From: Ruegeria sp. R14_0
GTDB lineage: Bacteria; Pseudomonadota; Alphaproteobacteria; Rhodobacterales; Rhodobacteraceae
DNA length: 64,000 nucleotides
Reading direction: 5' to 3'
Assembly: GCF_017743975.1 (NCBI RefSeq)
Contig: NZ_JAGHRC010000002.1
Span: 434,001-498,000 of the forward strand
The translations under genes and the position numbers were made by a program. How positions within the stretch are numbered: the stretch's first letter is position 1; every line of letters starts with the position of its first letter. Below the pieces are notes generated by a model. That model worked only from the letters and a program-made list of their open reading frames with translations, was not told where the DNA came from and did not search any database. This document shows, one piece after another, positions 1 to 64,000 of this stretch.

Positions 1-2
1 TG

Positions 3-578
3 TCGTCTCAAGACGTCTCGGAAGAGGTCGCAGGCAATAGCCAGATCATGTTCCTTGAGGGGTATCTGTTCGACAAGGAAAAGGGCAAGGCGGCGTTCCT
101 AGAGGCGGCGCGCAACTGTCACAAAGGCGGCGGCAAGGCCGGCATCGCCATCTCCGACCCGTTCTGCGTGGAACGTCACCGCGTGGATTTCCTGCTGTTG
201 ATCGAAAACGAACTGGATTTCGTGATCGGCAACGAGGCCGAGATCAAGTCGCTGTTCGAAACCGATGATCTGGAAGAAGCGCTGGCCAAAACCGCTGCGA
301 TCTGCCCGCTGGTCGTGTGCACACGGTCAGGCGATGGCGTGACCGTTCTGAGTGAGGGCACGCGCTTTGACGTGCCGGTAGAAAAGGTTGTCCCTGTGGA
401 TGCAACCGGCGCAGGCGATCAGTTTGCAGCGGGCTTCCTGTTTGGCATGGCCACGGGTCGCGACTATGAGACCTGCGCCAAGATCGGCAATGTCTGTGCC
501 CGCGAAGTCATCAGCCATATCGGCCCCCGTCCCGAGGCCAACATGCAGGAATTGCTGCGCGCCGAAGGGCTGCTGTAG
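3..578 (+). CDS. PfkB-family sugar/nucleoside kinase, probably adenosine kinase (5' truncated)
   Basis: The reading frame is open from base 3, so the gene starts before the window and only the C-terminal 191 residues are visible. The PfkB signature GAGDQFAAGF lies near visible residues 136-145; the Asp of GAGD is the catalytic base and the Gly-rich turn forms the anion hole. The tail with HIGPRPEA resembles alphaproteobacterial proteins usually named adenosine kinase, which phosphorylate adenosine to AMP in the cytoplasm. Ribokinase-like sugar kinases share these features and the N-terminal substrate lid is missing, so the exact substrate is inference. It converges on the DUF547 gene, with 7 bases between the stops and no clear terminator. 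Confidence 0.8.
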   Translation, partial: SSQDVSEEVAGNSQIMFLEGYLFDKEKGKAAFLEAARNCHKGGGKAGIAISDPFCVERHRVDFLLLIENELDFVIGNEAEIKSLFETDDLEEALAKTAAICPLVVCTRSGDGVTVLSEGTRFDVPVEKVVPVDATGAGDQFAAGFLFGMATGRDYETCAKIGNVCAREVISHIGPRPEANMQELLRAEGLL

Positions 579-585
579 CCGCCAG

Positions 586-1425
586 CTATGATCCAGCCGC
601 CGCGTCGTTCAGCGCCCAGTCGTACTGGTATGCTTTGACACGCGGCGTCTGTTGCAGGCGCATGCGCAGATCAGGCTCTGCCGCAGTTTCGATATTGGCC
701 AGAACAGCCTTTTCGTTCGGGCCAAAGTCCTCTCGGAACCAGATATAGATTTTGGACATTATAAGCCCGCCACGGTCATCAAACCGCACGCCGCGCGGGT
801 CGTTGACATAGGCGCGCTCGGCTGCCGCAAAGTCGCGTTCCAGTGTTTCAGCGCGCCACGCACGGTCCATCAGGTTGGGGCACCCAACTGCGGCGCAGTT
901 GAGCGCATAGTGAATGCGCGGTTCGTTGAACGTGGGCCGGATGATGCGATGTTCGATGTCATTGAGCGTCAACGCTTGACCCGCCACCTGCGCAAGCGGG
1001 CGGTTCCACGGCCCAATCGAGAGCGGCCCGTCCTTGATGTCACGGATCGAGGCGACCGGGTAATTCTCAAGCACCACATCGACTGTCAGCGCATTGTACA
1101 GGTTGATCCAATAGGCAAGTTGCTGATCACGGGTCAGTTGCGCAGGATCGGTGGCTTGCAACGCGGTAAGGTAGCTCTGCAAATTCGTCCGATCCTCGGG
1201 CGACACCTGCCCATAGGCCACCCGGTTCACCCCTTGCGCATCCGTGACAACATAGCGGTCCAGAAACCTGTCCCAGACACGGTGGTCGATCGCCTCGCCA
1301 GGCGGCGACGCAAAACGGGTTAGCGTCTGCCCTGGAAGGGCCTCAGGTGCTGGCAGGGCCAGACGTTCGACGTTGGCACAGGCGGCCAGCACCGGCAGCA
1401 AGAGCAGGATCAGAAGATTTCTCAT
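586..1425 (-). CDS. DUF547-domain lipoprotein
   Basis: The start at 1425 is chosen because it opens directly into a lipoprotein signal peptide (MRNLLILLLLPVLAACAN, lipobox LAAC), giving 279 aa; a longer open frame upstream lies inside the radical SAM gene. After the signal peptide the protein matches the DUF547 pattern, with YWINLYNAL, AVGCPNL and KIYIWFREDFG. The family's biochemical role is unknown to me. The lipobox predicts an outer- or inner-membrane-anchored periplasmic protein. The ATG overlaps the TGA of the upstream radical SAM gene as ATGA, so the two are translationally coupled and probably act together. Confidence 0.85.
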   Translation of the reverse strand: MRNLLILLLLPVLAACANVERLALPAPEALPGQTLTRFASPPGEAIDHRVWDRFLDRYVVTDAQGVNRVAYGQVSPEDRTNLQSYLTALQATDPAQLTRDQQLAYWINLYNALTVDVVLENYPVASIRDIKDGPLSIGPWNRPLAQVAGQALTLNDIEHRIIRPTFNEPRIHYALNCAAVGCPNLMDRAWRAETLERDFAAAERAYVNDPRGVRFDDRGGLIMSKIYIWFREDFGPNEKAVLANIETAAEPDLRMRLQQTPRVKAYQYDWALNDAAAGS

Positions 1426-2795
1426 GACGCGTCCTTTTGGGTTCGCCGCAGGGCCCGCATCTGCCCCTTGAGCCGTTTGAGAGGGGCCAGCGCCGGGTCG
1501 TTCAGATCCGGCAGGTCGGAACCGCCGGACAGGCGTGGAACCGCAGCGTTCCACCAACTTGGGCCGGTTGGGCCATCGATGCGCTCGGGCGTTGCCAGAT
1601 GCAGGTCGCGCTGCGCGTTGTGAACGCACATGGACAGTGGACCGTTCGCCGTGGCAACCATGAAAACGCACGAGGCGCAGCGGTCCTCCTCCAAAGCATC
1701 CGCTGCCATGAAATTATGGACGAAAACCGATTGCCGCCGGACCGGGCCGCGCAACAGGCCGCGGCCCAGACGCAAGACGCAGCCAAGAAGATGCACGCCC
1801 GCTCTTGCAGCCAGCAACGGGTTTCTCCGCACCAGACGCCAAACGCTGTCGCGGATGTCGATATGGCCGTCTGTCGACTCATCGACCTGCGCAAGTGCGG
1901 CCATCACCTGATGTGTCAGTCGCTTTGCAGACAGAACTGAAACCGCGCGCCCGCCGGCCGTGACGACGCTGGCATAGCGGTTGCATTTGGAATGACCGAC
2001 AGCAGCCGTGTCAAAATGCATCGGTGTTTCGTACCCGGCCTCAATCGCGTGAATCACACTGACCTGCGTGATCGCATCAGGCCTTTCGCGCAGCACTCCA
2101 CGCCCTGTATCGGCCTGCATCTGGAACGAGACAAAGGCGACCTCGGGCTGATCGCGCAGGAACCGCGCCAGCGCGGGTAATTCATCGAAATTACCACCAA
2201 ACACGGTCGTATTGAACAACACCCGCAGACCCAGCCCGCTTGCGTGGCGGATATAGGCAAGGCGCACAACGTTCAGTTCAGCCTCGCTGTCGAACCCCTT
2301 GCGTTCTTGGGTCATGTCCACATGAAAGGCCACGTCATCCAGACCCGCCGCTGCAAGCCGCGTCAGAAAGGCCCGGCTGGCGCGGATACCATTGGTCATC
2401 AGGCAGGATCGCATGCCCAGACGTTTGATCTCGCGGCACAGGGCCTCAAGGTCTTCGACCTTGCGCAGGGTCGGATCGCCGCCCGTGAGTTGGACCGAGA
2501 CACCGGGGCCATAGTGACTGTGGATCGTAGCGATCCGCGCGAACAGCACCGAGAGTGGCGGATCATAAGTCATCTCGGCCCGGTCCGAGAGATAACAGAG
2601 CGTGCAATCCAGATTGCAACGCTGGGTGACTTCCAGCGCAACGCAAGCGATGGGATAGAACCGGCCTGCGGTCTGGCCAGCACCATATTCGCCGCATCCC
2701 TGCAAACCGCCACGCAGCGGAGCGCGGCGGTCAGTACCTGTGAACTTACGCCCGGCGGGGGAGATAGCAAAAGGAATAGGCGGGGTATCTTTCAT
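1422..2795 (-). CDS. Radical SAM protein with C-terminal cysteine cluster
   Basis: The ATG at 2795 (457 aa) is preferred over in-frame upstream codons because a GGGA motif precedes it and the sequence before it looks non-coding. The CxxxCxxC motif that binds the SAM [4Fe-4S] cluster is C60, C64 and C67 (RCNLDCTLC), followed by the GGDPTL SAM-binding element at 105-110. A second set of cysteines (C271, then C373, C376 and C390) could hold an auxiliary cluster, as in SPASM/twitch-type enzymes. Such proteins often modify peptides or cofactors; the substrate here is unknown. It is coupled to the downstream DUF547 lipoprotein by a 4-bp overlap. Confidence 0.85.
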   Translation of the reverse strand: MKDTPPIPFAISPAGRKFTGTDRRAPLRGGLQGCGEYGAGQTAGRFYPIACVALEVTQRCNLDCTLCYLSDRAEMTYDPPLSVLFARIATIHSHYGPGVSVQLTGGDPTLRKVEDLEALCREIKRLGMRSCLMTNGIRASRAFLTRLAAAGLDDVAFHVDMTQERKGFDSEAELNVVRLAYIRHASGLGLRVLFNTTVFGGNFDELPALARFLRDQPEVAFVSFQMQADTGRGVLRERPDAITQVSVIHAIEAGYETPMHFDTAAVGHSKCNRYASVVTAGGRAVSVLSAKRLTHQVMAALAQVDESTDGHIDIRDSVWRLVRRNPLLAARAGVHLLGCVLRLGRGLLRGPVRRQSVFVHNFMAADALEEDRCASCVFMVATANGPLSMCVHNAQRDLHLATPERIDGPTGPSWWNAAVPRLSGGSDLPDLNDPALAPLKRLKGQMRALRRTQKDAS

Positions 2796-2940
2796 GCGTC
2801 CCAAGCTAGAGACGCAGCGCGACCCGATCCACGCCCCCTCACGGCAAGTTGTCACAGGGTGATCAACAGGTCAGTGCGCCAAAATTTCGCCAAAAAATCA
2901 AGCTATCCGACAGGGATTGAAAAAAGGAATTTGACCACAA

Positions 2941-3633
2941 ATGACCAAGCGGGTGGCAGTTCTGATTGATGGGGATAATCTCAGCCCCACCTTCGGAGAC
3001 GCAATTCACCAGATCGGGCGGAATGGCGGGCAAGTCGATATTGCCCGGGTTTATACGGACGCCCAGCGCAACTCACTTTGGCACGAAGCGACACTGTTTC
3101 AACTGATCCACAGCGGCAAGGGAAAGAATGCCTCTGACCTTCTGCTGGCCATCGACGCAATGGAGCTGGCTTTGCGACAAATTGTCGATACGGTGGTGAT
3201 CGCCAGTTCGGACGGAGATTTCGCGCACCTACACCGCCGATTGCGGGAATTCGGGATCGGGACGATTGGCCTTGGCGAACAAAAAACCCCACGTTCTCTG
3301 CGGGACAGCTGCACAAGGTTTCTCGAACTTCCGCAAAATCAAAATGATGTCCCCCACTCACACAACAAAACAGTGCGCCTGCCGTCTGATCTGGACGAGA
3401 AAATTCAAAGTGTCATTGCCGTCGGCAGCAAAAGTGGACGGGGGATACCCATCGCCGATCTCAACGTGCGAATGCGTCGATTGCACGACATCAAGATCAG
3501 TACCTACCCTGAAAAGACCTGGCGCGGCTACTTATCAGTACGGAAACATCTGTTTGAATTGGACCCCAAAGGCCCTGATGCGCATGTGCGTTTCCGACCA
3601 GACAGCTTCGCAGAAACCCATCAGCCCAAATAG
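2941..3633 (+). CDS. NYN-domain (LabA/DUF88-like) protein with C-terminal LOTUS/OST-HTH-like domain
   Basis: The N-terminal half (about 1-130) is a NYN/PIN-like nuclease fold: [11 protein letters not shown] at 5-15, [11 protein letters not shown] in the middle, and the acidic [10 protein letters not shown] motif, together supplying the conserved Asp residues that coordinate metal in this family. From about residue 145 a basic helical region ([20 protein letters not shown]) fits a LOTUS/OST-HTH winged helix, a usual partner of NYN domains and thought to bind RNA. A role in RNA cleavage or turnover is inferred from the family; no target is evident. The 3' end overlaps rppH, another RNA-decay gene, by 13 bp on the opposite strand. 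Confidence 0.85.
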
Positions 3634-4106
3634 TCCCCAAACGCCGCAACCACCTGCTGATAAACCTCGCGTTTGAACGGCACGATCTCGTCGATCAGTT
3701 TGCCGGGGTCCTGCCATTTCCACTGGGTGAATTCCGGGTGCTCGGTCTGGATGTTGATCTGGTCGTCGCGGCCGGTGAACCGCAGTAAAAACCATTTCTG
3801 TTCCTGCCCGCGATACCGGCCTTTCCAGATTTTAGGCACGATGTCATGCGGCAGATCATAGGGCAGCCAGCCATCCGTCTCGGCCATGACCTCGACCAGA
3901 TCGGCGGTCACGCCGGTTTCCTCCCAAAGCTCTCGCAAGGCCGCGTCGCGGGGATCTTCGCCCTTGTCGACGCCCCCCTGCGGCATCTGCCAGGCCTCTT
4001 TGTGACGATCATTGCGCTGGCCGACGAAAATCTTGCCCTCATCATTCATCAGCATAAGTCCCACGCAGGGGCGATAGGGCAGTTTGGCGATTTCTTCGGG
4101 GGTCAT
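3621..4106 (-). CDS. rppH: RNA pyrophosphohydrolase RppH
   Basis: This is a 161-aa Nudix hydrolase with a complete Nudix box at residues 44-66 ([22 protein letters not shown]) and the [10 protein letters not shown] opening typical of RppH. The family removes pyrophosphate from 5'-triphosphorylated mRNA, exposing it to RNase E, and also cleaves diadenosine polyphosphates in plant-associated relatives. The length matches RppH/IalA proteins (about 160 aa). It is transcribed alone, with its 3' end overlapping the NYN gene tail-to-tail by 13 bp, so antisense interaction between the two transcripts is possible. The start at 4106 fits the usual N-terminus [16 protein letters not shown]. Confidence 0.93.
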
Positions 4107-4177
4107 GCGCGGCCTCGTGAATTATGTTGGAAACTCTGTAACAAGCGTTTCAGAAACAGCAAAGGGTTTGACGTTAG

Positions 4178-6271
<2,094 letters not shown>

Positions 6272-6297
6272 GGCAATGTCACCCTTGAAATGAGGGA

Positions 6298-6324
6298 AGC
6301 CGTCTCGAAAGAGGCGGCTTTTTT
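6298..6324 (+). terminator. Rho-independent terminator of fadH
   Basis: A stem AGCCGTCTC/GAGGCGGCT (one G-T pair) closes a GAAA tetraloop and is followed by six T residues, 26 bases after the fadH stop. It separates fadH from the next promoter. Confidence 0.9.
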
Positions 6325-6331
6325 GTGTCGC

Positions 6332-6366
6332 TTGACTCCTTTGGTACATAAGTACATATGTACTAC
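6332..6366 (+). promoter_or_regulatory. Promoter with GTAC repeats and a 12-bp palindrome over the start region
   Basis: TTGACT at 6332-6337 is a good -35 box, and the AT-rich TACATATG at 6353-6360 sits where the -10 should be. GTACAT occurs twice 8 bp apart, the second copy forming the perfect palindrome GTACATATGTAC (6352-6363). No ribosome-binding site precedes either possible ATG (6358 or 6367), so transcription may start close to the codon and give a leaderless message. The palindrome may be an operator. Confidence 0.5.
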
Positions 6367-6618
6367 ATGAGTCAGAAAATAGAACGCACGCAAACGGGAA
6401 TTCGAATCGAAAAGCGCCTGCTGAAAGTCCTTAAAGGACTAGCAGAGTCGCTGGACATGACACTTGGCGATCTGATCGAAGGCATCGCCCTGCACAGTTT
6501 TGAAAACAAACCGGCGTTTTCTGAGGAAACGCTGGAGAAGATCAAGCAGCTCAAAAGTGTCTACGACCTCGACTGGACAGCCGAGGACAGCCACCGTTTC
6601 AAGGAGGACGGAGAATGA
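6367..6618 (+). CDS. Small conserved hypothetical protein, helical, ribbon-helix-helix-like start
   Basis: This is a protein of 83 aa from ATG 6367 (86 aa if the ATG at 6358, which lies in the putative -10 region, is used). The N-terminus (TQTGIRIEKRLLKVLKGLAESLDMTLGDLIEGIAL) resembles a ribbon-helix-helix fold: a short strand with alternating residues followed by two helices. That suggests a small DNA-binding, possibly autoregulatory protein acting on the GTAC palindrome at its own promoter. The C-terminal part is charged (FSEETLEKIKQL). It overlaps the next gene as ATGA, so the two form one unit. The function is otherwise unknown. Confidence 0.7.
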   Translation: MSQKIERTQTGIRIEKRLLKVLKGLAESLDMTLGDLIEGIALHSFENKPAFSEETLEKIKQLKSVYDLDWTAEDSHRFKEDGE

Positions 6619-6992
6619 GCACCGATATCACCAGCGCGTTTGAGGCACACGCCATCGACAATACGACCTTCGGGCATGTCGAACACGTGCGGGTCGCGTA
6701 CGATCTGCTGCGCAAATATGATTTCATCGATGCCGCAGCGATCTACGCCAAAGGCATTCGTACGCTCGCTGCCAAAGCTGGCGCTCCGGACAAGTTCAAC
6801 CTGACAATCACCTATGCGTTCATGAGCCTAATTGCCGAGCGTCTTGCCAAGACCCAAGCTAAGAACTTCGAAGCTTTCACACAGGAAAACCCCGATCTGA
6901 TGACCAAGACCGTACTTGATCAATGGTATTCAAAGGATCGACTGAATTCGGCACTGGCGCGTGGTGTTTTCTTGTTGCCTGCCGCCGCTTAG
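6615..6992 (+). CDS. Conserved hypothetical protein (FxHxEHVRVAY family)
   Basis: This is a soluble 125-aa helical protein beginning MSTDITSAFEAHAIDNTTFGHVEHVRVAYDLL, with a later LTITYAFMSLIAERL. I recognise this pattern from uncharacterised bacterial proteins with a conserved His-x-x-His near the N-terminus (H21 and H24 here) but know no function. The conserved His pair could bind a metal or act in catalysis; that is speculation. It is translationally coupled to the preceding RHH-like gene by a 4-bp overlap, so the upstream protein may regulate it. No terminator is visible in the 26 bases before the convergent DUF4399 gene. Confidence 0.8.
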   Translation: MSTDITSAFEAHAIDNTTFGHVEHVRVAYDLLRKYDFIDAAAIYAKGIRTLAAKAGAPDKFNLTITYAFMSLIAERLAKTQAKNFEAFTQENPDLMTKTVLDQWYSKDRLNSALARGVFLLPAAA

Positions 6993-7018
6993 AAAATACG
7001 ACGGCATCATTACGCATC

Positions 7019-7459
7019 CTATTCAACGTTGATCGTAATCACCTCGGACACAATCGGGGGTGAATGCGGGACATGGCCTGCGTCACCCAGAACCAGTTGC
7101 AGCGTGTGTTGGCCCGCGGGCAATTCAAGCGTCGTTTCGGTTTGACCACCGCCAAAGTGCACATGGTTTTCATCAGCCGGAAGACCATAGGCCAACTCAT
7201 CCAAGCCATCTTCGCCCTCTCCAATCGGGGGGCGGTTGATCAGCAGATGGTGATGCCCGGTATTCTCCGCCTCGGTGCCCGCCGGGGCCACGCCCATACC
7301 GCTAAGTCCAAAGACCACGGTGACCGGAGATGAGACCGTGTCACCGTCCGCAAGGTTCACAAAATAAACCCGTGCATCCGGGTTCGAGGGCGTCTCGCCA
7401 CCGGCCCAAGCAAGGGTGGCGGATAAACATATGGCTGCGATGGTTAAAATGGCTTTCAT
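7019..7459 (-). CDS. Secreted DUF4399-domain protein
   Basis: The ATG at 7459 is chosen over an upstream in-frame codon because GGAGGAGA lies just before it and a clean signal peptide follows (MKAILTIAAICLSATLAWAG); the product is 146 aa. The mature part carries the DUF4399 pattern with PVTVVFGLSGMGV, TGHHHLLIN and NHVHFGGGQTE, giving several His residues in two clusters that could bind metal. The protein should be periplasmic. Its function is not established. It is monocistronic and divergent from a LysR-family gene across 229 bases. Confidence 0.85.
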   Translation of the reverse strand: MKAILTIAAICLSATLAWAGGETPSNPDARVYFVNLADGDTVSSPVTVVFGLSGMGVAPAGTEAENTGHHHLLINRPPIGEGEDGLDELAYGLPADENHVHFGGGQTETTLELPAGQHTLQLVLGDAGHVPHSPPIVSEVITINVE

Positions 7460-7688
7460 GATCTCCTCCGTGGACACAAATTTGCCATTGTCATGTTAAC
7501 ACAATCGACCTCAGACGCCTAAAATCCTTAGGTTTCAGGCTTTGTGGCCATCTTGGAAACCACCGTTTCTGCGTTTCCCATATGCAAACGATCCGAATTG
7601 AAACCCTGATATTATCCAATGTCTGCCCTGTTTCCGCCCAGATTGGGCGTCAGGTTTAAAAAAAAGGAATAAGACCTGGGGAACGAGA

Positions 7689-8594
7689 ATGGACAGACTG
7701 ACCGAAATGGAAGCCTTTGCCAATGTGGTAGACCAGGGTGGCTTTACCGATGCGGCCAAGAAAATGGGCATCTCCAAATCGGCCGTGTCAAAGCATGTTT
7801 CAAGCCTCGAGGCCCGTTTGGGTGCGCGGCTTTTGAACCGCACGACACGGCGCGTATCGCCCACCGAAATTGGCCTGGCATATTATGATCGTGCCCGTCG
7901 CGTGTTGAATGACGCCGGCGAAGCCGACGCTCTGGTCACCTCAATGCAGTCCGCCCCCTCGGGTCTGCTTCGGATCAGCGTGGCCACGGATTTCGGCGTG
8001 AATCACCTGTCTCCGGTCCTCTCGGATTTTCTGGCTGCCTACCCCGACATCACCGTGAACATGGTTCTGAACAACCGTTATGTTGAACTGATCTCAGAAG
8101 GGTTTGACGTAGCCGTGCGCATTGGCGAGCTGGAAGACAGCACTTTGCGCGCCCGTAAACTGACCGAAACGGTCAAACGGATGGTTGCGGCCCCCAGCTA
8201 TATCGAAAAATTCGGTCGCCCGCAGAAGATTGACGATCTGAACGAACACAAGCTGCTGCATTATTCCAGCCAGTCTTCCGGCAACGTCTGGAAACTAACA
8301 GCGCCTTCGGGTGAAAAGCGGCAGGTGCGTACCGCCGGATGGCTGAGCGTCAATGACGGCCAGTCACTGCTGAACGCGGCCATTTCCGGCCTGGGGATCG
8401 CATACCTGCCCAGCTATCTCTATGCGGAGGCGTTGAAATCCGGTGCCGTTCTGGATGCGATGCCGTCGCTGCCAGATGAGGTTCAGGGCGTCTATGCCGT
8501 GTACCCGCCCGGTCGCTTTACACAGCCCAAAGTACGGGCATTCATAGATTTTCTTGTCGACGCCTTTCACGAAAAAGGCCCGATGGATTGGTGA
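7689..8594 (+). CDS. LysR-family transcriptional regulator
   Basis: This 301-aa regulator has an N-terminal winged helix-turn-helix (about 1-60, with FTDAAKKMGISKSAVSKHVSSLEARLGARLLNRTTRRV) and a LysR-type periplasmic-binding-like effector domain (about 90-295). It resembles the DhcR/CrgA-like subgroup that usually controls oxidoreductase or efflux genes. The start at 7689 follows GGGGAACGAG. The target is not obvious: the divergent neighbour encodes a secreted DUF4399 protein and no repeat typical of a LysR site stood out in the shared 229-base gap. A strong terminator follows. Confidence 0.9.
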   Translation: MDRLTEMEAFANVVDQGGFTDAAKKMGISKSAVSKHVSSLEARLGARLLNRTTRRVSPTEIGLAYYDRARRVLNDAGEADALVTSMQSAPSGLLRISVATDFGVNHLSPVLSDFLAAYPDITVNMVLNNRYVELISEGFDVAVRIGELEDSTLRARKLTETVKRMVAAPSYIEKFGRPQKIDDLNEHKLLHYSSQSSGNVWKLTAPSGEKRQVRTAGWLSVNDGQSLLNAAISGLGIAYLPSYLYAEALKSGAVLDAMPSLPDEVQGVYAVYPPGRFTQPKVRAFIDFLVDAFHEKGPMDW

Positions 8595-8618
8595 ATTAAC
8601 CTCGGTGAAACTAGATGG

Positions 8619-8648
8619 CCCGCGTGAATTGCGCGGGTCTTTTTTTTT
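8619..8648 (+). terminator. Rho-independent terminator of the LysR gene
   Basis: A 6-bp stem CCCGCG/CGCGGG with a 7-base loop is followed by TC and nine T residues, 24 bases after the LysR stop codon. Confidence 0.9.
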
Positions 8649-8668
8649 GCCGATCGAACGCACAAAAT

Positions 8669-9571
8669 TCAGTTTACCAGCAACACCGCCTCAACCCGGC
8701 GGTTCAGGTCGCGGCCTTCCGGCGTTGCGTTGGATGTCAGCGGGGCCAAATAACCGATCCCTCGCGCCTCAAGCCGGTCGGCTGCAACCCCATGCGCTTC
8801 GATCAGGCGAGCACGCACAGCCTGCGCCCGACCGGTGCTGACCGAGATATTGGCGTCCAGCGCACCGGTGTCATCGGTGTGCCCCACAAGCGCCAAACGA
8901 GTTTCCGGGTTTTTAGCCAAAAACTCGGCAATCAGTTCCAGTGAAGAAAATGGCCCCTCACCCAGCGTCATCTCGCCGGTACGGAAATGCAGATCATCCA
9001 GGATTACGTGGCCATTCTGTTCAAGTCCGGCAAGCAGGTCCGCGGGCGGTGTCACCGTATCTTCGATCACCAGGGGCGGCGGTGCTTCGGCTCCAACGGG
9101 GGTAACGCGGATCAATTGCACATAGCCATCTGGCGGGTTGCGGCTGACCAGCAGGCTCACCACTTCGCCCCCACGAATGGCGGACAGAAAGCGATAATCC
9201 TGAATGGCGACGTACATATCCGGCGTTGGCACGACCTCGGTGCCAAAGCGAAAATCGAACCCGCCACAAACGCGCGACTCGCAATCCAGCAGGATCTCGT
9301 ACCCCTGCGCCTCGATCTGGTCGCGCAGCGGTGCGAGCAGCTGAAGCGTCGTGCTCGAGCCCGATTGCAGACGCCATGTGAACCGCTCGACCTTTCCTTC
9401 GACTTCGCGCGCAGGAACAGCGCCGTCCGCGAAGGGACCGATGGGCAGTTCATAGCTGTCCAGCTCACTGGTGCGATCGCTCACCAGCCGCGCGCCTGAC
9501 GGCAGAGTCAGGTTTTGGGCCGCCCCCTGACCGGCCATCAACACAAGACAGATTGCAGCCGTTCGGATCAT
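8669..9571 (-). CDS. OmpA-family outer-membrane/peptidoglycan-binding protein (DUF4892-like N-terminus)
   Basis: This 300-aa exported protein has a signal peptide MIRTAAICLVLMAGQGAAQ. The middle (about 25-165) resembles DUF4892, with RLVSDRTSELDSYELPIG and a pair of Cys residues in LLDCESRVCGG. The C-terminal 110 residues are an OmpA domain (RLALVGHTDDTGA, RAQAVRARLIEAHGV, GRDLNRRVEAVLL) that binds peptidoglycan. It is the last gene of a four-gene operon and overlaps the preceding peroxidase-like gene as ATGA. The role is probably envelope integrity, inferred from the OmpA domain. Confidence 0.9.
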   Translation of the reverse strand: MIRTAAICLVLMAGQGAAQNLTLPSGARLVSDRTSELDSYELPIGPFADGAVPAREVEGKVERFTWRLQSGSSTTLQLLAPLRDQIEAQGYEILLDCESRVCGGFDFRFGTEVVPTPDMYVAIQDYRFLSAIRGGEVVSLLVSRNPPDGYVQLIRVTPVGAEAPPPLVIEDTVTPPADLLAGLEQNGHVILDDLHFRTGEMTLGEGPFSSLELIAEFLAKNPETRLALVGHTDDTGALDANISVSTGRAQAVRARLIEAHGVAADRLEARGIGYLAPLTSNATPEGRDLNRRVEAVLLVN

Positions 9572-10140
9572 CGGGCCTGCGCGTGATATTCGTCGTTCGG
9601 GGCCATTGCCGTCGCACTGGCGACCCGGTTCGACATGTTGAAAAAGCCGGTCACATTCGCGATGTCCCAGATGTCCCGGTCGCTGAAACCCGCGTCCCGC
9701 AGACGCTGGCGGTCAGGTTCTTCAATCTCGGTGCTGGCGGTTGTCATCTTGGCGGCAAAATCCAGCATGGCGCGCTGCCGTTTGTCCAAGGATGCTACAC
9801 GGTAGTTCATCACCAGCATCTCGCCCAATTGCGGATCACCGGACAATTGCCGGACTGCCGCACCATGAGCCACTAAACAGTAAAAGCACTTGTTGATCGC
9901 AGACACGACCACCGCAATCATCTCGCGTTCCAGTTTTGACAGCCCACTGTCGCCCAGCATCAGGTCGTTATACATGGCCGTAAACGCGTTCAGCTTGTCG
10001 ATGTCGAAGGCGTAGGCCTTGAGGACATTGGGCACAAACCCCAGTTTATCGACGCAGATGTCAAAGTATTTCTGCGTCTCTGGTGGCAGCGGATCCACCA
10101 TCTGCAGATCTAACGCGGTGGGCATTGTTTGGTCGGTCAC
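9568..10140 (-). CDS. AhpD-like (carboxymuconolactone decarboxylase family) peroxidase-related protein
   Basis: This is an all-helical protein of the AhpD/CMD superfamily with the redox motif NKCFYCLVAHG (CxxC plus His), which in AhpD reduces peroxiredoxins or peroxides. The opening PLPPETQKYFDICVDKLGFVPNVLKAY is typical of the 'peroxidase-related enzyme' subgroup of about 190 aa. The GTG at 10140 is chosen because AAGGAGA lies about 10 bases upstream. A GTG at 10149 that overlaps the previous stop as GTGA and an ATG at 10125 are alternatives. It overlaps the OmpA-like gene by 4 bp. Confidence 0.85.
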   Translation of the reverse strand: MTDQTMPTALDLQMVDPLPPETQKYFDICVDKLGFVPNVLKAYAFDIDKLNAFTAMYNDLMLGDSGLSKLEREMIAVVVSAINKCFYCLVAHGAAVRQLSGDPQLGEMLVMNYRVASLDKRQRAMLDFAAKMTTASTEIEEPDRQRLRDAGFSDRDIWDIANVTGFFNMSNRVASATAMAPNDEYHAQAR

Positions 10141-10145
10141 TTCGG

Positions 10146-10865
10146 TCACTCTCCTTGGGCAAGGTGACGGTAATGGTATTCTCCGCTGATCTCCATCCCA
10201 AGCGCGCGGTACAGCCCGTTTGCCCCCTCGTTTGCCTTGGTGCAGATCACGCTCAGCGTATGCGCGCCGTTCTCTTTGGCCCAAAACGCCGCCTTCCTCA
10301 TCGCCCATTGACCCAGACCCTGGCGTCGATGCTCTGGCAGGATTTCCAGCGCATGCACCATGGCGATCCCGTCGTGGATGGCGACAAAGCCTGTCCCCGC
10401 TGGTTTGTCAGAGTGGCGTAGTAACAGACCGGTTTTTGGCACTATGGCGCGGTCCATTATGGCCAGCCGTTCGGGCCCGATTCCCGCTTGTGCCCAAATC
10501 TCAACCATGATCGCCAAAGGGCTCCAAATGGTGAAGGCGGTGACTTTTGGGATCGGTTGATCCGTCAGGTGATCGACCGGACACTCGTAAATATTGACCG
10601 GATCAAGAATGTCATAGCCGCGATCCGCAAGCTGTTGGTCCAACGCTTCATCACCCGGGCGCAGGCAGAATATCGACCTTTGCCCCATCGCACGCATTGC
10701 CTCTTCGGCGGCTGTGATCTCGTCTTCTGACGCTAATCCCATCGCACTGGCGGCTGACACGCGCGAGCCCCCGCCCAATCCCTGCCGCAGTTTGAAAGGC
10801 CCAAGTGTCTCGTATCGGGCTGCGGGCCATGTGCCGTCAACGACGGCCGCCCAGTTCCGGCTCAA
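10146..10865 (-). CDS. GNAT-family N-acetyltransferase
   Basis: This is a 239-aa protein. The C-terminal half carries the GNAT acetyl-CoA-binding motif A (ALEILPEHRRQGLGQWAMRKAAFWAKENG), followed by the Tyr-containing motif B region (ANEGANGLYRALGM). The N-terminal half is less conserved and may bind the substrate, which is unknown. It is coupled to the upstream MoaB/CinA-like gene by an ATGA overlap and abuts the downstream AhpD-like gene, so it belongs to the four-gene operon. Confidence 0.88.
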   Translation of the reverse strand: MSRNWAAVVDGTWPAARYETLGPFKLRQGLGGGSRVSAASAMGLASEDEITAAEEAMRAMGQRSIFCLRPGDEALDQQLADRGYDILDPVNIYECPVDHLTDQPIPKVTAFTIWSPLAIMVEIWAQAGIGPERLAIMDRAIVPKTGLLLRHSDKPAGTGFVAIHDGIAMVHALEILPEHRRQGLGQWAMRKAAFWAKENGAHTLSVICTKANEGANGLYRALGMEISGEYHYRHLAQGE

Positions 10866-11584
10866 AGCTCCAGCTCTTTCGCCAACCTTGTGGTGGCCGC
10901 GTCAACTTTGGACCCATCGGTACCCCGAACCACCACGTTAGAGCCGAATACGCCGTTCACCTGAAACGGATAGCTACCAATGGCAAGGTCGGGAAAATCG
11001 CTGGCAAGAGCCGACAGGATCGACGCAATATCGCCTTCCCCACGGTTGACCCGCAGCGTCTGCGACAACAAGGGATCACCGCCCGTCAATCTGGGCAGAA
11101 CACTGGCAACCATGGCCTGAAAAATCGTCGGAATCCCCGCCATCACATGCACATTGCCCAGCGTGAACCCAGGGGCCGTCGATACCGGATTGTCGATCAG
11201 CGTGGCACCGTCAGGGATACGTGCCATGCGCAGACGCGCTTGGTTCAATTCCAGCCCCGAATTCTCATAGTGACGTTCCAGCAGCGCGCGCGCATCGTCG
11301 CGCACGTCGATCGCCGCGCCAAAGGCTCGGGCTATGCAGTCGGCGGTGATATCATCATGCGTTGGACCAATGCCGCCACTTGTGAACACGTGATCGAAAC
11401 GATCCGACAGGGTGCGCACGGCCTCTTCGATGGCGGCGGCGTCGTCACTGACCATACGGACTTCTTTCAGATCGATTCCCTGTTTCGTCAGCTCCTGCGC
11501 GAGGTAGTGCATGTTTGCGTCGCGAGTGCGCCCCGACAGGATTTCATCCCCGATCACAAGCATTGCTGCGGTTGGGTTCGCCAT
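10862..11584 (-). CDS. CinA N-terminal/MoaB-like molybdopterin-binding-domain protein
   Basis: The ATG at 11584 is preceded by AAGGACAGG and gives 240 aa; upstream in-frame codons are not supported. The sequence MLVIGDEILSGRTRDAN and the TSGGIGPTHDD motif are those of the MoCF-biosynthesis fold found in MoaB, Mog and the N-terminal half of CinA. The CinA C-terminal pyridine-nucleotide deamidase domain is absent, so this is the short stand-alone form common in alphaproteobacteria. Family members bind molybdopterin or hydrolyse ADP-ribose; which applies here is not known. It is the first gene of the operon with GNAT, AhpD-like and OmpA-like genes. Confidence 0.88.
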   Translation of the reverse strand: MANPTAAMLVIGDEILSGRTRDANMHYLAQELTKQGIDLKEVRMVSDDAAAIEEAVRTLSDRFDHVFTSGGIGPTHDDITADCIARAFGAAIDVRDDARALLERHYENSGLELNQARLRMARIPDGATLIDNPVSTAPGFTLGNVHVMAGIPTIFQAMVASVLPRLTGGDPLLSQTLRVNRGEGDIASILSALASDFPDLAIGSYPFQVNGVFGSNVVVRGTDGSKVDAATTRLAKELEL

Positions 11585-11654
11585 AACCTGTCCTTTCCTG
11601 CTGACACCTTGGGCGCAAGATATCGTTCCTGCCGGGCCGAGCAAGGGCCGTGTT

Positions 11655-12218
11655 TCATCCGCGAAGCACTTCGGTCGGCAAATCCGTTGTGATGCGTTCG
11701 AACAGGTCCATATCGTTCATCGACCGCGCCAGGATCATTGCGCCTTCCATGCGGGCAATCATATCGGCGGCGCGAACCTCTGGATTGGGAGTTCCGGCGG
11801 CGCGGAACACCGTTTCTAGCCAAACAAGATTGCGCTCAAAGAACTCACGCGTGCGTCGGGCGACCGGATCCGGCAATCTGGCGATTTCAGCACCGAACAT
11901 TCCGCACAGGCACATGAGGTCCTGTTCGATCAAAGCCTGCCGATAGGCCGCCACATACTGAACCAACAGCTCGGACGGAGTGGACTCGTCCAGACGCCCC
12001 AACGCACCCAGAAAGCGATCTGTGTATCGGCCAACCAGCGCCTCACCCAAATCTTCTTTGGTGGGAAAGTGGTAGTGGATACTGGCCGATTTGATCCCGA
12101 TTTCCGCCGCGATATCGCGGAAGCTAAAGGCATAATACCCGCCTTGCCGCGCCATTTTCTCGGCCACGTCAAGAATGCGGTTGGCTGTATCGGACAGGGG
12201 TTTTTCGGTTTTGGGCAT
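11655..12218 (-). CDS. TetR-family transcriptional repressor
   Basis: The ATG at 12218 gives a 187-aa protein with the TetR helix-turn-helix at about 25-60 (FSFRDIAAEIGIKSASIHYHFPTKEDL) and a helical ligand domain containing CLCGMFGAEIARLPDPVARR. This C-terminal pattern resembles the AcuR/YxaF-like TetR_C family, whose ligands include small reactive acids and quinones. It is divergent from an SDR gene, and two near-identical palindromes (12241-12256 and 12292-12307) fill the shared gap, so repression of both genes is likely. Confidence 0.92.
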   Translation of the reverse strand: MPKTEKPLSDTANRILDVAEKMARQGGYYAFSFRDIAAEIGIKSASIHYHFPTKEDLGEALVGRYTDRFLGALGRLDESTPSELLVQYVAAYRQALIEQDLMCLCGMFGAEIARLPDPVARRTREFFERNLVWLETVFRAAGTPNPEVRAADMIARMEGAMILARSMNDMDLFERITTDLPTEVLRG

Positions 12219-12240
12219 CAGCGATCGAACCTGTTTTTTA

Positions 12241-12256
12241 CCTATCAATAGATAGG
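12241..12256. promoter_or_regulatory. TetR operator copy 1
   Basis: CCTATCAATAGATAGG is an inverted repeat with 6-bp arms CCTATC/GATAGG around AATA. It lies 23 bases upstream of the TetR start and is the twin of the site at 12292. Confidence 0.7.
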
Positions 12257-12291
12257 GGCTTGTATTTGGTTTTGCCAGCCCAATATATCTA

Positions 12292-12307
12292 CCTATCAGT
12301 AGATAGG
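12292..12307. promoter_or_regulatory. TetR operator copy 2
   Basis: CCTATCAGTAGATAGG has the same arms as the site at 12241 with one base changed in the centre. Its centre is 51 bp from that of copy 1 (about five helical turns), and it ends 10 bases before the SDR start, where bound repressor would block initiation. Confidence 0.7.
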
Positions 12308-12317
12308 GAATCCAATC

Positions 12318-13073
12318 ATGACACAGCCAACAACTCTTATCATCGGCGGAACCAGCGGAATGGGTCTGGCCACAGCACGTCAAATCGTGGCGCAAGGCGG
12401 CCACGTTACGCTGGTCGGCTCGTCCGCCGACAAGCTGGACGCCGCGAAGGCAGAATTCGGTAGCGCCGCCGATTCACAACAGGTCGACCTGCGAAATCCG
12501 GCAGCGGTCGATGGGCTGATCGCACAGATCAAAGCTGAGACACGCCACATCCATGGGCTGGTGAACACAGCCGGTACGTTCGCGCCTAAGCCGTTTCTCG
12601 AACACACAGGCGAGGACTACGACAGCTACATGGACCTGAACCGCGCGACTTTTCTCATTACCCAGTCTGTCGCTGAAAACATGAAAGCGAATGGCGGCGG
12701 CAGTATCGTGAACATAGGCTCTATGTGGGCGAAACAGGCTGTCCGGGCCACACCGTCTTCGGCCTATTCTATGGCCAAAGCCGGGCTTCATTCGCTGACG
12801 CAGCACCTTGCGATGGAACTGGCGGAACACGGTATCCGCGCAAACGCGGTCTCGCCCGCTGTGGTGGTGACGCCCATCTATGGTGCCTTCATCGCACCGG
12901 ACCAGATCGAGTCGACCCTGACCGAGGCATTCGACGCGTTCCATCCGATCGGGCGGGTTGGACGGCCCGAGGATGTGGCAAACACGGTCACGCATCTTCT
13001 GTCCGATGACGCCACATGGGTGACCGGAGCCATTTGGGACGTCGATGGCGGCGTGATGGCAGGTCTCGTCTGA
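12318..13073 (+). CDS. Short-chain dehydrogenase/reductase (SDR)
   Basis: This is a 251-aa classical SDR. The nucleotide-binding glycines are GGTSGMG at 10-16, the structural motif reads NTAG at 83-86 in place of the usual NNAG, and the catalytic residues are S135, Y150 and K154 (YSMAK). The start at 12318 lies 10 bases after a TetR operator. The substrate is unknown; control by the divergent TetR suggests an inducible detoxification or catabolic role for a small carbonyl compound. No partner genes of a pathway are adjacent. Confidence 0.92.
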   Translation: MTQPTTLIIGGTSGMGLATARQIVAQGGHVTLVGSSADKLDAAKAEFGSAADSQQVDLRNPAAVDGLIAQIKAETRHIHGLVNTAGTFAPKPFLEHTGEDYDSYMDLNRATFLITQSVAENMKANGGGSIVNIGSMWAKQAVRATPSSAYSMAKAGLHSLTQHLAMELAEHGIRANAVSPAVVVTPIYGAFIAPDQIESTLTEAFDAFHPIGRVGRPEDVANTVTHLLSDDATWVTGAIWDVDGGVMAGLV

Positions 13074-13112
13074 CCCTTCCCTTGCAGGCGGGCGCGCGCT
13101 AAGCGGGGTGGC

Positions 13113-13814
13113 ATGAAGTTTGCCACCCCATTGATCCCCGCCCGCCTGATCCGTCGCTACAAACGCTTTCTGGCTGATTGCCTGTTGGAAGATGGCCGTG
13201 AGGTCACCGCCCACTGCGCCAATCCGGGATCCATGATGGGGCTGGCCGAACCGGGGGAAAAGATCTGGTTAGAGCCAAATGACGACCCCAAGAAGAAACT
13301 GAAATACGGCTGGCGACTGGTCGACCATGAGAATGGGCACTTCACCGGCGTCGACACATCCGTCCCGAACAAGGCCTTGCGCGCAGCGCTTGAGGCCGGC
13401 GAAATTCCCGAACTGGCGGCCTATGAAACAGTCCGCCCCGAGGTGAAATACGGCGAAAACAGCCGTATCGACTTTCTGCTGACACAGCCCGGCCTGCCCG
13501 ACGCCTATGTCGAGGTCAAAAGCGTGACGCTGTCCCGCGAACCCGGCCTGGCGGAATTCCCCGACAGCGTCACCGCGCGCGGGACCAAACATCTGGGCGA
13601 GTTGGCCGCCATGGCGGCGCATGGCCACCGAGCAATCATGTTGTATCTTGTACAACGCACGGATTGCGACCGGTTTGCCTTGGCGGCGGATATCGACCCG
13701 GCCTACGCGAGGGCGTTCGAGTCAGCTAAGGCGCATAGGGTCGAGCGGCTGGTCTACGGGACGCAGATATCGCCCGAAGGGGTTTGGGTGGATGCAAACC
13801 GGTTTTGTACATAA
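13113..13814 (+). CDS. sfsA: SfsA family DNA-binding protein/nuclease homolog
   Basis: This 233-aa protein matches SfsA throughout: the N-terminal OB-fold with LLEDGREVTAHCANPGSMMGL and the C-terminal domain with RIDFLL and AYVEVKSVTL, whose Asp, Glu and Lys form a restriction-endonuclease-like (PD-(D/E)XK) active site. SfsA was named for stimulation of maltose utilisation in E. coli; its physiological role is poorly defined. The ATG at 13113 opens MKFATPLIPARLIRRYKRF, the family's standard start. It follows the SDR gene after 39 bases. Confidence 0.93.
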   Translation: MKFATPLIPARLIRRYKRFLADCLLEDGREVTAHCANPGSMMGLAEPGEKIWLEPNDDPKKKLKYGWRLVDHENGHFTGVDTSVPNKALRAALEAGEIPELAAYETVRPEVKYGENSRIDFLLTQPGLPDAYVEVKSVTLSREPGLAEFPDSVTARGTKHLGELAAMAAHGHRAIMLYLVQRTDCDRFALAADIDPAYARAFESAKAHRVERLVYGTQISPEGVWVDANRFCT

Positions 13815-13974
13815 TTCCGGTGATGTGCGAACCTTTCGGGCTTTAATCAGAGAATTCTGAAGCAAGTGCGCGAATCTGAACAATCCGCCCTCAAACTGCC
13901 CCAATGCGTCAGCACACACTCTATGCGGGTTTGGCCCGCGCATTGAGTAACTCACACAGGCAAAACCAAAAATC

Positions 13975-14346
13975 ATGAAGTATTTCGCAGCAACCATTAT
14001 CGCAGCCATTGCCCTGACCGGCTGTTCCGTTGACCCGCAGGCCGCCGCAACACGACGTGCCGCCCTTGTGCAGACTGTATTTCCCAACCCGGCGGACAGG
14101 CAGGGCATCGATCTGGCGTTCCCGCTGGAATCCGGCGGGATCTACAAAACGCTTGAGGTCGGCTTTTTCCCGGATGAAGTCACCGAAACAGAGGTCCGAG
14201 GCCGCGTCGCATCCTTCTGCGCGCGCCAGAACTCGGCGCGTTTGACAGGCGGTGTCGCCATCAAGAAGGACCTGGGCATCAACAACAGAACGCAAGCAGA
14301 CGGGTCGGTCCGGCCTGTGCACCAGATTTTCTACTCCTGCGTTTGA
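13975..14346 (+). CDS. Small secreted lipoprotein, function unknown
   Basis: This 123-aa protein has a lipoprotein signal peptide MKYFAATIIAAIALTGCSVD with lipobox LTGC. The mature part has no domain I recognise; it contains two further Cys residues (in VASFCARQN and the C-terminal YSCV) that could form a disulfide. It should be anchored in the periplasm. A 13-bp stem-loop follows at 14369-14400. Confidence 0.8.
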   Translation: MKYFAATIIAAIALTGCSVDPQAAATRRAALVQTVFPNPADRQGIDLAFPLESGGIYKTLEVGFFPDEVTETEVRGRVASFCARQNSARLTGGVAIKKDLGINNRTQADGSVRPVHQIFYSCV

Positions 14347-14368
14347 TCCCGGTCGGTTCGTTGTCAGA

Positions 14369-14400
14369 GAAAGGCCCCGGCTGCGTTGCCGGGGCCTTTC
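14369..14400 (+). terminator. Strong stem-loop after the lipoprotein gene
   Basis: A perfect 13-bp stem GAAAGGCCCCGGC/GCCGGGGCCTTTC with a 6-base loop lies 22 bases after the stop. The stem itself ends in TTTC, but there is no long T run. Confidence 0.8.
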
Positions 14401-14427
14401 AAGTGATTGGTACGGGTGGAGACTTAC

Positions 14428-14703
14428 GTGCGAAGAATTGCAGGGTTTGTATTCCTGATTGGTGTTCTAATGATCGCAAAGGCGGCAATGATGGCGCTTG
14501 AAACCTATATGACCGACGACCGGAAGGCCGCCACACGCGACGCTTTGAACGCAAGACTAGACGAGGGGGCTGAACAATATGAACGCCGTCGTAAAGACGG
14601 TTGCATCCGCCGATGTGGCAGGCTCGCGTCGCTGTCGCATGCAATCGTCACATTGCGCGACGGTATTTTTCTGTCCCTGCCTTTTGATCCTTCAGGAGCG
14701 TGA
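14428..14703 (+). CDS. Putative small single-pass membrane protein
   Basis: A GTG at 14428 with GGTGGAGAC about 6 bases upstream opens a 91-aa frame. Residues 4-26 (IAGFVFLIGVLMIAKAAMMAL) form one likely membrane segment, followed by a charged region (TDDRKAATRDALNARLDEGAEQYERRRK) and a hydrophobic tail. I do not recognise a family. It follows a terminator-like hairpin, so it would need its own promoter. The composition is plausible but there is no homology argument. Confidence 0.45.
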   Translation: MRRIAGFVFLIGVLMIAKAAMMALETYMTDDRKAATRDALNARLDEGAEQYERRRKDGCIRRCGRLASLSHAIVTLRDGIFLSLPFDPSGA

Positions 14704-14854
14704 CGTAATGTAAGGCAAGAAGTTTTGCTTAAGGGGAGGAGCCAAACCCTTGGCAGAACTTGATGGTGTCGCAATTCGTACATGGAGTCAGAGTTCTTAC
14801 AACATTGATACACGTGACTGGCCCCCAACGGACTAACGGCACTTGTCAATCTAC

Positions 14855-15061
14855 ATGGACGGACAAGTGGAAATCATGATCGTGGCTAAGGCGCCGGCTG
14901 AGGACCTTGTTGCGTTTCTGTCCGGGTTTGATCTGTCGCCGTTTGTTGAAGACCTGCCGAAAGTCCCGGACGGCTATACCCGTGGCAAGGGTGTTGTCAT
15001 CTATGAGCAGGTCGTCGAAACGGAAGAGCGACACGGTGATGACCCTTTTGCGGAGCCGTAG
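14855..15061 (+). CDS. Putative small soluble protein, function unknown
   Basis: The 68-aa frame from ATG 14855 (TTG 14843 is an alternative) has normal codon use for this genome and a folded-looking sequence (EIMIVAKAPAEDLVAFLSGF, GKGVVIYEQVVE). No ribosome-binding site precedes either codon and no family is recognised. It lies between a putative membrane protein and map, in a region otherwise without genes. Confidence 0.4.
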   Translation: MDGQVEIMIVAKAPAEDLVAFLSGFDLSPFVEDLPKVPDGYTRGKGVVIYEQVVETEERHGDDPFAEP

Positions 15062-15242
15062 ACCTTTTACTGCTCACCGATCATAGAAATGTCATTAGGG
15101 CACCTGTCGCCAAACCCTTGAACTCGCGCGCCTTAGCCCCATTTTCATCGGTCGAAACCCACCGCGACTCTGCACCCTCTGGAACTTTCTGCACAAGCAG
15201 CGTAAAAGGACCGCTGCGCGCAACATTTGGAGCTTAGCGTCG

Positions 15243-16055
15243 ATGAAAGAACATCGTGGCCGTCTGACCAAGGACGGCATCCGCATTTACGAACAGGGTG
15301 ACTTTGCCGGCATGCATGCGGCAGGGGCCTTGGCCGCGCGGATACTCGACGACATTGCTGAACATGTCTTTCCGGGCCAGACCACTGGCGCCATCGACGG
15401 GCTGATCACGCAAATGGTTGAGGATGCGGGCGCGACATCTGCGACGATCGGCTACAAAGGGTATCAGCACGCCAGCTGTATCAGCGTGAATCACGTGGTC
15501 TGCCACGGCATTCCCGGCGACAAGCGGTTGAAGGATGGCGACATCCTGAACATCGACGTAACGGTGATCGTCGACGGCTGGTTCGGCGATACGTCGCGCA
15601 TGTATGTGGCGGGTAAACTGCCCCGCAAGGCCGAGCGTCTGATTCAGGTGACCCATGACGCCCTGTTCAAGGGTATCGAGGCGGTCAAGCCGGGCAACAC
15701 GTTTGGCGATATCGGCCACGCGATTCAGGCCTATGTCGAAGCACACCGGATGAGCGTTGTTCGCGATTTCTGCGGCCACGGGCTGGGCCGGGTGTTCCAC
15801 GCGCCTCCAAACGTCCTGCATTATGGCCGTCCGGGTACGGGTGCTGTGCTGGAAGAAGGTATGTTCTTCACCATCGAACCGATGGTGAATCTTGGCCGCC
15901 CCGAAACCAAAACGCTGGCTGATGACTGGACCGCTGTAACGCGCGACAAGTCGCTGTCGGCGCAGTTCGAACACTCGGTGGGTGTGACAGCGAACGGGGT
16001 CGAGATCTTTACCCTGTCACCGGGCGACAAATTCCACCCGACCTATTCGTCCTGA
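15243..16055 (+). CDS. map: Methionine aminopeptidase type I
   Basis: This 270-aa enzyme removes the initiator methionine from nascent proteins. The five metal ligands are all present: D105, D116, H179, E212 and E243, with H88 as the additional active-site histidine. The motifs CHGIPGDKRLKDGD and FCGHGLGRVFH are diagnostic. It is close to the usual size (about 265 aa) and lacks an N-terminal extension. The ATG at 15243 follows GGAG by about 10 bases. Its 3' end overlaps the small opposite-strand gene at 16043 by 13 bp. Confidence 0.96.
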   Translation: MKEHRGRLTKDGIRIYEQGDFAGMHAAGALAARILDDIAEHVFPGQTTGAIDGLITQMVEDAGATSATIGYKGYQHASCISVNHVVCHGIPGDKRLKDGDILNIDVTVIVDGWFGDTSRMYVAGKLPRKAERLIQVTHDALFKGIEAVKPGNTFGDIGHAIQAYVEAHRMSVVRDFCGHGLGRVFHAPPNVLHYGRPGTGAVLEEGMFFTIEPMVNLGRPETKTLADDWTAVTRDKSLSAQFEHSVGVTANGVEIFTLSPGDKFHPTYSS

Positions 16056-16222
16056 CCTTCGGCCTGATCCCGTAGCAGTTTCAGCAGCAATGTCTCTGAC
16101 CCCCACGGCGTAACCGCGTCCTGGATGAAAACAGGTGCGCGCATCGGTTTGGGCTCTGGCCCGGTGGCAGTGTCGGCATCCTTGGAAAGGGCCCAGAGAG
16201 GTGGGGTCACAGCGCGATCCAT
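16043..16222 (-). CDS. Unrecognised small protein of 59 aa
   Basis: On the minus strand an ATG at 16222 opens a 59-codon frame ending in TAG at 16043. The product starts MDRAVTPPLWALSKDADTAT and ends LLLKLLRDQAEGQDE, with a middle segment MRAPVFIQDAVTPWGSE. Codon use and amino-acid mix look normal. It begins 23 bases after the HAD phosphatase stop on the same strand, so it is probably co-transcribed. The ribosome-binding site is weak. It fills a stretch that otherwise has no gene and overlaps map by 13 bp tail-to-tail. Confidence 0.6.
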   Translation of the reverse strand: MDRAVTPPLWALSKDADTATGPEPKPMRAPVFIQDAVTPWGSETLLLKLLRDQAEGQDE

Positions 16223-16245
16223 GACCCAAACCTAACACGGTCGCG

Positions 16246-16881
16246 TCAGATTCCCAAAAGCGAAGGGACGTCAGCCATATCGGTGAAGACCTCTGCCCCC
16301 AGATCGGCCAGCTTCTCGGCATTTCCCTGTGGCGCGTAGGCCAGACACCGCATGTCTGCTCGCATCGCCGCTGTCACGCCGTTCTGACTGTCTTCGATCA
16401 CCACGGGTGCCGCGGCGTTGAACCGTTTTGCGGCTGTCAGAAACATGGTCGGGTCCGGTTTGGCGGTGCCCAGCACATGGGCAGAAAACGCAACCTTGCT
16501 CAGGCGGTCCCACAATCCGTTCTGTCCCAACGTGATCTGCATCTTGTCCGGGCTACCATTGGAGGCGACACAGTAGGCTATGCCCTTTGAATCCAGCGTG
16601 TTCAGCAAATCCGCGACGCCCGGCATCAGGTCTACGCCATCCCGAAGACGGTCGTAGGTTTCGGCATAGACCTCATCCACCCAATCATCCGGCAGGTCCG
16701 CACCCAGTGCGCGCGCCTTGTCACGCACACCAACCATGGTGCCCCCAAGAAAGAAACCGACGCTGTCTTCAAGTGTCAGATTCAAGCCATAGCGGCCCAG
16801 ATTGTCGACCAGCACCTGATTGGACAGTGGCTCGCTGTCGACCAGAACACCGTCACAATCGAAAATCACCAGATCGTGCAT
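16246..16881 (-). CDS. HAD-superfamily (subfamily IA) phosphatase, phosphoglycolate-phosphatase-like
   Basis: This is a 211-aa HAD hydrolase. Motif I is FDCDGVLVDSE (nucleophile D8 and acid/base D10), motif II is VASNGS, motif III includes the Lys of GTAKPDPTMF, and motif IV is VIEDSQNGVTAA. A helical cap sits between motifs I and II. This arrangement fits phosphoglycolate phosphatase, beta-phosphoglucomutase or sugar-phosphatase activity; the cap does not settle which. A 59-aa gene follows 23 bases downstream on the same strand. Confidence 0.9.
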   Translation of the reverse strand: MHDLVIFDCDGVLVDSEPLSNQVLVDNLGRYGLNLTLEDSVGFFLGGTMVGVRDKARALGADLPDDWVDEVYAETYDRLRDGVDLMPGVADLLNTLDSKGIAYCVASNGSPDKMQITLGQNGLWDRLSKVAFSAHVLGTAKPDPTMFLTAAKRFNAAAPVVIEDSQNGVTAAMRADMRCLAYAPQGNAEKLADLGAEVFTDMADVPSLLGI

Positions 16882-16967
16882 ATGAACCTCTCGGATATGC
16901 TTTCGATCGGGCGTAACCCACGCGGCTGACGACTACAATTGCGCATTTTGAACGCTGCGAGAAGTGG

Positions 16968-16994
16968 CCGTGATCGCCTGATCAGCGATCACGG
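16968..16994 (-). terminator. Stem-loop at the 3' end of qorB
   Basis: A perfect 10-bp stem CCGTGATCGC/GCGATCACGG with a 7-base loop lies 8 bases after the qorB stop. No T run follows on the minus strand, so it may protect the transcript end rather than terminate by itself. Confidence 0.5.
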
Positions 16995-17002
16995 CGTCCA
17001 CG

Positions 17003-17845
17003 TTACGCCAACGCAGCAGCGACAGCATCCTTCATTGAGGTGGGCGCGCGACCGATCAGGGTCTCCAACGCGTTGCTTTCATCCAGCAACCAACCATCCG
17101 CAGCTCCGGCCTCGGCATCAGCGATAAACGCCGCAACGAATTCCGGAAGACCGACCGAGGTGAGAATTTCAGAATATGCCTCTTTAGGCACTGAATTGTA
17201 GGGGATGTCCTTGCCGATTTGTGCGGACACTTCAGCAGCCATGTCCGCAAGCATAAATGCTGCGCCACCCAGTTCGTAAGTCTTGCCCTTGTGTTCTTGT
17301 TGAGCCACGGCAACAGCCAGCGCTTTGGCATAATCTTTGCGGGTGGCCGGGGTCACGCGTCCGTTGCCGACACTGCCGACCAGCGCGCCGGCCTCGATCG
17401 ACGGCTTTAGTGAATCAGTCCAATTCTCCAGATACCACCCATTGCGGAGCACAGTGGTCTGCAAACCAGACGCCGCCAACAACTCCTCGGTCACCTTGTG
17501 ATCTTCTGCAATGATCAGCGGTGATGTGTCCGCCTTAGTGATCGACGTGTAGACGATCCGCTGAACCCCTGCGGCTTTGGCAGCTTCAATCACGTTGCGA
17601 TGCTGACCGACACGGTCATCAAAATCACTGGACGAGATCAGCGCCAGCACCGTAACACCCTGAAGCGCTGGCACCAGCGTGTCCGGCTTTGTGTAATCAA
17701 ACGCCCGGGCCTCGACCCCCAGATCAGCCAGTTTTTCCGGGGATCGGGCCAAAGCCACAATCTCCTCAGATGGTGCCAGAGTTTTCAGTTTTTCGATGGC
17801 CAGGCGGCCCAGCTGTCCGGTTGCTCCGGTTATCGCAAATGTCAT
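17003..17845 (-). CDS. qorB: NAD(P)H:quinone oxidoreductase (NmrA-like, QorB/YtfG type)
   Basis: This 280-aa atypical SDR starts MTFAITGATGQLGRLAIEKL, with the GxxGxxG NADPH site at 7-13. It follows E. coli QorB (YtfG), as I recall it, along its length: HRNVIEAAKAAGVQRIVYTS, ADTSPL, VLRNGWYLEN and SVGLPEFVAAFIADAEAGA. The enzyme reduces quinones, probably as detoxification. It is divergent from an HxlR-type regulator with a wide palindrome between, the arrangement also known for ytfG/ytfH, which supports the assignment and redox-responsive control. Confidence 0.9.
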   Translation of the reverse strand: MTFAITGATGQLGRLAIEKLKTLAPSEEIVALARSPEKLADLGVEARAFDYTKPDTLVPALQGVTVLALISSSDFDDRVGQHRNVIEAAKAAGVQRIVYTSITKADTSPLIIAEDHKVTEELLAASGLQTTVLRNGWYLENWTDSLKPSIEAGALVGSVGNGRVTPATRKDYAKALAVAVAQQEHKGKTYELGGAAFMLADMAAEVSAQIGKDIPYNSVPKEAYSEILTSVGLPEFVAAFIADAEAGAADGWLLDESNALETLIGRAPTSMKDAVAAALA

Positions 17846-17892
17846 CTTACAAGTCCTTCCTGGGATGTTGACGACGCGACAGATAACGCCTA

Positions 17893-17927
17893 ACTAACAA
17901 AAAGGAAGTACGCACAAATTTGTTAGT
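17893..17927. promoter_or_regulatory. Wide inverted repeat between qorB and the HxlR gene
   Basis: ACTAACAAA (17893-17901) and TTTGTTAGT (17919-17927) are perfect 9-bp arms with a 17-base spacer. The right arm touches the regulator's ATG at 17928. HxlR-type regulators bind such spaced palindromes as dimers, so this is the likely autoregulatory operator. Confidence 0.6.
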
Positions 17928-18302
17928 ATGAAAAAAGAAACAGACTCTGACCAAATGAAAGCGGACGTGATGAGCGCGCAGTGCCCATCGCGGCAATTGT
18001 TGAATCACGTGACCAGCAAGTGGGGCGTTCTGGTTCTGCTGGCACTGGTCGAAGGAACCCAGCGCTACAGTGATCTGCGTCGCAGGATCGATGGCGTCAG
18101 CGAGCGGATGCTGGCCCAGACCCTGCGTACGTTAGAGGAAGACGGGTTTATCCTGCGCAAGGCGTACAAAGTCGTGCCGCCCCACGTGGAATATACACTG
18201 ACGCCGTTTGGATTGGGTGCAGCGGAACGGGTCGTGTCTTTGGCCCATTATCTCGAGGGCGCTTTTGACACTGGGGTGGTTCAGGCATCTGCGTCGGCTT
18301 AA
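17928..18302 (+). CDS. HxlR-family transcriptional regulator (QorR/YtfH type)
   Basis: This 124-aa winged-helix protein has the HxlR signature: CPSRQLLNHVTSKWGVLVLLALVEGTQRYSDLRRRIDGVSERMLAQTL, then VPPHVEYTLTPFG. The single Cys at residue 19 (MSAQCPSR) matches the redox-sensing cysteine of QorR-type members. The ATG at 17928 has no ribosome-binding site and touches the operator arm; an alternative ATG lies at 17955. It is divergent from qorB, its probable target. The 3' end overlaps rsmD tail-to-tail by 4 bp. Confidence 0.9.
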   Translation: MKKETDSDQMKADVMSAQCPSRQLLNHVTSKWGVLVLLALVEGTQRYSDLRRRIDGVSERMLAQTLRTLEEDGFILRKAYKVVPPHVEYTLTPFGLGAAERVVSLAHYLEGAFDTGVVQASASA

Positions 18303-18856
18303 CTGACGATCCTTCGTATCAACGAGATATGCGTGTCGCCATATTTCCGGCTGTCTTCCAACGAAAATCCGTCTGGCGCCGCCATCGGAGCGTTTTCTTC
18401 CCACACGATCAGTGCATCATCTGCGACCCAGCCGCCCTCGATCGCTTTGGTCAGGGCCTTCTGACCCAAGGATTTTCCATAGGGTGGATCGAGGAAAACC
18501 AGCTCACACGGATCGCCTCCATTCTCGCCCAACCGCGTGGCGTCACGGCGGATCAGGTCTGTGCGGTCGGCGCTGCGGGTCAGGTCGATATTTTTGCGGA
18601 TCAACCCCTGCGCCACGCGCCCGTCGTCGACAAAAGTGACATGCGCTGCGCCGCGCGACAGCGCTTCGAGCCCCAGCGCGCCTGTTCCCGCGAAAAGGTC
18701 CAGAACGCGCAGGCCCTCAAAGTCGACCTGATGGTTCAGGACGTTGAACAGGCTTTCGCGCACCCGGTCCGTGGTCGGGCGCAAATGCGCCGCGGCATCG
18801 CCTTTGCCGACCGAGGCCAAAGCGCGGCCCCGGAACTCGCCGGCGATGATCCTCAC
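18299..18856 (-). CDS. rsmD: 16S rRNA (guanine(966)-N(2))-methyltransferase RsmD
   Basis: This 185-aa SAM-dependent methyltransferase starts MRIIAGEFRGRAL and carries RPTTDRVRESLFNVL, the SAM loop LDLFAGTGALGLEALSRGA, and the catalytic motif LDPPYGK. These are the hallmarks of RsmD, which methylates G966 of 16S rRNA. Its ATG overlaps the stop of the upstream ferredoxin-reductase-like gene as ATGA, so the two are co-transcribed although no functional link is obvious. Confidence 0.95.
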   Translation of the reverse strand: MRIIAGEFRGRALASVGKGDAAAHLRPTTDRVRESLFNVLNHQVDFEGLRVLDLFAGTGALGLEALSRGAAHVTFVDDGRVAQGLIRKNIDLTRSADRTDLIRRDATRLGENGGDPCELVFLDPPYGKSLGQKALTKAIEGGWVADDALIVWEENAPMAAPDGFSLEDSRKYGDTHISLIRRIVS

Positions 18857-20064
18857 GCTTTGAGCAGCGGCTTCAGATCCGCCTCAGGATCGGCAACGAC
18901 CGCTGGGTCAGCGGTTTTGCCCGCGTCGATCAGGCGTTTGCCGACCATATAGGCGCGCGGATCATTCATCGCGTCGACGGCGATCAGTTGATCTCCTCTG
19001 TAGTACCAGAAGGACACCGTCTGCCCCTCGCCCTTGCGGGTCACAACGCGGTCATACCCGGTGTTCAGACCCGCAATCTGCAGTTTTACGTCGTACTGAT
19101 CCGACCAAAACCACGGCGTTGCCACATAGTCTTTGGCCGCTCCCAGCATGTTCTGTGCCACGATCTCGGCCTGATCGATGGCGTTCGGCACGCTTTCCAG
19201 GCGGATGCGACCTTCGCCATGCGGAAAAGATGCGCAATCGCCCGCCGCCCAGATCGACGGATCGGATGTGCGACCGTGGGCGTCGGTTTTGATGCCATTG
19301 TCCAGGTCAAGACCCGCCATTTCGGCCAATTGCGTCGAGGGGGCGATCCCCACGCCAACGACGACAAAATCGACCTCAAGTTCCGATCCGTCTGTCAATA
19401 CGGCACCGGTGACCTTGCCGTTCTCACCAACCAGACGATCCAACCCGACCCCTTCGCGAATGTCGGCACCGTATTCGGTGTGCAAAGCGCGGAAGTAGTC
19501 GCTGGTCTCGGGCGCGGCGACACGCTGCAGGATGCGGTCTGCCATCTCAACAAGGGTCACTTTCACACCGCGCTTGGCGCAGACCGCCGCAGCCTCGAGC
19601 CCAATATAGCCGCCACCCACGATCAAAGCGCGTGCGCCGTCTTTTACGCGGGGCTCCATGTCATCAATGTGGGTCAGGTCGCGCACGACATGGACACCTT
19701 CCAGGTCCCCACCGATGGCCGCGGGCAGATAGCGCGGATCCGAGCCGGTGGTCAGAGCCAACTCATCATAAGAAACCACCTCATCGCCCAAAGTTACAGT
19801 CTTGGCCTTCGGATCAATTGCTGTCACGCGCTGGCCCAGCCGCAGGGTAATGTTGTTTTCGGCATAAAAGCTCTCGGGGCGCAGGAACAGGCGTTCAAGC
19901 TCCATTTCACCAAGCAGGTAAGCCTTTGAGAGTGGCGGGCGCTGGTACGGCAAATGCGGCTCGGCACCAATCAGGGTGATGTCGCCTTCGAACCCGTCTT
20001 TGCGCAGCCGCGCAACAAGGGATGATCCCGCCTGTCCGGCTCCGATCACAACAATATGGCTCAT
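18853..20064 (-). CDS. FAD-dependent ferredoxin/rubredoxin reductase-like oxidoreductase
   Basis: The ATG at 20064 (403 aa) opens MSHIVVIGAGQAGSSLVARL with the FAD-binding GxGxxG at 8-13. A second dinucleotide fold, GGGYIGLEAAAVCAKRG, binds NAD(P)H near residue 150, and VDFVVVGVGI is followed by WAAGDCASF, the FAD-ribityl motif. The C-terminal reductase domain follows with PWFWSDQYDVKLQIAG. This layout is that of ferredoxin reductases serving cytochrome P450s or ring-hydroxylating oxygenases; no ferredoxin or oxygenase lies nearby, so its partner is encoded elsewhere. It overlaps rsmD by 4 bp. Confidence 0.92.
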   Translation of the reverse strand: MSHIVVIGAGQAGSSLVARLRKDGFEGDITLIGAEPHLPYQRPPLSKAYLLGEMELERLFLRPESFYAENNITLRLGQRVTAIDPKAKTVTLGDEVVSYDELALTTGSDPRYLPAAIGGDLEGVHVVRDLTHIDDMEPRVKDGARALIVGGGYIGLEAAAVCAKRGVKVTLVEMADRILQRVAAPETSDYFRALHTEYGADIREGVGLDRLVGENGKVTGAVLTDGSELEVDFVVVGVGIAPSTQLAEMAGLDLDNGIKTDAHGRTSDPSIWAAGDCASFPHGEGRIRLESVPNAIDQAEIVAQNMLGAAKDYVATPWFWSDQYDVKLQIAGLNTGYDRVVTRKGEGQTVSFWYYRGDQLIAVDAMNDPRAYMVGKRLIDAGKTADPAVVADPEADLKPLLKA

Positions 20065-20163
20065 CTTCGTCCCGCCCTGTGAATTTCCCATGGTTTCATT
20101 TTTCGGCTCACCTATATTGCGGCTGAGGCCGACTCTGCAAATCCAATCGACAGGAGGATCAAG

Positions 20164-20649
20164 ATGATTTCAACCGGTGATATGCTTCCCGACGCAACGT
20201 TGACCCAAATGGGGGCAGAAGGACCCGAAGAGGTTCGGATTTCAGACAAGACCAAAGGCCGCAAGGTTGTGATCTTCGCCGTGCCCGGCGCGTTCACGCC
20301 CACCTGCCATTCCGCGCACGTGCCCAGTTTCATGCGCACCAAAGACCAGTTCGCAGCCAAAGGCGTAGATGAGATCGTCTGCGTTTCGGTCAACGACCCC
20401 TTTGTGATGGGTGCCTGGGGCGAAGCCACCGGCGCGAAAGAGGCAGGCCTGACCATGCTGGCGGACGCCGCATCCGAGTTCACCAAGGCCATTGGCATGG
20501 ATTTTGACGCCCCCCCTGTCGGCCTGATCGCACGCTCCAAGCGCTATGCGATGCTGGTTGAAGACGGCAAGGTCGTAGCGCTGAACCTGGAAGAAAACCC
20601 CGGCGCCTGCGAAATTTCGGCTGGCGAAGGTCTGCTGGAAAGCATCTGA
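20164..20649 (+). CDS. Peroxiredoxin (Prx5/AhpE-like, hybrid type)
   Basis: This 161-aa peroxiredoxin reduces hydrogen peroxide and alkyl hydroperoxides. The peroxidatic cysteine is C48 in VPGAFTPTCHSAHVPSF, the Prx5 signature, with the conserved Thr and Pro of the active site. Another Cys near the C-terminus (NPGACEIS) could resolve the disulfide. It is divergent from the ferredoxin-reductase gene. The start at 20164 follows ACAGGAGGATCAAG. A GC stem-loop follows at 20658-20677. Confidence 0.94.
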   Translation: MISTGDMLPDATLTQMGAEGPEEVRISDKTKGRKVVIFAVPGAFTPTCHSAHVPSFMRTKDQFAAKGVDEIVCVSVNDPFVMGAWGEATGAKEAGLTMLADAASEFTKAIGMDFDAPPVGLIARSKRYAMLVEDGKVVALNLEENPGACEISAGEGLLESI

Positions 20650-20657
20650 TCTGAACG

Positions 20658-20677
20658 GGCCCCGGTACTCCGGGGCC
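20658..20677 (+). terminator. Stem-loop after the peroxiredoxin gene
   Basis: A perfect 8-bp stem GGCCCCGG/CCGGGGCC with a TACT loop lies 8 bases after the stop. No T run follows, so termination strength is uncertain. Confidence 0.6.
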
Positions 20678-20751
20678 ACGTTAACCCTAATTCACTTGAT
20701 GCAACTCTCTGATGGGCCGATACTTGCCCCATTCAATCAGGGAGTTTTTTG

Positions 20752-20997
20752 ATGAAACTCAAAGTCATCACAGTACTTCTGGGCACTGCTGGCGCGCTTG
20801 CAGCCTGCGGCCCGGCCCCAACACCTCAGCAACAGGCTGCACGACAACACGAGATTGCTTGCCTCAGCGGCACGTTGGGCGGAGCGTTGATCGGCGGCGT
20901 GATCGGCAACCAATTCGGCGGCGGGTCCGGCCGGGACATCCTGACCGCTGGCGGGGCCGTGGCAGGCGGTGCCGCGGGCCAGCGTTACGCGTGTTAA
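20752..20997 (+). CDS. Small glycine-zipper lipoprotein
   Basis: The ATG at 20752 follows AGGGAG and opens an 81-aa lipoprotein (MKLKVITVLLGTAGALAACG, lipobox LAAC). After a Gln-rich linker comes a glycine-zipper segment (LGGALIGGVIGNQFGGGSGRDI, then GGAVAGGAAGQ), a motif found in small outer-membrane proteins of the 17 kDa antigen/YMGG type that may insert in membranes. Two Cys residues (IACLSG and the final Cys) may form a disulfide. It is first of three short secreted-protein genes closely spaced on this strand. Confidence 0.85.
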   Translation: MKLKVITVLLGTAGALAACGPAPTPQQQAARQHEIACLSGTLGGALIGGVIGNQFGGGSGRDILTAGGAVAGGAAGQRYAC

Positions 20998-21009
20998 AGG
21001 AGAGCGATC

Positions 21010-21357
21010 ATGAAATCAGGTATTTTGACAGTCGCGCTCGTATTGCTGGCAAGCGCTGTATCGGCAGAAACCGTGGCGGAATTGCATGAACGGGAACTCA
21101 ATGCGATAGACGCCAACAATGACGGGTTTCTGTCCAAGGACGAATTCAACGCCTTTTCAGACTATGCCTTTCAGGCCATGGACGAAGACAAGAACGGCAC
21201 CCTGGGCATGGCAGAAGCAAAGCCGTTTCTGGACATAAAGCAGTTTCAAAACGTTGACCGAAACAACGACAGCGTTATCTCTCGCGCAGAGTATGACGCG
21301 CAAATGAATGACGATTTTTCAGCCGCTGATCAGGACGGGAACGGTCTGTTGGATTGA
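21010..21357 (+). CDS. Secreted EF-hand calcium-binding protein
   Basis: This 115-aa protein has a cleavable signal peptide (MKSGILTVALVLLASAVSA). The mature part carries three EF-hand loops, DANNDGFLSKDE (34-45), DEDKNGTLGMAE (58-69) and DRNNDSVISRAE (83-94), and a fourth loop cut short at the C-terminus (DQDGNGLLD). The Asp/Asn at loop positions 1, 3 and 5 and Glu at 12 support calcium binding in loops 1-3. The protein should be periplasmic or secreted. It begins 12 bases after the glycine-zipper gene, with GGAGAG as ribosome-binding site. Confidence 0.88.
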   Translation: MKSGILTVALVLLASAVSAETVAELHERELNAIDANNDGFLSKDEFNAFSDYAFQAMDEDKNGTLGMAEAKPFLDIKQFQNVDRNNDSVISRAEYDAQMNDDFSAADQDGNGLLD

Positions 21358-21390
21358 TCACACCGCCGGGCGGATCGATAGGAGCGTTGA

Positions 21391-21699
21391 ATGAATAAGT
21401 GGATTACCATCGGCATTCTGGGGTTTCTTGCCGCCTGCGACGCGCCACAATCCCCTGTGGTCACCGGACCGGACGGGCAGGCCCGCATTCAGATCAACAC
21501 CTCGGGTCTGACCTGCTACAATACACGCTGTCTGGACATTAACCCGGCTGCGCGCAGCGTGCGCTCGGTTGGGAATCGCACAACCGGCATTCCGGGGGAT
21601 ATCAACGTAAGCGACGGCACCGTCACACCGGCCGAGTTCCGGCGTCTGGGCGAGGTTGCCGCGTTGGCGGGTGGAATGGGCTCGAGAGGTGACCGTTAA
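21391..21699 (+). CDS. Small lipoprotein, function unknown
   Basis: This 102-aa protein has a lipoprotein signal [20 protein letters not shown] (lipobox LAAC). The mature region has a CYNTRC pair likely to be disulfide-bonded and no domain known to me. It is third in the run of secreted-protein genes, preceded by GGAGCG. Its 3' end overlaps the PCD gene tail-to-tail by 4 bp. Confidence 0.78.
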
Positions 21700-21989
21700 A
21701 CGAGGCTGTCCATCTTGCGGGCCAGTTTCGCATCCAGTGATGACAAGCCGCCCACGTCATGGGTGGACAGGACAACCTCGACCGTGCGGTAGACATTGGA
21801 CCATTCCGGGTGGTGGTTCCATTTCTCAGCAAAAATCGCCACTTGGGTCATCCAGCCGAAAGCGTGGACAAAGTCCTCGAATATAAAGGTTTTGGTGATC
21901 GCGTCCCGGTCCTTAACCATGGTCCAGCCGTTTTCGAACAGCGGGTCCAAAAGGGGGCCGCGTGTCTCGGTCGACAATAATTCCGTCAT
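21696..21989 (-). CDS. phhB: 4a-hydroxytetrahydrobiopterin dehydratase (PCD/DCoH)
   Basis: The ATG at 21989 gives 97 aa preceded by GAGGAACAG. The conserved active-site stretch is [26 protein letters not shown], containing the His-His and His residues that dehydrate pterin-4a-carbinolamine. The enzyme recycles the pterin cofactor of aromatic amino acid hydroxylases. No hydroxylase gene is adjacent. It overlaps the upstream DUF482 acyltransferase-like gene as ATGA and ends the ridA-gdpd-DUF482-PCD operon. Confidence 0.9.
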
Positions 21990-23173
21990 TGCTGTTCCTC
22001 CGGGTTCGACTTTCTGAACGGGCCATAATCCGTCAGAATCTCGATCTCTTCTCCCACTGCGCGGGCCTCGGCGTCCAGATACTTTTTGATCGCATCGGCA
22101 AAGCCCGGGTCGCTGACCCAATGCAGACTATGCGTTCTGGTGGGCAGATACCCGCGCGCCAGTTTGTGTTCGCCTTGCGCTCCGGCCTCGACGCGCGCCA
22201 GACCCTCGGCAATGGCAAAGTCGATCGCCCTATAATAGCACAGTTCGAAATGCAGGCAGGCGTGATGCTCGGTACAGCCCCAATAGCGCCCAAACAGCGT
22301 CTCGCGACCGATAAAATTCAGCGCCCCGGCAATCGGGTACCCGTCCCGTTCGGCCAGAATCAGAGCCATGTCGTCCGCCATGGTTTCATGTGCAATATCA
22401 AAAAACTGGCGGGTCAAATAGGGCATGCCCCATTTGCGCGACCCGGTGTCCTGATAGAATTGCCAAAAGGCATCCCAGTGTTCGGGGCGCAGATCATCGC
22501 CGGTCAGTGTTCGGATCTCGCCGCCAAAGCCGCAGGCCTGCGCGCGCTCTTTGCGGATATTCTTGCGCTTACGAGAAGACAGCGCCGCAAGAAACCCGTC
22601 AAAGTCAGCGTAATCGTCGTTCAGCCAGTGAAACTGCTGCGAATGGCGCGCCATCAGACCCATTTGCTCGCCCGCCAACGCTTCATCCTCGGTACAGAAA
22701 GTTGCGTGAACGGATGAGACCTGATTGTCCGCTGCCAGTTGCACCGCACCTTGCACCAGAGCGGACATCCCTAACGCCTCGTATCCCGGACGCACCAGAA
22801 ACCGACGCCCTGTCGCCGGCGTGAACGGAACTGCGATCTGCAGCTTGGGATAGTAACGCCCGCCGGCGTTCTCATAGGCATGCGCCCAGCTGTGGTCAAA
22901 AATGTATTCGCCCTGGCTATGAGACTTGGCGTACATCGGTGCGGCAGCGACCAGCATTCCGTCCAGATAGGCCGTCAGATACTGCGGCTGCCAGCCGGTT
23001 CCACGCCCGACCGAGCCGCTATGCTCCAGCGCGATCAGAAATCGATGGGTGGTAAACGGATCAAGCGGGCGGCCACCATCTGCGGCCTCGGGGCAGGCGC
23101 AGCTGTCCCACTCTGCCGCCGGTATCTGAGACAGCGAGCTCAGTACCCGAACCTCAATCTGTGCCTGATCCAT
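21986..23173 (-). CDS. DUF482/FemAB-like GNAT-fold protein
   Basis: This 395-aa cytoplasmic protein is of the family once called DUF482 or 'peptidogalycan biosynthesis' protein, which has a double GNAT (FemAB-like) fold. Recognisable segments are [35 protein letters not shown], then [12 protein letters not shown] and [19 protein letters not shown] role in transferring an acyl or aminoacyl group to an envelope component is a family-level guess. It is coupled to the PCD gene by a 4-bp overlap and follows the gdpd gene after 45 bases. Confidence 0.88.
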
Positions 23174-23218
23174 GTGCCCTCCGCGTCTGGTCTTTATCTG
23201 TGACGACGTGGGTCGGGT

Positions 23219-23986
23219 TCAACCCGGATGTGTGGCCAGATACCCTTCGAAGGTCACATTGTCGGCAACTTCGCGGGCCTTTGCCTCTTGTTCAGGCGAC
23301 CGCACCGTCCAGCACAGGATCGGTACACCGCGCGCCTTCAGCTCGGCGACGCGGGGACGGTCCAGATCGGCCACCTCATGGCTGATGAAACTGGCACCAA
23401 CCCGGTCGAAATCGGGAATCCCGCGCAGGTGGTCGCAAACGGCGTGCGGCAACAGTTCTTCCTTGGGCTGGTATGACCCCGTCACGATGCCTCGTGGCAG
23501 ATGCGGGGCCAATCGCGCCAGTTCAGCGACCGAGTTGGGGTTGAACGACATCAACGCCACCGGCCCGTCATAACCATGCAACGCCCGCACCGCATCGCGT
23601 TCCAACGCCCCGACCGAGGTGCCCATGGCGCCGTCCTGATCCTTGAACTCGATCAGCAGAGGCACCTTGCCCGACACGATCTCGAGCACCTCGTCGAAGG
23701 TCGGTATGCCGTCATCAGCGTGCAGCAGTTTGGTGCCCGAGGCCTGATCAGCGGTGATCTGCTGGATCGGGCCAGACTGTCCCGTCAGGCGGGTCATGTC
23801 ATAGTCATGAAACACCATCGCCCGATTGTCGGCGGTCAGCTGCAGATCAATCTCGATCGCATAGCCTGCCTCGACAGCGGCACGAATGGCCGCCCGGCTG
23901 TTTTCCGGGCGGTTGTCCTGTTTGTCATGCAGCGCACGATGCGCCACAGGAACGGTCAGGAAGGCTTCGGGCAGTGCTGGCGTCAT
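23219..23986 (-). CDS. Glycerophosphodiester phosphodiesterase
   Basis: This 255-aa TIM-barrel enzyme cleaves glycerophosphodiesters to glycerol-3-phosphate and an alcohol. The catalytic and metal-binding residues are visible: H16-R17 (AHRALHD), E28-N29 (PENS), E45 and D47 (EIDLQLT), and H60-D61 (FHDYD). There is no signal peptide, so it is the cytoplasmic type. The start overlaps the ridA stop as ATGA. It could feed glycerol-3-phosphate metabolism together with glpK at 60 kb, although the two are far apart. Confidence 0.92.
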   Translation of the reverse strand: MTPALPEAFLTVPVAHRALHDKQDNRPENSRAAIRAAVEAGYAIEIDLQLTADNRAMVFHDYDMTRLTGQSGPIQQITADQASGTKLLHADDGIPTFDEVLEIVSGKVPLLIEFKDQDGAMGTSVGALERDAVRALHGYDGPVALMSFNPNSVAELARLAPHLPRGIVTGSYQPKEELLPHAVCDHLRGIPDFDRVGASFISHEVADLDRPRVAELKARGVPILCWTVRSPEQEAKAREVADNVTFEGYLATHPG

Positions 23987-24438
23987 TGAACTTCGAAGAT
24001 GCCTTCGATTTCAACCGCCACGCCCAGAGGCAGCGCCGCCGCGCTTACCGCCGAACGCGAATGGCGACCCGCATCGCCCAGCGCTTCGACCAGGAAGTCC
24101 GAGGCCCCGTTGATCACCTGCGGTTGGTTGGTGAAATCCGCGGTCGAGTTCACGAATCCGGTCAGTTTGACAACGCGCACCAGCTTTTCGATATCGCCGC
24201 CACAGGCTGCTTTGACCTGCGCCAACAGGTTAATGGCGCATACTTTCGCCGCTGCCGCGCCCGCATCGACATCCATGTTGTCGCCCAGCTTGCCCGTGAT
24301 CAGCTCATCCGCTTTCGAGATCTGGCCCGAGACGTATACGATGTTTCCCACGCGCACGAACGGCACATAGTTGGCAGCAGGTGCAGGTGCATCCGGCAGG
24401 GTGACGCCCAGACTTTCCAGTTTCGCGGCGATGCTCAT
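23983..24438 (-). CDS. RidA-family (YjgF/YER057c/UK114) protein
   Basis: The ATG at 24438 follows GGAGGAAACCTC and gives 151 aa. The sequence (FVRVGNIVYVSGQIS, VVKLTGFVNSTADFTNQPQVINGASDF, HSRSAVSAAALPLGVAVEIEGI) is that of the YjgF_endoribonuc-like RidA subgroup, which hydrolyses reactive enamines and imines from PLP enzymes. The Arg in HSRSAV is the conserved substrate-binding arginine. It leads the four-gene operon. Confidence 0.9.
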   Translation of the reverse strand: MSIAAKLESLGVTLPDAPAPAANYVPFVRVGNIVYVSGQISKADELITGKLGDNMDVDAGAAAAKVCAINLLAQVKAACGGDIEKLVRVVKLTGFVNSTADFTNQPQVINGASDFLVEALGDAGRHSRSAVSAAALPLGVAVEIEGIFEVQ

Positions 24439-24730
24439 GAGGTTTCCTCCCAAATTCGAGTCGGAGCGAAGCTAACCGGGAAGGCGGTTATGGAAAAGTG
24501 ACAAAACGGCCATGCGGCCCGCGCCAAGTGTGGGCGTAACTTTTCTTATTCTGAACTGTTGAACCTGTGTCACTTTACCTTCGCCCATCAGGCGGGTTAA
24601 ACGCTATTTGTTTCCCTATGGCTGTGAAACAACTATGTGACATTAAATTGCGCTGCCCGCAGCGGCGACAGGCAGTATTGATTAAGTGTTTGGGTTTAAA
24701 CGGCCCAAAAGGTTTGGAGTAGCAGAACTC

Positions 24731-25558
24731 GTGTTGAGCAGAATCAGCCTTATTCCCCTGATCGCCCTGTCGCTGATGACGGTTCTGAGCGCCTGTGCCA
24801 CGCGCCCACCCGAAGGCGCGCCGCAGAGTCAGGTTTTTGACCCCTACGAACGGAACAATCGCGGCGTTCACAAGTTCAATCTGGGCGTCGACCGCTTTCT
24901 GTTCCGCCCGGCCTCGAAAGGGTATGTAAAGATCGTGCCCGATCCGATGGTGACCAGCTTCAATAACTTCGCCGAAAATCTCACCATGCCCGGCCAGGCG
25001 TTGGACTACCTGTTGCAGGGCAATATCAAGCAATCGGGCAATGCATTGTTGCGGTTCGTCATCAATTCGACCGTTGGCGGCCTGGGATTGTCCGCCCCCG
25101 CAGACGAGTTGGATCTGCCGCCCGTCGACACGGATTTCGGCGAAACCCTGCATGTTTGGGGCGTCGGCGAAGGCGCATATGTCGAACTGCCCTTCTACGG
25201 CCCGTCAACCCAGCGCGATGCGATTGGCGTTGTGGTCAATCTGTTCTCGAACCCGATCAACTTTACGCCGGTCCGCCCGGTGGACAATATCGGCGTTTAT
25301 GCCGAAGTCGTCCGCCGCATGGGAGACCGCGGGCGATTCTCGGACACAGTTGACTCGATCCTGTATGAAAGTGCCGACAGTTACGCTCAGGCGCGTACCA
25401 TTTACATACAAAATCGTCGCTTCGAACTGGCGCGGGACGATGAAGAAGCCTATCTGGGTCTATATGACGACCCATATGCAGACACCGGGACGGACCCTGT
25501 CAGGGACCCCTACCTAGATCCATACGAGGACCCCTATGAGGACCCCTATGCCGAGTAA
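24731..25558 (+). CDS. mlaA: MlaA outer-membrane lipoprotein with C-terminal DPY repeats
   Basis: The GTG at 24731 is chosen because a GGAG lies 11 bases upstream and it opens a lipoprotein signal ending at LSAC; a GTG at 24686 would add 15 residues before the signal. The 275-aa product has MlaA (VacJ) motifs: DPYERNNRGVHKFN, NNFAENLTMPGQALDYLLQG, RFVINSTVGG and DFGETL. MlaA removes phospholipids from the outer leaflet of the outer membrane. The last 30 residues form an acidic repeat (DPYLDPYEDPYEDPYAE), encoded by near-identical tandem DNA units and not part of the core fold. mlaC follows directly. Confidence 0.92.
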   Translation: MLSRISLIPLIALSLMTVLSACATRPPEGAPQSQVFDPYERNNRGVHKFNLGVDRFLFRPASKGYVKIVPDPMVTSFNNFAENLTMPGQALDYLLQGNIKQSGNALLRFVINSTVGGLGLSAPADELDLPPVDTDFGETLHVWGVGEGAYVELPFYGPSTQRDAIGVVVNLFSNPINFTPVRPVDNIGVYAEVVRRMGDRGRFSDTVDSILYESADSYAQARTIYIQNRRFELARDDEEAYLGLYDDPYADTGTDPVRDPYLDPYEDPYEDPYAE

Positions 25559-25562
25559 CCTT

Positions 25563-26162
25563 ATGAACCGTCGCGGTTTTGTCGCCACCGGCCTGACCGG
25601 GTTGGCACTGACCGCCTTTCCCCTTTCCGCCCTTGCCCAGACAGAGGCCAGCGCCAAGGCTCTGGTTGTCAGCGTCGTGGATGAGATCAATCGTGTGATC
25701 GCTTCGGGCAAATCCGAAAGAGCGATGATCCGCGATTTCGAGAAGATTTTCGTACAATACGCCGATGTCCCGATCATGGCGCGTTATGTGCTGGGGGCGG
25801 ATGCACGCTCGGCCAGCCCGTCACAACTGAAGCAATTCACCCAGGCGTTTCAGGGCTATATCTCGAACAAGTATGGCCGCCGTTTCCGTGAATTCATTGG
25901 CGGTCAAGTCACCGTTCGCAACGCCCGCAAGATCAGGGCAGGGTATGAGGTGCGCACTTCGGTCAAGCTGCAGGGATCGTCCCCGTTTGAGGTCACATTC
26001 CTGGTGTCGGACAAGTCAGGCCGCGACAAGTTTTTCAACATGTTTATCGAAGGTGTGAACATGCTGCTGACCGAACGGACCGAAGTCGGCGCGATGCTGG
26101 ATGCCCGTGGCGGTGATCTGAACCGCCTGATCAAGGATATGAAGCAGAACAAGGTCAGCTGA
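25563..26162 (+). CDS. mlaC: MlaC-type periplasmic phospholipid-binding protein (Tat signal)
   Basis: The ATG at 25563 lies 4 bases after the mlaA stop and opens a twin-arginine signal (MNRRGFVATGLTGLALTAFP, then SALAQ), giving 199 aa; an ATG at 25548 overlapping mlaA is possible. The mature protein matches MlaC/Ttg2D, with DFEKIFVQYADVPIMARYVLG, FTQAFQGYISNKYGRRFREF and NMLLTERTEVGAMLDARGGD. MlaC carries phospholipid from MlaA to the inner-membrane MlaFEDB complex, whose genes are not in this window. A bidirectional terminator follows. Confidence 0.92.
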   Translation: MNRRGFVATGLTGLALTAFPLSALAQTEASAKALVVSVVDEINRVIASGKSERAMIRDFEKIFVQYADVPIMARYVLGADARSASPSQLKQFTQAFQGYISNKYGRRFREFIGGQVTVRNARKIRAGYEVRTSVKLQGSSPFEVTFLVSDKSGRDKFFNMFIEGVNMLLTERTEVGAMLDARGGDLNRLIKDMKQNKVS

Positions 26163-26179
26163 TCTGGTTCCAAAATTGG

Positions 26180-26215
26180 AAAAGCGCCGCGCGACCCTGT
26201 CAGCGCGGCGCTTTT
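26180..26215. terminator. Bidirectional terminator between mlaC and the sugar ABC operon
   Basis: A perfect 13-bp stem AAAAGCGCCGCGC/GCGCGGCGCTTTT with a 10-base loop lies between the converging stop codons. The A and T ends of the stem provide a T run on both strands, so it can end both transcripts. Confidence 0.85.
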
Positions 26216-26219
26216 GCGT

Positions 26220-27317
26220 TTAGTTCAGGCGCTCGCCCGTTTCCTTGGCAAAGTACGACACCTTGCTCATGTCGAAGGCAAGGTTGAGCATCTTGCCCGC
26301 CTGTGCGCTGGTTTCCGCATGCAAGCGTGCGGTGACCTGTTTGCCGCCCAGTTCCGATACCACATAGGTGTCGGCCCCGGCGGGTTCCACCATATCGACC
26401 ATGCAAGCCGCTTCCTGAACGCCGTCGCCAGCCCGGAACCCGGCCTCAGCAATATCTTCGGGACGCAGGCCCAGAATGACATCCTGTGGCAGCGACAGAT
26501 CGCGTGCGTCGTTCAACACCAGCGTTTCGCCTTGGTCGCGCGCGATGGCGATCTGGGTGCCCGAGCCATTCCTGGTCGCTTGCGCCGGGATCAGGTTCAT
26601 CGCAGGCGAGCCCATGAAATCGGCCACAAACAGGTTGGCCGGGTTGTTATAGATCTCGGCCGGAGTACCAATCTGCTGCACCACTCCACCCTTGAGAACC
26701 ACGATCTTAGTGGCCAAGGTCATCGCTTCGATCTGGTCATGGGTCACATAGACGATCGAGGCATCCAACGTCTGGTGCAGCTTCTTGATCTCGGTCCGCA
26801 TCTCAACCCGAAGCTTGGCGTCGAGGTTCGACAGCGGCTCGTCAAACAGAAACAGTTTGGGATCGCGCACCAGCGCGCGACCCATCGCAACCCGCTGACG
26901 CTGACCACCCGACAATTGGCTGGGGCGGCGGTTCAGCAAGGGTTCGATCTGCAGCAGCGAGGCGACCTCTTTCAGCTTGGCATCCTGCGTGGCCTGATCG
27001 ACCCCGCGGACCTTCATGCCGAACGTGATGTTCTTGGCCACGGTCATGGTCGGGTACAGAGCGTAGGACTGGAACACCATCGCGATGTCACGGTCCTTGG
27101 GGCTGACATGGGTCATGTCGTTGCCACCGATGGACAGCGTCCCGCCGGTGATTTCCTCAAGCCCCGCGATGCAGTTCAGCAAGGTGGACTTACCGCAGCC
27201 CGAGGGGCCGACCAGCACCAGGAAATCGCCCGGTTCGATCGAGATGTTGATGTCCTTCAGAATCTCGGTCGCACCGTAATTCTTATAGAGTTTGTTGATA
27301 TCAAGGATGGGAGCCAT
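26220..27317 (-). CDS. Sugar ABC transporter ATP-binding protein (UgpC/MalK type)
   Basis: This 365-aa ATPase has Walker A GPSGCGKST at 37-45, the signature [16 protein letters not shown], Walker B LFLFDEP, and the switch His in VYVTHDQ. The C-terminal 120 residues form the OB-type regulatory domain of MalK/UgpC-class proteins (VILGLRPEDI). It energises uptake through the two permeases encoded upstream with 3 bases between the genes. It is the last gene of the operon that starts with the binding protein at 30387. Confidence 0.94.
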   Translation of the reverse strand: MAPILDINKLYKNYGATEILKDINISIEPGDFLVLVGPSGCGKSTLLNCIAGLEEITGGTLSIGGNDMTHVSPKDRDIAMVFQSYALYPTMTVAKNITFGMKVRGVDQATQDAKLKEVASLLQIEPLLNRRPSQLSGGQRQRVAMGRALVRDPKLFLFDEPLSNLDAKLRVEMRTEIKKLHQTLDASIVYVTHDQIEAMTLATKIVVLKGGVVQQIGTPAEIYNNPANLFVADFMGSPAMNLIPAQATRNGSGTQIAIARDQGETLVLNDARDLSLPQDVILGLRPEDIAEAGFRAGDGVQEAACMVDMVEPAGADTYVVSELGGKQVTARLHAETSAQAGKMLNLAFDMSKVSYFAKETGERLN

Positions 27318-27320
27318 GGG

Positions 27321-28220
27321 TTATCCCTTCACGGAACCGGCGGTCAGGCCGCGGATGAAATACTTACCGGCAACGACATAGACGAGCAGCGTCGGCAGAC
27401 CCGCGATGATCGCGGCGGCCATGTCGACGTTGTACTCTTTGACGCCGGTGGTGGAGTTAACAATGTTGTTGAGGGCAACGGTCACGGGCTGCGTGCCTGC
27501 CTGGCTGAACGACACGCCGAACAGAAAGTCGTTCCAGATTTGCGTGAACTGCCAGATAACGGTCACCACAACGATGGGCAGCGACAGCGGCAGGAAGATC
27601 GACCAGAAGATCCGCAGGAAACCGGCCCCATCTACACGGGCAGCCTTAGTCAACTCGGCCGGGATGGTGACATAGTAGTTGCGGAAGAACAGCGTGGTGA
27701 AGCCCAGCCCGTAGATGACGTGGACGAAGATCAGGCCCGGAATGGTTCCGGCGATCCCCATCATGCCCAGCAGACGCGCCATCGGCAGCAGCACCACTTG
27801 GAACGGGATAAAGCAACCAAACAGCATCAGCGAGAAGATGATGTTGGCCCCTTTGAACCGCCACTGCGCCACGACATAGCCGTTCAGCGCACCCAGCAGG
27901 GTCGAGATCGCCACCGCCGGCACAGCAATCAGGACCGAGTTCCAGAAATAGGGCCGCAGACCTTCACACTGGATACCGGTGCAAGCGCCTGACCATGCGG
28001 TTTTCCAGGCGTCGAAGCTGACTTCGCGCGGCAGTGAGATGAGAGAGCCAGTGCGGATTTCCTCAAGGCTTTTCAGCGACGTAGTGACCATTACGAACAG
28101 CGGCATCAGGTAGTACAGCGCGAACAGGCCCAACAGGACATACAGCAACCAACGCAGGGCAATCTTGCCAGTGCCACTTTGGGTGCGGGTTTGGGTTTGG
28201 GGCATCGAAATATCAGTCAT
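27321..28220 (-). CDS. Sugar ABC transporter permease (MalG-like)
   Basis: This 299-aa inner-membrane protein has six predicted membrane segments and the binding-protein-dependent permease EAA loop (ELTKAARVDGAGFLRIFWSIFLPLSLP). It begins with a cytoplasmic N-terminal tail before the first segment (WLLYVLLGLFALYYLMPLFVMV). The start overlaps the stop of the other permease by 8 bp. The pairing and order match glucose/mannose-type carbohydrate importers. Confidence 0.92.
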   Translation of the reverse strand: MTDISMPQTQTRTQSGTGKIALRWLLYVLLGLFALYYLMPLFVMVTTSLKSLEEIRTGSLISLPREVSFDAWKTAWSGACTGIQCEGLRPYFWNSVLIAVPAVAISTLLGALNGYVVAQWRFKGANIIFSLMLFGCFIPFQVVLLPMARLLGMMGIAGTIPGLIFVHVIYGLGFTTLFFRNYYVTIPAELTKAARVDGAGFLRIFWSIFLPLSLPIVVVTVIWQFTQIWNDFLFGVSFSQAGTQPVTVALNNIVNSTTGVKEYNVDMAAAIIAGLPTLLVYVVAGKYFIRGLTAGSVKG

Positions 28221-29085
28221 TTTTAGCCCTCAGTTCTGAATAAAGGTAAGGAACCACGATGGCAAAGACGACCAGCATCATGATCATTGCAGACGAGGCC
28301 GCCTGACCAATATCACCGCGCGAAAACGCCATGGCGTACATGTAGGTGGCCGGCAAATCGGTTGCGTAACCCGGACCACCGCCTGTCAGCGCAATGACAA
28401 GGTCAAAGCTTTTGATCGCGAGGTGGGCCAGCACGATGAAGGCGGACAGGAAGATCGGGGCCATCGAAGGGATGATGATCGCCGTATAGATGCGCCATGT
28501 GGGGATGCCATCGACCTGCGCGGCCTTGATGATCTCTCCGTCCACAGACCGCAGCCCGGCAAGAAACAGCGCCATGACGAAGCCTGAGCTCTGCCAGATC
28601 GCGGCCATCACGATGGTGTAGATGGCGTAGTCAGGGTTCACCAGCCAGTCGAACTCGAAATTCGGAAAGCCCCAGCCCTGCACCATGGACTCGATCCCCA
28701 GACCGGGGTTCAAAATCCATTTCCACGCGGTGCCGGTAACGATCATCGACAGCGCCATTGGGTACAGGTAGATCGTGCGGATCGCTCCTTCGGCGCGGAT
28801 CTTCTGATCCAGCAGGATGGCCAGCAACAGGCCCAGCACCATCGCGATCACGATGAACAGCGCGCCAAAGACATACAGGTTGTTGATTGCCGTGTCCCAG
28901 CGGGGTGAGTCGAACAGGCGCTCATATTGAATGAAGCCCTTGATCTCGTATTTCGGCAGTAGTTTCGATCGGGTCAGCGACACCCATGCAGTCCATCCGA
29001 TAAAGCCGTAGACAAAGATCAATACGGCGATGAACGACGGTGCCAGCACCACCTTGGGCAGGTGGTTTTCCAGCCATTCGGACAT
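28213..29085 (-). CDS. Sugar ABC transporter permease (MalF-like)
   Basis: This is a 290-aa inner-membrane protein with six membrane segments, an EAA loop (EIIKAAQVDGIPTWRIYTAIIIPSMAP), and the N-terminal segment VVLAPSFIAVLIFVYGFIGWTAWVSLT. The ATG at 29085 has a GGAGG site about 4 bases upstream. It forms the translocation pore with the MalG-like partner. A stem-loop separates it from the binding-protein gene upstream, probably setting lower expression of the permeases. Confidence 0.92.
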   Translation of the reverse strand: MSEWLENHLPKVVLAPSFIAVLIFVYGFIGWTAWVSLTRSKLLPKYEIKGFIQYERLFDSPRWDTAINNLYVFGALFIVIAMVLGLLLAILLDQKIRAEGAIRTIYLYPMALSMIVTGTAWKWILNPGLGIESMVQGWGFPNFEFDWLVNPDYAIYTIVMAAIWQSSGFVMALFLAGLRSVDGEIIKAAQVDGIPTWRIYTAIIIPSMAPIFLSAFIVLAHLAIKSFDLVIALTGGGPGYATDLPATYMYAMAFSRGDIGQAASSAMIMMLVVFAIVVPYLYSELRAKND

Positions 29086-29105
29086 TTTAGCCTCCGGGGA
29101 AAGGT

Positions 29106-29134
29106 GCTCTGCCCCTCAGTATAGGGGGCAGAGC
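29106..29134 (-). other. Intercistronic stem-loop between binding protein and permease genes
   Basis: GCTCTGCCCC (29106-29115) pairs perfectly with GGGGCAGAGC (29125-29134) across a 9-base loop, in the 57-base gap of the operon. No T run follows. Such hairpins stabilise the upstream binding-protein mRNA and lower downstream expression in many ABC operons. Confidence 0.6.
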
Positions 29135-29142
29135 GTGTTGGA

Positions 29143-30387
29143 TCAGTAGCTGTTTGCTACCGCGTCCGCCAGTTGCTGAACCGCGTCAGCCGAGGACATA
29201 TCCGAGTTGAAATGCGCGGTCACGACGTCGGTGATCGCACCGGACTGCGATCCGCGCAGGGCCATGCCATGGGCATAGGACGGCAGCAGTGAACCGGCGT
29301 CCGAGGTCGCGCCCATGTCTTTGGCTGACAGGTTGGCACAGATGTCGAAGTCATCCAGCGCCACGTCGGTCCGTGCAGGGATCGAGCCTTTGTTCAGGTT
29401 GAACACTTTCTGGAAGTTCGGCGCGACAATCAGCTTGGCCAGCAGGTCCTGACCGGCTTTCTTGTCGTCGCCTTCCACGTCGAACATGGCAAAGCTGTCA
29501 ACGTTGTACAAGTAACCGTCACCTGGGGTCGAGGCGCACAGGAAGTCCTCGCCCGGCTTCTTGCCAGCCGCCAGGAATTCACCCTTGGCCCAGTCGCCCA
29601 TGATCTGGAACGCCGCTTCGCCGTTCATGACCATGGCAGTCGCCAGGTTCCAATCACGGCCCGAGAAGTTCTCATCCACATAGCCACGCAGGGTGCGCAT
29701 CTGGTCAAAGACCTGAACCATCGTGTCCGACGTCAGCGCTTCAGGGTCCAGATCAACCAGTGCCTTCTGGAAGAACTCAGGCCCGCCAATGCCCAGAACC
29801 ACCGTTTCAAAGACGGTCGCGTCCTGCCATGCCTGACCACCATGGGCCAGCGGGATCACACCAGCGGCCTGCAGCTTGTCCGCGGCGGCGTTGAACTCTT
29901 CCCAAGTGGTCGGCATTTCGATGCCGTTTGCCGCCAGAACGTCTGCGTTGGCCCAGATCCAGTCCACACGGTGCACGTTCACCGGTGCCGCGCACCAGGT
30001 GCCCTCACACTTCATGTGACCCGCGATCGATGCGGGCAGCACTTCGGCCCAGCCTTCAGCCTCGGCGACGGACGAGATGTCGGCCAGAACGCCCTCTTCA
30101 TACCATTCCTGAATGGCGGGGCCTTTCAACTGAACGGCAGCCGGCGCGTTGCCCGCCAGAACACGGGCCCGCAGCGCGGTCATCGCGGCGTCACCGCCAC
30201 CACCTGCGACCGGCATGTCGGTCCATGTACCGCCGTTCGAGGCAAATTCTTCCTGCAGAACAGCGACCGACTTGGCCTCACCGCCCGAGGTCCACCAGTG
30301 CAGAACCTCAGCCTGCGGCTCGGCCACAACCGACGATGCGGCCGCAACAGCCAGCGTCGATACGGTGGCAAATGCAAAACGATTCAT
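29143..30387 (-). CDS. Sugar ABC transporter periplasmic binding protein (glucose/mannose type)
   Basis: The ATG at 30387 (414 aa) has GGAGGAGA just upstream and opens a signal peptide (MNRFAFATVSTLAVAAASSVVAEP). The mature protein is a family 1 solute-binding protein with EVLHWWTSGGEAKSVAVLQEEFASNGGTW, typical of the GtsA/glucose-mannose group. Cysteines in MKCEGTWCAAPVN may form a disulfide. It captures the sugar for the permease/ATPase genes downstream. A two-component system is encoded divergently, as in Pseudomonas gts/gltR-gtrS loci, so glucose-like substrates are likely but not proven. Confidence 0.92.
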   Translation of the reverse strand: MNRFAFATVSTLAVAAASSVVAEPQAEVLHWWTSGGEAKSVAVLQEEFASNGGTWTDMPVAGGGGDAAMTALRARVLAGNAPAAVQLKGPAIQEWYEEGVLADISSVAEAEGWAEVLPASIAGHMKCEGTWCAAPVNVHRVDWIWANADVLAANGIEMPTTWEEFNAAADKLQAAGVIPLAHGGQAWQDATVFETVVLGIGGPEFFQKALVDLDPEALTSDTMVQVFDQMRTLRGYVDENFSGRDWNLATAMVMNGEAAFQIMGDWAKGEFLAAGKKPGEDFLCASTPGDGYLYNVDSFAMFDVEGDDKKAGQDLLAKLIVAPNFQKVFNLNKGSIPARTDVALDDFDICANLSAKDMGATSDAGSLLPSYAHGMALRGSQSGAITDVVTAHFNSDMSSADAVQQLADAVANSY

Positions 30388-30517
30388 GTCTTGTCTCCTC
30401 CCTGAGAACTCAATGGCTGCCGAAGCAGCGATTGCGCTATTACTGAGGGCCGAATGCCATCTGACAACGCGTAATCCGCGCCAAGATGCAGACGAAGCCC
30501 AATTTTTCACCACTTTT

Positions 30518-30562
30518 GTTACAGCGTGTTACGTTGACATTGAATCCGTTTCCGTTCGTTAC
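30518..30562. promoter_or_regulatory. 10-bp-phased direct repeats in the divergent sugar/two-component promoter
   Basis: GTTAC occurs at 30518, 30528 and 30558, with GTTTC at 30548, all on one 10-bp register (offsets 0, 10, 30 and 40). Regularly phased direct repeats are the typical binding array for OmpR-family dimers. They lie 43-87 bases upstream of the response-regulator start and 131 or more bases from the binding-protein start. Confidence 0.55.
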
Positions 30563-30604
30563 AATTGACGACGTCGGAGGAATATTATCGGGAGGACAGA
30601 CAGA

Positions 30605-31336
30605 GTGAGCATTCCGCGGCTTCTGGTGGTGGATGACGACCCGGACATGCGGTCGATGATGACTCAACTGATGCAAAAGAACGGGTTCATCGCCCTGCCC
30701 GCCAGCACCGAGCGTGAAATCCGTTCGCACTTGTCCAACGGCCGGATCGACCTGATCCTGCTGGATGTGATGCTGGGGGATGAGAACGGCATCGACATTT
30801 GCGCCCGGCTGCGGCGCGAACAGGATGTGCCGATCATCCTGGTCTCGGCCCTGTCCGCAGACCATCAGCGCATGGCCGGTTATGAGGTTGGGGCGGATGA
30901 CTACATCGCCAAGCCGTTCAACCCGCAACTGATGCTGGCCCGTATTCGCGCGGTGATGCAACGCGCGCGGCGGTCGTCGTCGCTGGCCTATCGTCGACGA
31001 ACCCGCACCTTCCGCTTTGACGGTTGGGTCTATAACGGAAAGCGCGACGACCTACACTCCCCCGAAGGCTATCTGGTGTCTCTGTCGCAACGGGAAACCG
31101 CCCTGCTCAAGGTGCTGCTGGCCAATCCGCATATCCCGCTGACCCGAGAAGAGATCGTCGCCGCGCTGGATGTGACCGGCGACAGCGACAAGCCCGAGGC
31201 GCAGGGGCGCGCCATCGACATGCTGGTGGGTCGCCTGCGGTCCAAGATTGAGGCGAACCCGAAAGATCCGCAAATGCTGCGCACGGAACGCGGGGTCGGT
31301 TATATCTTTGCCGCTGACATCGCGGTCGAAGAATGA
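30605..31336 (+). CDS. OmpR-family response regulator
   Basis: This is a 243-aa regulator with GTG start preceded by GGGAGGAC. The receiver domain has the acidic pocket D10-D12, phospho-acceptor D54 (LLDVMLG), conserved S81 and K103 (IAKPFNP). A winged-helix DNA-binding domain follows (SLSQRETALLKVLLANPHIPLTREEI, GRAIDMLVGRLRSKIE, RTERGVGYIF). It is coupled to the downstream histidine kinase by ATGA overlap and is divergent from the sugar ABC operon, its probable target. Confidence 0.94.
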   Translation: MSIPRLLVVDDDPDMRSMMTQLMQKNGFIALPASTEREIRSHLSNGRIDLILLDVMLGDENGIDICARLRREQDVPIILVSALSADHQRMAGYEVGADDYIAKPFNPQLMLARIRAVMQRARRSSSLAYRRRTRTFRFDGWVYNGKRDDLHSPEGYLVSLSQRETALLKVLLANPHIPLTREEIVAALDVTGDSDKPEAQGRAIDMLVGRLRSKIEANPKDPQMLRTERGVGYIFAADIAVEE

Positions 31337-32775
31337 CCCTGCGACTGCGCAATCTGGGATTGCTGTGGGCGTTGTCGGCTTTTGCCGCGGGGCTTGTTTC
31401 AGCCGGGCTGTGGTTCGCATCGGCGCGTGCCTGGAATGATTACCTGATCCAATCCTTCGTCGCCGGATTCACGGTGTACGAAGAGTTGCGCACCGGCATG
31501 GCCCCGTCCGAGGGTCTTTCGATCACACGCTTGTCGCCGAAAGATGCCGCGCTGGCCGAAAATGGCGAATTCCAGCGCCTGCCCGGGTTCTCGGACCGCC
31601 GGTTTGTCACCAACCTGTCGATCCTGACGGACAGTTCGTCGCCGCTCAGCGGGCGCGAGCTGACGGTCGCGATCCTGTCTGACCGGCTGATCTATCCTGT
31701 GTCAGACATCGTCTCGGGCATTGATCAAACCGGTCCCGAGAAGATGGGCAACCTGACCCGGTTGTTGGCCACCTATTGCAGCGAACCGATCCTGATCGCA
31801 AAATTCGGGCGTGAAGCTTGGTATCAGGTGGATGGGACGCGGATCTGGGGCTGTCAGGCCGCACCGATGGATTTGCGCCTGCCCGCCGTTCTGTTGGGGA
31901 TTGTCGCGCTTGCGATCATCCTGTCTTCGGTCAGCAACGTTTCGGATACCTTCACCCGGTTCGCGCACGCCCTACGCCAACGGCAGCGGTTGGGCGGACC
32001 GGAAAGCTATGAGGCTGATGGCCCGGATGAGCTGCGCAATATCGTTTCAGCCGTGAACGCCCATCTGGATGCCGAGCGCGCTCAGCTGGAAAAACGCGCG
32101 ACGGTCTTGTCCGGCGTCAGCCACGATCTTGGCACTCCCGCGACCCGCGTGCGCCTGCGTGCGGCCCTGATCGCTGATGACGAACTGCGCGAAAAGCTTG
32201 AGGCGGACGTGGACCAGATGACCGGCATGATCGAAAGCGTCCTGACCTACACGCGGTCCGAACTGGATGTCGAGGAACCACAACAGATCTCCCTGACCTC
32301 TCTGGTCGAGTCGTTGGTCGCCGACTATCAGGACATGGACCTGCCCGTGACCCTGAAACAGACCGATCCCGTCGCGGTCGAAGGGGCCACATCCGTCTTT
32401 ATGTCCCGGCGTGGTCATGGTCAGCTTACCGAGACGCGCCGCGTATTGGTCGTAGCGCGGCCGATTTCTCTGCGGCGCGCGCTGACCAACCTGATCGACA
32501 ACGCCCTGAAATACGGGCGTCATGCCGAGGTCCAGTTGGAGACTGACGCGACCACGGCCACCATCACGGTCGAGGATAAGGGCACTGACCTTTCCGTCTC
32601 CGATATCGAAAACCTGATGGCCCCGTTTCGGCGCGGATCGAACACCGGATCATCGGACGGATTCGGCTTGGGCCTGACAATTGCCTCCACCGTAGCCGAG
32701 CAACATGGCGGAGAAATGCGCTTTGAGGCCGGAGACTGCGGCCTGCGCGCCTGTCTGCAGATCGCTCGGCAGTGA
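31333..32775 (+). CDS. Sensor histidine kinase
   Basis: This 480-aa inner-membrane kinase has two membrane segments (about 5-28 and 184-202) enclosing a periplasmic sensor of about 155 residues with two Cys (ATYCSE and WGCQAA). A HAMP-like linker follows, then the phospho-acceptor H264 in GVSHDLGTPATRV and the ATPase domain with N box NLIDNALKYG and G2 box GFGLGLTIA. The G1 box reads DKGTDLS, where the usual second glycine is replaced. It should sense a periplasmic signal, perhaps sugar or sugar-bound binding protein, for the coupled response regulator. It ends 4 bases from fliP, which is on the other strand. Confidence 0.93.
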   Translation: MTLRLRNLGLLWALSAFAAGLVSAGLWFASARAWNDYLIQSFVAGFTVYEELRTGMAPSEGLSITRLSPKDAALAENGEFQRLPGFSDRRFVTNLSILTDSSSPLSGRELTVAILSDRLIYPVSDIVSGIDQTGPEKMGNLTRLLATYCSEPILIAKFGREAWYQVDGTRIWGCQAAPMDLRLPAVLLGIVALAIILSSVSNVSDTFTRFAHALRQRQRLGGPESYEADGPDELRNIVSAVNAHLDAERAQLEKRATVLSGVSHDLGTPATRVRLRAALIADDELREKLEADVDQMTGMIESVLTYTRSELDVEEPQQISLTSLVESLVADYQDMDLPVTLKQTDPVAVEGATSVFMSRRGHGQLTETRRVLVVARPISLRRALTNLIDNALKYGRHAEVQLETDATTATITVEDKGTDLSVSDIENLMAPFRRGSNTGSSDGFGLGLTIASTVAEQHGGEMRFEAGDCGLRACLQIARQ

Positions 32776-32779
32776 GTAC

Positions 32780-33511
32780 TCAGGTCGCATAACTGCGCAC
32801 AAGTGCGCGGGCGATCAACGACCAGCCATCGGCAATGACAAAAAACGCCAGCTTGAACGGCAGCGACACGATGGCCGGTGGCACCATCATCATGCCCATC
32901 GACATCAAGACCGCGGCAACCACAAGATCGATAATCAGAAAGGGCAGGAACACCAGAAACCCAATCTGAAAGGCACGCGCGATTTCCGACAGCATGAAGG
33001 ACGGCATCAGGATCGACAGCGGCGCATCGGGCGACAGAGGGATAGCATCCCCTTCGGGGCGCAAAGCGGCCATGGCGTGAAACGTATCAGGGTCCAGACG
33101 AGCCGCCATGAAATCGCGAAACGGTTGCACGGCGCGTTCCAAAGCGGGCTCAACCTCCATCGTCTCATTGACCATTGGGCGGATGCCAGCTGTCCAGGCT
33201 TCGGTAAAAACCGGATCCATGATGAAATAGGTCAGGAACAGAGCAAGGCTGACGATCAGCATATTCGGCGGAGACTGCTGCAAGCCGATCCCCTGCCGCA
33301 AGATGGCCAAAACGGTAATCAAAAACGGAAAACAGGTGATCATGATCGCAAGCCCGGGCGCGAGGCTGAGCACCGTAATCAACAGGATCAGCTGGATCGT
33401 GCGCGCCGAGATCGAGCCGCCCTCGCCCAGCGAGATCGACACCTCTTGTGCCGAAGCCAGAGACGGGGTCAACGCGGCAAGCACGACCACCAGCAACAGT
33501 AGCCGGTGCAT
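32780..33511 (-). CDS. fliP: Flagellar export apparatus protein FliP
   Basis: This 243-aa core component of the flagellar type III export gate has a signal-peptide-like start (MHRLLLLVVVLAALTPSLASA), the FliP signatures ITCFPFLITVLAILRQGIGLQQSPPNMLIVSLALFLTYF and MPSFMLSEI, and four membrane segments. FliP forms the export pore with FliQ and FliR, neither encoded here. The start overlaps the fliN stop as TGATG. Confidence 0.95.
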   Translation of the reverse strand: MHRLLLLVVVLAALTPSLASAQEVSISLGEGGSISARTIQLILLITVLSLAPGLAIMITCFPFLITVLAILRQGIGLQQSPPNMLIVSLALFLTYFIMDPVFTEAWTAGIRPMVNETMEVEPALERAVQPFRDFMAARLDPDTFHAMAALRPEGDAIPLSPDAPLSILMPSFMLSEIARAFQIGFLVFLPFLIIDLVVAAVLMSMGMMMVPPAIVSLPFKLAFFVIADGWSLIARALVRSYAT

Positions 33512-33798
33512 CAGCCGATACCGTTTTGAAGATCAGCGATTTCGGTCAGGCGCACGGCAAGTTGACCCGCCTGCTCTCCCTCCATCTCTTCCAATAGGCC
33601 GCGCGCGACAAGTTGATCCCCAACATAAAGGTCCACCGGGTCTTCGATGCGTTTGTCCAGCGTCAAAACGGCGTTTTCGCCCATGCTTAGCAGATCGCGG
33701 ATCAGCGGGCGCGCTCGACCCACCGACACGGTGACTTCGATCGGAACGGCCTCAAACGGGTTGGCCTTTTCGGTTCTCGGGGTCTGCGGATCACTCAT
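33511..33798 (-). CDS. fliN: Flagellar motor switch protein FliN (short form)
   Basis: This 95-aa SpoA-domain protein has VPIEVTVSVGRARPLIRDLLSMGENAVLTLDKRIEDPVDLYVGDQLVARGLL, the C-ring segment that forms the base of the switch complex with FliM and FliG. It is near the minimal FliN size, without a long N-terminal extension. It overlaps fliH upstream by 8 bp and fliP downstream by 1 base. Confidence 0.93.
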   Translation of the reverse strand: MSDPQTPRTEKANPFEAVPIEVTVSVGRARPLIRDLLSMGENAVLTLDKRIEDPVDLYVGDQLVARGLLEEMEGEQAGQLAVRLTEIADLQNGIG

Positions 33799-34387
33799 GG
33801 TTCACTGCCTCTTTTGCCTGAAAAACATACGCCTGAAAGGCTTGATCGATCGCAGCCAGCACTCCGCTGCAATCCACTTCGCGCTGGGAAATCCCCACCT
33901 TGAGCCGCGCCTGCCCAAGGTCGAGCGAGGCGTCTTCGACAACCTGCACCGGTGAGGATATTGCGTTAGGAATCATGCCTTCCACTTCGGCCGCGCGTCC
34001 CTCGGGTACAAAAACCCGCATCGGCTGTCCGATCTGCGTGCGGGCCATATCAGTGAGTTCTTCCGCGAGGCGGGCAGCGAACCCCCGGTCCATCGTTTCG
34101 GGTAAAACCACCTTTGTTAGACTCTGAAACATGGGTTCAAGGGACTGGGCCATCCAGTGAACAGCCTCATGGTAAGTGAAAGACATATCCTCGAGCGATC
34201 TGGCCAGATCGTCGGAAACCTGCCCCCGGCTGCTCTCTTGCGCTTGGGTGGCGTCCTCCCAGCCTGCACTGTAGCCCTGATCAAACGAGGCAAGCCTTTG
34301 TTCTTCCAGTGCGTCCTCATCCAGGACATGCAACTGACCCCCATTGGCCTGCAGGGTGAAATCTTCAAGAAGATGGGCAATCGACAT
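33791..34387 (-). CDS. fliH: Flagellar assembly protein FliH-like
   Basis: The ATG at 34387, which overlaps the fliF stop as TGATG, gives 198 aa. The N-terminal half is acidic and helical (FDQGYSAGWEDATQAQ, the FliH-type Gly-containing start); the C-terminal half resembles the stator-like domain of FliH/HrpE (ADDS replaced by DASLDLGQARLKVGISQREVDCS). FliH holds the FliI ATPase at the export gate; fliI is not in the window. Sequence conservation of FliH is low, so the call rests partly on position between fliF and fliN. Confidence 0.8.
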   Translation of the reverse strand: MSIAHLLEDFTLQANGGQLHVLDEDALEEQRLASFDQGYSAGWEDATQAQESSRGQVSDDLARSLEDMSFTYHEAVHWMAQSLEPMFQSLTKVVLPETMDRGFAARLAEELTDMARTQIGQPMRVFVPEGRAAEVEGMIPNAISSPVQVVEDASLDLGQARLKVGISQREVDCSGVLAAIDQAFQAYVFQAKEAVNHE

Positions 34388-35982
34388 CACACACGCTCCT
34401 CACCTTCTTCCAGCCAGCTGCGCAGAATCTCGACCGTTTCCTCCTGCTTGTCGCCAATCATCGCGCGCAGCCGATCCACCGGGTCGGCCCCTGTACCCGT
34501 CGCCAAAGCTGGCACAGTCCCGCCTGGCACCTGCCCGGGCAGAGAGGTGAATTCTCCGCTGTCTTCGGTTGCGATTTCTCCGGTCAGGATTGTGTCAGGC
34601 TCGGGGGTCGCGCCCGCCGGCAACAGGGCCGGGGCGGCGGCCGCCTGTGTCAGGATGGGGCGGACGACAAATAGGCCAAGCACCAGAGATACAAGCGCCA
34701 GAACCGCCATCTGGATCAGCGACATCACATCGAAATGTACCTTCTGCCACAGCGATGCCGTTGCCAGCGTCCCCTGAGGCGCGACAGCGGGCAGGTCCAG
34801 CGACTTCAGCGTGATCACATCCCCGCGTTCTGCATCGAACCCAACGGCCGACGCGACCAGCTCTTGCAAGGCATCCAGTTCAGCCTGAGGCATAGGGGTA
34901 AAGGTTTCCACCCCATCCGCCCCGACCGACCGGGTTCCGTTTACCAACACTGCAACGGTCAGTCGTTTGATAGCGCCGGGACCGTTATGTACCTCAAGTT
35001 CAGTTTCTGAGACTTCATAGTTGATCCGCTCACGCGTCTGCGTCGCGTTCGAATTGGACTCGTCTCCGCCTGCGCCGTCGCCGTCTGGCAGGTTCGACGC
35101 AACCGTTACGTCCCCCGACTGATTGCGAGCACTATCAGAACGCTCTTCAACGTCGGTGCTGATGGCTACGCGACTATTGGGATCAAAACGCCGTTCGCGG
35201 ATCGATTCGGTCTTTGTGACCGTATCGACGCTGACTTCGACCACGGCATTTCCTGTGCCCACACGCGCCTCGACCAGACGCAGCACCCGCTCCCGCAACT
35301 GGCGGGATTTATCGTCCGCGGTATCTGAAGCCACCGGGTTGTCCTGCGCCCCGATCACCGCGCCATTCGAGTCGATCACAGTGACATTTTCCGGCGCCAG
35401 GCCACTGACAGCCGATGAAACCAGGAACCGGATCGCCTTGGCCTGATCTGCCGTGATGTCCGCGCCGGACGCAACCAGGTAGACCGAGGCAGTCGGGGCG
35501 ACGCTGCGTTGAAATGGATTCGACGATCCGTTGGCAATATGGACTCGAGCCTGGCTGACATGAGGGCTGCCGACGATGGTTCGGGCCAGCTCGCCTTCCT
35601 TGGCGCGCCAATAGGCGGCGTCGAACATCTGCGACGTGGTGCCGAAACCGCTGAGAGAATCCAGCAGTTCATACCCTCTGTTTCCATTGGCGGGCAGGCC
35701 CTCGCTGGCAAGGGTCATACGCAGCTCATCCCGCTGCGCACCGGGAACATAGATCGAGCCCCCACGAATCTCGTACTGCACACCGCGTTGATCCAGCGAG
35801 CGGACGATGTCTCCCGCTGCGCCGCTTTCCAGTCCGGCATAAAGCAGGGTCATCGACGGCGCGGTCACCAGCCGCGACATCGCGAGTATCCCCAGGAAAA
35901 CCAGTACTCCTGCACCGGCGACGATGATTTGTTTACGCCTGTCCAAATTTGCCCAGACAGTTCCAATCTGCTGCACGCTCAC
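34387..35982 (-). CDS. fliF: Flagellar MS-ring protein FliF
   Basis: This 531-aa inner-membrane protein has a membrane segment at about 19-40 (IIVAGAGVLVFLGILAMSRL), the YscJ/FliF ring-building region (MTLLYAGLESGAAGDIVRSLDQRGVQYEI, MFDAAYWRAKEGELARTI, RVHIA), the FliF C domain, and a second membrane segment at about 445-465 before the cytoplasmic tail that binds FliG. It forms the base on which the flagellum is assembled. It is first of the minus-strand operon fliF-fliH-fliN-fliP and divergent from fliL across 113 bases. Confidence 0.95.
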   Translation of the reverse strand: MSVQQIGTVWANLDRRKQIIVAGAGVLVFLGILAMSRLVTAPSMTLLYAGLESGAAGDIVRSLDQRGVQYEIRGGSIYVPGAQRDELRMTLASEGLPANGNRGYELLDSLSGFGTTSQMFDAAYWRAKEGELARTIVGSPHVSQARVHIANGSSNPFQRSVAPTASVYLVASGADITADQAKAIRFLVSSAVSGLAPENVTVIDSNGAVIGAQDNPVASDTADDKSRQLRERVLRLVEARVGTGNAVVEVSVDTVTKTESIRERRFDPNSRVAISTDVEERSDSARNQSGDVTVASNLPDGDGAGGDESNSNATQTRERINYEVSETELEVHNGPGAIKRLTVAVLVNGTRSVGADGVETFTPMPQAELDALQELVASAVGFDAERGDVITLKSLDLPAVAPQGTLATASLWQKVHFDVMSLIQMAVLALVSLVLGLFVVRPILTQAAAAPALLPAGATPEPDTILTGEIATEDSGEFTSLPGQVPGGTVPALATGTGADPVDRLRAMIGDKQEETVEILRSWLEEGEERV

Positions 35983-36095
35983 CTCCGACTCGCCGACATT
36001 CTGCCCGGCGCATCCCTTGTTTGGACGATTGCCCTTAACAATCGGTTAGTCCCTGCCAGGTTATGACGATTGCAGATTGAAGGAATGAGGACGTC

Positions 36096-36593
36096 ATGAC
36101 CGACGCGACTGCAGAACAGGCAGAAGTCCCGGAAAAATCTGGGAAAAAGGGAATGATCATAGGGGTGATTCTGGCAATTGCCGGCGCTGCGGGCGGGTAT
36201 TTCCTGACCACGTCAGGCCTGTTGCCGTTTGGTGGGAAATCTGCAGCGACGGAGGCTGCGGACAAGGGCGCGGACACGCCCGCCAAGGCCCTCCCAAAGG
36301 TCAGCTTTGTCGATCTCGCCCCAGTAATTGTCTCTGTCGACACTGGCGATTCGCGGCATTTGAAGTTCCACGCCCAGCTTGAGGTGAACGCGCAATACCA
36401 GGCGGATGTGGAGAAAATGAAACCGCGAATCATGGACGTGTTGAACGGCTATCTGCGCGCGATCGAGGTGTCGGACCTTGAGGATTCGCTCGCACTCATG
36501 CGCATCCGCGGGCACCTGCTGCGGCGTATCGAGATCGTCGTCGGTGAGGGTCGCGTGCGCGACGTGCTCGTCATGGAATTTGTACTGAACTAG
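36096..36593 (+). CDS. fliL: Flagellar basal-body-associated protein FliL
   Basis: This 165-aa single-pass protein has a cytoplasmic tail, a membrane segment at about 23-42 (MIIGVILAIAGAAGGYFLTT) and a periplasmic FliL domain (HLKFHAQLEVNAQYQADVEKMKPRIMDVLNGYL, RIEIVVGEGRVRDVLVMEF). FliL surrounds the MotAB stator and raises torque or stability. It leads the plus-strand operon fliL-DUF6468-motE-motA. Confidence 0.93.
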   Translation: MTDATAEQAEVPEKSGKKGMIIGVILAIAGAAGGYFLTTSGLLPFGGKSAATEAADKGADTPAKALPKVSFVDLAPVIVSVDTGDSRHLKFHAQLEVNAQYQADVEKMKPRIMDVLNGYLRAIEVSDLEDSLALMRIRGHLLRRIEIVVGEGRVRDVLVMEFVLN

Positions 36594-36602
36594 GAGGCGA
36601 AA

Positions 36603-37073
36603 TTGGAGCTGATTGCGGATATTTTGCTGGTTGCCGGCGCGTTGGGTGCGGGTCTTTACTGTTTCGTTCTGTCGCGGCGGTTGAAACGCTTTACCGACCT
36701 TGAAAAAGGCGTGGGCGGCGCGGTGGCGGTCTTATCCTCCCAAGCCGAAGAGCTGAAAAAGTCGCTTGATTCAGCCCGGGACGCCTCGGACCAGTCCGGT
36801 GCGACACTGAACGCGTTGACGGAACGCGCTGAATCCGTTGCTCAGCGGCTTGAGCTAATGATGGCTTCTCTGCACGACGTCGTGCCGCAAGACGAAACGG
36901 CCGCTGAGGTTTCGAAAGAACCAGAATCGGCACCAGAGGCTGTATCAGCGCGCCCGCAGCCCAGCGCCGAACCCGAGGGCGAGGGCGAGGATGAACCTGT
37001 CGCCGAACCTTTGGCAAAGAAACCCGGTGGCCTGATGTTCCTGCGCCACAACCGCAGTGAGGCCACGGCATGA
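36603..37073 (+). CDS. DUF6468-like membrane protein of the flagellar cluster
   Basis: A TTG start at 36603 follows AGGAGGCGAAA and gives 156 aa. One membrane segment (IADILLVAGALGAGLYCFVLS, 3-23) is followed by a coiled-coil region (LEKGVGGAVAVLSSQAEELKKSLDSARDAS, RAESVAQRLELMM) and an acidic, Pro/Glu-rich tail. This matches the alphaproteobacterial flagellar family I know as DUF6468. The role is unproven; position between fliL and motE suggests a stator-associated function. It overlaps motE as ATGA. Confidence 0.82.
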   Translation: MELIADILLVAGALGAGLYCFVLSRRLKRFTDLEKGVGGAVAVLSSQAEELKKSLDSARDASDQSGATLNALTERAESVAQRLELMMASLHDVVPQDETAAEVSKEPESAPEAVSARPQPSAEPEGEGEDEPVAEPLAKKPGGLMFLRHNRSEATA

Positions 37074-37645
37074 CGCGGAAGTCTGCGGACAATCGTCCAA
37101 AAAGCGGTGTTCTTGCGGTTATCGCGATGCTGATGATCGGCTCAGCGGCGATCCGGGTCGGATTCGAGGCCGGTCCGGCCTTGGCCAAAAGCGCCGAGCC
37201 CGAGCCGGCAGAACCTGCCGGTCGCCAACCCCAGCTGCCCGGAGCACAGGAACTGCTGACAGAGTTGCTGCGCCGGGAAGACGCCCTCAAAAAACGAGAG
37301 GCGGCTGTGGTGGACAGAGAAAAGGCACTGGAGATTGCCGATCAGGCCATCGAGACGCGATTGGTTGCGCTGCAAGAGGCCGAGGAGTCTTTGCGGCAAA
37401 CCCTGGCGTTCGCGGAAAAGGCGGCTGAGACGGATCTGACACGTCTGACCGACGTGTATCAGAGCATGAAGCCAAAAGATGCCGCCGCACTTTTTGAAAC
37501 AATGGACCCCGGTTTCGCAGCTGGTTTTCTGTCCCGCATGCCGCCGGACGCCGCCGCAGGTGTCCTGGCCGGGCTAAGCCCCGAGGCAGCCTATACAATC
37601 AGTGTCATCATGGCCGGCCGAAACGCCGCAGCCCCACAGGAATGA
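37070..37645 (+). CDS. motE: MotE-family flagellar motor chaperone
   Basis: This 191-aa protein has a membrane anchor or signal segment (GVLAVIAMLMIGSAAIRVGF), a long coiled coil (about 65-125, ELLTELLRREDALKKREAAVVDREKALEIADQ) and a C-terminal MgtE-N-like helical domain (TDVYQSMKPKDAAALFETMDPGFAAGFLSRMPPDAAAGVLAGL). This is the layout of MotE, the periplasmic chaperone of the MotC stator protein in rhizobia. It precedes motA by 46 bases, fitting a role in stator assembly. Confidence 0.85.
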   Translation: MTRKSADNRPKSGVLAVIAMLMIGSAAIRVGFEAGPALAKSAEPEPAEPAGRQPQLPGAQELLTELLRREDALKKREAAVVDREKALEIADQAIETRLVALQEAEESLRQTLAFAEKAAETDLTRLTDVYQSMKPKDAAALFETMDPGFAAGFLSRMPPDAAAGVLAGLSPEAAYTISVIMAGRNAAAPQE

Positions 37646-37691
37646 TCGGCATGTTTATCACTTTCGCATCTGACATTGCAGGAGACCGCCC

Positions 37692-38561
37692 ATGATCGGA
37701 ATTATCGGAATCGTCGTCATCTTCGCCATGGTCTTCGGCGGCTACCTGGCTGCTGGTGGCAAGATGACGATCATTTTGAAATCGCTCCCGTTCGAGATGA
37801 TGATGATTGGCGGGGCCGCTGTTGGTGCGTTTCTGATCAGCAATGACATGAGCGCGGTCAAACATACACTCAAGGACATGGGCAAAGTCTTCAAAGGCCC
37901 AAAGTGGAAGCCAGAAGACTACCGCGACCTGCTTTGCCTTTTGTTTTCGCTCATTCGCATCGCCAAGGCCAATCCGGTCGAGGTGGAACAGCATATCGAA
38001 GATCCCGAAAACTCATCACTGTTCGCAGCCTACCCAAAGATCAAGGCGGATAAGGAAGCCGTTGATCTGATCTGCGACACGATGCGTTCGGCGTCGATGA
38101 ATTATGACGACCCGCATCAGGTGGAAGAGGTGCTGGAAAAGCGGATGGAGGCGAACTTCCATCACGCGATGCACTCGAGCCATGCCTTGCAAACGGTGGC
38201 AGACGGCCTGCCTGCGCTTGGGATCGTGGCCGCGGTTCTCGGCGTTATCAAGACAATGGGGTCTATTGACCAGCCACCAGAAGTTTTGGGCAAACTGATC
38301 GGCGGTGCTTTGGTCGGGACGTTCCTTGGCGTTTTCCTGGCCTACGGTCTTGTTGGTCCCTTTGCGGGCAAACTGAAAGCCGTGGTCGAAGAAGACAACC
38401 ATTTCTATCAATTGATCAAAGAGGTTCTGGTCGCAAACCTGCACAACCACAATGCAGCCATGTGTATCGAAGTTGGTCGCCAGAACACACCAACACACAA
38501 CCGGCCCGGTTTCTCCGAGCTTGAAGAAGCGCTGAAAGAACTCAAACAGGCTGCGGCATGA
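37692..38561 (+). CDS. motA: Flagellar motor stator protein MotA
   Basis: This is a 289-aa protein with four membrane segments and MotA signatures: the opening GIIGIVVIFAMVFGGYLAAGG, the cytoplasmic loop EDPENSSLFAAYPKIKADKEAVDLICDTMRS, and TVADGLPALGIVAAVLGVIKTMGSIDQPPEVLGKLIGGALVGTFLGVFLAYG, which contains the conserved prolines of the ion channel. It needs MotB, which is not in the window. A good GCAGGAGACC site precedes the ATG. It overlaps the 710-aa gene as ATGA. Confidence 0.95.
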   Translation: MIGIIGIVVIFAMVFGGYLAAGGKMTIILKSLPFEMMMIGGAAVGAFLISNDMSAVKHTLKDMGKVFKGPKWKPEDYRDLLCLLFSLIRIAKANPVEVEQHIEDPENSSLFAAYPKIKADKEAVDLICDTMRSASMNYDDPHQVEEVLEKRMEANFHHAMHSSHALQTVADGLPALGIVAAVLGVIKTMGSIDQPPEVLGKLIGGALVGTFLGVFLAYGLVGPFAGKLKAVVEEDNHFYQLIKEVLVANLHNHNAAMCIEVGRQNTPTHNRPGFSELEEALKELKQAAA

Positions 38562-40690
38562 TACGGACCATCTTCCTTGCAGGGGCGTTAAGCGCGGCGG
38601 CTTCGCTTGCGCAGGCGCGGGACGTGACCGTGCGCTCGGGTGAACATGACGGCTACACCCGTCTGGTCGCCCAGGTTCCGACCGGCACCGACTGGGTACT
38701 TTCACACAAAAAGAACGCGGCACGCCTTAGCGTTGAACTGGATGAGGTCACATTTGATACTCGATCCGTGTTCCAACGTTTGACGCAGGGTCGATTGGCG
38801 ACAATTGCACAATCGGAGCCCGGCTCTGCCCTTGAGATGCAGTTCGGGTGCGACTGCGTTGCCTCTGCCTTTTTGTACAAAGAAACAATGATCGTGGTGG
38901 ATATCGCACCGGGCACAACGCTTCCTCCGCTCAGCCCGGATATTCCGCCGCAAGTCTTGCCGAAAGCGGAGAAGGTAAAAGACCCGTTGCTGGCACAGAA
39001 CCTGAAACAGCTAGAGCTGCCGCTGCTCAATCTCAGCGCTCAACGCTATGAAAACCAACTGTCAACGCTTCTGCTGCGAGGGGCGGATCGGGAAATAGTG
39101 GATTTGCAGTTGGCACCGGTCGGACCACGACCAACTGTCGCTGCAAATGGACCATTCATCCCATCGGATTTGAATGCGAACGTAAATGTGACATCAGTGT
39201 TGGACGGTTTGAACGAGCTGTTGGGGCCCTCACTTCCGCAGCTTGAAAAGCGCCCGCCCTGCATTTCAAACGCCGATCTTGGGTTTGAGACCTGGGCCGG
39301 AACCGGCCCGTTCCCGGAACAAGTCGCGTCACTGCGCAGTTCGATGTTTCAAGAGTTTGACCACATCGACAAAAAGAAGGTTCTCAAACTGGCGCAATTA
39401 TATGCCTATTCCGGCTTTGGTGCAGAGGCGCTGCAGGCGCTGGACCTGCTGGGCAACCAAACCCCGGGTGCGGATCAGATTGCGGCCATCGCCAGGTATC
39501 TGGACGGCACGCCAGCGCCAAAGCCAAACCCGTTCGCAGACCTTCAACGCTGCGAAAGTGATGCCGCGTTATGGGCGGTCTTGACCGAAGGCAAATTGAC
39601 GGAAGAGGCCGACCTGCAAGTGATTGAGCAGTCTTTTGTGCGGCTGCCGGACCATTTGCGTCGCCATGTTGGACCGACTCTGGCAGAGATTCTGACGGAT
39701 GCGGATCATCTGGAGGGCGCGCGGCGTGTGCTGCGTTCGGTCGACCGTGTCGAAACCGACGCCAGCGCCGATACGTCCCAAGCAAAGGCCAAAGTTGCTG
39801 CCGCCGAAGGCGATGGGCCCAAGTCCGAGGCCTTTTTAAACCAGGTAATCGAGTCCTCGGGCGCCGAGCTTGAAGCACCACTGGCGCTTGCGCGTCTGGT
39901 CGACAAGCGCTGGTCGGACCGCGGATCCGTTTCCCCGCAGGAGCTTGAACTTGCAGCATCCTATATCCACGAATTTCATCGATCAGACATTGGCCCCCAG
40001 ATGCTGCAAACACAGATCGTCGCGCTTAGCCTAGGGCATGAGTTTGATCAGGCAATGGATCTATTGCAGGCGCATGACACTGGAGGATCCGAGGCACTGA
40101 ATCGTGTAACCCTTGTCCTGGCCGAGCGGGCCGACGACGCGACATTCCTGCGTCGCGCGTTAACGCTGACGCCATCGCAGAAACAGGCGCTGTCAACAGA
40201 TACCGCAGTTGCTGCGGCCGAAAGACTGGCCGCGCTGGGTTTTGCCAATGCCGCGTTGGAACTGGCCAGCCGGTCGCAGGACAGGGCGCGGCGCTTAGAC
40301 CGTGCCAGGATTCGCGCGCAGGCCGCCCTGCTTCAGGGTCGACCGCGTCAGGCAATGCTGGAACTTGCAGATGATCCCTCAGACGCGGCTCAAGTGTTGC
40401 GGGGACAGGCGCTGCAGATGACGGAAGATTATGAGGCAACAGCCAAACTTTTGCGAGAGATCGGACAGGGCGAAAAAGCCGACCGGTATGTATGGCTGGC
40501 AGATCGCCCTGAAACGGTGGACGAAGCAAGTGGGTCAAAGTTCTCGGCCATTCGCCAAACAACGCAGAACCTCTCTGCCCCGCCCGAACGAACACCCGAC
40601 AAACCCCTTGCCGATGCGCAGAGCCTGTTAGACGACAGCGCACAAACACGAGAACGCATTTTGGACTTGCTGGCGAAGGTAACCCCTTGA
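38558..40690 (+). CDS. Large secreted helical-repeat protein of the flagellar cluster, function unknown
   Basis: This 710-aa protein starts with a signal peptide (MIRTIFLAGALSAAASLAQA). Residues 22-125 form a beta-rich region with a rhythm like an AMIN domain (GYTRLVAQVPTGTDWVLSHK, ARLSVELDEVTFDT, MIVVDIAPG), including a CDC pair. From about 280 to the end it is almost all helical, with TPR-like spacing (LKLAQLYAYSGFGAEALQALDLLG; ALGFANAALELASRSQDRARRLDRARIRAQAALLQGRPRQAMLELADD). It is coupled to motA by a 4-bp overlap. A periplasmic role with the stator, comparable to rhizobial MotC, is inference. No terminator was found after it. Confidence 0.8.
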   Translation: MIRTIFLAGALSAAASLAQARDVTVRSGEHDGYTRLVAQVPTGTDWVLSHKKNAARLSVELDEVTFDTRSVFQRLTQGRLATIAQSEPGSALEMQFGCDCVASAFLYKETMIVVDIAPGTTLPPLSPDIPPQVLPKAEKVKDPLLAQNLKQLELPLLNLSAQRYENQLSTLLLRGADREIVDLQLAPVGPRPTVAANGPFIPSDLNANVNVTSVLDGLNELLGPSLPQLEKRPPCISNADLGFETWAGTGPFPEQVASLRSSMFQEFDHIDKKKVLKLAQLYAYSGFGAEALQALDLLGNQTPGADQIAAIARYLDGTPAPKPNPFADLQRCESDAALWAVLTEGKLTEEADLQVIEQSFVRLPDHLRRHVGPTLAEILTDADHLEGARRVLRSVDRVETDASADTSQAKAKVAAAEGDGPKSEAFLNQVIESSGAELEAPLALARLVDKRWSDRGSVSPQELELAASYIHEFHRSDIGPQMLQTQIVALSLGHEFDQAMDLLQAHDTGGSEALNRVTLVLAERADDATFLRRALTLTPSQKQALSTDTAVAAAERLAALGFANAALELASRSQDRARRLDRARIRAQAALLQGRPRQAMLELADDPSDAAQVLRGQALQMTEDYEATAKLLREIGQGEKADRYVWLADRPETVDEASGSKFSAIRQTTQNLSAPPERTPDKPLADAQSLLDDSAQTRERILDLLAKVTP

Positions 40691-40751
40691 CAGGCGCGCT
40701 AAACCGGCGGCCAGTGTGCAGTCGCCGCACCAGTCCTGACTGACTTTACCT

Positions 40752-42095
40752 TTACGGATCGAACACCAAAGGCAACAAGTCAGAAATCTTGGAGCCGGGT
40801 TTGGTCCAACCCAGAATGGCATCCCGGATCGCATCCGCACGGTCCGGTCCGACAACAGGCGCAGAAAAGTCCGTGTACTTTGCGACCACATCCTCTTTGC
40901 TGAACGGGCCTTCCGGCCCTCCGCGCGCGTGAATATCGCCAGATGTCAAGCTGCGCCCATCAGTCGTTTCCAATGTGACATCGGCCCATCGCCCTTTGGG
41001 AAAACGGGTACTATGACGCGCATCCTCGCGGACGTGTATGCGCGGCAGCATAGCCGCCACAGACGGATCAGACAGGCCGGTGCCCGAGATATGCTCAACC
41101 CCGATCCGGCCATAGATCGCCTGAACTGCCACCGCAAAGGGCAGCGAATACTGTGCCTGAGATGTCGTCTCAGGCATCCCACCGTAAAGACAGGCAGCTT
41201 CGTGAAAGCTGTTGATGTGTAGGGATCGGATCTGATCATGAGTCAGGTCATGCTCGATCATCACCGCACGCACACCGTCGATTGCCGCATGCGCCCAACG
41301 GCATATGGGGTAAGGTTTCACATATTGATGCTCGACCTGCCAGAATTGGCCAAGATCGGCCCAGAACGCGGCGACATCATCAGCTTCGATGGTGATTGCT
41401 GGTGCTCCGGTGAACCCACGCTCGGCCAAAATCGCCGAGGAGATACCGACCATAGCGCCCCAGCCTGATCCGTCATGCAACATGGTCGGGTTCGCGATTT
41501 CGCGCATCATCTGGCTGCGCGGGCCATGATATTCGGCGATCCCCAGTGCCTGTCGAAACTGCCCCGCCGAATGACCACGCAAACGCGCGGCCATGGCGAC
41601 TACGCCTAGCGCATTCCACGCGCCGGACGTGTGATAGTCACTGACCGATGCGTGCAGCGACATGCCCGCCCGCCCCGCGACCTCGTAACCGGTGATCACG
41701 GCCGCCAGTGCGTCGGGGCCAGATACATCCGGGCAATGCGCACCCAACGCGATGAGCGCTGGCAGCACAACAACGCCGATATGACCCTTAGTTGGGTTGT
41801 AACCGTCATGCCCATCCAGATTGTCGGTTTGGGTCGCGGCCGCAAAGGCAGCCCCTGCCATACTGACAGGTCGACCGTCAAACATCATCGGAACGCTATA
41901 GCCCGCGTCAGAACTGGCATAAAGCAAGGCCGCCGTACCGCGAGCAATCACGCCAGCTTCCATCGGACCGGAGGCGATGAGGATGCCCATTGTGTCCAGC
42001 ATCATCAGGGCTGCAGCTTCTTTTGCGCTATCTGGCATCATGTCCGCCGGACAGTTCAGTGCGAACTCTGCGACGCGTTCGAAAGTTCCGCTCAT
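40752..42095 (-). CDS. MmgE/PrpD-family protein
   Basis: This 447-aa protein has MmgE/PrpD landmarks: MLDTMGILIASGPMEAG, the region NLDGHDGYNPTKGHIGVVVLPALIALG, HTSGAWNALGVVAMAARLRG and QYVKPYPICRWAHAAIDGV. Named members are 2-methylcitrate dehydratase and cis-aconitate decarboxylase; many others, including those near dehydrogenases like this one, have unknown substrates. It is coupled by ATGA to the GcvT-domain dehydrogenase upstream, which suggests a catabolic role connected to that enzyme or shared regulation only. Confidence 0.88.
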   Translation of the reverse strand: MSGTFERVAEFALNCPADMMPDSAKEAAALMMLDTMGILIASGPMEAGVIARGTAALLYASSDAGYSVPMMFDGRPVSMAGAAFAAATQTDNLDGHDGYNPTKGHIGVVVLPALIALGAHCPDVSGPDALAAVITGYEVAGRAGMSLHASVSDYHTSGAWNALGVVAMAARLRGHSAGQFRQALGIAEYHGPRSQMMREIANPTMLHDGSGWGAMVGISSAILAERGFTGAPAITIEADDVAAFWADLGQFWQVEHQYVKPYPICRWAHAAIDGVRAVMIEHDLTHDQIRSLHINSFHEAACLYGGMPETTSQAQYSLPFAVAVQAIYGRIGVEHISGTGLSDPSVAAMLPRIHVREDARHSTRFPKGRWADVTLETTDGRSLTSGDIHARGGPEGPFSKEDVVAKYTDFSAPVVGPDRADAIRDAILGWTKPGSKISDLLPLVFDP

Positions 42096-44536
42096 TTGGC
42101 TGGTTCCATGACCTTCTGCTGAACATCGCGCAGGCGGTGACCAGACGGATCAAAAGGTGGTTCAGCCAGAATTTTGGCTTTGTGCGGCCTGCCAAGGATG
42201 AAAATTTCAACCGTATCCCCGGGCCGGGCAATAGCAGGATTGGCGTAGCCGATAGCAAGCGACTTACCCACGGAATAGCCATAGGCGCCCGACGTCACGC
42301 GACCCACCGGGGTGCCATCGGGGGCAAAAATTGGCTCTCCTCCTGTTGCATCCGCATCCGTCACGTCGACCTCAAAGATCGACAGCACCTCGCGCGCGGG
42401 GTTGTCTTTGACCTGAAGATAGGCGTCTTTGTGCAGGAAATCCTTGTCCAGCTTGATCAATCCCGCCAGCCCGACTTCCTGTGGCCAATACTCCTGCGAA
42501 TACTCGCGGCCCCATGAACCATACCCTTTTTCGATCCGCAGAGACCCAAGGGCGCGACCACCCACCGGACCGCCGTCCAGCTCTCTGGCCGCCTCCAGAA
42601 GCGTTGTATAGAGCCTGATTTGGTCCTCTTCGGCGCAGTGCAGTTCCCATCCCAGATCGCCCGTAAAGCTGACGCGGATGGCCAGACAAGTTACCCCGGC
42701 GACCTCAATGGTCTGCGATCGCATAAAGCGGAACGCTTCGTTCGACAGATCCGCATTGGTCAGGCGCTGCAGCAAATCGCGCGATTTTGGCCCCGCCACG
42801 TTGAAGCCAGCGATGCGGTCCGTTGCCACTTCGAACGTCGTGTCTTTGGGCAGATCAACCATGTTGAAGAACCGCTGATGGTAGCGCTCGGCCATGCCCG
42901 AGCCGATCATCATGTATTCGTCCTCGGCCACTTTGGTGATTGTGAAATCGCCAGCAACACCGCCGCGGACGGAAATCAGCGGAGTCAGGCAGGACCGGCC
43001 TACCTCGGTCGGTACACGGTTGGCGACCAGCCGGTCCAGCCAATCATACGCACCCGGCCCTTTGATCACGTAGTTGGCGAAGTTCGAGATATCGATTACG
43101 CCGACACTTTCGCGCAGCATCTTCACCTCGCGGCCCACCGGTTCCCACCAGTTTTGGCGAGTGAAGCCGATCGTCTCTTCCGTGCCGGGTTGATCAGCAA
43201 ACCACAGCGGGTGTTCCCAACCGCAGTTCAGACCAAAGACGCAGCCCATGTCCTTTTGCATCTGGTACGCGGGGCGCACGCGGGCGGGACGTCCGGCGCT
43301 GCGTTCTTCGTTCGGGAAATGGATGGCGAAACGGTGCGTATACTGATCCTCAACCCGCGCCTTGGTGAATTTCTTGTCCGCCCAATCGCCGAACCGGGCC
43401 AGATCCCAGGCGAACATGTCATATTGCGGCTCACCCTCGATCATCCATTGCGCGGCCAACAACCCAAGACCACCCGATTGCGAAAAGCCGGGGATCAGAC
43501 CGCCGCAGAGGAAATAGTTCTGTAGCTCGGGCACCGGCCCCCAAAGCGCGCTGGAATCGGGCGACCAGATCATCGGCCCGTTGATCACCCGTTTGACCCC
43601 GGCGGTGGCCGCAACCGGCACACGTTCAGTGGCGCGGATTACGTTTTCCATGATCCGATCCAGATCGTCGGGGAACAGATCATGGGCAAAATCCAGCGGC
43701 GTGCCGTCCTCGGCCCAGAACTTCATGTCCTTTTCATAGGCCCCGATCAGCAGACCGTTACCTTCCTGCCGGAAGTAGTACTCGCCATCCCGGTCAGCGA
43801 TTGAAGGGAGGCGGCGGCCCAGATTGGCAACTTCATCGATGGATTCGGTGACGAAATACTGATGCTCGGTCGGTTGCAAAGGCAGGGTCAGGCCGGCCAG
43901 CGCTGCCACTTCTCGGCCCCAGAGCCCCGCAGCGTTCACCACCCACTGGGTATGAATGTCGCCCTTTTCAGTCCGCACGATCCACGATCCGTCTGGCTGT
44001 TGATCAGTGCCTAACACAGGGCAAAAACGCTCAATCGTGGCCCCCATGGCCCGCGCGCCAGCCGCATAGGCATGTGGCACGCCCGAGGGGTCGACATTGC
44101 CGCCGTCGGGTTCGTACATGATGCAGCGAATATCGTCGAACTGCGCCAGAGGGTGCAGTTCCTTCGCTTGCTCGCGGCTGACCTCATAGAAGTTTAGCCC
44201 ATAGAACCGGGCCTTGGCTTCCTGAAGACGCAGCTGATGCTCGCGTTCTTCGGTTTGGGCCAGATACAGCGAACCGGGTTGAAAGACACCGCAGCTTTGG
44301 CCGGTTTCCTGCTCCAGCTCTTTATACAGTTTCATCGTATAGTGCTGGATGCGGGTGATGTTGTTGTTGTCGTGAAGGCCGTGGATATTGGCCGCGGCGT
44401 GCCAGGTCGACCCTGACGTCAGCTCATCCCGTTCCAGCAGGACAACATCCCGCCAGCCAAGCTTGGCCAGATGGTAGAGTATCGAACAACCTGCCAAGCC
44501 TCCGCCGATCACTACGGCCTGTGCGTGCGTTTTCAT
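42092..44536 (-). CDS. FAD-dependent dimethylglycine/sarcosine dehydrogenase-like protein with GcvT domain
   Basis: The ATG at 44536, preceded by GGCAGGAGATCACG, gives 814 aa. The N-terminal DAO-type FAD domain has GGGLAG at 11-16 and the STWHAA motif, in which H46 matches the histidine covalently bound to FAD in dimethylglycine dehydrogenase. The C-terminal half (from about 430) is an aminomethyltransferase (GcvT) domain (VGVIDISNFANYVIKGPGA, GFNVAGPKSRDLLQRL) that transfers the released one-carbon unit to tetrahydrofolate. Demethylation of dimethylglycine, sarcosine or a related N-methyl compound is likely, and fits the adjacent betB. The substrate is not settled. Confidence 0.92.
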   Translation of the reverse strand: MKTHAQAVVIGGGLAGCSILYHLAKLGWRDVVLLERDELTSGSTWHAAANIHGLHDNNNITRIQHYTMKLYKELEQETGQSCGVFQPGSLYLAQTEEREHQLRLQEAKARFYGLNFYEVSREQAKELHPLAQFDDIRCIMYEPDGGNVDPSGVPHAYAAGARAMGATIERFCPVLGTDQQPDGSWIVRTEKGDIHTQWVVNAAGLWGREVAALAGLTLPLQPTEHQYFVTESIDEVANLGRRLPSIADRDGEYYFRQEGNGLLIGAYEKDMKFWAEDGTPLDFAHDLFPDDLDRIMENVIRATERVPVAATAGVKRVINGPMIWSPDSSALWGPVPELQNYFLCGGLIPGFSQSGGLGLLAAQWMIEGEPQYDMFAWDLARFGDWADKKFTKARVEDQYTHRFAIHFPNEERSAGRPARVRPAYQMQKDMGCVFGLNCGWEHPLWFADQPGTEETIGFTRQNWWEPVGREVKMLRESVGVIDISNFANYVIKGPGAYDWLDRLVANRVPTEVGRSCLTPLISVRGGVAGDFTITKVAEDEYMMIGSGMAERYHQRFFNMVDLPKDTTFEVATDRIAGFNVAGPKSRDLLQRLTNADLSNEAFRFMRSQTIEVAGVTCLAIRVSFTGDLGWELHCAEEDQIRLYTTLLEAARELDGGPVGGRALGSLRIEKGYGSWGREYSQEYWPQEVGLAGLIKLDKDFLHKDAYLQVKDNPAREVLSIFEVDVTDADATGGEPIFAPDGTPVGRVTSGAYGYSVGKSLAIGYANPAIARPGDTVEIFILGRPHKAKILAEPPFDPSGHRLRDVQQKVMEPAK

Positions 44537-44614
44537 GAGCGTGATCTCCTGCCGACGGCACCGCAATCGGCGCCCTTTGACAGGAGTCAGCCACAGGTCG
44601 CAGGCAGCTTATGC

Positions 44615-44645
44615 TCTGTTCCCGACGCGAAATGTCGGGAACAGA
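44615..44645 (-). other. 12-bp stem-loop between betB and the dehydrogenase gene
   Basis: TCTGTTCCCGAC (44615-44626) pairs perfectly with GTCGGGAACAGA (44634-44645) around a 7-base loop, 20 bases after the betB stop. No T run follows on the minus strand. It may partly terminate the betB message or act as a processing or stability element. Confidence 0.55.
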
Positions 44646-44665
44646 ACCAAGATAGCCGGTTTTGA

Positions 44666-46120
44666 TCAGTATGGCGCCTCGACATCGTTCATCGAGACGT
44701 AGACTGTCTTCATCTCGCTGAAGTGATTGATCGCCAGTTTTGAGTTTTCGCGCCCAACGCCCGACATCTTGGATCCACCAAATGGAGCTTCGACCGGGGC
44801 AAGGTTGTAGGTGTTGATATAGCACGTGCCCGCCTCGAACCCGGCCACGACGCGGTGCGCGCGGGTCAGGTCATTGGTAAAGACGCCAGCGGCCAGACCG
44901 AACTCGGTGTCGTTGGCACGCGCCAAAACCTCTTGTTCAGTGTCGAAATCCAGCACAGACATGACCGGACCAAAGATCTCCTCGCGCGCGATGGCCATGT
45001 CGTCGGTCACATCTGCAAAGACCGTGGGCTGCATGTAGTACCCGTTGCCTTCGATCCGGGTGCCGCCATAGACCAGTAGCGCGCCATCGGCTTTGCCCTT
45101 TTCGACATAGCTCAGCGCAATATTCAGCTGATTTTCGCTCACCATCGGTCCGAAATTGACATTTTCATCCAACGGGTCGCCAATTATTGCGTTTTCTAGC
45201 CGTTCAGAAAGGCGCTTGAGGAAGGCCTCTTTGATCCCTTTCTGCACAAAAACGCGGGTACCGTTCGAACAGACCTGACCCGAGGAGTAGAAATTGCCCA
45301 GAATCGCGCCGGATACGGCGTTTTCAATGTCCGCGTCATCAAAGACGATCATCGGGGATTTTCCGCCCAATTCCATCGTCACGTGCTTCATGCCATCGGC
45401 CGCAGCGGCATAGACCTTGCGGCCGGTCGGCACCGAACCGGTCAGAGACACCTTGGCGACGCGCGGGTCGGTCACAAGAGAGGCACCAACGTCGCCATAA
45501 CCCTGGATCACGTTGTAAACACCCTTGGGCGCGCCCGCTTCGATTAGGATTTCAGCCACCTGCAAGGCCGACAGCGGCGTGGTTTCCGACGGTTTAAAAA
45601 CCATCGTGTTGCCACACGCCAATGCAGGAGCACCTTTCCAGCACGCGATCTGGGTCGGATAGTTCCATGCGCCGATGCCGACACAGACACCCAGCGCTTC
45701 GCGAATGGTATAGACAAAATCACCACCGCCAAGCGGGATGTGTTCCCCCGTCAGTGACGCAGCCAGGCCCCCGAAATACTCCAGTGCGTCTGCACCCGAA
45801 GTGGCATCCGCTACCAGGGTTTCCTGCAAAGGTTTGCCTGTGTCGTGTGTTTCCAGGATCGACAACTCGCGATTGCGTTCGCGCATGATGTCTGCCGCCC
45901 TGCGCAAGACGCGACCACGCTCGGTGCCAGACAGGGCGGCCCAGTCAGCCTGGGCGTTTTTTGCACTTGTTAGAGCCTGATTCACGATATCAGGCGTGGC
46001 GGAATGCAGTCGCGCGATGACGTTGCCCGTGGCAGGGTAAATCACGTCAATGGGGGCGCCACTGGTGTCTTCGACATATGCGCCATTGATGAAATGGCTC
46101 GCCGTGGGCTGGAACTTCAT
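44666..46120 (-). CDS. betB: Betaine aldehyde dehydrogenase
   Basis: This 484-aa NAD(P)-dependent aldehyde dehydrogenase converts betaine aldehyde to glycine betaine. The catalytic pair is E250 (MELGGKSP) and C284 ([10 protein letters not shown]); the latter sequence, with [27 protein letters not shown], is characteristic of BetB rather than general ALDHs. The C-terminus [17 protein letters not shown] is also typical. betA, betI and betC are absent nearby, but a BetI-like palindrome lies 40 bases upstream. The downstream dehydrogenase would act later in the choline-betaine-dimethylglycine path. Confidence 0.94.
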
Positions 46121-46160
46121 GTCGGTTTCCTTCTCAGAGGTCTTTTCCCATGCGTGTATC

Positions 46161-46186
46161 TTTTATTGATTGGTCAGTCAATAAAA
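46161..46186. promoter_or_regulatory. BetI-like operator upstream of betB
   Basis: TTTTATTGA (46161-46169) and TCAATAAAA (46178-46186) are perfect 9-bp arms around TTGGTCAG. This resembles the choline-responsive BetI boxes (TTGATTGGNCNNTCAAT type, from memory). It lies 40-66 bases before the betB start. Confidence 0.7.
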
Positions 46187-46228
46187 CCGCATCACGGCAA
46201 ACTCCCGCTGATGTGAGGGGGCCTCCAC

Positions 46229-46257
46229 TTGAAAAAAATGGTTAATGTTCCATATAT
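46229..46257 (+). promoter_or_regulatory. Sigma-70-type promoter of the small repeat protein
   Basis: TTGAAA (46229-46234) and ATATAT (46252-46257) are separated by 17 bases, near the ideal spacing, and end 27 bases before the ATG at 46285, with AGAGGAG as ribosome-binding site. Confidence 0.55.
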
Positions 46258-46284
46258 GTTCTTCATAGTCAGAGGAGCATTCCG

Positions 46285-46614
46285 ATGTCTAATCAAGCCC
46301 GAAATGCCGAGTTGAACGGCCCGACGAACGACTATCACCTGCTGCCCGTCACTGACCGGCAAATGCGGTATGCCCGCGCGATCGCGCAGCAGTCAGCCTT
46401 GGAAATTCCGGTTGAGGCCCAGCGCGATCGTCGATCAATGTCCGCCTGGATTTCAGCGCACAAGCCGGTCGATCCGTCCCCCTTCGCGAATTATCCAACC
46501 GGCAAGCAGGTCGCCTTTGCCGAGCGGATATCCCGCACCAAACGCCGCCCGATCCCGTCCGAGTGTTTTCGGGACAAGCGGGCCATGTCTTTGTGGATCG
46601 ACCACAACAAATAG
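46285..46614 (+). CDS. Small protein made of two copies of a 38-residue motif
   Basis: This 109-aa basic protein consists of an N-terminal tail and two gap-free copies of one motif, residues 23-60 and 72-109, offset by 49 residues. Shared positions follow T-x2-Q-x3-A-x2-I, then I-P-x-E-x2-R-D-x-R-x-M-S-x-W-I-x3-K. Similar short motifs occur at the C-termini of some DNA topoisomerases and other DNA-acting enzymes, where they probably bind DNA; that likeness is from memory. It has its own promoter and a good AGAGGAG site. It is divergent from betB across the BetI-like site. Confidence 0.75.
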   Translation: MSNQARNAELNGPTNDYHLLPVTDRQMRYARAIAQQSALEIPVEAQRDRRSMSAWISAHKPVDPSPFANYPTGKQVAFAERISRTKRRPIPSECFRDKRAMSLWIDHNK

Positions 46615-46628
46615 CCCTGTATCAGAGC

Positions 46629-47129
46629 CTATTTCTCGTGGTTGCGCGCATACAAGGCGACGGCCGCAGCCACGAACAAGCCTAGTAAGATATACCCGGT
46701 CACAGCTTCGGATACCGCAAGACCCCTGCAAAGACCGGTTGGGGACATGTCGCCATACCCAACCGTGGTGAACGTAACATACGAGAAATACAGGATGTCG
46801 CCCGGCCCTTCGGCCCCGATGACGCAGTTGTCGTTATAGCCGAACGCGCCATAAACGGCCGCAAACAGGAACGGCACCACTTGGATGAACGACACCCCCA
46901 TCAGGAACAACAGCCTGCGCGGAGAGGTGACCTGGGTCATGTAAAACCAGGATTGCGAAACGATCCAGATGAACAGAACAATTGACGCGAAGGTACCGAT
47001 TGTGTCACCAGCCGTGGCTTCACTCAGGCGTGACAGGCCAAACCAGGCCAAAAAGCTGGCCAGCACCATTCCGGCGGCGGACAGCAGGGTCGACTTCCAT
47101 TCCGCCAAAGTTGTGGGTTTGCGGGACAT
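46629..47129 (-). CDS. Two-transmembrane-type potassium channel (Ion_trans_2)
   Basis: This 166-aa inner-membrane protein has an ion channel selectivity filter TVGYGD in SYVTFTTVGYGDMSPTG, preceded by a pore helix and followed by the last membrane segment (AVTGYILLGLFVAAAVALY). Before the pore there are further hydrophobic segments (GMVLASFLAWFGLSRL, IVLFIWIVSQSWFYM, LLFLMGVSFIQVVPFLFAAVYG), so it probably has four in all. There is no cytoplasmic RCK domain. Four subunits would form a K+ pore; the gating signal is unknown. Confidence 0.88.
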   Translation of the reverse strand: MSRKPTTLAEWKSTLLSAAGMVLASFLAWFGLSRLSEATAGDTIGTFASIVLFIWIVSQSWFYMTQVTSPRRLLFLMGVSFIQVVPFLFAAVYGAFGYNDNCVIGAEGPGDILYFSYVTFTTVGYGDMSPTGLCRGLAVSEAVTGYILLGLFVAAAVALYARNHEK

Positions 47130-47205
47130 TGCGCCTCCGATCCGCTGAATTGATCCGGATCATCCGGCTTTACGCGCGGTCTCGCAACCGGAATTGCATG
47201 CCGGA

Positions 47206-48111
47206 TCAGTCGGCGCCCAAATGCTCTTCGCCGCGCTGGCGCGACAGCAGGATCTGCTTCTGACGCTCGCGGAAGCGCATTTTGTCCGCCTCAGAGGTTT
47301 CATTGATGCAATGATGGCAGCACACGCCATGCTCGTATTCCGGGCGCTTCATATCCTCGGGCAGGATCGGGCGGCGGCAGCCATGGCACAGGTTATGCGG
47401 CCCCTCGACCAACCCGTGCCCAACCGAGACGCGGTTGTCGAAGACAAAGCATTCGCCCTGCCATGTGCTGTCTTCGGCGGGCATTTCTTCGAGGTATCGC
47501 AGGATGCCGCCTTTCAGGTGATACACATCCTCGACCCCCTGCCCCAGCAGGAAGTTTGTCGATTTCTCGCACCGGATACCGCCGGTGCAAAACATGGCGA
47601 CGCGCTTGTTGTGAAAGCGGTCCTTGTTGTCTTCCCACCAGGCCGGGAATTCGCGGAAACTGGCCGTTTCAGGGTCTATTGCGCCCTCGAACGTACCAAT
47701 CGCCACCTCATAGTCATTGCGTGTGTCAATCACCACTACATCGTCCGAGCGGATCAGATCATTCCAATCCTCAGGTTCGACATAGTTGCCGACGCGGGTG
47801 CGCGGATCGATTTCAGGCTGACCCATGGTCACGATCTCTTTTTTAAGACGCACCTTCATCTTGCCAAAAGGCGGGTGATCCGCGGTCGCCTCTTTCCACT
47901 CAAGATCGGCGCAACCAGGCAATGCCTTGATATGCGCCAGTACCGCGTCGATCCCGGCACGAGGACCAGCAATGGTGCCATTGATGCCTTCTTGCGCCAG
48001 CAGCAACGTGCCTTTGACCGATTGCGCACGGCAAAGATCCAGCAGCGGGTCGCGCAGGCCGGCGTGGTCCGGGAAACGGGTGAAGTGATAGAGAGCAGCG
48101 ATCGTATACAT
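47206..48111 (-). CDS. trhO: tRNA uridine(34) hydroxylase TrhO (rhodanese-like, UPF0176)
   Basis: This 301-aa protein has an N-terminal acylphosphatase-like domain (LLLAQEGINGTIAG), a rhodanese domain with the active-site loop FCTGGIRCEKS, and a C-terminal zinc-ribbon-like cysteine set (CHGCRRP, CCHHC). These are the features of E. coli YceA/TrhO, which hydroxylates U34 in the tRNA wobble position using oxygen. It is divergent from pncA. Confidence 0.93.
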   Translation of the reverse strand: MYTIAALYHFTRFPDHAGLRDPLLDLCRAQSVKGTLLLAQEGINGTIAGPRAGIDAVLAHIKALPGCADLEWKEATADHPPFGKMKVRLKKEIVTMGQPEIDPRTRVGNYVEPEDWNDLIRSDDVVVIDTRNDYEVAIGTFEGAIDPETASFREFPAWWEDNKDRFHNKRVAMFCTGGIRCEKSTNFLLGQGVEDVYHLKGGILRYLEEMPAEDSTWQGECFVFDNRVSVGHGLVEGPHNLCHGCRRPILPEDMKRPEYEHGVCCHHCINETSEADKMRFRERQKQILLSRQRGEEHLGAD

Positions 48112-48208
48112 GCGCGCGGTCTAAACCTGCTGGCACAGAGTCGCAAGGGATCGGATTGACGCCCCCCTTTTGGCCCCCTACCGATAGGGAAATGTGAGGA
48201 GGCCCGCG

Positions 48209-48802
48209 ATGACCCATGCCCTGATTGTAGTCGACGTTCAGAATGATTTCTGCCCCGGAGGTGCACTGGCCGTGCCCGGAGGCGACGAAATCGTGGGCAC
48301 GATCAACGCCATGATGGAGGACTATGACGCGGTGATCCTGACCCAGGATTGGCACCCGGCAGGGCATTCCTCGTTTGCCAGCGAACATGACGGCAAAAAA
48401 CCGTTCGACATGACCGAGATGCGTTATGGGCCGCAGGTCTTGTGGCCTGATCACTGTGTTCAAGGCACCGAGGGTGCCAGTTTTCACCCAGAGTTGAAGA
48501 CGCATGCTGATCTGGTCATTCGCAAAGGGTTCAGGCCCGGTATCGACAGCTACTCGGCGTTTTATGAAAACGATCAAAAGACACCAACGGGCTTGGAAGG
48601 CTACTTGAAATCCCGCGGCATCGACACGCTGACCCTTGTGGGATTGGCCACGGATTTCTGCGTGCATTTTTCGGCCGTAGACGCGGCGCGTTTGGGATTT
48701 GATGTGACTGTCCGCATGGACGCGTGTCGGGCAATAGATCTGGACGGATCACTGGCTGCGGCCGAAGAGGCGATGCGGTCTGCCGGTGTGAAGCTGGTTT
48801 AA
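48209..48802 (+). CDS. pncA: Nicotinamidase
   Basis: The ATG at 48209 follows GAGGAGG and gives 197 aa. The enzyme hydrolyses nicotinamide to nicotinate. Active-site elements are visible: D9 in VVDVQNDF, the metal site region DWHPAGHSSF, a Lys in VIRKGF, and the nucleophilic Cys in GLATDFCVHF. With pncB 0.7 kb downstream it forms the NAD salvage route from nicotinamide to nicotinate mononucleotide, although a minus-strand gene separates them. It overlaps that gene by 4 bp tail-to-tail. Confidence 0.95.
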   Translation: MTHALIVVDVQNDFCPGGALAVPGGDEIVGTINAMMEDYDAVILTQDWHPAGHSSFASEHDGKKPFDMTEMRYGPQVLWPDHCVQGTEGASFHPELKTHADLVIRKGFRPGIDSYSAFYENDQKTPTGLEGYLKSRGIDTLTLVGLATDFCVHFSAVDAARLGFDVTVRMDACRAIDLDGSLAAAEEAMRSAGVKLV

Positions 48803-49332
48803 GGCGTACTGCCGGTTTCAGCGAGGTATCTGAGAACCGCAAACAGGATGACCGCCAGCCCCAGCGCTACGCCGATGCGCCCCGGCAGGGTGCGGCGCTC
48901 CGGTGTCGCAGGGGATTTGTATCGCGGGTTCGGTGTCCAATCGACCACCTTGCGCGGCTGACCATTGCGCGGCCTGGCGGTTTTGACCTCTGCCAGAAAG
49001 CGGTGGAAATCAAACTCGCCGCAGTATTCGCCTTTGATTCCCATTGTACGGATATTGTCGAACAGGGCGCGCAGAATCCGTTCGCGCTCGGGTTCGTCCC
49101 GTGGCGGATAGAAGCCATGCGTCAGTTCGCTGTCGGTTGCGTCCAGATCGAATCCGGCATCCTGGAAAATCTTACGGATTTTTGGAGAGGTCGCCCTGAG
49201 TGCATCGGCAGTTTTGACGTCGCGAAACTGAGCACGCACAGTTTCTGCGTTCGCCGCATCTCCCTGCGCCGTATCAGGATCACCTTTCACTTGCTCAACA
49301 AAAACGATATCGAAATCGTACTCAAGAACCAT
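48799..49332 (-). CDS. Putative tail-anchored membrane protein, function unknown
   Basis: This 177-aa protein has a soluble N-terminal part and one membrane segment at the extreme C-terminus (GRIGVALGLAVILFAVLRYLA), so it should be inserted as a tail-anchored protein. The soluble part includes TADALRATSPKIRKIFQDAGFDLDATDSELTHGFYPP and MGIKGEYCGEFDFHRFLAEV; I recognise no domain. It lies between pncA and pncB on the opposite strand and shares the 165-base upstream gap with pncB. Confidence 0.75.
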   Translation of the reverse strand: MVLEYDFDIVFVEQVKGDPDTAQGDAANAETVRAQFRDVKTADALRATSPKIRKIFQDAGFDLDATDSELTHGFYPPRDEPERERILRALFDNIRTMGIKGEYCGEFDFHRFLAEVKTARPRNGQPRKVVDWTPNPRYKSPATPERRTLPGRIGVALGLAVILFAVLRYLAETGSTP

Positions 49333-49364
49333 TCACTAAATTAACCTCGTTCAACCATCCCTTT

Positions 49365-49386
49365 CTTTTCACTAAACGGTGAAAAG
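49365..49386. promoter_or_regulatory. Inverted repeat upstream of pncB
   Basis: CTTTTCAC (49365-49372) and GTGAAAAG (49379-49386) are perfect 8-bp arms with a 6-base spacer. TTCACTAAA inside the repeat also occurs in the same direction at 49332-49340. It lies 112 bases before pncB in the divergent gap and may be the operator of an NAD-salvage regulator. Confidence 0.45.
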
Positions 49387-49497
49387 ATCACACAATATGC
49401 TCGCAATGTGACCTGACCTTGTCATTGTTATCATTCTAGCGACTCTTGCCATTCCACGCACCGATTGATCTAACAACGGAAATCGCAGGAGTTCCCC

Positions 49498-50790
49498 ATG
49501 GTCGATATTGCGACGCGTGTGTACAATCATAAATGGAAGATCGACCCGATTGTACGGTCTTTAATCGACACAGATTTCTACAAACTGCTGATGTGCCAGT
49601 CAGTGTTTCGAAATAAGCCTCAAACGGATGTCACTTTTTCCCTGATCAACCGGTCGAATCACATCCCATTGGCCAAACTTATTGACGAAGGTGAGCTGCG
49701 CGAGCAGTTGGATCATATCCGATCTCTCGGCCTGAGCCGAGGGGAAAGTACGTGGCTGCGGGGCAATACGTTCTATGGCAAGCGCCAGATGTTCCGCTCG
49801 GATTTCATGGAATGGTTCGAAAACCTGCGCTTGCCGCCGTATCACCTTGAACGCAAGGGCGATCAGTACGAGCTGACGTTCGAAGGCAAATGGCATGAGG
49901 TCATGCTATGGGAAATTCCTGCGCTGGCGGTCCTGATGGAGCTGCGCTCGCGCGCTGTCCTGAACGACATGCGCCGGTTCGAGCTGCAGGTTCTGTATGC
50001 CCGAGCCATGACCCGCGTTTGGGAAAAGATCGAGAAGCTGCGGGATATCGACGGGCTGGGGATCGCGGATTTCGGCACCCGGAGACGGCATTCCTTCTTG
50101 TGGCAGGACTGGTGCGTGCAGGCCATGATTGAAGGGCTTGGTCCGGCATTCAGCGGCACCTCGAACTGCCTGATCGCGATGCGGCGCGAGGTCGAGGCGA
50201 TCGGCACCAACGCGCATGAGCTGCCCATGGTCTACAGTGCACTGGCCAAGGACGATGCGGAACTGGCGCAGGCCCCCTATGACGTGCTCAGCGACTGGCA
50301 CGAGGAACATGACGGTAACTTGCGCATCATCCTGCCCGACACTTATGGCACGCAGGGCTTTCTGGATCGTGCGCCCGATTGGTTGGCCGGGTGGACCGGT
50401 ATCCGTATCGACAGCGGCGATCCGGCGGCAGGTGCGGAAACCGCGATCAAATGGTGGCAGTCACGCGGCGAAGACCCGATGGAAAAGCGCGTAATTTTCT
50501 CGGATGGGCTGGACGTCGACAAGATCCGCGAACTGCACACACAGTTTGCCCACCGGACCAAGGTTTCATTTGGCTGGGGGACGCTGCTGACAAACGATTT
50601 CCGCGGACTTGTGCCGAATGACGCTCTGGCGCCCTTTTCACTGGTCTGCAAGGCAGTGTCCGCCAATGGTCATCCGACGGTAAAACTGTCGGACAACCCG
50701 GAAAAGGCGATGGGCCCGAAGGACCAGATCGAACGCTACAAACGTGTGTTTGGCGTCGGCGCGCAAGAAGCCATCGAGGTCATCGTTTAG
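49498..50790 (+). CDS. pncB: Nicotinate phosphoribosyltransferase
   Basis: This 430-aa enzyme makes nicotinate mononucleotide from nicotinate and PRPP. Recognisable segments are SLIDTDFYKLLMCQSVF near the start, IADFGTRRRHSFLWQDWCVQAM (active-site region with the phosphorylated His of the family), IRIDSGDP, and KVSFGWGTLLTNDF. Length fits the proteobacterial type. The ATG at 49498 follows GCAGGAG. Together with pncA it salvages nicotinamide. Its stop is 3 bases from the stop of the aldehyde dehydrogenase on the other strand. Confidence 0.96.
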   Translation: MVDIATRVYNHKWKIDPIVRSLIDTDFYKLLMCQSVFRNKPQTDVTFSLINRSNHIPLAKLIDEGELREQLDHIRSLGLSRGESTWLRGNTFYGKRQMFRSDFMEWFENLRLPPYHLERKGDQYELTFEGKWHEVMLWEIPALAVLMELRSRAVLNDMRRFELQVLYARAMTRVWEKIEKLRDIDGLGIADFGTRRRHSFLWQDWCVQAMIEGLGPAFSGTSNCLIAMRREVEAIGTNAHELPMVYSALAKDDAELAQAPYDVLSDWHEEHDGNLRIILPDTYGTQGFLDRAPDWLAGWTGIRIDSGDPAAGAETAIKWWQSRGEDPMEKRVIFSDGLDVDKIRELHTQFAHRTKVSFGWGTLLTNDFRGLVPNDALAPFSLVCKAVSANGHPTVKLSDNPEKAMGPKDQIERYKRVFGVGAQEAIEVIV

Positions 50791-50793
50791 ACC

Positions 50794-52245
50794 CTAACCA
50801 TGGAAAGCTGCTACAGTTTTAAGCTGTGAGAAGCCGTAAAGCGCCTCGAACCCCTTTTCGCGGCCATGGCCGGACTTGCCGACGCCGCCAAAGGGCAGTT
50901 CGACGCCTCCGCCGGCACCGTAGTTGTTGATGAACACCTGCCCTGAGCGGAGTTGCTTTGCCACCCGCATCTGCCGTGCCCCATCGCGCGTCCAGATGCT
51001 GGCGACCAGACCATAATCAGTGCTGTTGGCGATCTTCACTGCCTCTTCTTCGGTATCGAATGGGATCAGAACCTGAACTGGCCCAAAGATCTCATCCCTA
51101 GCCAGAACGTGATCCGGTGCGACGTCCGCGAATAGCGTCGGCAGAACGTAAGCCCCTTCGGACGGGGTGCCGTCCACGATGTGTCCTTGCCCGGCAACGG
51201 TTAAATCGGCACCCTTGGCCAGAAAACCTGAGACGATGTCTTTTTGCCGGGCTGAAATCAAAGGGCCAACCCGAAGGTCATCCTGCGCCGGACCAACGGT
51301 CAGCTCTTCGTAGGCCTCAGCCATGCGCTGTTTGACCTGATAATACACACCGCGTTGCACCAGAATGCGGGACGAAGCGGAACAGGTTTGGCCGGCATTC
51401 TGGATGCCTGCGTTCACCAGAAACGGCAGGGCCGCGTCCAGATCGGCATCGTCAAACACCAGCTGCGGCGACTTTCCCCCCAGCTCCAATGTCACCGGTA
51501 CCACGTTCCGCCCGGCAGCCTGCTGCACCAAGGCCCCGGTCGCGACCGATCCGGTGAACGAGATATGGTGCACACCCCGATGACCCGACAGCGCGGCCCC
51601 GGCCTCGGCCCCCAATCCGGGTACCACGTTCAGGGCACCGGCCGGCAACCCTGCCTTTTGTGCCAAATGGGCAAAGGCGAGCGCCGTAAGACAGGCCTCT
51701 TCCGCGGGTTTCAGGACGCAGGCATTGCCCATCGCCAACGCAGCGCCAACCGAACGGCCAATGATCTGCATGGGATAGTTCCACGGCACGATATGGCCCG
51801 TGACCCCATGCGGTTCGCGCAACGTGTAAACGGTATAGCCGTCCAGATAGGGGATGGTTTCTCCCATGACCTTATCCGCAGCACCGCCATAGAACTCACA
51901 ATACCGCGCCAGAGCGACAGCATCAGCCCGCGCTTGCGTCAGGGGTTTGCCCACATCCATGGCCTCAAGCTGGGCAAGCTCGCCAACGCGTTCCAGAACC
52001 AGCTGCCCCAACCGGCTAAGGATACGCCCCCGTTCCAACGCGGTTTTGCGGCCCCAATCTCCGTCCAGTGCGGCTTGGGCCGCATGAACCGCAGCATCCA
52101 CATCCTGCGCATCGCCGCGGGCAATCTGGCAAATCTCTGACCCGTCCGAGGGGTTGATCAAGGGCAACGTCTTCTTTTCGGCAGGCGCAACCCAGTTGCC
52201 GCCAATCAAACAAAGGTTGGGATCAAACCAAAGGGGGCTGGGCAT
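50794..52245 (-). CDS. Aldehyde dehydrogenase family protein of the ABC/ion-channel operon
   Basis: The ATG at 52245 follows AACAGGAGTGTC and gives 483 aa. The catalytic Glu and Cys are E254 (LELGGKSP) and C288 (NAGQTCSASS). NYPMQIIGRSVGAALAMGNACVLKPAE and SVATGALVQQAAGRNVVPVT fit the broad betaine/amino-aldehyde dehydrogenase group. It lies 33 bases after the fused ATPase gene on the same strand and is the last gene of the transporter operon, so it probably oxidises an aldehyde derived from the imported solute. The substrate is not known. Confidence 0.9.
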   Translation of the reverse strand: MPSPLWFDPNLCLIGGNWVAPAEKKTLPLINPSDGSEICQIARGDAQDVDAAVHAAQAALDGDWGRKTALERGRILSRLGQLVLERVGELAQLEAMDVGKPLTQARADAVALARYCEFYGGAADKVMGETIPYLDGYTVYTLREPHGVTGHIVPWNYPMQIIGRSVGAALAMGNACVLKPAEEACLTALAFAHLAQKAGLPAGALNVVPGLGAEAGAALSGHRGVHHISFTGSVATGALVQQAAGRNVVPVTLELGGKSPQLVFDDADLDAALPFLVNAGIQNAGQTCSASSRILVQRGVYYQVKQRMAEAYEELTVGPAQDDLRVGPLISARQKDIVSGFLAKGADLTVAGQGHIVDGTPSEGAYVLPTLFADVAPDHVLARDEIFGPVQVLIPFDTEEEAVKIANSTDYGLVASIWTRDGARQMRVAKQLRSGQVFINNYGAGGGVELPFGGVGKSGHGREKGFEALYGFSQLKTVAAFHG

Positions 52246-52278
52246 GTGACACTCCTGTTTTGGCTCTAACAAAGGGCA

Positions 52279-53877
52279 TTATGCAACGACTTTACCAATG
52301 TCCGGCAGTGTAGGCGCAGCATTGATCAGGTCTTTTGTGTATTGATGTTGCGGGTCGGAGAAGACGCTTTCCGTGCGCCCTTCTTCCACGATCTGACCGG
52401 ACCGCATCACCATGACGCGGTCGGTGATGGTGCGTACGACACTCAGGTCGTGACTGATGAACAGATAGGTCAGGTCATAGGCCTCGCACAGTTCGACCAG
52501 CAGATCCAGAATCTGCGCACGGACCGAGACGTCGAGGGCCGAGACCGCTTCGTCAAACAGGATCAATTCGGGGCGGATGATCAGAGCGCGCGCAATGGCA
52601 ATGCGCTGGCGCTGCCCGCCCGAAAACTCGTGGATGTATTTTCCCATGTCATCGGGGCTGAGACCCACAGCCGTCAGCATCTCAGCTATCCTGTCCTGCC
52701 GTTCCGAACCGGTTGGAGGCGTTTCCAACAGGTGAAATGGCTCAGTTATCAGACGCGCTACGCGGTGACGCGGATTGAAGCTGCCATAGGGGTCCTGAAA
52801 CACGACCTGCATCTTGCGCCGTACGGCAAGGTTGGCTTTGTGGCCCGAAAATACAGGTTGAGCATCCAGCCGAATATCCCCGCTCTGCACCTCTTCCAAG
52901 CCCAAAATTGCCCGCGTTAGGGTCGATTTTCCACAGCCAGACTCACCGACAAGCCCCAACCTTTCCCCGCGATTGAGGGTGAAGCTCACGTCATCCACCG
53001 CACGATGATGCCCCGATGTTTCAAACAGGCCCTTGCGCGGCAGGCGATAGTCGCGGACCACGTTTGACACCTCAAGCAGCGGTTTCGGCTGCCCGGGGTC
53101 CGGCAGTGTTACCTGATGGCCCGAGGCTTCGAACAGCATGCGGGTGTAGGGGTGCTGCATGTGATGCAAAAGATGGTTGGTCGCCCCGGATTCAACAACC
53201 TCTCCGTGACGCATGACGACAATCTGATCAGCCATATCCGCCACCACCGCAAGATCGTGGGTGATCATCAGCAGCCCCATACCAAATTCGGTGACCAGCC
53301 CTTTCAAAAGATCAAGAATCTGCGCCTGCGTGGTGACATCCAGCGCTGTGGTCGGCTCATCCGCGATCAGCAGTTTGGGACGCAACGCGATGGCCATGGC
53401 GATCACGACGCGCTGGCGCTGACCGCCCGACAACTCATGCGGAAAGCGGGACAGTGGAAACCGATCCGGCGGAAGGCCGACGCGGGTCAGAACCTCTTCG
53501 GCGCGCGCGCGCGCCTGCGGGTGCGGCATGGCTTTGTGGATCAGGATGGTCTCCATCACCTGATCGCCGATGGTCTTGACCGGGTTCAATGCGGTCATCG
53601 GTTCCTGGAACACCATCCCGATCGCAGCCCCGCGCAGAGCACACATCTGATCCTCGGTTTGGTCCAGAAGGTCCTTTTCGTTCAACCGAATAGCGCCATC
53701 TGTCTGCGCCCCGTTTGGCAGCAACTGCATCACCGCCAAAGCGGTCATAGACTTCCCCGATCCGCTCTCACCAGTCACGGCCACGATCTCACCGGGCGCG
53801 ATGGACAGGTTGACCTGTTTCAGGATGTCCGTGTCATGAATGGCCAATGACAGGTTTTTGATCTGCAACAAGCTCAT
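52279..53877 (-). CDS. Fused dipeptide/oligopeptide ABC transporter ATPase (DppD-DppF type)
   Basis: The ATG at 53877 overlaps the upstream permease stop and gives 532 aa. Two complete ABC modules are present: module 1 (about 1-265) with Walker [20 protein letters not shown] and [13 protein letters not shown]; module 2 (about 275-532) with [19 protein letters not shown] and [13 protein letters not shown]. Such fusions replace separate DppD and DppF. Each half carries the peptide-family C-terminal region ([23 protein letters not shown]). It powers the importer formed by the two upstream permeases. Confidence 0.94.
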
Positions 53878-54689
53878 GCGCGGGCCACCCTGATCCTTGG
53901 GTCCAACCAATCGCGCAATCCGTCGCCCAAAAGGTTCAGTCCCAGCACCGTGATGATGATTGCCAAGCCCGGAATTAGAGCCAAATGCGGGGCAAAACTG
54001 ACCATTGTCTGCGCGTCGGCCAACATCCGGCCCCAGCTGGGCGTGGGCGGTTGCGCGCCAAGGCCGACATAGGACAGGCCCGCCTCGGCCAGAATGCCAA
54101 GGCTGAACTGGATGGTGCCCTGCACGATCAACAGGTTCGCAACGTTGGGCAGGATATGCTCGACCGATATCCGCGCGGCCCCTTTGCCCGAAACACGTGC
54201 TGCGAGGATGAACTCCCTCTCCCATAGCGACAGCGCGGCGCCGCGCGTGATGCGGGCGAAAACGGGGATATTGAAAATCCCGATGGCAATGATGGCGTTG
54301 ATGGCCCCTGCGCCGAAGACGGCAGTAATCAGGATGGCGATGACCAGCGAGGGGAAAGCAAAGACCAGATCATTGCCACGCATGATCACCTCGTCCAGCC
54401 AGGATCCTTTGCGCGCTGCTGCCGCCAGACCCAGTGGCACGCCCAGCGCCATCCCGATGCCGACGGCCACCAGTGCCACCGCGATGGAGGTTCGCGCGCC
54501 GACCATGATCATCGAGAACATATCGCGCCCGAAATGGTCCGTACCGAACAAATGCTCGGCATTTGGCGGCTGCAGCTTTTCGGGAATGTTCAGCGCCGCG
54601 TAATCGTATGGCGTCCAGACAAAGGACACCAAAGCGGCCAACAGCACCAGCGAGGACAGGCACGCGCCAAGGATCAGGTTGCGGCTCAT
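53874..54689 (-). CDS. Peptide-type ABC transporter permease (DppC-like)
   Basis: This 271-aa inner-membrane protein has the DppC layout: a first membrane segment (LILGACLSSLVLLAALVSFVW), the periplasmic loop with HLFGTDHFGRDMFSMIMVGARTS, the EAA-type loop EFILAARVSGKGAARISVEHILPN, and five further membrane segments. It overlaps dppB-like and ATPase genes by 4 bp on each side. It forms the importer channel with the DppB-like protein. Confidence 0.94.
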   Translation of the reverse strand: MSRNLILGACLSSLVLLAALVSFVWTPYDYAALNIPEKLQPPNAEHLFGTDHFGRDMFSMIMVGARTSIAVALVAVGIGMALGVPLGLAAAARKGSWLDEVIMRGNDLVFAFPSLVIAILITAVFGAGAINAIIAIGIFNIPVFARITRGAALSLWEREFILAARVSGKGAARISVEHILPNVANLLIVQGTIQFSLGILAEAGLSYVGLGAQPPTPSWGRMLADAQTMVSFAPHLALIPGLAIIITVLGLNLLGDGLRDWLDPRIRVARA

Positions 54690-55633
54690 GTGCGGCTCCT
54701 CAGGCGTGGATCCACGGCGGCATAAGCCAGATCGACCAGAAAGTTCACGGTGATGACGGCGAACACCAGCAGCATCACAACCGACTCAACAACGATCAGA
54801 TCGCGTGCGGAAATGGCCTGAAACACCAGTCGCCCAAGGCCTGGCAGGTAGAACACCTGTTCGATGATGATCGACCCGGCCAGCAAGAATGAAAACTGCA
54901 ACCCGATGATAGTCAGAACCGGGATAAGCGCATTCCGCACCCCATGCCGCCATAGCGCCTGACGCCGCGACAGGCCTTTGGCGCGGGCGGTGCGCATGAA
55001 ATCCTCGCCGAGGATGTCCAACAAGGATGACCGCATGACCCGCGCCAGAATCGCTGCCTGCGGCAAAGCCAACGCAATGGCGGGCAGTGTCAGAGAGTGT
55101 ATCCCGGTCCAAAAGCCATTGTCCCAGCCCGCGAACCCTCCGGCATTGAACCAGCGCAGGTTGATCGCAAAGATCAGGACCAGCATCATGGCGAACCAGA
55201 AATTGGGCACCGCGATGCCCAACTGCGTCGCCCCCATCACTGTCAGATCACCCGGCTTGCCCCGGCGCGCGGCGGCGTAGATGCCGACTGGAAACGCGAT
55301 CACCGTCGACAGGGTCAGCGCATACAGCGCCAACGGCAGTGAAACCCACAGCCGATCTGCAATCATCTGCGAAACGGGCGTGCGATAGGTGTAGGACGTG
55401 CCGAAATCCCCCACCAACATACCGCCAACCCAGTTGAAATACCGCTGCACCTTTGAGCCATCCAAACCCAACTCGGCCCGCAAGGCAGCCAGCGTATCTT
55501 CTTGCGCGTTGACGCCCAACATAAAGGACGCCGGATCACCCGGCGCGACCTCGATCACCGCGAAGATGACCACCGAGGCAACAGCCAGGCTGATCATCAG
55601 CGATATCAGACGTTTGAGGGCATAGCGAAGCAT
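54686..55633 (-). CDS. Peptide-type ABC transporter permease (DppB-like)
   Basis: The ATG at 55633 gives 315 aa opening MLRYALKRLISLMISLAVAS, the usual DppB start; a GTG at 55642 is possible. The sequence shows the DppB features: ELGLDGSKVQRYFNWVGGMLVGDFGTSYTYRTPV, an EAA loop (DILGEDFMRTARAKGLSRRQALWRHGVRNALIP) and six membrane segments. It begins 40 bases after the ion-channel gene on the same strand, with no terminator between. Confidence 0.93.
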   Translation of the reverse strand: MLRYALKRLISLMISLAVASVVIFAVIEVAPGDPASFMLGVNAQEDTLAALRAELGLDGSKVQRYFNWVGGMLVGDFGTSYTYRTPVSQMIADRLWVSLPLALYALTLSTVIAFPVGIYAAARRGKPGDLTVMGATQLGIAVPNFWFAMMLVLIFAINLRWFNAGGFAGWDNGFWTGIHSLTLPAIALALPQAAILARVMRSSLLDILGEDFMRTARAKGLSRRQALWRHGVRNALIPVLTIIGLQFSFLLAGSIIIEQVFYLPGLGRLVFQAISARDLIVVESVVMLLVFAVITVNFLVDLAYAAVDPRLRSRT

Positions 55634-55673
55634 TGGGGTCACGTTAGGGTCACGTATGCCGCGGGTCCAGCAC

Positions 55674-56744
55674 CTATGGTGTCAGAAGATAAGCAAATAT
55701 CGCGTAACCCACGATTGCAGCATAGCCCAAAGGGTAGATCCACTTGATCGCGTAGTTATCCAGCATACGGGCCCCATCCTCGCGGCCTGAGACCTTTAGC
55801 TTGCGCAGCGCGACGTTGAAAACGATCAGTGCTCCGGTCATCAGGAACATGCACTGCAACACGAAATCCAGAAAGGTCAGGTAACCAAGCTTTGGTAAAT
55901 CGGCAGAGATGGCCCAGTTGAAGGCGACGAAGACCAGCAAGTTGCCGCCCGCAATCTCGATCCGCCTCCGATACTCGTCGAGGAAAAACAGTGCCCAACC
56001 CACGGTGATTAGCACCAGCATCGGAAGGAATACGCGGATGACGTAGTAGGTCAGATGCCTGTGACCTTCGAAGATCAGCGAAACTTGATCGCTTTGCTGA
56101 CCCGACAATCCGATGACCTGCGATCTTTGCAGTCGCGGGTTATCGAGAATCCATTCTTCCTCGCCCAGCATATCCCCAAGGCCCGAGGACTCCTCCAATG
56201 GATAATAGGACACAAAGTCCGACGGAAAAACCGAAACGACCTCGAAATGGAACTCCTGCGTGTCGAACGGGTATTTTCGGAAATCGAAATGAGGAGCCTG
56301 CAAAGTCAGCGACGATTTTTCGACATAGCGAACACGCCCATCGTGGCGCACTGCAGCCGCGGATTCGTGAATCCATTTGTTGGTCTGCTGGTTGTGGATT
56401 ACAAAGGCCGGAACAATCGTTCCAATTTTTGCCGCGTGATCCGCCAGGTCCGGAGGATAAAAGACCCGAAAGTCACGCCCTAGGTCCCGAGGATCAAAGG
56501 CCAGCGCCGGGTCGGTCCACTCAACACGCAGAACAACTACGGCGCCGTAGTTTTCAGCCTTCTGATCAACGCTGGTGATCTGATCAATCTGGATTCCGAT
56601 GCCGACATCCAGCGGGTTTTCCGGAGTACCAACTAGCGCATCCAACCGGCCATCCAGCGTGTTTTGTGCCCCAACACCAGTCACCGTCGCTATGGTCGAA
56701 ACAACGGTCAAACTGATGAGAATTAGGGCGCGAAACAACGACAT
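55674..56744 (-). CDS. Prokaryotic pentameric ligand-gated ion channel (Pro-loop receptor, GLIC-like)
   Basis: The ATG at 56744 (a GTG at 56747 precedes it; no ribosome-binding site) gives 356 aa. A signal peptide (MSLFRALILISLTVVSTIAT, to about residue 27) leads to a beta-sandwich ligand domain (about 28-228) with the Pro-loop DFRKYPFDTQEFHF at 154-167; the two loop cysteines of animal receptors are absent, as in bacterial members. Four membrane segments follow: M1 231-255 with the conserved P241, M2 about 262-282 (AFNWAISADLP), M3 288-312 and M4 333-354. The M3-M4 loop is short. Five subunits should form a cation or anion pore opened by a periplasmic ligand. It lies inside a peptide-type ABC operon, between the binding protein (59-62 bases upstream) and DppB. 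Confidence 0.93.
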   Translation of the reverse strand: MSLFRALILISLTVVSTIATVTGVGAQNTLDGRLDALVGTPENPLDVGIGIQIDQITSVDQKAENYGAVVVLRVEWTDPALAFDPRDLGRDFRVFYPPDLADHAAKIGTIVPAFVIHNQQTNKWIHESAAAVRHDGRVRYVEKSSLTLQAPHFDFRKYPFDTQEFHFEVVSVFPSDFVSYYPLEESSGLGDMLGEEEWILDNPRLQRSQVIGLSGQQSDQVSLIFEGHRHLTYYVIRVFLPMLVLITVGWALFFLDEYRRRIEIAGGNLLVFVAFNWAISADLPKLGYLTFLDFVLQCMFLMTGALIVFNVALRKLKVSGREDGARMLDNYAIKWIYPLGYAAIVGYAIFAYLLTP

Positions 56745-56806
56745 CACAAAACGTATTCACAAACAGTGGGAAACAGGGGCCGAAACCAGCGGACCCCTGC
56801 CCCGTA

Positions 56807-58294
56807 TTATTCAGACCAACTAATCTGAGTCAGGTCGATCGCTGCTGTCGGCGCATTTGTCCAAAGGCCCTGAACACCGGCCTTGGCGACACCCAGTTTG
56901 GCCAGCTGGAACAGGTAGCCATTGACGTAGTCGCTTGAGATCAGGCGTTGTGCCTCACCCATCAGGCGCGTGCGTTCTTCCGGGTCGGTGGTCGAATTCA
57001 GCGTGTCCATCAGCGCCTGAAAGTCGGTGCTGTCATACTGAAAATAGTAATCCGGTCGCGCGTAAATCCCGATGTCCATTGGCTCGGTATGACTGACAAT
57101 GGTCAGGCCAAAATCCTTGCCTTTGAACACGGTTTCCAGCCACTGGGCCCATTCCACGTTGATGATTTCCGCCTGAATCCCGACCTCGGCCAGTTGGGCG
57201 GCGACAATCTCTCCACCGCGCCGTGCATAGGATGGCGGCGGCAAGTGCAGCGTTGTATCAAACCCGTCTGCATATCCGGCATCCGCCAGCAGCTTGGCCG
57301 CTTTCTTGGGGTCATAGGACGAGTTTCCGGTCAAATCGACATAGGCCGGATTGTGCGGTGCGAAATGCGTGCCGATCGGGGTGCCATAGCCAAACATCGC
57401 GCCATCGATAATCGCCTGACGGTCGATGGCATGGGCCAGCGCCTGCCGTACCATGATGTCATCGAAAGGCGGCATCTTGTTGTTTGTCGACAGAATGGTT
57501 TCCCCTTCGGTCGAGCCGACCAGCACCTGAAACCGCGGATCGGCCTCGAATTGCGGCAGGTTCTCGGGTGCCGGAAAGTTGTCAAACACATCGATATCCT
57601 CAGCCATCATGGCAGCAAAGGCTGCCGTCGGGTCCGAGATGAATTTGAACGTTGCAGTCTCTAACGCAGGCTGATCACCCCAATAGTCCGGGTTGCGGTT
57701 CAGCGTGATGCTGTCGCCCTGAACCCATTCGCCAAAGGTAAAGGCGCCGGTTCCCACCGGGTTAGTTTTGATGTTCTCGATGCTCTCGGATGCGACAATG
57801 ACCGCATCGCCCCAGGCCAGGTTGAACAGGAAGTTTCCGTTCGGTTCCGACAAGGTCACTTTGACGGTCAGCGGATCGACCACTTCGACGCTTTCGATTC
57901 CGTCAAACAGGGCTTTTTGCGCGTTGGCGCTGTCCTCGGACCGGGCGCGGTCCAGGCTGAACTTGACGTCCTCGGCATCCATGGTGTTGCCGTCGTGGAA
58001 TGTCACGCCATCGTGCAGCTTAAAGGTATAGACCTTGCCATCGTCGGATATTTCCCAGCTTTCAGCCAGCCCGGGTACAACCGATCCGTCGCCCATAAAC
58101 CGGGTCAGACCCTCGAAGATATTCGTGTATACCACCGAATCGATTGCCTGCGCCGCAGCGCTGGTCGGATCCAGATGCGGCGGCTCAAGCTGCATCGCGA
58201 TGGTTATGTCAGATTTGGCCCAGACCTGCGTTGCAAACAGGCTGGCACTGACCGCCAGCACCGAGGCAAAGGATCGAAATACCTGCTTTGTCAT
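56807..58294 (-). CDS. Family 5 periplasmic solute-binding protein of the ABC/ion-channel operon
   Basis: The ATG at 58294 (495 aa) follows GGGGAGATATTTTG and opens a signal peptide MTKQVFRSFASVLAVSASLF (cleaved after QVWA). The mature protein is a DppA/OppA-class binding protein, with LDPTSAAAQAIDSVVYTNIFEGL, WEISDDGKVYTFKLHDGVTFHDG and KFSLDRARSED. Family 5 proteins bind peptides, nickel chelates, opines, amines or sugars. It starts the operon and is followed by the ion-channel gene. The ligand cannot be read from the sequence. Confidence 0.93.
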   Translation of the reverse strand: MTKQVFRSFASVLAVSASLFATQVWAKSDITIAMQLEPPHLDPTSAAAQAIDSVVYTNIFEGLTRFMGDGSVVPGLAESWEISDDGKVYTFKLHDGVTFHDGNTMDAEDVKFSLDRARSEDSANAQKALFDGIESVEVVDPLTVKVTLSEPNGNFLFNLAWGDAVIVASESIENIKTNPVGTGAFTFGEWVQGDSITLNRNPDYWGDQPALETATFKFISDPTAAFAAMMAEDIDVFDNFPAPENLPQFEADPRFQVLVGSTEGETILSTNNKMPPFDDIMVRQALAHAIDRQAIIDGAMFGYGTPIGTHFAPHNPAYVDLTGNSSYDPKKAAKLLADAGYADGFDTTLHLPPPSYARRGGEIVAAQLAEVGIQAEIINVEWAQWLETVFKGKDFGLTIVSHTEPMDIGIYARPDYYFQYDSTDFQALMDTLNSTTDPEERTRLMGEAQRLISSDYVNGYLFQLAKLGVAKAGVQGLWTNAPTAAIDLTQISWSE

Positions 58295-58348
58295 CAAAAT
58301 ATCTCCCCACTGAATCAAGGAACCCGGTGATTTTTTGGGTCTTTCTGC

Positions 58349-58374
58349 ACCTAACTTCCCTTTAAACCTTAGGT
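58349..58374. promoter_or_regulatory. Inverted repeat in the shared promoter of the ABC/ion-channel operon and panB
   Basis: ACCTAA (58349-58354) and TTAGGT (58369-58374) are perfect 6-bp arms with a 14-base spacer, centred about 67 bases upstream of the binding-protein start. It may be an operator; no regulator gene is adjacent, so this is tentative. Confidence 0.3.
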
Positions 58375-58464
58375 CATTCAAGGAAATGTTCGCGCAATCG
58401 GGGTTTCTATGGCCCGTGGCCATCTGCTATGCCGCGCTGCAACATGACAACCGGAGGAGCGAGA

Positions 58465-59304
58465 ATGAGCGCCACCGCCCGCAAAAAAGCCCCGAACGCC
58501 GAGGATATTCGCGCCCGAAAAGGGGGCGAGCCTCTGGTCAGTCTGACTGCCTACACCACGCCGATGGCGCGGTTGATGGATGACCATTGCGATTTTGTGC
58601 TGGTGGGCGACAGCGTCGGCATGGTGCTGCACGGGTTGGAATCGACGCTGGGCGTGACGATGGAAATGATGGTGATGCATGGTCAGGCCGTCGCCCGCGG
58701 CCTGAGCAAGGCGATGATGGTCATCGATATGCCCTTTGCCAGCTATGAGCATTCTCCGGCCGAGGCCTTCCGCAATGCCGCCCGGCTGATGTCGGAAACC
58801 GGTGCGGGTGCAGTCAAGCTGGAAGGCGGCGTGGAAATGGCCGACACCATCCGCTTTCTGGTCAAGCGCGGTATCCCGGTGATGGCGCATATTGGCCTGA
58901 CACCCCAATCGATCAACACGCTGGGCGGATACAAGGTTCAGGGCCGCGACGAGCAAGCCGAGGCCGTCCTTGCCGATGCCCACGCGGTGGCTGGGGCCGG
59001 CGCGTTCTCGGTCGTGCTGGAAAAGGTGCCGCAAGGTCTGGCCGATCAGATCACGGCTGAAATTGCCATCCCAACCATCGGCATCGGCGCTTCGGCAGGA
59101 TGCGACGGCCAGATTCTGGTCGTGGACGACATGGTTGGCTTTTTCACCGCCTTCAAGCCGAAATTCGTCAAACGTTATGCCGAGCTTGGCCCGTTGGCCG
59201 AAACCGCCATCGCCGAATACGCCGCCGAAGTGCGCGCACGCACCTTCCCGGCGAAAGAACATGTCTTTGCCGATCAAGCCCCGGCCAAGGGACCCAAGAC
59301 ATGA
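58465..59304 (+). CDS. panB: 3-methyl-2-oxobutanoate hydroxymethyltransferase
   Basis: The ATG at 58465 follows ACCGGAGGAGCG and gives 279 aa. This first committed enzyme of pantothenate synthesis adds a hydroxymethyl group from methylene-tetrahydrofolate to ketoisovalerate. PanB motifs are [33 protein letters not shown], with metal-binding Asp residues, AVKLEGG, and [20 protein letters not shown]. It overlaps panC as ATGA. It is divergent from the ABC/ion-channel operon. Confidence 0.96.
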
Positions 59305-60143
59305 CCGCTCCAATCCTGCGCCGTCTGGCCGATCTGCGCGCTCTGACCTCAGACTGGCAAAGCACGGGCCAGACGATTGGCGTTGTCCCAACCATGGGTG
59401 CGTTGCATCAGGGGCATCTGTCTTTGGTCGAGGCCGCCAAGGCAGGCTGCGACCGGGTGATTGTGACGATCTTCGTGAACCCCAAACAATTCAACAACCC
59501 CGAAGATCTGGCCAAGTACCCGCGCACCGAAAACGAAGATGCCCAGAAGCTGGCCCCCTATGGCGTTGACGCGATCTATGTGCCGGAACCCGAAGAGATT
59601 TACCCGCAAGGCTTTGCCACCACCGTTTCCGTCGCTGGTCTGACCGACGTGATGGAGGGTGAATTCAGACCCGGTCACTTCGACGGCGTCGCCACAGTCG
59701 TGGCCAAGCTGTTCCTGCAAACACAGGCGGATCGAGCCTATTTCGGAGAAAAAGACTATCAGCAACTGATGATCGTGACCCGCATGGCCCGCGATCTGGA
59801 CATCGGGACCGAGGTTGTTGGGTGCCCCACGGTGCGCGAGCCCTCGGGTCTGGCCATGTCGTCCCGCAACCTGCGTCTGACACCCGAGGGGCTTGAGGTA
59901 GCCGCGAACAAAAACCGGATTATGAACGACCTGGCCAGCGCCCTGCAGAACGGTGCAGAGTTCGGCCCCTTGGTGAAACTGGCAGAGGCCGATCTGCTGG
60001 CTGCTGGCTTCACCCAAGTCGAGTACATCCAGCTGCGCAGCGCCGAAACGCTGGAACCTCTGACTCATGCCAGCCGCCCTGCCCGCCTGTTTGCTGCAGC
60101 CTGGGCAGATGGTGTTCGGCTGATAGACAATATTCCTGTCTGA
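59301..60143 (+). CDS. panC: Pantoate-beta-alanine ligase (pantothenate synthetase)
   Basis: The ATG at 59301 overlaps the panB stop and gives 280 aa. The enzyme condenses pantoate and beta-alanine with ATP. It has the HIGH-like motif in [15 protein letters not shown], the KMSKS-like SSRNLRL, and [19 protein letters not shown] and FGEKDYQQL, all conserved in PanC. panB and panC form a two-gene operon. Confidence 0.96.
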
Positions 60144-60210
60144 ACGCTCTGGCACGTTTGTCGGTGTTTGCGCTAAAGTCCCGCAAAACATAACGGGAGG
60201 GGCACGAGGC

Positions 60211-61689
60211 GTGACCTATATTCTTGCCATTGATCAGGGCACCACTTCATCGCGGGCCATTCTTTTCGACGCCAACATGCAACGCGCAGGCACCGCGCAG
60301 CACGAATTCACGCAGCACTTTCCGCAGGAGGGTTGGGTCGAGCACGATGCCGAGGAAATCTGGGACAGCGTCCTGCGCGTCTGCCGCGAGGTGATGGAGA
60401 CCACCGGTGTCACCTCCGATCAGATCGCGGGCATTGGTATCACCAACCAGCGGGAAACAACCGTGGTCTGGGACCGCACTACAGGCAAGCCGATCCATAA
60501 TGCCATTGTCTGGCAGGATCGCCGAACGGCCGAGATCTGCGCACGCTACAAGCAGGCCGGGTGCGAGGATGACGTAACCGCCCAGACCGGGCTGCTGCTG
60601 GACCCATATTTTTCCGGCACCAAGGTCAAATGGCTGTTGGATACCGTACCGGGCGCGCGGGAAAAGGCAGACGCCGGAGAGCTGATGTTCGGCACCATCG
60701 ACAGTTTCCTGATCTGGCGGTTGACCGAAGGGCGCAGCCACGCCACCGACGCCACCAACGCTGCGCGCACCCTGCTGTTCGACATCCACAAAGGGGAATG
60801 GAGCGCAGAGATCTGCGATCTTTTGGATGTGCCGATGAACATGCTGCCCGAAGTCCACGATTGCGCCTCGGACTTTGGAAATACGACTCTATTTGGCGGA
60901 AATATCCCGATTTTGGGGGTTGCAGGGGACCAACAGGCCGCGACCATCGGTCAGGCATGTTTCCAGCCAGGCATGTTGAAATCTACCTATGGCACCGGTT
61001 GCTTTGCACTACTGAACACCGGCGACACGCCTGTCGTCTCGAAAAACCGTTTGCTGACGACGATCGCCTATCAGTTGGACGGCAAACGGACCTACGCGCT
61101 GGAGGGGTCGATCTTTGTGGCCGGTGCCGCGGTGCAATGGCTGCGTGATGCCCTGCAAATCATCGAAACCGCCCCGGAAAGTGGTGAGTTGGCCCAGCAG
61201 GCCGACCCGAACCAACACGTGGTTCTGGTACCCGCATTCACCGGTCTGGGCGCGCCCTATTGGAAACCCGACTGCCGCGGCGCGGTATTCGGCCTGACCC
61301 GCAATTCCGGCCGAGCAGAGTTTGCCAGAGCAACACTGGAAAGCATTGCCTACCAGACCCGCGATCTGTGGCACGCGATGCAGGGCGACTGGAACACCGA
61401 CACCGATGTCACGCTGCGCGTCGATGGCGGCGCAAGCGCATCAGACTGGGCGATGCAAGGGCTGTCTGACTATCTGGGCGCGGCAGTTGACCGCCCGGTA
61501 ATGCAGGAAACCACAGCGTTGGGAGCGGCGTGGCTAGCCGGGATGCGCGCGGGTGTCTATCCCGACCAGCAGGGTTTTTCAGAAACCTGGGCATTGGATC
61601 GCCGGTTTGAACCGGAGTTATCCGCTGAAGAACGCGACGCCGCCTATGACCGCTGGAAACGCGCAGTTTCGGCAGCGATGGCATTCTAA
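60211..61689 (+). CDS. glpK: Glycerol kinase
   Basis: This 492-aa FGGY kinase phosphorylates glycerol. A GTG at 60211 follows CGGGAGGGGCACG. It opens [18 protein letters not shown] (phosphate-binding loop) and contains [26 protein letters not shown], the ATP-binding STYGTGCF region and [15 protein letters not shown]. No other glp gene is adjacent, so uptake and glycerol-3-phosphate oxidation are encoded elsewhere. It ends 13 bases from the smpB stop on the other strand without a visible terminator. Confidence 0.96.
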
Positions 61690-61702
61690 GACAATGGAAG
61701 GA

Positions 61703-62185
61703 TCAGCTGTGATCCTTCATCAACCGCTGCTTTTGGCGTGACCAGTCCCGCTTGGCCTGGGTTTCGCGCTTGTCGTGCAGCTTTTTACCCTTCGCGATGC
61801 CGATCTTGAGCTTCGCCCGGCCCTTGTGGTTGAAATACAAAACCAGCGGCACCAGCGTCATACCTTTGCGCTGGGTCGCGTTCCAAAGGTTTGACAACTC
61901 CTTGCGCGACACCAGCAACTTACGGCGGCGGCGCTCTTCGTGTTTGAAGACCTTCGCCTGTTCGTAGGGCGCGATATAGCTGTTGATCAGCCACAGCTCT
62001 CCGTCATCGACCGAGGCATAGCTTTCGGCAATGTTCGACCCACCTGCACGCAGGGATTTGACCTCGGACCCTTCCAGCACGATGCCGCACTCGATATCCT
62101 CTTCGATCGCATAATCGAAGCGGGCACGCCGATTTTCGGCGATGACTTTGTAATTCGGGTCTGTTTTCTGCTTTTGCTTGGCCAT
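61703..62185 (-). CDS. smpB: SsrA-binding protein SmpB
   Basis: This 160-aa RNA-binding protein brings tmRNA to stalled ribosomes. The sequence [35 protein letters not shown] and [15 protein letters not shown] at the start, [20 protein letters not shown] near the end, and the basic C-terminal tail [12 protein letters not shown] are diagnostic. tmRNA itself is not found nearby. Confidence 0.96.
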
Positions 62186-62232
62186 GACGCGTTGATTTAG
62201 GCGGCTTGAGCGCCCCTTGCAAGCCGAAGCCG

Positions 62233-62775
62233 TCAGGACGTGGCCGAGATAATCAGATCGGGGCCGAAAATCGTGTCGGCGTGATTGTGCAGATAGATCT
62301 TGAGCCAGGGTGTGAACCGTTCGGGGTAACGCTGCACCTCGGCCAGAAGATCGTGATAGTCGATCCAGCGGATATCCATGACTTCTTCTGGATTAGGCTC
62401 GATTTTCAACGGGCCACGGACATGGGCCAGAAAGATATCGACCACCTCGTGTTCGATCATGTTGTTGCCCACATCGGCGTGATATTCCAGCCGGTGGCGG
62501 TATTCGGGGTAGAGGCCGGTGATGCCCAGTTCTTCGTGCAGACGACGCACGGCGCACTCCGAGGGTGTTTCCCCCCAGTCGGGATGGGTGCAGCAGGTGT
62601 TCGCCCACAGACCGGGGGTATGATATTTGCCCAGGGCCCGACGCTGCAGCAAAATCTCGGTGCCGCGCACAACAAAGACCGACACCGCCTTGTGCCGTAG
62701 GCCTTTTTCATGCGCTTCCAGCTTGTCCACGGGGGTCAATTCGCCATCAACCCAGGCCGGGATCATGATTCCCAT
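62233..62775 (-). CDS. idi: Isopentenyl-diphosphate delta-isomerase (type I)
   Basis: The ATG at 62775 follows AGCAGGAGAC (an ATG at 62766 is an alternative) and gives 180 aa. The Nudix-fold enzyme interconverts IPP and DMAPP for isoprenoid synthesis. The metal-site His and the active-site Cys are in [14 protein letters not shown], and the Nudix-like [13 protein letters not shown] follows, with the conserved Glu residues in [13 protein letters not shown]. In Rhodobacter relatives it supports carotenoid, quinone and bacteriochlorophyll synthesis; no such genes are seen here. Confidence 0.94.
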
Positions 62776-62927
62776 CTGTTGTCTCCTGCTGCCGATCCGT
62801 ATGTATGGCCGAAGGTTCAAATCTGGCTGAGGCCGGGTCGGCTTGGCTGTACGAAGCCCAGCATGCAATACAAGCAAAGCGACGCGCCTCCAAGGTGGCG
62901 CTGATCCGTTTGGTTATCAATCGCACG

Positions 62928-62956
62928 AAAGGCCGCAGGGGCTGCGGCCTTTTTTT
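62928..62956. terminator. Stem-loop downstream of the cytochrome c gene
   Basis: An 11-bp stem AAAGGCCGCAG/CTGCGGCCTTT with a GGG loop lies 29 bases after the cytochrome stop. The longer T run (seven) is on the plus strand and the minus strand has only TTT, so the stem may be bidirectional but is asymmetrical. Confidence 0.65.
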
Positions 62957-62984
62957 CCTCAACTCTCAAGCAGTGGTGGCGGTG

Positions 62985-63398
62985 TTACTCGCCCGACACG
63001 CTTACGATATAGGCATAGACGTCTTCGGCACCCTTCTTCAGCTTGAAGGTCATCTTGGACTTGGCCGAGGTCTCACCCAGATAGTCTTTCAGGAACGCTT
63101 TGGGATCCTGCGCGTAGGACACGAAGGTTTCTTCATCCCAAACCAGACCGTTCTCACCCGCTTCGACGATACTGTCGCCGTATTTGAAGCCTTCGACAGT
63201 GCCCGCGGTGCGGCCGGCGATTCCATACAGGTTCGGGCCGGTCTTGCCACCCTTTACGATCACTTCACCTTCGGGGTCGGCAATCAAGTGGCACGACTTG
63301 CACTTGTTGAAGGTCTTTTTCCCGGCTTCGGCGTCACCTTCGGCATATGCGGGAAGGGCCAGAAGGCCGACGATTGCAGTCGCGAGGATGCGATTCAT
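62985..63398 (-). CDS. Soluble c-type cytochrome (cytochrome c2/c552 type)
   Basis: The ATG at 63398 gives 137 aa with a signal peptide (MNRILATAIVGLLALPAYAE). The haem-binding motif CKSCH follows at about 33-37, a further Met suitable as axial ligand lies in KSKMTFKL, and the helical C-terminus (GAEDVYAYIVSVSG) is typical of cytochrome c2. It is a periplasmic electron carrier between the bc1 complex and oxidases or other reductases. It follows the truncated peptidase gene, on the same strand, after 111 bases. Confidence 0.9.
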   Translation of the reverse strand: MNRILATAIVGLLALPAYAEGDAEAGKKTFNKCKSCHLIADPEGEVIVKGGKTGPNLYGIAGRTAGTVEGFKYGDSIVEAGENGLVWDEETFVSYAQDPKAFLKDYLGETSAKSKMTFKLKKGAEDVYAYIVSVSGE

Positions 63399-63509
63399 AG
63401 CTTTGCTCCGATACGAATTGGCTGCACCGAATGGACCGTCGGCGCACAAAAGAGTCAACGCGCAGATTGCCGCGCGGTGACAATCTGCCACCAATCTAAA
63501 TCGGCGTCT

Positions 63510-64000
63510 TTATCGAAACTCATGTCCATCGGACCAGCAGGGCAAAAGATCACCCGGCGCAGGTGTGGCCAGGTAGATCGCCCGCGCAATGGCCCGCGCA
63601 AGGCAGACAGAGGCCGCGTGACCCAGCAAGCCCAGATCGGACTCGGCCTCAAGCGCGCGGGTGCCTGCGCTGACACCAAACACAAGATCGCCATCGCCCG
63701 GTGTATGCGCAGGCACGATGGCGCGCGCGATCCCGTCATGGGCCGCTACTGCCAGCCGCTGGCATTGTGGTTTGGACAGCGCTGCATCGGTGGCCACGAT
63801 TGCGATCGTCGTGTTGGCCTTGTCGGGTTGCGCCGGACGCATGGCGCTTGCCTTTCGGCTGACGATGCTGCGCCCGAGGCCTGAACTGGAATCAGGCCCT
63901 AATCCGCCAAACTCACCCTCTATTTCAAAGGGTGCGGCCCAGAAATGCCGGTCGCCGGGGGTGGTGACACTGCCCATCGGGTTGGCAGCGACCAGTGCGC
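63510..64000 (-). CDS. P1-family (S58/DmpA-like) peptidase, 5' truncated
   Basis: The frame is open to the end of the window, so only the C-terminal 163 residues are seen. AANPMGSVTTPGDRHFWAAPFE, TTIAIVATDAALSKPQCQRLAVAAHDGIARAI and the terminal SDGHEF fit the DmpA/P1 family of self-processing N-terminal nucleophile aminopeptidases. In DmpA the nucleophile is a Ser at the processing site N-terminal to a segment such as TTIAIVATDA, but the true cleavage position cannot be judged from the fragment. The precise substrate is unknown. Confidence 0.82.
   Translation of the reverse strand, partial: ALVAANPMGSVTTPGDRHFWAAPFEIEGEFGGLGPDSSSGLGRSIVSRKASAMRPAQPDKANTTIAIVATDAALSKPQCQRLAVAAHDGIARAIVPAHTPGDGDLVFGVSAGTRALEAESDLGLLGHAASVCLARAIARAIYLATPAPGDLLPCWSDGHEFR

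Follow-up and report, generated by a model that had tools for sequence, protein, structure and literature searches.

The window analyzed here, a stretch of 64,000 nucleotides from Ruegeria sp. R14_0, contains a forward-strand operon with the gene order fliL-pflI-motE-motA-motK, in which motK is the last gene, as expected of a MotK family member. The features of the operon and of the 710-amino acid protein encoded by motK are the following:

36035..36049, + strand: CtrA-like half-site pair TTAA-N7-TTAG, 5' of fliL
36096..36593, + strand: fliL, first gene of the operon (PF03748, 3.3e-12)
36603..37073, + strand: pflI-like gene with DUF6468 (PF20072, 3.4e-5, under the curated cut-off), at the CP2 position and at the pflI position of C. 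sphaeroides
37070..37645, + strand: motE, homologue of an E-ring protein of the FlgY/FlbB kind, without cysteine (PF03448 MgtE_N, 9.3e-6)
37692..38561, + strand: motA, stator protein (TIGR03818, 9e-110, over cut-off)
38558..38561, + strand: ATGA, where the start of motK overlaps the stop of motA, read from the sequence
38558..40690, + strand: motK, named by similarity to the 652-aa MotK of genome G046
38558..38617, + strand: Sec signal peptide, residues 1-20, ending in AQA, read by eye (helix at residues 2-16 in the model)
38618..38911, + strand: predicted AMIN-like head, residues 21-118 (residues 21-125 modeled separately, pLDDT 64)
38849..38857, + strand: C98-D99-C100, with no examined row in which one cysteine is kept and the other lost
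38912..39307, + strand: predicted linker, residues 119-250, mostly disordered, with two short helices (ten-residue blocks at pLDDT 26-35 over 121-250)
39260..39262, + strand: C235, cysteine in 83 of 84 rows and a gap in one
39311..40681, + strand: predicted TPR-like helical body, residues 252-708, of alpha-alpha hairpins (blocks at pLDDT 67-85 over 441-640)
39551..39553, + strand: C332, cysteine in 84 of 84 rows

The overlap between motA and motK is conserved well beyond the window. Among 44 motK genes, a non-random sample that includes the window's own and was drawn mostly from the best-scoring genomes, the overlap was found in 40 (39 with ATGA and one with TTGA; four had none), and motA was located directly upstream in all 44. 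Additionally, fliP, fliN, fliH, fliF, fliL, pflI, motE, motA, and motK were matched together in 20 of 22 loci compared, all from other genomes (L001, L002, and L033-L052), while in the other two (L039 and L041) motA and motK adjoin flhA and MotE is encoded elsewhere in the genome. The flhA gene of the window's own genome lies on a different contig. The MotE sequence also matched the FlbB model NF047368 (1.8e-6), far under the cut-off of that model. The consensus for CtrA binding is TTAA-N7-TTAA, from which the pair before fliL departs by one mismatch; three occurrences of this pattern across the window compare with a chance expectation of 3.87, its frequency being no higher than chance, so that the site is suggestive by its position alone. 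A CtrA site upstream of fliL2 has been reported in C. sphaeroides (PMC10954123).

The full-length AlphaFold2 model of the 710-aa protein is of low confidence (mean pLDDT 56.6, pTM 0.34) and predicts beta strands in residues 21-118, a mostly disordered linker in 119-250 and helical hairpins in 252-708. Its best Foldseek match among 350,542 chains was 9hmf_K (E 4.2e-5), a 773-residue chain of the C. jejuni motor scaffold that we take to be PflA from its length; considering the weak whole model, the TM of 0.18 and the rmsd of 59, this match carries little weight alone. The entry 9HMF is the scaffold model of PMC12222027, and the remaining Foldseek matches listed were other proteins built of helical repeats such as TPR and PPR. 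In a second structure comparison, TPR superhelices matched the full model at about residues 420-649 with Z of 11-13, values that a common helical-repeat arrangement can reach, and 9hmf_K was absent from the 50 matches listed. When the head was modeled separately, only five of 999 aligned chains reached Z 8, namely PilQ (3jc8_Qa, 4av2, and 4aqz), AmiC (4bin, Z 9.9), and the N-terminal domain of PflA (9leq_A, Z 8.2, rmsd 3.0, 91 aligned residues), with 3jc8_Qa taken as PilQ from the chain name and 9leq_A as the PflA domain from chain length and numbering. The next match below PflA was an unrelated small heat shock protein with Z 7.8, which makes the margin barely visible, and a Foldseek search with the head model returned nothing at E 0.001 or better. 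The PilQ pieces matched by the head are presumably AMIN domains, in line with a comparison made in PMC11870540.

At the sequence level, a scan of the single protein found no Pfam or NCBIfam family over cut-off and no TPR_19 or AMIN match at 0.1, and a search of PDB sequences with it returned nothing significant. A DSBA match (0.22) was judged to be due to chance, and a PDB profile search retrieved nine sequences, all of them either coatomer epsilon or TPR proteins of consensus or designed sequence (best 0.0068). Across the 44 MotK members, TPR_19 matched 11 (best 5.8e-7) and the AMIN-like family PF24837 matched nine (best 0.014). The head is called AMIN-like because the Pfam AMIN cut-off was not reached in this protein, its relation to accepted AMIN domains being apparent in the fold and in the sequence profile. 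The first-pass annotation had described a secreted 710-aa protein, translationally coupled to motA, sharing the operon with motE, and built of an AMIN-like head with a CDC pair and a TPR-like helical body. The four genes upstream, the conserved overlap, and the signal peptide bear out the genetic part of this description, the C98-D-C100 pair is conserved in 43 of the 44 members, and the two-part architecture holds on the evidence of the member scan, the predicted model, and its AMIN and TPR fold matches.

By sequence comparison, this protein is an orthologue of MotK, which was named in 2024 in C. sphaeroides (RSWS8N_12065, UniProt Q3IY86, as cited in PMC10954123) and reported as a periplasmic protein that is required for rotation, binds MotE and MotB2, and has an AMIN-like head and a TPR-like body (PMC10954123). 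Our comparison used genome G046, which has two FlhA matches, a 185-aa MotE whose sole cysteine is residue 49, and a 652-aa MotK. Both protein lengths equal those published for C. sphaeroides, and Cys49 minus a signal peptide of 29 residues corresponds to the published mature position 20; from the lengths and this cysteine we infer that G046 is C. sphaeroides or a very close relative. In a single comparison, the window MotK aligned to that of G046 with 28% identity over 573 columns (E 7e-41), and the two MotE proteins are 49% identical. The Ruegeria protein shares with C. sphaeroides MotK the operon order, the signal peptide, the AMIN-like head, the TPR-like body, and a GCxC motif with two more cysteines. 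However, it is longer (710 against 652 aa), with residues about 567 to 683 finding no counterpart in the alignment, where the shorter protein has a proline-rich stretch, and its MotE partner, unlike that of C. sphaeroides, has no cysteine. The lack of any Pfam or NCBIfam family over cut-off would also suit an unrelated secreted protein adjoining motA by accident, but this is extremely improbable given the family-wide conservation of position, overlap, and sequence, and the alignment to MotK with the E value above. The protein is thus real and conserved, and its kind is already known: the first-pass view of a novel protein of unknown function was overtaken by the 2024 characterization of MotK, which was already described there in terms of AMIN and TPR, and by the requirement of CP4 for motility in Phaeobacter (discussed below). 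Its suggestion of a periplasmic stator adaptor acting with MotE agrees with the experiments on the C. sphaeroides orthologue, whereas peptidoglycan binding, the other half of that suggestion, stands in the same source as a proposal only (PMC10954123).

The distribution of MotK, MotE, and FlhA was surveyed in 296 Rhodobacteraceae genomes. The MotK profile matched 209 genomes (206 with the single-protein query), a count that leans on a profile of which 42 of the 44 rows, the window's own included, came from the genomes searched, while MotE was found in 221 and FlhA in 235; all three occurred together in 205 genomes and none of them in 59. Co-occurrence with motE had been named beforehand as the test on which the first-pass reading could fail, and MotE and FlhA were present in 205 of the 209 MotK-positive genomes. 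MotK and FlhA occurred without a MotE match in three genomes (G035, G056, and G051), in the first two of which the contig ends beside the gene, and a weak MotK match (1.3e-6) stood alone in G213, again with no MotE match on a repeat search. MotE without a MotK match was observed in 16 genomes. In one of these (G104) the contig ends just after motA; in another (G197) a 608-aa secreted ORF with an ATGA overlap with motA, a CxC motif, and two further cysteines at near-MotK spacing had no significant match to the MotK profile; and in a third (G227), without FlhA, motE is split over two frames and no motA or motK match was found within the 16 kb fetched. Of the other 13, the five examined (G006, G124, G150, G157, and G274) have a divergent MotE and no MotK match in the 16-20 kb fetched, and their FlhA and MotE scores suggest the fla2 type. 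With the HMMER filters off, no ORF of L126-L132 scored better than E 0.16 against the MotK profile. No relative of the 710-aa protein was found in the viral contigs scanned, and a genome contig scan that detects close relatives only retrieved two Ruegeria.

Moreover, among 289 Alphaproteobacteria genomes the MotK profile found matches in 129, of which 125 lie outside Rhodobacteraceae, and together with the 209 Rhodobacteraceae genomes these wider relatives make the first-pass phrase "of the Roseobacter motor" too narrow. Not every wider match is MotK-like, since four of them (404-488 aa, E 9.8e-10 to 2.7e-6) are amidases, with AMIN (PF11741) and Amidase_3 over cut-off in all four. These amidases have in common with the MotK head the motif RxGxHxxxTRxV, and this motif and the resemblance of the head to the AMIN domain of AmiC would favor a MotK that is chiefly a peptidoglycan anchor, using its head to hold on to the wall and to open the MotB channel, and that does not act as a spoke at the E-ring. 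The AMIN domains of PilQ, however, are part of the pilus secretin, so that the fold alone is no proof of peptidoglycan binding. An anchor role was also proposed by the authors who described MotK (PMC10954123), but the PflA head, which is of the same kind, goes together with its linker with PflB binding (PMC12222027; PMC11870540), and we regard the anchor as an unlikely main function.

Thirteen high-scoring regions outside Rhodobacteraceae were fetched, and in all 13 the matching ORF sits in a cluster with a MotE match. All 12 ORFs of the first scan matched part of the body (weakly in L075) and 11 matched the head region, nine of them twice; the MotK-like ORF of L070 was recovered only with the HMMER filters off. 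As called, 12 of these ORFs have lengths of 978-1355 aa, and some of their starts are uncertain owing to overlap with the preceding gene. The thirteenth (L064) has 539 aa from an ATGA start at the motA stop and lies in the order fliL-pflI-motE-motA-MotK-like, as in Rhodobacterales; it has a signal peptide and the body and no head, so that not every likely relative carries the head. The AMIN link, which had been published for MotK on the basis of structure models, is therefore also visible in sequence profiles. One tentative possibility is that the ancestral motor spoke of Alphaproteobacteria was a protein of about 1000-1350 aa with two AMIN-like domains, and that MotK is its shorter Rhodobacterales version, braced by disulfides. 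The ancestral version would be made with a tandem MotB-like pair, one member of which lacks the channel aspartate, and the Rhodobacterales version with MotA. In that case, the spoke and stator subunits would be translated together in either branch, and a two-part MotB stator, organized by the spoke on the MotE ring, would exist in many Alphaproteobacteria.

The cysteines were compared in an alignment of 84 rows representing 83 genes (L113 repeats L051). All four cysteines were present in 77 rows, C98 and C100 were jointly lost in six and there was no row in which only one of them was lost, a pattern that suggests pairing of C98 with C100 and of C235 with C332. On the tree, two changes are enough to account for the six losses, and the case for the C98-C100 pair is consequently lighter than the count suggests. 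Among the longer relatives, ten of the 12 listed either lack cysteine or have it solely in the first 22 residues, while L064 and L071 contain several, at least some of which fall in doubtful N-terminal extensions. MotE was without cysteine in 11 of 21 compared, as in the window's genome, and cysteine mutants of MotE were unstable in C. sphaeroides and S. meliloti (PMC10954123). The Ruegeria MotE, in contrast to the MotE of these two species, may then depend more on MotK, and the degradation of MotE when MotK is absent in C. sphaeroides (PMC10954123) is likewise what would be seen if MotK were mainly a periplasmic chaperone or stabilizer of MotE rather than a lasting motor part, mirroring the S. 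meliloti MotE as chaperone of MotC. Such a role is quite improbable, because MotK-sfGFP was localized at the flagellated pole in a manner that requires MotA2/MotB2, MotK binds MotB2 (PMC10954123), and the predicted architecture of a head and a long TPR body is reminiscent of a structural spoke.

We consider it likely that motK encodes the Rhodobacterales member of a PflA-like periplasmic flagellar scaffold, that is, a spoke of the PflA type that connects the stators with the MotE E-ring. The operon order, the alignment to G046, the structure matches of the head and of the whole model, the co-occurrence with MotE, and the published interaction, localization, and phenotype data argue for this interpretation; an AMIN-like head with a TPR superhelix agrees with the structure matches, the whole model being weak. 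We infer the geometry and orientation of the spoke and, like the cysteine pairing, its peptidoglycan contact as follows: MotK would be exported by Sec, its TPR superhelix would dock on the MotE E-ring around the MS-ring, by analogy with PflA and FlgY, and the linker and AMIN-like head would reach outward to the stator ring, contacting MotB and possibly peptidoglycan. MotA/B units would thereby be recruited and held active, and loss of MotK would leave a flagellum that is assembled but paralyzed. In C. sphaeroides, MotK was localized without MotE and not without MotA2/MotB2, and MotE was localized without MotK (PMC10954123), and thus MotK may dock mainly on the stators and less on the E-ring. 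Our guess is that the scaffold may also carry load signals, by analogy with CC_2058 (FssB), which is required for a stator-dependent surface-sensing pathway (PMC7885107).

Matched by gene order alone, the position of motK is that of CP4 of Phaeobacter inhibens (PGA1_c35690), which follows motA in the same cluster and is required for motility (PMC12363192); CP2-CP4 are equated here, from gene order, with PflI, MotE, and MotK. The names MotK and MotE are absent from the main text of PMC12363192, from which this equation is therefore apparently missing. The CP4 mutants were immotile, with FliC, FlgK, and FlgE still outside the cell in a reduced protein set, while in mutants at the CP2 and CP3 positions (pflI and motE) flagella were not observed and FlgH alone was found extracellularly (PMC12363192). 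The motE phenotypes of Phaeobacter and C. sphaeroides differ, and the protein sets outside the Phaeobacter mutants make a role of the operon proteins in assembly conceivable. Besides, CP1-4 were said to occur only in fla1 clusters of Rhodobacterales (PMC12363192), which does not fit the wider alphaproteobacterial relatives that the profile detects here.

The additions made by this analysis are modest, namely the equation of CP4 with MotK, support at the sequence level for a family that spans the class, and a cysteine pattern that can be tested. A Roseobacter motility gene whose product had been listed as a conserved protein without explanation (CP4) is now joined to a characterized stator factor, and MotK is joined to the large proteins of alphaproteobacterial motE clusters by sequence profile, beyond predicted fold. 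The idea of an E-ring with spokes thereby becomes testable in an easily grown marine model, with concrete predictions as to which cysteines pair and how a cysteine-less MotE dimerizes.

Among known systems, MotE has been regarded as a FlgY homologue and MotK as PflA-like (PMC13023049), the latter also in PMC11870540. PflA of Campylobacter jejuni has an AMIN-like head, a flexible linker, and a TPR superhelix and is the partner of the E-ring protein FlgY, its spokes radiating from the FlgY E-ring to the stators and the PflB rim, so that the TPR end points inward while the head and linker point outward (PMC12222027; PMC11870540). The likeness of MotK to PflA lies in the structure matches of the head and whole models, whereas the PDB profile search with MotK gave no sequence match to PflA, and C. 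jejuni additionally has PflB, PflC, and PflD. MotC of Sinorhizobium meliloti is, like MotK, a periplasmic TPR partner of MotE, although without an AMIN domain according to a review (PMC13023049). CC_2058 (FssB) of Caulobacter crescentus is a secreted TPR protein encoded downstream of the MotE homologue CC_2059, with a Mot- mutant reported, and has been published as MotK-like in structure only; the long alphaproteobacterial proteins described here are probably of the CC_2058 kind, and the link of MotK to such proteins thereby gains sequence-profile support.

Directly 5' of the MotK-like gene, two small tandem MotB-like genes were found in 9 of the 13 motE clusters fetched outside the Rhodobacteraceae (L065, L066, L068, L069, L071, L072, L073, L074, and L076), a count obtained with two MotB-like models that were themselves derived from four of the same pairs. 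Alignment of four pairs revealed that an aspartate in the membrane segment, which we take to be the MotB channel aspartate, is kept by the second protein and absent from the first. Such a tandem pair preceding a MotK-like gene was not mentioned among the literature matches listed.

The block running from fliP through fliF/fliL to motK (30605-42095 of the window) has the same flanks here and in two Ruegeria loci, consisting of a response regulator gene and a gene that is presumably MmgE/PrpD-like. The flhA gene of the window's genome is located on a different contig. The MotE protein encoded in the window (37070-37645) has no cysteine, and this residue is absent from 11 of the 21 MotE proteins compared. 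Yet a published study describes MotE cysteine mutants as unstable in two other species, C. sphaeroides and S. meliloti (PMC10954123).

Within the Rhodobacteraceae, no MotK match was obtained in the DNA fetched for five clusters with divergent MotE (L126-L130). Another locus, L132 of genome G227, is a flagellar cluster in decay: motE is split over two frames, neither motA nor motK had a match within the 16 kb fetched, and FlhA had no match anywhere in the genome. Two further candidates, the first from the family and the second from outside it, were the following:

L131, 8109-9935: secreted ORF of 608 aa, coupled to motA
L064, 5289-6908, minus strand: MotK-like ORF of 539 aa, 3' of motA

The MotK profile gave no significant match to the 608-aa ORF; its cysteines (a CxC at 95 and 97, C237, and C335) show MotK-like spacing, and it is perhaps a very diverged MotK. 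The 539-aa ORF has the signal peptide and the body and lacks the AMIN-like head, and this headless form perhaps represents a step towards MotC-like proteins.
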